This document shows, piece after piece, positions 1-22,310 of a stretch of 22,310 bases of DNA. Where the stretch lies: positions 1 to 22,310 of IMG/VR virus record IMGVR_UViG_3300025131_000480; one strand, given 5' to 3'. A program made the position numbers and the translations under genes. The stretch comes from a virus. Position 1 is the stretch's first letter; each line of letters starts with the position of its first letter. Below the pieces are notes generated by a model that had not been told where the DNA came from, ran no database searches, and saw nothing but the letters and a program-made list of their open reading frames with translations.

Positions 1-689
1 GCTTGTATATTAAAATGAATAAAACGAAAAGGTTCGTATCCATTATCTACACTATACATATGAGGTAAATAAGAATTAAAAAAGATTAAACGCCCTGGTT
101 TAACATTGTAATTAACTTGATAAGACGCTGACGTTATTTGAGCAGGATCTTTTTGAGGTAATAAATTCATCATTTGGCCTGGTCGAGGATCTTCAAAGAC
201 AGGTCTTGAAGTTTGGGGGCCGGCTTTTAAAAAATAAAACCCAGAGATATGCCCATTCCAGTGTGTATGAAGGGTATGATGTCCTCCTCCATCTTTAGAA
301 AATTCTTGAACCCAGAGTTCTGTAATGTAAATAGTATGATTAGATAAGTCAAATCCTTGTCCATCCAGTAGATTCCATGCCGTTGCTCCAATATAATCTT
401 GTAGTACTTTAAATTGAGGATCATTAATCAACGTAGTTGAATGATGCACCCAGGGGTGTTCTCCCTTGTTACCATATTTTTTATTTCTTTTTTTAATGTC
501 ATCTAGATTATTTAAACGAGCTTGTTTGATGTAAGCGTCAGAAGCTATATTCAATGGTTTAATCCATTCAGGTTTATCGGTCCAATAAACAGGAGAAGAA
601 AAATAGTGTTCTGTAGTAAGAGGTTCAGGTTTACCTCCTTCTGATTCTTTACAAAGTTGTTTTAATGATTTTTTAGTTTTCTTTTTCAT
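1..689 (-). CDS. 2-oxoglutarate/Fe(II)-dependent oxygenase, C-terminus cut by window start
   Basis: Open from an ATG at 689 to the window edge, 229 residues visible and no stop, so the 3' end lies outside. After a Lys-rich N-terminus comes a jelly-roll oxygenase core: HTHWNGHISGFYF at 141-153 (candidate metal ligands in H141-x-H143), PRPGQ at 168-172, then VKPGRLIFFNSYLPH ending at H210 (distal His), followed by the basic residue R222 expected to hold 2-oxoglutarate and a final beta strand (FIHFNI). This order matches the putative 2OG-Fe(II) oxygenases of the TIGR02466 type found in marine phages. The ATG overlaps the stop of the previous gene as ATGA, implying translational coupling. The substrate is unknown. 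The family call is fairly secure; which residues bind iron is inferred. Confidence 0.8.
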   Translation of the reverse strand, partial: MKKKTKKSLKQLCKESEGGKPEPLTTEHYFSSPVYWTDKPEWIKPLNIASDAYIKQARLNNLDDIKKRNKKYGNKGEHPWVHHSTTLINDPQFKVLQDYIGATAWNLLDGQGFDLSNHTIYITELWVQEFSKDGGGHHTLHTHWNGHISGFYFLKAGPQTSRPVFEDPRPGQMMNLLPQKDPAQITSASYQVNYNVKPGRLIFFNSYLPHMYSVDNGYEPFRFIHFNIQ

Positions 690-1312
690 TTAAAAGGCGT
701 TCCCAAATTCCATATCACTAAACTATATCTTGATCCTTTTTTCACAGGACATACTCTATGCCATACGAAAGAAGGAAAAACTACCAGAGATCCTTTAGGT
801 CTAATTTCTTTACATATCATAGTATTTCTTTTTTTATCTGGATCCTTATTTCTTAAATCAAATTCCAGTTCTCCTCCTTTATAATCTTTTTCATCAGATA
901 AAGAAAGGGTAACGGACAATTTTCTTATTTTCCCATGACTTGGGGTATTAGGTTGATTGTAGGGTATTTCCCAACTATCACAATGCCAATCATAGTATTG
1001 ACCTTTATCATATTTAGTAAATTGACATGACTCTGACCAATCCCAGGTAAAGTTCCAGCCTGCGTTAACATTAGCTTGACGAATAAAAGGATGTAGTTCT
1101 TTATATACCCAGTTTTCTGATATCCAAACTATATTAGAATCTCTTTTCTTTTTTAGATCTTTAATTGCTTTCGGACTCATTTTTTTAGGATCACCATATC
1201 CACCGGTCACAGCCATTTGTTCTTTAATCTGTAATCCATATTTAACAATCTTATCACAGATATGATCGGGGACTGCTTTTGGATAATACCAATAATAATT
1301 TGCTAAGTTCAT
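686..1312 (-). CDS. PKHD-type 2-oxoglutarate/Fe(II) hydroxylase (prolyl 4-hydroxylase-like)
   Basis: 208 aa, complete. It shows the Fe(II)/2OG dioxygenase signature: H110-x-D112 (YDWHCDSW), a beta-rich middle (KLSVTLSLSD, then YKGGELEF at 144-151), distal H185 in VVFPSFVWHRV, and R195 in GSRYSLVIW, the usual salt-bridge residue for 2-oxoglutarate. The GGELEF and FPSxxxHRV motifs are typical of the PiuC/PKHD and prolyl-hydroxylase-like families. Such enzymes hydroxylate Pro, Lys or other side chains using O2 and 2-oxoglutarate. It lies directly after two Gly/Pro-rich fibre genes and overlaps the next, unrelated oxygenase by ATGA. A promoter-like sequence sits 12 nt upstream of the ATG, leaving almost no room for a leader. 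The substrate cannot be read from sequence; a fibre protein is one guess. Confidence 0.9.
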   Translation of the reverse strand: MNLANYYWYYPKAVPDHICDKIVKYGLQIKEQMAVTGGYGDPKKMSPKAIKDLKKKRDSNIVWISENWVYKELHPFIRQANVNAGWNFTWDWSESCQFTKYDKGQYYDWHCDSWEIPYNQPNTPSHGKIRKLSVTLSLSDEKDYKGGELEFDLRNKDPDKKRNTMICKEIRPKGSLVVFPSFVWHRVCPVKKGSRYSLVIWNLGTPFK

Positions 1313-1323
1313 CTTTCTCTTTC

Positions 1324-1351
1324 TTTATACCATATTGACCATTTAAGTCAA
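1324..1351 (-). promoter_or_regulatory. sigma-70-like promoter before the oxygenase pair
   Basis: On the minus strand, TTGACT (1351-1346) is followed after 16 nt by TATAAA (1329-1324); each hexamer matches consensus at five of six positions. The -10 ends 11 nt before the ATG at 1312, so a transcript from here would have a leader of only about 4-5 nt or be leaderless. AT-rich DNA gives chance matches, so this is a candidate only. Confidence 0.4.
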
Positions 1352-1366
1352 TTTGATCTATATCAA
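1334..1366. repeat. two adjacent inverted repeats, operator-like
   Basis: ATTGAC-7nt-GTCAAT (1334-1352) is immediately followed by TTGAT-4nt-ATCAA (1353-1366). The first dyad overlaps the -35 of the promoter candidate. The arms of the two dyads resemble each other (TTGAC and TTGAT). They fill the gap between a fibre gene stop and the oxygenase operon. There is no U-tract, so a terminator is unlikely; an operator is possible. Confidence 0.35.
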
Positions 1367-3244
1367 TTATGAAATGGTTAATGTATTAGATCCCGACACT
1401 GTAAATTTAGCGACATAACATCCGCCAGGAGTTGTTGTCACTGTATTACTTCCTGGACTGACTGCCATAGGGAATGAACTTGGAGTTCTAAATATAACAA
1501 TTCCAGAACCACCTGCTTTTCCTGCTCGTGGATCACCACCGCCTCCACCAGCCCCACCGCCGGTATTAACCGTTCCATCAACGCCACAAATGCCACCTAG
1601 AGGAGAATTTGGAGTAGTACCTGAATTTCCACCACCACCATTTCCACCGACGCCACCCGGATTACCACTGGCCCCAGTTCCACCACCGCCTCCGCCTGCG
1701 TAAAACACAGGAGAGCCTGTTATTGAATTTTCTAAACCTACACCACCTGCGCCCCCTTGACCTGGAGTTGCAGTGGTACCAACGGCACCCGCACCTCCAC
1801 CACCACCTGAAGCAAAAACAGGACCTGGACCGTCTAAACCTTGACCTCCATTATTTCCTTGAGGACCTCCAGCAGGTGCTCCAATAGGGGGTGTGTTTCC
1901 ACATCCACCTGGTTGAGAACCATTTGAACTTCCTCCTCCGCCTGAACCACCATTTCCTCCAACACGCGCGGCCGGACCAACACCTGCGCCACCGCCGCCT
2001 CCAGCTGCAGTAACCGTTGAAATAGTTGGACCTGCAATAGATGAATCGGTTCCAGTTACTCCTCTAGGAGCAGGAGCAGGAGCAGGTGAAGTAGGGCCAC
2101 CGGCCCCACCAGCTCCTACCGTTACTGTAAAAGTATAAGGTGTAGACCAATTGCTTAATGGAATAAGAGCAGGAGAAGCAGTTGGATTACAATACGTATT
2201 AATGTAACCACCAGCTCCACCTCCACCTCCTTGGTGACCACAAGTACCATTTTGAGAGGAGCCTGAACCTCCGCCTCCACCTACTAATAACCAAGACATG
2301 TTGGCTGTAGTTTCCGGCTTTGGCCATGATCCTTGAACTCTTTTTGAATATTGTGCTTGTTGAGGCCATATGCCTGATGCGTAATTTAATTCTTTTGTAA
2401 CTAAAATTCCTGGGCCACCATTACCGGCTGCATAGCAAGCGCCCGACGTTTGAGGGGCACCTCCGCCACCACCACCTGTATTATCAGTTCCCGGTAGGGC
2501 TTGATTTCCTGTAGGACCAGAATTTTGACCGCCTCGTCCGCCACCACCAGGGCCTCCGGCTCCGCCTGGATCTCCACCTCCGGCACCACCACCTCCACCC
2601 GCATAAAGGACTGGACTGCCTGAAATACATGTTGCTAAACCATTACCACCAGCACCACCTGTTGTGGGAGGACCAGAAGATCCTGCACTACCCGCACCAC
2701 CAGCACCACCACCGCCTCCTCCTGATTCAGGTTGAGTACCGCCGGCTCCTCCATCATTTCCTTGTGGGGCTCCATAAGCTGAACAAGCTGGAGGATCATT
2801 ACCGGGTCCTCCTGCATCATTAAAATCTCCACCGCCGCCTGATCCACCAGGACCACCGACTCCAGGATTTCTTCCGCCTAAACCACCACCCGTTGCGGTT
2901 GCACCAAAAGCTACACTATCATTTCCTTTAACACCATTGCAAGAAGTTGGACTGCATCGTCCAGCGCCACCACCACCTATCGTGATTGGATAACCCGTAG
3001 CAGCACATACATCAATATGAGAAGTCCAGTTATCGGACTCAAGCATTCCTCCGCCACCTCCACCACCAGCAGAATCTTTTCCTCCACCACCGCCACCAGC
3101 AACTAAAACCATTTTTAGTCTAGTAGTTCCCGGTTGTGTTGTGAATGTTCCTGTGGCTAGAGTTGAAGTAACTTTATTTTTTCCGAAAGAAGTCTTATTG
3201 ACTTTTCCGATAACACCACCTTGTGAACGACCTGATTTGGCCAT
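1367..3244 (-). CDS. Glycine-rich fibre/adhesin-like protein, two modules
   Basis: 625 aa, dominated by glycine with Pro, Ser, Ala and Asn. Two tandem modules are visible, about 45-288 and 314-590. Each opens with a hydrophobic strand running into polyglycine (MVLVAGGGGGG; WLLVGGGGGSG), continues with GGGGAGG blocks and a VTVGAGGAGG-type strand, and closes with GGxGI(L/V)V. The modules are joined by a Trp/Gln linker (SGIWPQQAQYSKRVQGSWP). This matches the glycine-rich domain of phage tail-fibre proteins (Pfam Gly_rich_2 type). The C-terminus (GSNTVTTTP, then KFTVSGSNTLTIS) resembles that of the 953-aa protein at 3764-6625, so the two are probably duplicates with different module numbers. The start has AAGGAG 6 nt upstream, and the previous gene's TAA lies inside that site. 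Receptor binding is inferred from family and position. Confidence 0.8.
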   Translation of the reverse strand: MAKSGRSQGGVIGKVNKTSFGKNKVTSTLATGTFTTQPGTTRLKMVLVAGGGGGGKDSAGGGGGGGMLESDNWTSHIDVCAATGYPITIGGGGAGRCSPTSCNGVKGNDSVAFGATATGGGLGGRNPGVGGPGGSGGGGDFNDAGGPGNDPPACSAYGAPQGNDGGAGGTQPESGGGGGGAGGAGSAGSSGPPTTGGAGGNGLATCISGSPVLYAGGGGGAGGGDPGGAGGPGGGGRGGQNSGPTGNQALPGTDNTGGGGGGAPQTSGACYAAGNGGPGILVTKELNYASGIWPQQAQYSKRVQGSWPKPETTANMSWLLVGGGGGSGSSQNGTCGHQGGGGGAGGYINTYCNPTASPALIPLSNWSTPYTFTVTVGAGGAGGPTSPAPAPAPRGVTGTDSSIAGPTISTVTAAGGGGGAGVGPAARVGGNGGSGGGGSSNGSQPGGCGNTPPIGAPAGGPQGNNGGQGLDGPGPVFASGGGGGAGAVGTTATPGQGGAGGVGLENSITGSPVFYAGGGGGGTGASGNPGGVGGNGGGGNSGTTPNSPLGGICGVDGTVNTGGGAGGGGGDPRAGKAGGSGIVIFRTPSSFPMAVSPGSNTVTTTPGGCYVAKFTVSGSNTLTIS

Positions 3245-3254
3245 TTGAGTCTCC

Positions 3255-3713
3255 TTATGCGGACACCCAAGTCAAGCCTGATGCGTCCCAGTTCCAATTA
3301 GTTTCGTCGGATGATTTTACCCCAGTCCATCTTTGATTAGCTTCATCCCAACTAATGTGATAATTTTGATCATGTTCTGCAGAAGCATTTCTTGGATGTG
3401 CTACTGGAGCTTCCCAATCATCATTTCCATCCAATGACCATGAAGCATAGGGTTGAGGACTTAAAAATTTGTTTTTAGCGCTGTCGTATACATCTCCTAT
3501 ACCAGCGTATTTTTTTCTAAAATTATGATTATAAGAAGTTTGTTTCCAATTTCCACCACCAAAAAATGTAGAACACCAGTTTTCTCCACTTGCGTGTTCA
3601 TCACTTTCAACGTGAGCATTGTCTACTACAACAACTCTTTTTACAATTAAATGTGTATCAGCAGTATGTCCTGTTGGATCTACTTTTGATTCTAATTCTG
3701 CAAAATGTGCCAT
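3255..3713 (-). CDS. Conserved phage protein of unknown function, fibre-gene neighbour
   Basis: 152 aa. It opens MAHFAELE and has a VKRVVVVDN strand at 24-32, a NWKQTSYNHNFRKKYAGIGDVYD block (split here as NWKQTSYNHNF and RKKYAGIGDVYD) around 55-77, then PQPYASWSLD at about 86-95 and a Trp-rich C-terminus. I recognise this pattern from small conserved proteins of marine and cyanobacterial tailed phages, where it accompanies structural genes; no biochemical role is known to me. It has no signal peptide or membrane segment. It sits between the two glycine-rich fibre genes with its own promoter candidate at 3735-3763 and an AGGAG site about 10 nt from the ATG. A virion component or fibre assembly factor are both possible. 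Confidence 0.75.
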   Translation of the reverse strand: MAHFAELESKVDPTGHTADTHLIVKRVVVVDNAHVESDEHASGENWCSTFFGGGNWKQTSYNHNFRKKYAGIGDVYDSAKNKFLSPQPYASWSLDGNDDWEAPVAHPRNASAEHDQNYHISWDEANQRWTGVKSSDETNWNWDASGLTWVSA

Positions 3714-3734
3714 TTTTTTTAATCTCCTATTCTG

Positions 3735-3763
3735 TTTATATTAAAAATTTATACATTTGTAAA
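3735..3763 (-). promoter_or_regulatory. sigma-70-like promoter before the 152-aa gene
   Basis: On the minus strand, TTTACA (3763-3758), a 17-nt spacer and TATAAA (3740-3735); both hexamers match consensus at five of six positions. It starts at the base after the TAG stop of the 953-aa glycine-rich gene, in one of the larger gaps of this region (50 nt). The predicted transcript start falls next to the ribosome site of the 152-aa gene. Candidate only. Confidence 0.4.
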
Positions 3764-6625
3764 CTATAAAGTCAAGGTCCCTGATACCGTAAAAGTAGCC
3801 ACAGTGCAAGATCCTGTTGTACTTACTGTATTAGTACCTGGGGCTACTGCAAAAGCCGATGGTTTACATGCTGTTGGTAATCTTAATATAACAATCCCAG
3901 AACCTCCAGCACCACCACAACTGCCAGCTCCAGGTCCATCTCCGTAGCCTCCACCACCGCCACCACCTGTATTAACGGTTCCTGCGGTTCCACCTGAAGT
4001 AGGAGCAGAAGGACCTCCTCCGCCGCCACCTCCGGCTCCGCCTGCACCAGCAGTAGAACCATTTTCATTTCCTCCAGCTCCGCCACCACCACCTCTTTGA
4101 ACAGGGGATCCTGTAATACAACTTGTTAATCCTGCTCCACCATCGAGTCCACTCGTAGAGGGATAACCTAGACCTACTGCTCCAGCGCCTCCACCACCTG
4201 CAGATGCATAAGGAGATCCTGCTGGATGTCCATCTCCTCCAGGATAACCTTGTGTTCCGGCCGATCCTGTTACTCCCGGCGAGCCATGAGCTTGTCCTGC
4301 AATACGTCTGTCTGCACAAGGACTATAAGATGCGCCACCACCAGAACCTCCGGCTTGAGCGCGATTTAGTGGTGACCACTCTGGGGAGGGCATTTCCGCA
4401 CCCCCTGCACCACCACCTAGAGCAGTTAAAATTCCAATTGTAGAAGCAGATCCATCATTTCCTAGTCTTGAAGGGGCAGGACCAGGTTTTGCATCCCCTC
4501 CATCACCACCACTTCCTACTGTGACGTTATAAGATGATCCTTCCCATAAAGTTGTTGCTGATACAGGAGGAGTAGAATAAGAAGTAATATAACCACCGGC
4601 ACCACCTCCACCACCATAGGAGCTTCCGCCACCACCTCCACCACCGACGAGTAAATAATCTAAAGTTACAGCTGTACCCCCTGGATTAGCTGTTAAAAAA
4701 CCACCCGTACTATTAAATAAATGTTGAGTTTTGCAACCTGGGACAGAAGAAACTGTTCCTCCAGAAGCTGCTTGAGCACCAGGATATTGAATAATAACAA
4801 CACCTGAACCTCCAGCTCCACCTTTTTTAGAACAATTACATGGATTGGGATTACCTCCGCCTCCACCACCACCGCCACCAGTGTTAGCTGTTCCTGGGAA
4901 TCCTACTGTTTTAGATAAAGGTACTGGTTGAGGAGAAGGATCGGATCCTGAAACTCCTGCACCACCACCCCCGGGGCCTCCAGCCCCTCCGTAAGTTGGA
5001 AAACTTGGTGAGCAACGCGCTACGGGATCTGGATATCCTCCTCGACCTCCGCCACCGCCTGCTCTTAATGTTGCATCTCCTGGCCATGCGCTAGAACCTG
5101 CACCGCCATCTCCACCTGGACCTGTAACTCCTGGACCTTGATCGGGAAGATCAGGAGCTGCCGCACCGGCACCTCCGCCACCACCAAAACCAGCATTATC
5201 GGCTGGGGTTCCTCGTCCCCCTGGATTTCCTTGAGACATCAATTTGGCCGGGTTATTTCCACACCCAGCAAAAACTGGACCTGGAGCAGGTCCCATATGA
5301 CCTCCGCTTCCAGAAGCTCCATCTTTTCCTGTGCATCCTGGAGAGCCATTTGTAATTCCTTGCGCTCCTCCACTACTACATATTGTATGAATACCTACAC
5401 CACTAAAACTTGATGTACCGCCATCGGTACTCAGAATATCTCCAGAAGGAGCAAATATTCCTCCTACTCCTCCACTTCCGATTACTGCTGAATAAGTAGT
5501 ACAAGCCGTTAATTTTAAATCTGTATTATATTGATAGCCACCCGCACCTGCACCCGAAGCAAATCCTCCGCCGCCTCCACCGATAACTAATACGTTAACT
5601 GGGAATCCTCGAGTTGTAGGAAATGACCATTTATTTTGTAAGGCTGCATCATATTGATCTTCCATACTCCACATGCCTGAAACTTTACATACTGTGCCAG
5701 CCGCTTTTTCTTTAACGACCACCATGCCTGAACCACCATTAGCACCCCATTGATTACCAGGGCCATAACCACCTCCGCCGCCTCCACCACCGCGACCGCC
5801 TCCGCCTACACCAATAGGTGCAGTTGGGGGTTCTGAAGGAGGATTAGGAGAAGAATAAGGTGCGCCACCCACACCACCTGTTCCACCACCACCTGAACCA
5901 CCAGCTCCGCCTGGAATTGAAAAAGGAGGTCCACCGCCAGGGTTTTGAACTCCTCCGCCGCCACCACCTCCAACGTTTCCGTCGAAAGTTCCATCGGCAC
6001 CACCATAACTTGTAATATCTATTGTTGAAGTAATTGGACCACCAGCTCCGCCAACACCCGTTAAACTTGGTGAAGAACATCCACCTACCGCTGTCCAACC
6101 TCCACCACCAGCTGCTCGTGTGGGACCACTGGATCCACAATTTCCTCCGCCATCAAAACCTTGCGCAGGACTTGTAGGAGGAGTATTTCCTGATCCTCCA
6201 GTTCCGGGAGCACCATTACCAGCGTTTCCGCCCCCTGATCCTCCTGGACCACCAGCTCCAGATTGACATCCACCAAGGCCACCACCTTCGGCTTCGATTG
6301 TACTTGATAAAGCTATACTTGAATCACCACCTTTTGTCGAAGGGCCAGAAGGATAAGGACCACCTGTTCCCCCTGCACCAACTACAATTGCGTAGTCAGT
6401 TGAAGCAGAGACCGATTGACAGGTTAAGGCTCTAACTCCACCAGCTCCGCCACCACCACCAACACCGCCAGCTCCACCTCCGCCACCACCAGCAACTACA
6501 ACAACATCAACATTTGCTGTACATGCGTCTGTCGTAAGTGTTCCCGATGTCGAGAAGACTGAAACTTTGGGTGTGATTATTTTACCGACTGGGTTGTTAG
6601 GTCCGATAATTCCGCCATTAGCCAT
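3764..6625 (-). CDS. Glycine-rich fibre/adhesin-like protein, three modules
   Basis: 953 aa, the largest complete gene here. Three tandem glycine-rich modules are visible, about 37-315, 340-625 and 653-925. Each starts with a strand plus polyglycine (VDVVVVAGGGGGG; VNVLVIGGGGGG; LDYLLVGGGGGGG), carries a YxVxVGxGGxGG-type strand about 50 residues later, and ends GGSGxVxxx. Module 1 and module 2 are joined by a Trp/Gln linker (VSGMWSMEDQYDAALQNKW); module 2 and 3 by a Cys-containing linker. The C-terminus (APGTNTVSTTGSC, then TFTVSGTLTL) matches the 625-aa paralogue. Polyglycine blocks of this type can pack as polyglycine-II helices in phage adhesins (known for S16-like gp38); whether that holds here is inferred. 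AGGAGG lies 11 nt before the ATG. A host-recognition fibre is the best guess. Confidence 0.8.
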   Translation of the reverse strand: MANGGIIGPNNPVGKIITPKVSVFSTSGTLTTDACTANVDVVVVAGGGGGGAGGVGGGGGAGGVRALTCQSVSASTDYAIVVGAGGTGGPYPSGPSTKGGDSSIALSSTIEAEGGGLGGCQSGAGGPGGSGGGNAGNGAPGTGGSGNTPPTSPAQGFDGGGNCGSSGPTRAAGGGGWTAVGGCSSPSLTGVGGAGGPITSTIDITSYGGADGTFDGNVGGGGGGGVQNPGGGPPFSIPGGAGGSGGGGTGGVGGAPYSSPNPPSEPPTAPIGVGGGGRGGGGGGGGYGPGNQWGANGGSGMVVVKEKAAGTVCKVSGMWSMEDQYDAALQNKWSFPTTRGFPVNVLVIGGGGGGFASGAGAGGYQYNTDLKLTACTTYSAVIGSGGVGGIFAPSGDILSTDGGTSSFSGVGIHTICSSGGAQGITNGSPGCTGKDGASGSGGHMGPAPGPVFAGCGNNPAKLMSQGNPGGRGTPADNAGFGGGGGAGAAAPDLPDQGPGVTGPGGDGGAGSSAWPGDATLRAGGGGGRGGYPDPVARCSPSFPTYGGAGGPGGGGAGVSGSDPSPQPVPLSKTVGFPGTANTGGGGGGGGGNPNPCNCSKKGGAGGSGVVIIQYPGAQAASGGTVSSVPGCKTQHLFNSTGGFLTANPGGTAVTLDYLLVGGGGGGGSSYGGGGGAGGYITSYSTPPVSATTLWEGSSYNVTVGSGGDGGDAKPGPAPSRLGNDGSASTIGILTALGGGAGGAEMPSPEWSPLNRAQAGGSGGGASYSPCADRRIAGQAHGSPGVTGSAGTQGYPGGDGHPAGSPYASAGGGGAGAVGLGYPSTSGLDGGAGLTSCITGSPVQRGGGGGAGGNENGSTAGAGGAGGGGGGGPSAPTSGGTAGTVNTGGGGGGGYGDGPGAGSCGGAGGSGIVILRLPTACKPSAFAVAPGTNTVSTTGSCTVATFTVSGTLTL

Positions 6626-6640
6626 GGTTTAGATTACCTC

Positions 6641-7033
6641 CTATGCGTCGTCTAGTACTTCATACGATATGAATAGATCGAGATCTGATGCAGCGCTAGC
6701 TCCACCTTTTAAAACGTCCAGTTCTCTTAAATAAATTGGTGTATCTGATACCACCAAAGATGAATCAGCTGGAACGGAAATTGTTTTAGCTAGATAAACA
6801 TCTGCTGCTCCACCAGCAACTGTACCACCAGCTGAAGTTTGAACATTTGTATCCACATATAGAGTTAAATCTGCAGCCGCCGAACCATCGACGTTTGCAC
6901 ATACAATTCTGTTAATTTTAATTAATTTATCTGTAGCCACCGTGAATAAAGCTGTAGTTACAGTGTTAGTTAAATTCCAGCCAACGGATTCACCGTTAAT
7001 CGTTGTTACTGATACTATATTTGGATTTGCCAT
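6641..7033 (-). CDS. Small beta-rich virion protein, unknown function
   Basis: 130 aa, rich in Thr, Val, Ala and Asp, with no signal or membrane segment. Alternating hydrophobic stretches (KLIKINRIVCANVDG, LTLYVDTNVQT, LDLFISYEVLDDA) suggest a beta-sandwich. It sits between a fibre-like gene and the large glycine-rich gene, so a fibre or fibre-attachment role fits. The fold pattern resembles the 142-aa protein at 11491-11919 (strand followed by an LYVD or LYCD element), but I cannot claim homology. The stop codon is fused to the downstream ribosome site (TAGGAGG). It is probably a real virion protein; function unknown. Confidence 0.65.
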   Translation of the reverse strand: MANPNIVSVTTINGESVGWNLTNTVTTALFTVATDKLIKINRIVCANVDGSAAADLTLYVDTNVQTSAGGTVAGGAADVYLAKTISVPADSSLVVSDTPIYLRELDVLKGGASAASDLDLFISYEVLDDA

Positions 7034-7055
7034 ATTTTAATTCCTTTGTTTGTTT

Positions 7056-7673
7056 TTACCCGAAAATCATTGCCATTGCAATAGCTTTTCCTGTTGAAAT
7101 TCCAGCACTTCCCCAGTCCGCTGACCCTGAACCATCTGTAACTAAAGCTTGGCCATTAGTCCCATCTGCTGCAGGAAATGTATATGCGGGTTGAGCAGCT
7201 GCTGTTCCTGCTGACCCTCTCGTACTAACGAATCCCGCCGTACGAATATCTGTTCCATCTTTATAACACCATGTATTACCATATTTAGGAATAGTTATTC
7301 CTGTTTGGCCCGTAACTTTAAAAGTTATGGTATCAGAACCTGTTCGTGTAGTTCCATCAATAATTAAGAAAGGTTTAAGAATATCCGCTGCTCCACCAGG
7401 AGAAGATCCCGACCCTGCTTGATCAGCAATATCTAGTACTCTATTAGAACCACCAGTGGTTCCTGTAAGTTTAATAATCGTAGCTCTACCATCATAAGTT
7501 CCACTAGAATTATCAGGGATCGTTAAAGTTCTATCAGTCGTCATTGCGACTTCGATATACTTAAACATATCTCTAATGAAATTTAAATTGGTATTAGTAT
7601 TATCTCCCCATGTACCGGCATTTTCACCAGTAGTCATTAGGTTAAATCCAAATGCGTTATAATTTGATGCCAT
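7056..7673 (-). CDS. Tail-fibre-like structural protein
   Basis: 205 aa. The N-terminus has the GENAGTWGDNTNTNLNFI element (17-34), which I recognise from fibre and tail-associated proteins of many marine phages. The middle is predicted beta-rich with small polar residues. Toward the C-terminus comes NGQALVTDGSGSADWG, a motif common in phage fibres before a tip region, and the protein ends with the short hydrophobic tail GKAIAMAMIFG, also recurrent in marine phage fibres. The protein is short for a fibre shaft. GTAGGAG lies 5 nt upstream of the ATG. The structural role is likely; whether it forms a fibre, a fibre base or an adaptor is open. Confidence 0.65.
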   Translation of the reverse strand: MASNYNAFGFNLMTTGENAGTWGDNTNTNLNFIRDMFKYIEVAMTTDRTLTIPDNSSGTYDGRATIIKLTGTTGGSNRVLDIADQAGSGSSPGGAADILKPFLIIDGTTRTGSDTITFKVTGQTGITIPKYGNTWCYKDGTDIRTAGFVSTRGSAGTAAAQPAYTFPAADGTNGQALVTDGSGSADWGSAGISTGKAIAMAMIFG

Positions 7674-7680
7674 AATTCTC

Positions 7681-8601
7681 CTACGCTGCGGTTTTATCTA
7701 CTTCGGTATAAGTTATGCTTGTACCCTTAGATACCTCACTATAAGTTACACTTGATCCCTTGTCAACCGGTGAATACGCGAATGCAGTAGCATTTGCAGA
7801 GGCCGTTAACCCGAGACCTGAAGGATAAACCACGGCTGTTGCAACGATACTTACACTACCTATGCTTGATGTCAACCCTAATCCTGCTACTGGATAGCCG
7901 GATTCTTGACGAATAGTTCCTAAAGAACTGCTTAAACCAAAGCCGGTTAAATCAATAGTGATATCAGTAAAGGCAGTTTCATCTCCTAAAGAAGCCGTTA
8001 AACCGAATCCTGTGAGATTAATAGTGGCTGGTCCAATAACATAAGTAGTTCCAACCGTGGTAGTTAAAGATTGACCAGTTACCGATTCAACAACACTTTC
8101 TTCAATACTTAATGTTCCTAAAGAAACAGTTGCTGAAACTCCTGTCGGTGTAACGGCATAGGTTCCCGCTAAAGATCCTACAGAAGCAGTCATGCTCACT
8201 CCCGTGACTAATTCATGAATAGCATCAGCTGAAATTCCTACTGCACCTACAGAAGCTGTTGCACTGACTCCTGATGGAAGAGTGGAATAAGCATCACCCC
8301 AAGCTAAATTACCCCATGTCTTTCTTCCCCAACCAACTTCAATATCATCTTCAACTACTACACTTCCCGATGTAGAAGTTAATCCTAAACCACCAATTTC
8401 AATAGTTGTTGTGAGAGTATAAGTACCCCAGTCATAAGATCCCCAGGTTAAACGTCCCCACCCTTCATTATTAAATTCTTCTGTATCTCCTACTGATGCA
8501 GTAAGAGCTATGCCTGTGACTTCAAATGTTGGAGTAGCGTTTTGACCCCATTGGTTTTGACCCCATGTGGTTCCGGTCTGGTTCCAAGTATTTATAGCCA
8601 T
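7681..8601 (-). CDS. Repeat-containing beta-rich virion protein (WG and GLGLTASxG repeats)
   Basis: 306 aa. The first third carries Trp-Gly elements (TTWGQNQWGQN at 11-21, GWGRLTWGSYDWG at 47-59, GWGRKTWGNLAWG at 90-102). From residue 30 on, about ten copies of a short strand motif, consensus G-x-x-[LMA]-[TS]-[AST]-[ST]-[VLI]-G, occur near 30, 71, 111, 134, 154, 176, 198, 220, 240 and 262, spaced mostly 20-23 residues after the third. The C-terminus has a different duplicate (VDKGSSVTYSEV / SKGTSITYTEV). Regular spacing suggests a beta-solenoid or a row of beta-hairpins, as in fibres. It lies among fibre and neck genes. The ribosome site is strong (TAAGGAGG). A structural protein is likely; the exact role is unknown. 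Confidence 0.7.
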   Translation of the reverse strand: MAINTWNQTGTTWGQNQWGQNATPTFEVTGIALTASVGDTEEFNNEGWGRLTWGSYDWGTYTLTTTIEIGGLGLTSTSGSVVVEDDIEVGWGRKTWGNLAWGDAYSTLPSGVSATASVGAVGISADAIHELVTGVSMTASVGSLAGTYAVTPTGVSATVSLGTLSIEESVVESVTGQSLTTTVGTTYVIGPATINLTGFGLTASLGDETAFTDITIDLTGFGLSSSLGTIRQESGYPVAGLGLTSSIGSVSIVATAVVYPSGLGLTASANATAFAYSPVDKGSSVTYSEVSKGTSITYTEVDKTAA

Positions 8602-8615
8602 CGGAGCTTACCTCC

Positions 8616-9050
8616 TTACGCTATTCTTAGAATCGCCTGCGTACTTGTAGCTGCTGGGAATTGAATGGTAAATGTTCCAGCTGTTGCGGTTTTATCTCCA
8701 CCGAAATCTAAAACACATACCGCTTTATCTGAGGAAGAAGTATTATAAATTAAAGCTCCTCTAGCTGTAATAGTTGCAGTCTGCCAAGATACATTAGCAA
8801 AATCAACACATGCTGTGTCAGTTTCTAAAGTTACCAACTGACCCGCTACTGCTAATTTTTTTCCACCCGCTGTATAATTAGTTCCAGAAGTTTCTCCAGC
8901 TGTTAAATAATCTGTTGTAGATTTGCCAAGAGTCGCTGTACTGATGTACATTGCAATTTTAAAAACATCTGTACTGACCCCAAAGTCGTGTTCGCCTTCT
9001 AAGATCTGTGTTTTAAATGAGTTACACACTGCACTTGTTGTTATAGCCAT
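8616..9050 (-). CDS. Conserved virion-type protein, unknown function
   Basis: 144 aa with no membrane segments. It opens MAITTSAVCNSFKTQILEG and continues with predicted strands (VFKIAMYIS, ITARGALIYN, VCVLDFGGD, FTIQFP), a pattern I associate with small conserved virion proteins of marine and other tailed phages coded between neck and fibre genes. The C-terminal TFTIQFPAAT segment is typical of that family. Its stop codon is part of the next ribosome site (TAAGGAGG). It could be a tail-tip, fibre-base or decoration protein; the sequence does not decide. Confidence 0.65.
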   Translation of the reverse strand: MAITTSAVCNSFKTQILEGEHDFGVSTDVFKIAMYISTATLGKSTTDYLTAGETSGTNYTAGGKKLAVAGQLVTLETDTACVDFANVSWQTATITARGALIYNTSSSDKAVCVLDFGGDKTATAGTFTIQFPAATSTQAILRIA

Positions 9051-9057
9051 AAATCTC

Positions 9058-9762
9058 CTATTTAGTTAAACCCGAATCAGTCGTTGAAGGAGTATTAAGA
9101 GGGATACGAATTGTACCACTTGTGTAATCTCCTCTTCTTCGTCTTCCAATTTGTTCAAGACCGAATTTATCTATCTCCTGTTTATATCGGTTTTCATAAT
9201 ATGTCAACATATCCATTGGTCCTTTTAGATATCCAAAAGCCTCTACGAGAGAAGCATAAAGAAGGCCATTTCCGAACCTTTGACTAATATAAGTCGTCGT
9301 ATTTCCTGAACTTAAGCCTGTAGGCATTTTTAAAAATTCCACTTCAATGGTATAAGCCGCATCGGGAGAAGGTCCTATTTTATAATATCCTGAACCCGAG
9401 CCATCTCCTCCATCATAATTAGCCCAATACAGAGGTTTTCCAGTATTACTAGTTTCATCCTGGGTATATTCATCTAACATGGTTTGATCTACTTTTTGTA
9501 GATACCACATGTTGTTAGAACTATCGGTCATTTTAATAGCTCTAATAATTAAACATCCTGAAGGAGCATTATAAGTTCCTTGGCCAGTGTTGGTTGTAGC
9601 TTTAAAATAAAATCTATTAGCATCAATATTAACATCTCTGAAGATTCTTTCTTCAGCATTAGCGATTAATTGATCAGTAATCGTGGAACTTAAAACCGAA
9701 GTATCAGTTTCACTAAAATTTAAAATTGCGGTAGTTAATGTTGCGTATGTAAATTGTGCCAT
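9058..9762 (-). CDS. Putative head-tail adaptor (SU10-adaptor-like)
   Basis: 234 aa. The N-terminal helix pair (FTYATLTTAILNF, then ITDQLIANAEERIFRDVNID at 28-47) with the AEERI(F/Y) signature is characteristic of the phage SU10-type adaptor family that binds beneath the portal. The middle contains strands and the C-terminal part is again helical (LTYYENRYKQEIDKF), ending with a very basic RRRR patch near 208. It lies after a P22 gp4-like gene, as expected for a neck module. The start overlaps the previous stop as TAATG without a clear ribosome site, implying coupled re-initiation. Role inferred from the signature and position. Confidence 0.6.
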   Translation of the reverse strand: MAQFTYATLTTAILNFSETDTSVLSSTITDQLIANAEERIFRDVNIDANRFYFKATTNTGQGTYNAPSGCLIIRAIKMTDSSNNMWYLQKVDQTMLDEYTQDETSNTGKPLYWANYDGGDGSGSGYYKIGPSPDAAYTIEVEFLKMPTGLSSGNTTTYISQRFGNGLLYASLVEAFGYLKGPMDMLTYYENRYKQEIDKFGLEQIGRRRRGDYTSGTIRIPLNTPSTTDSGLTK

Positions 9763-10346
9763 TATGCTTGTAATGTGACTGGTCCTATTGAGATCGAGCC
9801 ACCTCCTCCACGAGTATTACCTGTTGTAGCAGTTCCAGAGCTAACTGTAAACTGATAATAGTTGTAAGTTTCATTGTATTTAGTTCCATACTGAGAAATA
9901 ACATGTCCCGCAGCTCTACAAATTTCTGATCCTTTTATTCCATCCAAGTCTTGGCAATCAGCATATTGAGCAACCGGATTGGTAGTCGTTCCTGTTCCTG
10001 GAGCTACCATAGTAGATCCATAAAAACGATAGGTATTTCCCAAAGTGCGTGTGTGGCCAGGTTCATAAACTCTCACAACAGAAGTTCCAGCCGTTGTAGT
10101 AAAAAAAGGGTTACCCCCTAATAAGGTACAGGTAGCAAATTCAGTTCGTGCTGTTCGAGGATGTTGTAAAGCTTGAGGATCTCCCCCCGTTACCTTTAAT
10201 TCTAATTGAGGAGACTTAGGTTCATATTCAGAAATATGCACCCATGCCCCATTCCATTCTCTTACCATTTCAGGATAAGGAAATGCTTGACCGCTTCTAT
10301 CCGAAATCGCCAACGAATATTTACCTTGAGAAAATCGTGCTGTCAT
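9762..10346 (-). CDS. Conserved marine-phage virion protein, unknown function
   Basis: 194 aa. The N-terminus MTARFSQGKYSLAISDRSG followed by QAFPYPEMVREWNGAWVH is a block I recognise from uncultured marine phages, always among neck/tail genes, without an assigned function. The middle is strand-rich and the C-terminus ends in a Gly/Ser-rich tail (TRGGGGSISIGPVTLQA). Both ends overlap neighbours through TAATG, placing it in one translational unit with the gp4-like and adaptor genes. That coupling suggests similar copy number, such as a neck or tail-hub subunit. No catalytic motif is visible. Confidence 0.65.
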   Translation of the reverse strand: MTARFSQGKYSLAISDRSGQAFPYPEMVREWNGAWVHISEYEPKSPQLELKVTGGDPQALQHPRTARTEFATCTLLGGNPFFTTTAGTSVVRVYEPGHTRTLGNTYRFYGSTMVAPGTGTTTNPVAQYADCQDLDGIKGSEICRAAGHVISQYGTKYNETYNYYQFTVSSGTATTGNTRGGGGSISIGPVTLQA

Positions 10347-11137
10347 TAACTCACCGATGGATAATAAGTTTGAGGAGTCACAAAAGCACTTGCTGCAGAA
10401 CCATCTTCTGCGAGAGCTCTTGCTAATTCATCTTCATAATATAATTTTAATTCTTGTGTCTTAGCTGGATTAATTTTTTGACTTAAATAAAAAGCTAGAC
10501 CTGATACTAAACATGGAAAAAATCTAAAAGGAACATCAGTTGTAAAACCATAGGCTCCATCTTTAGCTTGAGGATTAGGATGAGCTATTCCTGCATCTTG
10601 AATTCTTTTAATATAATAAATGTTTAAATATTTTCCTGCCTGAGAACTTCCTGGCGTTACATATAATGTAACTCTCGTTTTATCTATAAATCTTTGTACC
10701 CAAAATTGACTAGGAACTCCTTCGCTATTTTTATTAGCTAAAGCTCCATAAGTTGCTCTGTCAATTTTAGTTAGACTAATATCATTTTGACTGGTACCTG
10801 TCCCACTTCTATAAGCCGCTAATAGAACATCAGTAGCATTATAAATAAAAGTAGAAGAAGCGTCTGAACGTGCGGGATTTGTAGTACTGGAATCTCTTAC
10901 CGTGTTATCCCAATAAATATCATAATTAGCTTGTCCATCATTAATGTAGATGGAAGCATTAGCTACTTCCCAAAAATGAATTCCTCTATTACCCCATTCT
11001 GATAATAAAATATTAAGAGAAAAAAGAGCAGTCTTTAAGCTCAACCCAGATGTCAATTGTACATTGCATCTTTCATAAGCATCTTCAATGCATTGAGAAA
11101 CCGATGGGTTAAATGCGAGTGTATCTGAAGTCGCCAT
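10346..11137 (-). CDS. Putative neck/tail accessory protein (P22 gp4-like)
   Basis: 263 aa. The N-terminal helical part (CIEDAYERCNVQL, LKTALFSLNILLSEWGNRGI at about 16-55) resembles the first helices of P22 gp4-type tail accessory proteins. After a beta-rich middle (RVTLYVTPG, LNIYYIKRIQDAG) there is a conserved DVPFRFFPCLVSGLAFYLSQKI segment near 200-221 and a C-terminal helix with acidic residues. This architecture is common in short-tailed phages next to the adaptor. The ribosome site is AGGGGG and the preceding stop is fused to it. The structural assignment is good; the gp4 equivalence is moderate and rests on motif resemblance and gene order only. Confidence 0.55.
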   Translation of the reverse strand: MATSDTLAFNPSVSQCIEDAYERCNVQLTSGLSLKTALFSLNILLSEWGNRGIHFWEVANASIYINDGQANYDIYWDNTVRDSSTTNPARSDASSTFIYNATDVLLAAYRSGTGTSQNDISLTKIDRATYGALANKNSEGVPSQFWVQRFIDKTRVTLYVTPGSSQAGKYLNIYYIKRIQDAGIAHPNPQAKDGAYGFTTDVPFRFFPCLVSGLAFYLSQKINPAKTQELKLYYEDELARALAEDGSAASAFVTPQTYYPSVS

Positions 11138-11145
11138 TTATCCCC

Positions 11146-11439
11146 CTATGCGTAGTAGAATGTTACGTCCGCAATAGTTGTTAAACTAACCGTTGGTTTA
11201 GTACGACAATATATACCTGTTCCGGGTAAGGTAACATTATATACCATTGGACTGGAAGAACCGTTTGGTGTTCCCCATACTCCTACAGAACTACTATTGT
11301 CTTCCAAATCAATTGTACCAGCTCCTGCTGTACAATTTGCAGAAAAACCTAAAATTCTTGCAGGTCCTCCAAAAATTTCAGTATTAGCTACTGTACTTGT
11401 TATTCGTTTAGCTTTTATATCTACTGGATATGTACTCAT
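11146..11439 (-). CDS. Small beta-rich protein, unknown function
   Basis: 97 aa. It shows a predicted all-beta pattern (ARILGFSANCTAG, TIDLEDNSSSVGV, MVYNVTLPGTGIYC, VTFYYA) and no signal or membrane segment. I do not recognise a family. It lies between the 142-aa beta-rich protein and the gp4-like gene, in the part of phage operons that often encodes minor head or neck proteins. AGGAG lies 9 nt before the ATG, just downstream of a stable UUCG hairpin (11457-11478) that may insulate its translation from the preceding gene. Real gene likely; function unknown. Confidence 0.6.
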   Translation of the reverse strand: MSTYPVDIKAKRITSTVANTEIFGGPARILGFSANCTAGAGTIDLEDNSSSVGVWGTPNGSSSPMVYNVTLPGTGIYCRTKPTVSLTTIADVTFYYA

Positions 11440-11456
11440 AATTTATCTCCTATTCT

Positions 11457-11478
11457 GCGAGCTCCCGAAGGAGCTCAC
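11457..11478 (-). promoter_or_regulatory. intercistronic RNA hairpin with UUCG tetraloop
   Basis: On the transcript, GAGCTCC-TTCG-GGAGCTC forms a perfect 7-bp stem (9 bp with one G-U and one more G-C) closed by C-UUCG-G, an unusually stable tetraloop. It lies between a stop at 11491 and the AGGAG of the next gene. No U-tract follows, so it is more likely an mRNA-stability or processing element than a full terminator. Confidence 0.55.
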
Positions 11479-11490
11479 AAAGTTTATTTA

Positions 11491-11919
11491 TTAGCTCAGG
11501 TTTCTATTTTGAAGGTATTGAACCACCAAAACACCAGTGCCCGCACCTGTGGCAGCAGAATCAACATAAAGAGTAACGTCGGATGTACCCACGTCTTTCC
11601 AATTTGCTTCTGTTCCCGTATAGGCTGCAGTTACTCGGTGATTTCCAACAACCGTAGCTGGTAGACCATCACAATACAGATCCGTATCTGTAGAGATACC
11701 AACATCAATTGTGTTAGTTCCTCCATTCCAAGCAGTTTGTATCAAAACATACATATTTATGATTTGACTGTTTGCTGGAATAATTATCCCCGTATCAGAT
11801 GCAGTTGTATTTTCAGTAATAGCTGCTGATTGAGCAGCGACTAAAAAACCAACATTAGCTGATGATCCTTCTCTAACTGTTCCGGATTTTACTGGTCCGG
11901 AAAATGTAGTTGTACCCAT
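11491..11919 (-). CDS. Small beta-rich virion protein, possible decoration protein
   Basis: 142 aa. It opens with TTFSGPVKSGTVREGSSAN, an element I recognise from conserved small proteins near capsid genes in marine phages. The rest is predicted beta-sandwich: TGIIIPANSQIINMYVLIQT, NTIDVGISTDTDLYCDG, VTLYVDSAATGAGTGVLVVQYL. It is the first long gene after the capsid protein and two small genes. A head decoration or minor head role fits location and size but is not shown by sequence. It has its own AGGAGG site after a leader with a nested hairpin (11942-11982). Confidence 0.6.
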   Translation of the reverse strand: MGTTTFSGPVKSGTVREGSSANVGFLVAAQSAAITENTTASDTGIIIPANSQIINMYVLIQTAWNGGTNTIDVGISTDTDLYCDGLPATVVGNHRVTAAYTGTEANWKDVGTSDVTLYVDSAATGAGTGVLVVQYLQNRNLS

Positions 11920-11941
11920 AATTATAATCCTCCTAGTTTGT

Positions 11942-11982
11942 GAATCTAGTCTCTAGGCCGTCGAGTATACTCGTCTAGATTC
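11942..11982 (-). promoter_or_regulatory. nested inverted repeats in the leader of the 142-aa gene
   Basis: Outer arms GAATCTAG (11942-11949) and CTAGATTC (11975-11982) enclose a perfect 12-bp palindrome CGAGTATACTCG (11962-11973). Position just upstream of the AGGAGG of the next gene suggests an RNA hairpin controlling translation or stability, or a protein-binding site. There is no U-tract. Confidence 0.45.
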
Positions 11983-12080
11983 TATTAAATAATTGTATAC
12001 TAATTTAGATATAGCTCACTTTTGTATAGAGCGCAAGAGATTATGTAGCTTGGATTGAATTCCAGAATGTAGCGTTTTAT
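11983..12080 (-). promoter_or_regulatory. AT-rich intergenic region with a weak promoter candidate
   Basis: Together with the hairpin this is the largest gene-free gap (11920-12080). On the minus strand TTGCGC (12036-12031), a 17-nt spacer and TATATC (12013-12008) form a weak sigma-70-like pair, four of six matches each. No open reading frame or tRNA-like structure is evident. A promoter here would serve the 142-aa gene and everything after it. Confidence 0.25.
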
Positions 12081-12290
12081 TTAAGTGGCTACTGACACTT
12101 CAGGCCTTGAGCTAGCGATCTTAATTTTAAGATCTTCTAATCGAGCTTCTTCTAATTTGATCTGCGTAATAATTTCTTTAATCGCATGATCAATCTTAGT
12201 CATTTGGAGAGTATATCTACCCTCATTAAGATGCTCCTGCTCCCAACTTAACTCCAAGGACTTCTTTTGTTTGTATAGGTCCTCGATCAT
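12081..12290 (-). CDS. Small helical protein, unknown function
   Basis: 69 aa from the ATG at 12290, chosen because GAGGAGG lies 7 nt upstream. A longer in-frame start at 12350 adds 20 residues lying wholly inside the preceding gene and has no comparable ribosome site. The product is almost entirely helical and charged (IEDLYKQKKSLELSWEQEH, then KIDHAIKEIITQIKLEEARLE from about 32), with heptad-like hydrophobics suggesting a short coiled coil, and a disordered end. It overlaps the 3' end of the 83-aa gene by 65 nt in another frame. No family recognised. It may be a minor assembly factor; that is only a guess. Confidence 0.6.
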   Translation of the reverse strand: MIEDLYKQKKSLELSWEQEHLNEGRYTLQMTKIDHAIKEIITQIKLEEARLEDLKIKIASSRPEVSVAT

Positions 12291-12477
12291 GATTAACCTC
12301 CTCATAGGTAATCCATTTACCAGTCTTACTAGTAAATCCATCAGATTCAAACTTTACCTCATTTTTTCCTAGTTTGTCAAGGATTGAATTCTCAATACTT
12401 TGAGGATCGTCATTAGCATCAACTTTAAAGTCGGCATAATAACCATTGTAGCGTATTTGAATTCTGAAGTTTTTCAT
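12226..12477 (-). CDS. Conserved small phage protein, unknown function
   Basis: 83 aa. The opening strand KNFRIQIRYNGYYADFKVDAND, followed by a helix beginning IENSILDKLG, gives a beta-beta-alpha pattern that I recognise from small proteins of marine phages without function. The C-terminus overlaps the next gene by 65 nt. The ribosome site is weak (AAAGATAGAAATTACC before the ATG), and a strong hairpin lies 24 nt upstream, directly after the capsid gene, so expression is probably far below that of the capsid protein. Gene call fairly secure; role unknown. Confidence 0.6.
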   Translation of the reverse strand: MKNFRIQIRYNGYYADFKVDANDDPQSIENSILDKLGKNEVKFESDGFTSKTGKWITYEEVNHDRGPIQTKEVLGVKLGAGAS

Positions 12478-12500
12478 TGGTAATTTCTATCTTTATAGTC

Positions 12501-12532
12501 GAAATGAGGCGATTTTAAGGCCGCCTCATTTC
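12501..12532 (-). terminator. strong hairpin after the capsid gene, possible partial terminator
   Basis: GAAATGAGGCG and CGCCTCATTTC pair perfectly (11 bp) around a 10-nt loop, starting 12 nt after the capsid stop codon at 12544. The U-tract of a classical intrinsic terminator is missing on the transcribed strand (GACTATAAAG follows). It may act as a leaky terminator or protect the 3' end of the abundant capsid mRNA. Confidence 0.6.
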
Positions 12533-12543
12533 TAATTTATTGA

Positions 12544-13455
12544 TTACGCTCCTGGTGAGCCGTAAATACCTCTCCAGTCGGATACGCCAAATGCGTATCT
12601 TTCTCTAGCTTTGTATCTTACGTTACCAGTATCAAAGTCACCTTCCATTGAAGTTTTCAATGGTGCTCTATCGAAATGTTTCATTCCGTTAGGAACATCA
12701 GTGATAATGAAGAAAGCATCGTTGTCGTTTAGATAATGGTTAACAACATAACCTTCAGGGATTGAACCCATGTGGTTGATTGCGTTAATGTCATTATCTG
12801 CAGTACCTACTCTGCCTTTAGACTTCATCAGTCTTTCAGCAGTGAAAATAAGGTCAGAAGGTATTACTAATCTTCTTGCCTTAGCTGCAACTTTTAAACC
12901 TCTTTCATCTTTAGTTGCTGCAATGTTAATCAACATTGATTCTAAAGAAGTTTCGTTTAAATCTGCAGAAGTACTTAGTTCGTTTGCTTGGTCACCTGAC
13001 AAAGTTGGGTGGTCAGTTGTCAAAAGACATTTTCCATCACCATAGAAAGGTCCGTTAGATGTATCAAAACCATTGTTTAATACATTTGCACCTTTCGTAT
13101 TTTTTGTTGATGCCATTGAACGAGCTAGGGCTTTTGTATAACGAGAAGCAAGTCTGTCGTAGAGGTTATCTTCGATAGCTTCTTCTGTTATTGCGAAAGC
13201 CAATGCAATTGTCTCCATTGTATATCTTGCAGTGTAAGTTTCCTGAGCTGTGTCGAAGCTTACGCCTTGACCTTCAGGTTTAACTGCTGCGTCACCGAAT
13301 CCTGATAACATTACTTCCTCTTCGAAAGCTCTGTCTGAAGACTCAGTTACAAAGATATCTTTGGTTTCGTCTGCGTATTGTTTATACTCCAACCCGAACA
13401 AGGCATTTAAACCTGGCTCGAGCTCTTTTACTAGCTGCTGTCGTGATATTGCCAT
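12544..13455 (-). CDS. Major capsid protein (HK97-fold type)
   Basis: 303 aa, the usual size for a single-domain HK97-like coat without a long pro-region. Visible landmarks are an N-terminal helix (ISRQQLVKELEPGLNALFG), an E-loop-like stretch rich in Gly and acidic residues near 45-75 (VMLSGFGDAAVKPEG), YTARYTMETIALAFAITEE around 73-91, a spine-helix-like segment LYDRLASRYTKALARSM, LLTTDHPT at about 144-151, and the C-terminal AFGVSDWRGIYGSPGA. This order matches the Mu gpT-like coat family seen in marine phages. Gene order (scaffold, accessory, coat, neck genes) agrees. The ribosome site AAGGAG lies 8 nt before the ATG, and a stable hairpin follows the stop, both consistent with high expression. 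HK97 fold is inferred from family resemblance. Confidence 0.85.
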   Translation of the reverse strand: MAISRQQLVKELEPGLNALFGLEYKQYADETKDIFVTESSDRAFEEEVMLSGFGDAAVKPEGQGVSFDTAQETYTARYTMETIALAFAITEEAIEDNLYDRLASRYTKALARSMASTKNTKGANVLNNGFDTSNGPFYGDGKCLLTTDHPTLSGDQANELSTSADLNETSLESMLINIAATKDERGLKVAAKARRLVIPSDLIFTAERLMKSKGRVGTADNDINAINHMGSIPEGYVVNHYLNDNDAFFIITDVPNGMKHFDRAPLKTSMEGDFDTGNVRYKARERYAFGVSDWRGIYGSPGA

Positions 13456-13466
13456 AGTTTATCTCC

Positions 13467-14081
13467 TTATAGTGCGTTGTCGTAATAAACGTGCTCATTG
13501 AATTTTACAACCCAATTAGCATTATTTTCACCCGTTCCTAGATCACTGTTTGATGGATCTTCAGAAACTCTAATTAAAGCCATTTGTCCTGTACCATTGT
13601 ACGAAGTTGCTCCAATTTCTTCTTTAGATCTACCATTAATAGTAGAGCCAGCTGTGTAAAGCATGTCAACAGATCTGCCAACACAACTTTGCACTAATCT
13701 ACCTGAAGTTTGCACTTCAAATAAATCATCCGGGTTATCATACACAAACGCTGTCGCGCCAGCCGAAGGACTCGTTACTGCGACGTCCCCTGGCCAGTAG
13801 TTTTTGAACGTTGGTTTAGACGTTGTTGGATCTTCATAGAAACAACCGTTGAAAATACCTAAGTTACGTGTTGAAGTTGTAGCTGCTGCTTGACCGATAA
13901 ATCCAGCGGCGATTGCTCTGCCACCTTCATCAGTTCCAGCACCCATTTCAACAATGTCACCTGCATAAATTGCAGATGTGTAACCGCTTGCGATTACATA
14001 CTTAGATGTACCTTCATTAGTTGGTCTACTACCTAATCCGCCGACTTGTCTAAAGCCAAACGCTGCGTCTTGGTTTGCCAT
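13467..14081 (-). CDS. Conserved capsid-adjacent protein, probable head decoration/stabilisation protein
   Basis: 204 aa. The N-terminus NQDAAFGFRQVGGLGSRP followed by KYVIASGYTSAIYAGDIVEM is typical of a family of beta-rich proteins coded beside the coat gene in many tailed phages. The rest is Gly/Ser/Thr/Asp-rich with beta strands (DVAVTSPSAGATAFVYDNPD, NWVVKFNEHVYYD); no catalytic motif is seen. Tight linkage to the coat gene (11-nt gap, stop fused to TAAGGAG) supports co-expression. A decoration or cement protein is the best reading, inferred from neighbourhood and composition. Confidence 0.65.
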   Translation of the reverse strand: MANQDAAFGFRQVGGLGSRPTNEGTSKYVIASGYTSAIYAGDIVEMGAGTDEGGRAIAAGFIGQAAATTSTRNLGIFNGCFYEDPTTSKPTFKNYWPGDVAVTSPSAGATAFVYDNPDDLFEVQTSGRLVQSCVGRSVDMLYTAGSTINGRSKEEIGATSYNGTGQMALIRVSEDPSNSDLGTGENNANWVVKFNEHVYYDNAL

Positions 14082-14096
14082 ATTATTACTCCTAAT

Positions 14097-14116
14097 GTGA
14101 ATACGTTAATATTCAC
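14097..14116 (-). promoter_or_regulatory. leader hairpin before the decoration-type gene
   Basis: GTGAATA and TATTCAC pair (7 bp) around a 6-nt loop, ending a few bases before the AGGAG of the 204-aa gene. The gap 14082-14164 otherwise shows no gene and no convincing promoter. The hairpin may mark an mRNA processing point that separates the scaffold and capsid parts of the transcript. Confidence 0.4.
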
Positions 14117-14164
14117 GGTTAATTAAAATCGATGATAGGGAATTGGTTGTTATCCCGAGAAAGA

Positions 14165-14623
14165 TTACTCTTTCTTTGTACCACCGAATGTTACGCGAGA
14201 CTGCCTATCCTGTTGGATCGGCATACTCTTATGTTGTTCCCTTTTTAAATCGTGCTCTAAAGCTTCGTTTGATTCACGTGTCTGATTTCTAAAATAGTCA
14301 GTTCGTGATTCAGCGATTTCTTCAGGTATCCTTGCCAACACAAGGCCTCCTACTCCGATCATTCCCTTATACTGCCCCGTGTCGATTACAGGATATTCAG
14401 ATCCAGGATATTCATCGGCTCGGACTAATTCCCAGCCAGATCTAAGTTTACCTTGAACGTTCTTGGTATCCTCAAATCCCAATGATGAAATTCTGATCCA
14501 TCTATGCCTGAACCCTTTAGGGGGTTTGGGTGCATCTAAAGCAGATGGAGGAGTCCATACTTTTGGTCTTTCAGTTTTAGACCTAGTTTGACTCGCACGA
14601 GAAGTTTTTTTATCGTTTTCCAT
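14165..14623 (-). CDS. Conserved protein between scaffold and capsid genes
   Basis: 152 aa. Basic, disordered N-terminus (to about 38), then a compact region beginning FRHRWIRISSLGFEDTKNV with GWELVRADEYP at about 63-73, a YKGMIGVGGLVLARIPEEI strand-helix element at about 84-102 and a charged helical tail. I recognise the RHRWIR / GWELVR pattern from marine phage head modules, where its function is unknown. It starts 1 nt after the scaffold stop with AAGGAG in place, so it is translated together with the scaffold. It may be a head assembly or minor capsid factor. Confidence 0.6.
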   Translation of the reverse strand: MENDKKTSRASQTRSKTERPKVWTPPSALDAPKPPKGFRHRWIRISSLGFEDTKNVQGKLRSGWELVRADEYPGSEYPVIDTGQYKGMIGVGGLVLARIPEEIAESRTDYFRNQTRESNEALEHDLKREQHKSMPIQQDRQSRVTFGGTKKE

Positions 14624-14624
14624 A

Positions 14625-15626
14625 TTATGCTCCTTCCGTGTTTAATAATTGTTTCGCATATTCTTCGAGTGGCACGCCTAATTTTTTGGCTATTTGAACC
14701 TGTGATGACGTGAGTCTCACATTTTTGCGACCAGGTTTAACGCCTCGTTTCACCGAAGCAACCGACTGAACGGGTTTGGTCGTATTTGATACCTTTCTAT
14801 CAAATTTATGAGGAAAGTCAACTTTTATTCTTTTGTCGATCTCTGCATAGTATTCATCTGATTTAGGATCAAAACCTTCTTTTTCCACGAGGTCTTTATG
14901 AATTTCGAACGCTGTGAAGGTCATGGCTCTATCTTTTCCGAACCATGCATTCTTAGACGCCCAATCTTCGGCCTTTTCGTCAACTTGAGGAAGACTTGGA
15001 GTAGCTCCAGGTGCTTTCTCATATGCGGGAGTTTTAGGCTCCTGTTCATAGTGTTCTCTTTTTAACTTTTGAGATTCAATACTTTTAGCATCCCCTGTTA
15101 AAGCACTTAATTCTGCTTGGGCTTCAACTTGTTTTGCTGTATCTCCAGACTCAATAGCAGTTGCTAATTTTCCTTTAACAGCTTCTAATTGGCTTTTGAC
15201 TCTTTCTTCTGAATCTTTAAGATAAGTGGAATCTAGTTTTGCATATCTAGTTTCCCATTGTTTTCTTTTATGCTCAATACTTTTAGCATATTCAACTGCG
15301 GCATCTTTCTGTCGTTCCGCCTCTCTCCATTTCTTAGTTAATTTAGCAATACGTTTCTTAACACCTTCACTATAGTCTTCTAGTTTTTCATCTTGTTTTT
15401 GATCGTCCTTGCCATCTCGAACATCCACTGACTCATCCAATTTCTCAGATGTATCAACGGACTGAGTATCGTCCTGCTTAACTTCTTCATTTGTTTCCTT
15501 CTCTGGTTCCGCAGCAGTTTCTGTTACAACTGCTTTTTCTTTTTCTTCTGGTAATTCAACATCGGCACCCGGACCCGTCGTATCAATGTCTACCAATTTT
15601 TCTTCTTTTTTTGTTTCTTCTGGCAT
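14625..15626 (-). CDS. Putative capsid scaffolding protein
   Basis: 333 aa, highly charged. Residues 1-85 are strongly acidic and disordered. Residues 88-195 form a long predicted coiled coil (KKRIAKLTKKWREAERQKD onward). A conserved segment follows: NAWFGKDRAMTFTAFEIHK at 226-244, then GFDPKSDEYYAEIDKRI at 251-267. The C-terminus is basic and helical (VRLTSSQVQIAKKLGVPLEE), like the coat-binding helix-turn-helix end of phage scaffolds. Size, charge and position upstream of the coat gene fit. It has AGGAAGG before the ATG. There is no protease gene in the window, so whether the scaffold is cleaved or released whole is unknown. Confidence 0.75.
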   Translation of the reverse strand: MPEETKKEEKLVDIDTTGPGADVELPEEKEKAVVTETAAEPEKETNEEVKQDDTQSVDTSEKLDESVDVRDGKDDQKQDEKLEDYSEGVKKRIAKLTKKWREAERQKDAAVEYAKSIEHKRKQWETRYAKLDSTYLKDSEERVKSQLEAVKGKLATAIESGDTAKQVEAQAELSALTGDAKSIESQKLKREHYEQEPKTPAYEKAPGATPSLPQVDEKAEDWASKNAWFGKDRAMTFTAFEIHKDLVEKEGFDPKSDEYYAEIDKRIKVDFPHKFDRKVSNTTKPVQSVASVKRGVKPGRKNVRLTSSQVQIAKKLGVPLEEYAKQLLNTEGA

Positions 15627-15647
15627 AGTTCCTTCCTATGTTATTAG

Positions 15648-16124
15648 TTACATTTCATGCAAGATCTCTTCAGGATCCTGTATTGTTGCTAGAATCTCGT
15701 CTTCATTTAAGATTCTTACTTCTCCTCCTTCAATTTTAAATCGTGATCCTGCATATCGTGCAAAGATCACCCATTCGCCTTTCTTGCACCACGGGCCATC
15801 AGGATAGCGTTTTTTATCACTATAACAATCAGGTCCCATTTCTAATACTAGCCCACAGACAGTGGCTAAGTGTTGTCTTTCGGCTGCTGTCTCAGCAATA
15901 TGAATTCCACCTTTTGTTTTTCTTTTAGGTTGAAAAGGTAGAATTAAAATTCTCCATCCGGTTGGTTTAGGTAATTTTGATCCTTCAGGAGGTTTATTTC
16001 TTTTAGCTTCTTCTAAAGCTTCTTCTTCAGCTGCTTTTTTTAAAGATTCTTCTAAGGCTAGTTTAACCTTTGGTAGGTCTTGGGTCTTTGTCGATTCTGA
16101 CGACGTTTCCGTCTTTTTCTTCAT
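15648..16124 (-). CDS. Phage co-chaperonin (GroES/Cpn10 family)
   Basis: 158 aa. After a charged helical extension of about 50 residues comes a full Cpn10 barrel: PKPTGWRILILPFQPKRK (52-69), the mobile-loop region KTKGGIHIAETAAERQHL with GGIHI at 72-76 equivalent to the GGIVL of GroES that binds GroEL, then ATVCGLVLEMGPDCY, the roof loop region with two Cys, GEWVIFARYAGSRFKIEGGE (116-135) and RILNEDEILATI (137-148). It would cap the host GroEL ring, as T4 gp31 does for its coat protein. Adjacent scaffold and coat genes support a role in capsid folding. AAGGAG precedes the ATG; the start lies 62 nt inside the preceding gene. The N-terminal extension is unusual for Cpn10 (about 95 aa). Confidence 0.85.
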   Translation of the reverse strand: MKKKTETSSESTKTQDLPKVKLALEESLKKAAEEEALEEAKRNKPPEGSKLPKPTGWRILILPFQPKRKTKGGIHIAETAAERQHLATVCGLVLEMGPDCYSDKKRYPDGPWCKKGEWVIFARYAGSRFKIEGGEVRILNEDEILATIQDPEEILHEM

Positions 16125-16314
16125 ATAGCTCCTTTTTATTAAGCAGGTTGGATATTTCCTGTAACACTGATTCCAGTGCGCTTATTTGTCCGGTAATATA
16201 TTTATATTTATCAAAATTGTCAACCCCACCAGACGTAACGTTGATTGATAAAGAAGCGAGATTTTGTCTTATCGCCCGCTGCAATTTATGGATAAAAACA
16301 AATTCGTTTTCCAT
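16063..16314 (-). CDS. Conserved small helical phage protein
   Basis: 83 aa. The opening ENEFVFIHKLQRAIRQNL, the GGVDNFDKYKYITGQISALES centre and the helical C-terminal part suggest a two-helix protein; the pattern recurs in marine phage head modules without function. The ATG overlaps the stop of the 25-codon Lys-rich gene (TAATG) and has no ribosome site of its own, so translation probably depends on re-initiation. The 3' end overlaps the co-chaperonin gene by 62 nt in another frame. The disordered end (RIDKDPRPTKG) falls in the overlap. Confidence 0.65.
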   Translation of the reverse strand: MENEFVFIHKLQRAIRQNLASLSINVTSGGVDNFDKYKYITGQISALESVLQEISNLLNKKELYEEKDGNVVRIDKDPRPTKG

Positions 16315-16391
16315 TATTTTCTTTTTTTCTTAGTTTTTCTTTTTTTATTTTTCTTAGTTTTTTTCTTTTTCTTAGCTTTTTTCTTAGCCAT
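16314..16391 (-). CDS. Lysine-rich micro-protein (25 aa)
   Basis: 25 codons starting MAKKKAKKKKKTKK. By count, 17 Lys and 2 Arg out of 25 residues and no acidic residue, so net charge is about +19. Support for translation: a perfect AAAGGAGG 6 nt before the ATG, and TAATG overlaps with both the preceding 44-codon gene and the following 83-codon gene. Low-complexity poly-A DNA can be spurious, but the ribosome site and exact coupling on both sides argue for a real gene. Such a peptide would bind nucleic acid by charge alone; condensing DNA, binding RNA or neutralising charge in the head are possible. No homologue recognised. Confidence 0.6.
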   Translation of the reverse strand: MAKKKAKKKKKTKKNKKRKTKKKRK

Positions 16392-16525
16392 TATGACCTC
16401 CTTTTTTTCTTTTTCTTTTTCTTCTTACCTACGGGCTTACTTCCGTAAGTTTCTGTCCAATCTCTAGCAATCTTTGGTTCGTTCTTCCAAAGATATCTTC
16501 TCTGTTTTTCGGATTTAAAAGGCAT
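16391..16525 (-). CDS. Small basic protein with poly-Lys tail (44 aa)
   Basis: Starts MPFKSEKQRRYLWKNEP and continues IARDWTETYGS to about residue 29; this N-terminal block is one I recognise as recurrent in tiny proteins of marine phages. Residues 34-43 are eight Lys then two Arg. The bases coding the K-R-R part are also the ribosome site (AAAGGAGG) of the next gene. The ATG overlaps the stop of the 54-codon gene (TAATG); the upstream site is weak (AAAGATAA). Net charge is about +14. Function unknown; the Trp/Tyr/Arg block suggests a small helical binding element. Confidence 0.7.
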   Translation of the reverse strand: MPFKSEKQRRYLWKNEPKIARDWTETYGSKPVGKKKKKKKKRRS

Positions 16526-16689
16526 TATTTATCTTTGTTAAAAAACTTCTTCATTTTAAGCTTTTGTTTATAAGCTTTAGTATCTTCAAAGCCAAGCTTT
16601 GGTTCTACTTTTTTAATAGTACTTCCTAACAATTCTTTAACTTTTCCTGCAGTTTTAGGATTAATAAGTTGTTTTAACCAACCACTCAT
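16525..16689 (-). CDS. Small basic protein (54 aa)
   Basis: Starts MSGWLKQLINPKTAGKVKE and contains FEDTKAYKQKLKMKKFFNK near the C-terminus. Fifteen Lys against five acidic residues gives about +10. The N-terminal WLKQLI could form a short amphipathic helix, possibly membrane-associating, which fits its position directly after a holin-like gene. The ATG overlaps the holin stop as ATGA and the stop overlaps the next ATG as TAATG. A GGTGG in the end of the preceding gene may serve as the ribosome site. No family recognised. Confidence 0.65.
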   Translation of the reverse strand: MSGWLKQLINPKTAGKVKELLGSTIKKVEPKLGFEDTKAYKQKLKMKKFFNKDK

Positions 16690-17075
16690 TTTTTTCCACC
16701 ATTACGGAATATTTGAGTTCCCTTTATACCAAAAACACTCGCCACGACGAGAATCCATAAATTTGTGAACCATTTTGGCAGATTAGAGAAATACTCAAAA
16801 AATACGTTAACCTTCTCTAAAGCCGCCGGATCCTCTGTCCACACCGACCAAGCGAGCACAATTATCGGGAGTGTAAGTATCCCAAGGACGATTTCGTCCT
16901 TGTAGTCGTTTTGCCGAGCTTCTAAAAGCTTGCCCTGGTAAGATTCCTCACCGGAGGCCATCCGCTGTGCATGCATAAGCTGTGCATCTGACATTGCCAT
17001 TTTCGTCTTTTGACGATTGGCATATATCTTGCTTCCAGCTTGTAATGCTATTTTAGCTAATCCGAACCATGCCAT
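16686..17075 (-). CDS. Putative holin (GTA_holin_3TM-like membrane protein)
   Basis: 129 aa. A short hydrophobic N-terminal helix (AWFGLAKIALQAG) is followed by a polar helix to about 58, a transmembrane segment at about 62-79 (IVLGILTLPIIVLAWSVW), a helical stretch, and a second at about 103-118 (FTNLWILVVASVFGIKG) with the preceding LPKW. The KDEI-hydrophobic-LPKW-VASVFGIKG arrangement resembles the gene-transfer-agent holin family in alphaproteobacterial phages. It would form the membrane lesion that releases endolysin. Position between portal and scaffold genes, away from any endolysin, is unusual, so a virion or ejection-related membrane protein cannot be excluded. AAAGGAGAG precedes the ATG. 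Confidence 0.55.
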   Translation of the reverse strand: MAWFGLAKIALQAGSKIYANRQKTKMAMSDAQLMHAQRMASGEESYQGKLLEARQNDYKDEIVLGILTLPIIVLAWSVWTEDPAALEKVNVFFEYFSNLPKWFTNLWILVVASVFGIKGTQIFRNGGKK

Positions 17076-17104
17076 ATAATCTCTCCTTTAAAAAGTAGGA
17101 CTTA

Positions 17105-17115
17105 CGCGTGACGCG
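17105..17115. repeat. GC-rich palindrome in an AT-rich gap
   Basis: CGCGTGACGCG is a perfect odd palindrome within ACGCGTGACGCGCG, standing out in the AT-rich 17076-17124 gap between the 60-aa gene and the holin-like gene. It is too tight for an RNA hairpin; a protein-binding site or chance are both possible. Confidence 0.2.
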
Positions 17116-17124
17116 CGCAAAAAT

Positions 17125-17307
17125 TTAGTACCACTTAACTTTTGACTTTTTGTCAGCAAGCATTCTTCTTTGTCCACCAACTTGATCTTCTACGGGAATC
17201 TTTTCAGAAACTTTATATTCGTTTCCGCCCTTAGCATATCCATCTTTGTTGGTAAACTGTTTGAAGTCTACTCCCTTGTAAAAAGGTCTATCTTTTTTAT
17301 CAGCCAT
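17125..17307 (-). CDS. Small basic protein (60 aa), unknown function
   Basis: Starts MADKKDRPFYKGVDFKQF and includes GYAKGGNEYKVSEKIPVED around 23-41, then GGQRRMLADKKSKVKWY to the end. Lys and Arg dominate; no membrane segment. The YAKGG element resembles the KGG motifs of its neighbours. The ATG overlaps the stop of the 134-aa gene (TAATG) with AAGGAAGG upstream. Part of the basic small-protein cluster between portal and scaffold; no known family. Confidence 0.65.
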   Translation of the reverse strand: MADKKDRPFYKGVDFKQFTNKDGYAKGGNEYKVSEKIPVEDQVGGQRRMLADKKSKVKWY

Positions 17308-17711
17308 TATGCTGCCTTCCTTTTCTTAGCCATTTTCTTAAATGTCTTCGCTAATGCTTTAGCTCTACCTGTACATCCAGGTTTAGTAATCGGGGTACAT
17401 TTTCCTTTAGTGCCTCTAGCTTTAATGGATTTATTAACATCTTGAATCCAGTTTTTGTCACCACCTTTTTTAAGACCAACACGTCCACCTTTGTTATATC
17501 CTTTGTTCAATTCTCCATGCACTCTAGATATTTCAGCTCTTCTATTTCTGTTAGAAGGTTCAGCTTCCACACGACCTAATTCTTCTAATAAAGCCGTACG
17601 TCCGCCACCAAATCTTAATCCAACACGTCCACCTTTATTATGACGCGTTCGACTTTTATCTTTAGAACCGCCTCTTTCACAGCCACGGCCTTTTCTTGAA
17701 ATGTCTCCCAT
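17307..17711 (-). CDS. Basic protein with two KGGRVGL motifs
   Basis: 134 aa with many Arg, Lys and Gly. Two near-identical motifs, NKGGRVGL at 25-32 and 73-80, flank a conserved helix-like block ALLEELGRVEAEPSNRNRR (40-58) continuing to ISRVHGELN. I recognise that block and the KGGRVG motif from many uncultured marine phages, where function is not known. The C-terminal 50 residues are very basic with two Cys (C105, C113) and a K/R-rich end. It could bind nucleic acid or act as an internal head protein; both are inference. The ribosome site is modest (AGGA about 9 nt upstream). Confidence 0.7.
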   Translation of the reverse strand: MGDISRKGRGCERGGSKDKSRTRHNKGGRVGLRFGGGRTALLEELGRVEAEPSNRNRRAEISRVHGELNKGYNKGGRVGLKKGGDKNWIQDVNKSIKARGTKGKCTPITKPGCTGRAKALAKTFKKMAKKRKAA

Positions 17712-17719
17712 TTTAAATC

Positions 17720-17971
17720 CTATTTATTTACTTTGTTTGAACGACCAAATTTCTTTTTACGTTTTCCCCATTTTCCATAAGATTCATCTCTACGAGCTTT
17801 CATAGATTGTTTCTTAGAAGATTCTTTTCCAGTTCTCATTCCTAGAGATTCGTCTTCTCTATCTTTGTAGCCCTGTTTTTTCTTCTTCTTAACAGATCCG
17901 CCTTTTTTAAAGCCTTCTCTGCCATATGGAAATCGTACGCTATAAGGTCTGCTTCCGAAATCATCACGCAT
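17720..17971 (-). CDS. Small very basic repeat protein (83 aa)
   Basis: About 29 Lys/Arg against roughly 10 acidic residues. After an N-terminal segment with FKKGGSVKKKKK (21-32) come two imperfect repeats, KDREDESLGMRTGKESSKK and KARRDESYGKWGKRKKK. The RRDESYGKWG type of element recurs in small marine-phage proteins, as far as I recognise it, without function. AGGAG lies 9 nt before the ATG. It is the first gene after the portal and likely shares its transcript. Possible DNA-binding or packaged protein; not provable here. Confidence 0.7.
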   Translation of the reverse strand: MRDDFGSRPYSVRFPYGREGFKKGGSVKKKKKQGYKDREDESLGMRTGKESSKKQSMKARRDESYGKWGKRKKKFGRSNKVNK

Positions 17972-18001
17972 GTTTTTTATCTCCTATGTTAATTGTGTAC
18001 A

Positions 18002-20512
18002 CTAACTTCTAGGTCCTTTCAAGGTTTTTACGTCTTTTCTTTTCATCACATCAGACCGCATTTTAGCCTTGTTGGACATATCTTGCTTAATTAGCGAAGT
18101 TTCAGCCCTTAAAGTAGCTAAATCTTCGTTTTGTTCGAGTTTTTGCTCTGTCAGATCTCGATTCTGCACCAACTTAGTTTTATCTAAGTTAATTCGTTCC
18201 GTAGTCTCTGTTTGTTTACGATAATTCTCCATAGCTTTCAAGTCAAGTTCTTGAGCTTTAAGCTTAATCAATGGATCACTATCCAACATGGATGTAATCT
18301 CTTTTTCTTGCTTCATAAACTCTTCAGTGTATTCAGCAATAAGAACGGCTTTTCTAGCTTCCATTTGTAAGTTTAATTCTTGCATTCTTTTTTGAGCTTC
18401 AGGACCTTGTAAACCTTGTTGTTGAGCTTGTTGCATCTCCATGATCTGTTTAGCAAATTCTAATTCAATATGTTCCTGAGCCATCAAGCTAATATGTTCA
18501 AATATGTTCTTTTCTAATGCCGCCATGATAGGTGGATTATTTCTAGCAAAATTAGTTGCCATAAAATTCATATGAGCCGTGATATGAGCTCTATGATCTT
18601 GATTCCGATACGCTTGGAAAGGCTTCATCGCCATTGCGTCAATATGTTCCATCGCCGGATCTTTAGGTTGAGGAGGCGGAGGTGGAGGTAAAAGTTGATC
18701 TATATTTTTTAATCCTAACGCTTCATACATTTTACGATAAGAAGCATACAAATTATGCATTTGAGGATTAGACATAGCCAACTGTAGTTCTGTTTGAGCT
18801 AAAGTAATTCTTTGAGTCATAGAAAAAATATTAGGATCTGCAACCGGTACAATATCCACTCTGTCATCAAAATCCATTTGCTTAATCATTCTTTGTCCAC
18901 CTACAACATCGTAAGGATATTCAGCAGGAAGATATTGAGAAAAAATAGTCGCTAATAATTTAAATTCTTGTTTAAGACCATTATATAATCTTTTATGAAT
19001 AGCACTCATAACTCTTGAGCCTCTTTCAAGTAAAGCAACAGTCGTTCCAACTGCGGCATTTTGATTTCCTTCTCCTACTTGCATATCTGCAATAGAAGCA
19101 AATCTTTGACCCGCTTGAACTACAATTCCCATTAATTGTAATAAAGTTTGTGAAGGTTCTTTGTAAGGTAAAGGATAGAAGGCATCTTTTAAATTTCCTC
19201 CAGGTGCATCTACATCTCTAAACTCTCCTGGTTGTAATGGCTGTGCATCATCTCTAACTCGAATACCACGCATTTTAAATCCAGCCGGTAAGTTGGATAA
19301 CGTTCCAGCATCAAGTAATTGGCGGAGAGCGACGGTTGCCGTTCTACTCAATCCGCCAATCATATGAATAAGTCCAAAGCCGTAGAAACCTAGTCCAGGC
19401 AGAAATTTAAAATGGACAAAGTATTGGACTTTTTTCTTGAGTGGATCGTTAGGTTGGTAATTTCTTCGGATTGATAAAATTTGTCTAGCCCCAGCTTCTA
19501 AAGTTACAATGTAAGGAAGTTTAATTCCAGAAGGTTCTCCATCTTCTCCCATATCTTCAAAGCCTTCTAAATCTAAATTAATATGTGCTTCTAAAATGGT
19601 GTAAGTGGTATCCGCAGCTTGAGAGCTGTAAGATTTTCTTGTACCTTCAAGTTTTCGTTCTTCTTCATGAACTTTATCTTGAGTATAGTTGGGTCGACCT
19701 AATTCAATATCTGAATAAAATCCTGAGACTTGAGCTTTACGAATGTCATTCTCAGACATGTACATTCTTTGGAATATTGCTTCCGCATCTTCTAATGAGG
19801 TAGCAGAATACGGAACAATTAAATCATCGGCTTGAACGAACTTTGAAACAGCTCGGCCGATCATTTCATCATAATAAACTTTCTTAAACGAGGAACCTGC
19901 CAGAGGTAAATAAAATAACATTTGATCAAATTCTGCTTCGTACTCTGGCATTTCATTCATGATTTGATAATTCATGTATTCTTTTACCCGAGCAGCTTGA
20001 TCTTCTTTATCTCTTGTAGCGACTCCTAAAATTTGAGTTCTAACCGGACCATCTGCCGGTAATAATTCTTTATACGCGGTTGCTTGAAACTGTGTAACCG
20101 CTTCAGCGAGTACAGGGTGCGTAGCACCGGATGCTCCTTGGAAAGGTTGAGCACGATTCACATACTTGAATCCTAAAAGATCCAATCCTGTTACATAAGA
20201 CTGTTCCCAGTCTTTTCTGGAAGTTTTATAATCTTCGTAATTTTGATAAAGTTCAGAAGCTAAACGATTAACGATTTGTTCAGGTAAAAGATCCGCTAAA
20301 TTAGAGAAATGATCTTCTCCTCCACCTGCGGCTGCTTTGCCCGGTTCAAATTCTATTTCTGCGCTTCCATCTTCGTTTTGGACAATTTCTACGCCATCCT
20401 TATTAATTTCCTCAATCTTTTCCGACTGATCTATTTCAATTTCTTCAGGGGATTCAACGTAAACTTTTTCCTTCACATTCGGAAGGGACTTGTCAATTTT
20501 ATCTACTGCCAT
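18002..20512 (-). CDS. Portal protein (P22-like, long form)
   Basis: 836 aa. An acidic disordered N-terminus (to about 68) precedes the portal core. Landmarks are LASELYQNYEDYKTSRKDW at 84-102, QPFQGASGATHP at 122-133, a YKELLPADGPVR segment at 147-158, LPLAGSSFKKVYYDEM near 200, and LPGLGFYGFGLIHMIGG near 370 leading to the long crown/stem helices, then VGTTVALLERGSRVM. After a hexaproline (609-614) the last 220 residues are a Gln/Met/Glu-rich coiled-coil extension like the barrel of P22-type portals. It forms the dodecameric DNA gate and docks terminase, neck and scaffold. AGGAAC precedes the ATG. The family call is strong; the barrel interpretation is inferred. Confidence 0.85.
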   Translation of the reverse strand: MAVDKIDKSLPNVKEKVYVESPEEIEIDQSEKIEEINKDGVEIVQNEDGSAEIEFEPGKAAAGGGEDHFSNLADLLPEQIVNRLASELYQNYEDYKTSRKDWEQSYVTGLDLLGFKYVNRAQPFQGASGATHPVLAEAVTQFQATAYKELLPADGPVRTQILGVATRDKEDQAARVKEYMNYQIMNEMPEYEAEFDQMLFYLPLAGSSFKKVYYDEMIGRAVSKFVQADDLIVPYSATSLEDAEAIFQRMYMSENDIRKAQVSGFYSDIELGRPNYTQDKVHEEERKLEGTRKSYSSQAADTTYTILEAHINLDLEGFEDMGEDGEPSGIKLPYIVTLEAGARQILSIRRNYQPNDPLKKKVQYFVHFKFLPGLGFYGFGLIHMIGGLSRTATVALRQLLDAGTLSNLPAGFKMRGIRVRDDAQPLQPGEFRDVDAPGGNLKDAFYPLPYKEPSQTLLQLMGIVVQAGQRFASIADMQVGEGNQNAAVGTTVALLERGSRVMSAIHKRLYNGLKQEFKLLATIFSQYLPAEYPYDVVGGQRMIKQMDFDDRVDIVPVADPNIFSMTQRITLAQTELQLAMSNPQMHNLYASYRKMYEALGLKNIDQLLPPPPPPQPKDPAMEHIDAMAMKPFQAYRNQDHRAHITAHMNFMATNFARNNPPIMAALEKNIFEHISLMAQEHIELEFAKQIMEMQQAQQQGLQGPEAQKRMQELNLQMEARKAVLIAEYTEEFMKQEKEITSMLDSDPLIKLKAQELDLKAMENYRKQTETTERINLDKTKLVQNRDLTEQKLEQNEDLATLRAETSLIKQDMSNKAKMRSDVMKRKDVKTLKGPRS

Positions 20513-20525
20513 AATGTTCCTACGA

Positions 20526-22310
20526 TTATCCTACTTTAACTTGTTTTGGATTAGAATACAAGGTCATGATGCCTTCAGGATCGGGACCTGATAATGGAGG
20601 TACAGCGCCTGGACGTCTAGCAATGTTGCCTGTTTCAATAATTCCACCTTCAGCTTTCTTAGGCCATTCATCTTTAGGCACCCAATCCGGCACATCTCCT
20701 TCAATCATTTCATTAGGAGGGTCTCCTAACCAATCACCTTCAGGTCCAAGTTGTCCTTCAGGATCTGGTACTAAAGCCTCATCTTGATCTAGATCTTTAT
20801 AAATTCTCTTTTTGAAAGCGTCATCAACAACCGTGCCCTCTTTAGTTACTCCACCTGTCATCTTTTCTAACCCTGCAACTACTTCATCTCCTTCAGTAGA
20901 AATATCTAAATATTCAACATCCTCTCGATAAGGCTGAGACTGATCAGGTTGACTATAACTAAATTCAGGATCTTCTACTTTAACCCGTTGATATTCCCAA
21001 GCTTGAGGATGGTCTGGATCCACACCAAATTTCTGATAACCCGCAGATCCAGGTCTAAAGTTAATTTGTCGAACCGCATCATCACCAAAATTATCACTGC
21101 CAGTCCAATGCATACTAATTTCTCCCGTTAATGGATTTTCTTCCATGACCACTTTTTCCATTTCTGTTTTAATTTGGGTTCCCTCACCTCGAGGTCCTTT
21201 AGAATAATATTTTTGAACAGGAATCATCATTTCATAAATATCTCCTCCGACATAATGCTTGTCTGCCATCTCAATTAATTTACCATGGGCTTTAATCTTC
21301 GCTACCGCTCTTGGAAACCACGCCGGCATTCCTTCCACACCAGCAAACTTCGTGGGAATAGATTTTGTTGCCGTTGTCGTTGCGGTCTTTGCGGCTTGTT
21401 TAACGCCTTTACCCGTTACCGCTGCAACACCTGCTGCAATAGATCCTACTAACCATTTTAAGAAAGTTCGTCTCGTCATTCCTCCTTTAGGTTTAAAATC
21501 GTCTCCTCCTTCAGCGACGCCTACACGTCCACCTTTACTAAACCAGCTAAAGAAATCTTCTTGACGGTCACCCACTCTTTCTTTAGTGGCTACCTCTTCT
21601 CTTCCTTGATAAAACTCTTTCATTTGATCCAGCATCATCTTTTGATAATCTAAATCTCTCATTTCTCCTTCAAACATTAATTCTTCGGATCCTAAGAGTT
21701 TGGCTCCTAAAGCGGTGGTTCCTAACCAACCTTGTTTGTAAATCGTCTCCATTGTCTCTGCATCTTCTTCACTCACGACTCCTTCAGCTCTTAAAGCATC
21801 CACATGGTCTCCGACTTTTTGATTAAATTTATATTTATCCCACGCCATGGATCCTGCCACTAAAGCCATTGGAATAGGACCGAGAGGTAACATTCTTGCT
21901 CCTATGCCTAACGCTCTAGGTAATCCTGTTTTGGCTAATGGTTTAGCTGCACCAAATCCAAATTTCTCTGTTCCAAATGGAAAGACTAATCTGGTTCCTC
22001 GGGATGCTGGAGCCATTGTTGCTCTTTTTAAAGCTGCTCCTGTTTCTCTCCACTTACGTGGATCTAAATGTTTTAATCCGAGTCTATCTCCTGCTTCTTT
22101 ATAATATTTCATCTTTTGCCCTGCACTGTAAGGGGTATCTAAAGCCATGGCCCATACGGCGTCTAAAGGATTGGTGAACATCTCACCAAGGTCTTGTCCT
22201 TCTTTGTATTGATATAATTTCTCTGCGGCGTAAGCGGGAGGTAACATGAATTTCATACTGGTGAAAAACTTAGCTAAATTTCTAGCCCCCATCGCTTCAG
22301 CTCCTAAACC
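20526..22310 (-). CDS. Large portal-adjacent phage protein with Tat-like motif, N-terminus cut
   Basis: Open to the window end: an ATG at 22292 gives 588 aa, but the six codons before it (GLGAEA) continue in frame, so the true start is probably outside. That ATG does have an AGGAG 8 nt upstream, so an internal start is possible. Numbering from 22292: residues 125-150 are hydrophobic (LPRALGIGARMLPLG onward); KGGRVG at 253-258; then MTRRTFLKWLVGSIAAGVAAV at 272-292 (first 20: MTRRTFLKWLVGSIAAGVAA), which looks like a twin-arginine signal placed mid-protein; a following globular part has MPAWFPRAVAKIKAHGKLIE; the C-terminus is acidic with DPDHPQAWEYQRVKVED-like strands. I recognise the KGG-RRxFLK arrangement from uncultured marine phages, function unknown. 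An ejected or internal head protein next to the portal is possible. Confidence 0.65.
   Translation of the reverse strand, partial: GLGAEAMGARNLAKFFTSMKFMLPPAYAAEKLYQYKEGQDLGEMFTNPLDAVWAMALDTPYSAGQKMKYYKEAGDRLGLKHLDPRKWRETGAALKRATMAPASRGTRLVFPFGTEKFGFGAAKPLAKTGLPRALGIGARMLPLGPIPMALVAGSMAWDKYKFNQKVGDHVDALRAEGVVSEEDAETMETIYKQGWLGTTALGAKLLGSEELMFEGEMRDLDYQKMMLDQMKEFYQGREEVATKERVGDRQEDFFSWFSKGGRVGVAEGGDDFKPKGGMTRRTFLKWLVGSIAAGVAAVTGKGVKQAAKTATTTATKSIPTKFAGVEGMPAWFPRAVAKIKAHGKLIEMADKHYVGGDIYEMMIPVQKYYSKGPRGEGTQIKTEMEKVVMEENPLTGEISMHWTGSDNFGDDAVRQINFRPGSAGYQKFGVDPDHPQAWEYQRVKVEDPEFSYSQPDQSQPYREDVEYLDISTEGDEVVAGLEKMTGGVTKEGTVVDDAFKKRIYKDLDQDEALVPDPEGQLGPEGDWLGDPPNEMIEGDVPDWVPKDEWPKKAEGGIIETGNIARRPGAVPPLSGPDPEGIMTLYSNPKQVKVG

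Follow-up and report, generated by a model that had tools for sequence, protein, structure and literature searches.

Three overlapping micro-genes encoding increasingly basic peptides, the last of them almost pure poly-lysine, were found among the head genes of a marine phage, and all three frames are very likely real genes. We tentatively read their products as late, modular, charge-selected peptides that may well bind DNA or some other polyanion while the head is assembled. The window (the whole stretch analyzed, 22,310 nt of IMG/VR record IMGVR_UViG_3300025131_000480) is, judging by its sequence, part of an HTVC023P-like marine podovirus, kin of the Pelagibacter phages HTVC027P and HTVC023P and of phage 023Pt_psg01, and these relatives also suggest its host. 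The gene order is portal, three small basic genes, holin-like gene, the three micro-genes, 83-aa gene, GroES, 333-aa scaffold-like gene and major capsid gene (Table 1). Being small, basic and on the same strand between the portal and capsid genes, the micro-genes have the placement of marine podovirus head-module proteins, and this setting favors a role in head assembly over one in the host. The 333-aa protein, with its acidic N-terminus, is a possible polyanionic partner, and the 83-aa gene has 51 related loci. The holin-like label of the 129-aa gene is strengthened by its homologues, which directly follow a putative M15 peptidase gene in HTVC035P and HTVC034P and precede spanin-like genes in L016. 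Elsewhere in the window, positions 1367-3244 and 3764-6625 encode two long proteins of 625 and 953 aa with glycine-rich repeats; they look alike and are probably tail or fiber related.

Table 1. Features of the head module in the window and, in the last line, of related contigs.
Feature	Position	Strand	Remarks
Portal protein, 5′ border of basic island	18002..20512	minus	phrog_1216 2.9e-74
Three small basic genes, same island	17125..17971	minus	60 aa net +6, 134 aa net +27, 83 aa net +19
129-aa holin-like gene, upstream neighbor	16686..17075	minus	PHROG 2524 (phrog_2524)
54-aa basic gene	16525..16689	minus	variable slot; C-terminal motif like stand-alone 35-aa peptides (KPTLGxxxTKEYLKKLKMKxxKKK) of relatives
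44-aa conserved gene	16391..16525	minus	MPFKSEKQRRYLWKNEPKIARDWTETYGS core + poly-Lys tail
25-aa poly-Lys micro-gene MAKKKAKKKKKTKKNKKRKTKKKRK	16314..16391	minus	net +19; SD GGAGG 5 nt upstream
83-aa gene	16063..16314	minus	PHROG 32603 (phrog_32603), function unknown; constant downstream neighbor; overlaps GroES gene
GroES/Cpn10-like co-chaperonin, 158 aa	15648..16124	minus	PF00166 1.1e-11; phrog_3188 5.9e-19
333-aa protein, scaffold-like placement	14625..15626	minus	phrog_28737, function unknown; first 75 aa net -17
Major capsid protein, 3′ border of head module	12544..13455	minus	PF25209 1.4e-16; phrog_371 2.8e-23
Cold-shock (CspA-like) gene in 54-aa slot, marine phage head module	L100:156-374, L101:3396-3614, L102:3657-3875		

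A preliminary description of this DNA had reported three overlapping frames between the holin-like and 83-aa genes, and reading of the open reading frames on the minus strand returned the same frames, flanks and joints: ATGA, TAATG and TAATG for the genes of 54, 44 and 25 codons, and then TAATG into the 83-aa gene. Recomputed net charges likewise rise along the chain, as had been described, from +10 (54 aa) through +14 (44 aa) to +19 (25 aa), and 19 of the 25 residues of the last peptide are Lys or Arg with no Asp or Glu, so that in composition it is protamine-like (short, largely Lys/Arg, free of acidic residues). As possible roles the preliminary description had named DNA packaging, RNA binding and charge neutralization in the capsid. 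A strong Shine-Dalgarno (SD) sequence precedes the 25-aa gene alone: AAAAAAAGGAGG, 5 nt ahead of its ATG and within the preceding stretch AAAAAAAGGAGGTCATAATG; the 54- and 44-aa genes have a weak one or none, and each overlaps the gene before it. This SD is encoded by the last codons of the 44-aa gene (AAA AGG AGG TCA, read as RRS at its end), and in many relatives the 44-aa tail encodes the SD of the next gene in the same manner (KRRKK = AAAGGAGGAAGAAATAATG). The strongest rival to a role for the peptides starts from these signals. It holds that the purine-rich Lys/Arg codons matter as RNA, as SD sites, for coupling or for pacing ribosomes toward the next gene, and that the peptides are by-products, and both the SD-encoding tails and the overlap at every junction speak for it. 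However, many 44-aa tails consist simply of K8-K10 and contain no strong SD, and the 25-aa gene weakens rather than supplies the site of the 83-aa gene, since it shifts GGAGG away from that gene and leaves it only AAAGAAAATAATGG. Moreover, poly-Lys genes stand ahead of several unrelated genes, and an SD takes about 8 nt, not 75. We therefore consider these translational devices an unlikely explanation of the locus.

The head-assembly reading draws first on the 44-aa gene, which is the constant part among viral contigs with the same flanks. Its core has a median dN/dS of 0.10 over 435 pairs (56 distinct variants), while its tail varies and stays mostly Lys/Arg. AlphaFold predicts two helices (residues 6-15 and 17-27) and a disordered tail at a mean pLDDT of 73.6, a model with a pTM of 0.37 that is too small and weak for a fold search, and a search with the 44-aa profile found no relative in the PDB (best E 0.64). 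The core of the family matches the profile of PHROG 1375, of unknown function, with 11 of 34 family members matching at E up to 0.1 (best 3.4e-5), although the copy in the window taken alone falls below threshold (E 0.17). Unlike the 70-aa profile, members here are 34-62 aa long and mostly have poly-Lys at their C-terminal end. The preliminary description had called the whole element a candidate for an undescribed one; this stands for the 54- and 25-aa genes, for which PHROGs and Pfam returned no match, but not for the 44-aa gene, whose family is catalogued. Homologues of the 44-aa gene also occur without a matching annotated gene in Prochlorococcus phage P-RSP2 (L363:3501-3620) and Synechococcus phage S-CBS2 (L365:3501-3645), an example of small genes overlooked in public records.

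The 25-aa frame is not a product of chance, as neither simulations nor related loci yielded such frames to any extent elsewhere. ATG-initiated ORFs of 16-40 aa with at least 65% Lys/Arg were absent from Markov simulations of the sense strand of the window (120 runs for each of orders 1, 2, 3, and 5), and in 2.59 Mb of related loci that had not been retrieved via the poly-Lys pattern only seven occurred on both strands. Five of these lie at the 25-aa site (the window's included) and one is a nearby cognate (L034); the seventh, a 27-aa ORF in L016, was rejected as a poly-Lys gene, being a shadow frame within a 562-aa frame. In all, six contigs carry a version at the exact site (the window, L093, L096, L097, L098, and L099; by locus, the copies are L093/L144/L262, L096, L097/L359, L099/L354, and L098). 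These versions have 23-30 aa, at least 60% Lys/Arg and no acidic residue, with in-frame indels and, in L098 (VKKNKAKQKIRSLKSSKKKKKRKKNKKKKK), a GTG start. Substitutions among them spare charge, in line with the preliminary expectation that Lys content would be kept while the sequence drifts. The L099 version, MAKKKKKVKKKKKIKKKNKKKRK, comes from a contig about 17% divergent from the window, and in a simulation of drift with 17% substitution an open frame with at least 74% Lys/Arg was left in only 5.5e-4 of trials (about 1 in 1800). The L099 copy could be an independent gain, in which case selection for composition would still be required. Close copies of the 25-aa gene differ by only three substitutions, too few for a dN/dS of its own.

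Most relatives do without the 25-aa gene. Among 42 distinct contigs in which the 44- and 83-aa genes are adjacent, the two join directly through TAATG in 29 and overlap by 14 nt in 7, one (L084) has a 23-nt gap without a poly-Lys frame, and in five (the window, L093, L096, L097, and L098) 70-88 nt are inserted between them and encode such a frame; L099 has a further copy, yet lies outside this count because its contig ends there. The gene is thus absent in 37 of the 42 and therefore dispensable. Related phages do carry such genes between the holin-like and GroES (Cpn10) genes, as had been anticipated, and interrupted frames between the same flanks were looked for without a broken copy being found, the relatives being cleanly without the gene. 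The idea of the three-gene chain as a conserved unit was not borne out, however: the 44-aa gene stays constant, the slot of the 54-aa gene changes its occupant, and most relatives that share the flanks have no 25-aa gene. Its presence in few relatives, the low-complexity A-rich DNA and the length changes by whole codons would all suit A-rich tracts that expanded neutrally or by slippage in this AT-rich genome and were tolerated while they stayed in frame. Against this, there is a single background poly-Lys/Arg ORF in the 2.59 Mb, while the versions at the site retain their frame, start, SD and charge even at divergences large enough for drift to disrupt these; no same-site version has an acidic residue, and the genes recur in other phage lineages. 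We regard neutral expansion as improbable.

The 54-aa gene has a dN/dS of ~0.09-0.2 (against L093 and L095), so that the purifying selection previously posited for the frames is borne out for both this gene and the 44-aa gene. The occupants of the 54-aa position in relatives are 35-aa peptides with the C-terminal motif of the 54-aa gene, longer fusions and a cold-shock protein, and some contigs have the position empty. In L100-L102 the occupant is a cold-shock nucleic-acid-binding domain (PF00313, 1.9e-23). Such a neighbor, and the RNA that poly-Lys peptides would bind, could also point to takeover peptides directed at host RNA or ribosomes and not at the head. The genes sit within the head module, however, and a head module is usually expressed late, while host-takeover genes are usually early; we give this alternative little credence.

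Poly-Lys genes are also found at other sites. Stand-alone genes of 18-23 aa occur in the same module at a different position (L034, L186, and L201), in T7-like L167, L195, and L204, where the capsid gene and a small gene of phrog_1811 type follow shortly after, and in L198, a little upstream of the portal gene; in L349 and L358 stand-alone poly-Lys genes lie outside any recognized head module. Other candidates were rejected as stand-alone genes, the peptide being the tail of a longer ORF (L162, L187, L200, and L213) or forming, in the same frame, the C-terminal half of a protein of 46-48 aa (L158, L163, L166, L184, and L194). In this latter protein the N-terminal half is acidic and the C-terminal half poly-Lys (L163:1029-1169, minus strand; L184:2263-2409, plus strand; L194:1859-2005, minus strand; likewise L158 and L166). 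Where its halves join there are an ATG and a strong internal SD (AAGAAGGAGGTCACAATG in L184), and the poly-Lys half may therefore also be made alone. That the peptides help lysis as cationic partners of the adjacent holin-like 129-aa protein is very improbable, even with one poly-Lys gene (L349) near an M15-like peptidase gene, as poly-Lys peptides are not amphipathic and their genes occur near head genes without an adjoining holin-like gene (L167 and L198).

In the isolate HTVC027P, genes 44-53, which lie between the portal gene and the 83-aa homologue, have a mean charge per residue of +0.206 versus +0.024 for its other genes of up to 130 aa (permutation p = 4e-5). Between scaffold and capsid, isolates of Pelagivirus carry further small genes that are basic. 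Since poly-Lys genes recur and the head modules of HTVC027P and the pelagiviruses hold small basic genes, we take the interval from portal to GroES to be an island of small genes with basic products, of which the 25-mer is the extreme member.

Under the head-assembly reading, positive charge itself would be what selection keeps. The 44-aa gene would contribute a conserved mini-domain of two helices and a disordered poly-Lys tail; ahead of it would lie a basic gene open to exchange (54 aa), and behind it an optional, nearly pure poly-Lys peptide (25 aa). Translation is probably coupled through the overlapping start and stop codons, and the Lys/Arg codons that end the 44-aa gene would supply the ribosome-binding site of the 25-aa gene. 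We infer that the peptides are made late together with the head proteins, bind as polycations and enter the virion. During assembly they may target the viral DNA, condensing or neutralizing it as internal peptides of the head, or else an acidic protein of the head, for which the 333-aa scaffold-like protein is a candidate. This reading is put forward because of the purifying selection on the 44- and 54-aa genes, the basic same-site versions and the drift simulation, together with the recurrence near portal, scaffold and capsid genes in other lineages, the charge of the HTVC027P island and the cold-shock occupant. Counted against a role in the head are the absence of the 25-aa gene in 37 of 42 contigs, the position of the L349 and L358 genes, and the published view of phage DNA neutralization given below. 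A broader proposal, which we find possible though rather doubtful, is that stand-alone poly-lysine peptides (about 18-30 aa) would form a dispersed class in marine phages that gene callers miss and that acts as polyamines encoded in the genome. Produced alongside the head proteins, they would neutralize or condense DNA or pair with an acidic scaffold, and unrelated lineages would gain or lose them as modules.

The closest known counterparts are small basic head-module proteins of pelagiphages (phrog_16028 GLYANIHAKRKRI; DUF6321, PF19846; DUF5872-like), which share the position between portal or scaffold and capsid, the small size, the strongly basic character and the combinatorial occurrence. 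They differ in sequence and have conserved motifs, whereas the 25-mer consists almost entirely of poly-Lys; no function has been assigned to any of them. The internal head proteins of phage T4 (IPI-IPIII) are also small basic head proteins, but the likeness is an analogy only, as they are larger and have cleaved targeting sequences, and a sequence relation to the micro-genes is not expected. Protamine- or histone-like virion proteins of large DNA viruses, such as A437L of PBCV-1, are likewise small and very basic; PBCV-1, however, is a eukaryotic virus whose basic proteins are packaged with the DNA, A437L at about 2178 copies per virion (PMC3281028), so that virion presence is established there, while the micro-genes are known from sequence. 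For phages, DNA is thought to be neutralized by metal ions and polyamines and little by proteins, and the same source states that evidence for a large contribution of basic proteins is lacking (PMC3281028). The small basic genes of this pelagiphage region are visible in public records, yet they are not discussed as far as our limited literature search shows, and that search, on lysine-rich phage micro-proteins and on virion proteomics of these phages, found nothing specific. Gene-length cut-offs and trypsin-based proteomics would each miss such peptides. If charge-selected peptides do recur in the head modules of phages akin to some of the most abundant in the ocean, the idea that proteins add little to DNA neutralization would come into question. 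Cultured pelagiphages allow this to be tested, among them HTVC027P with its comparable island.
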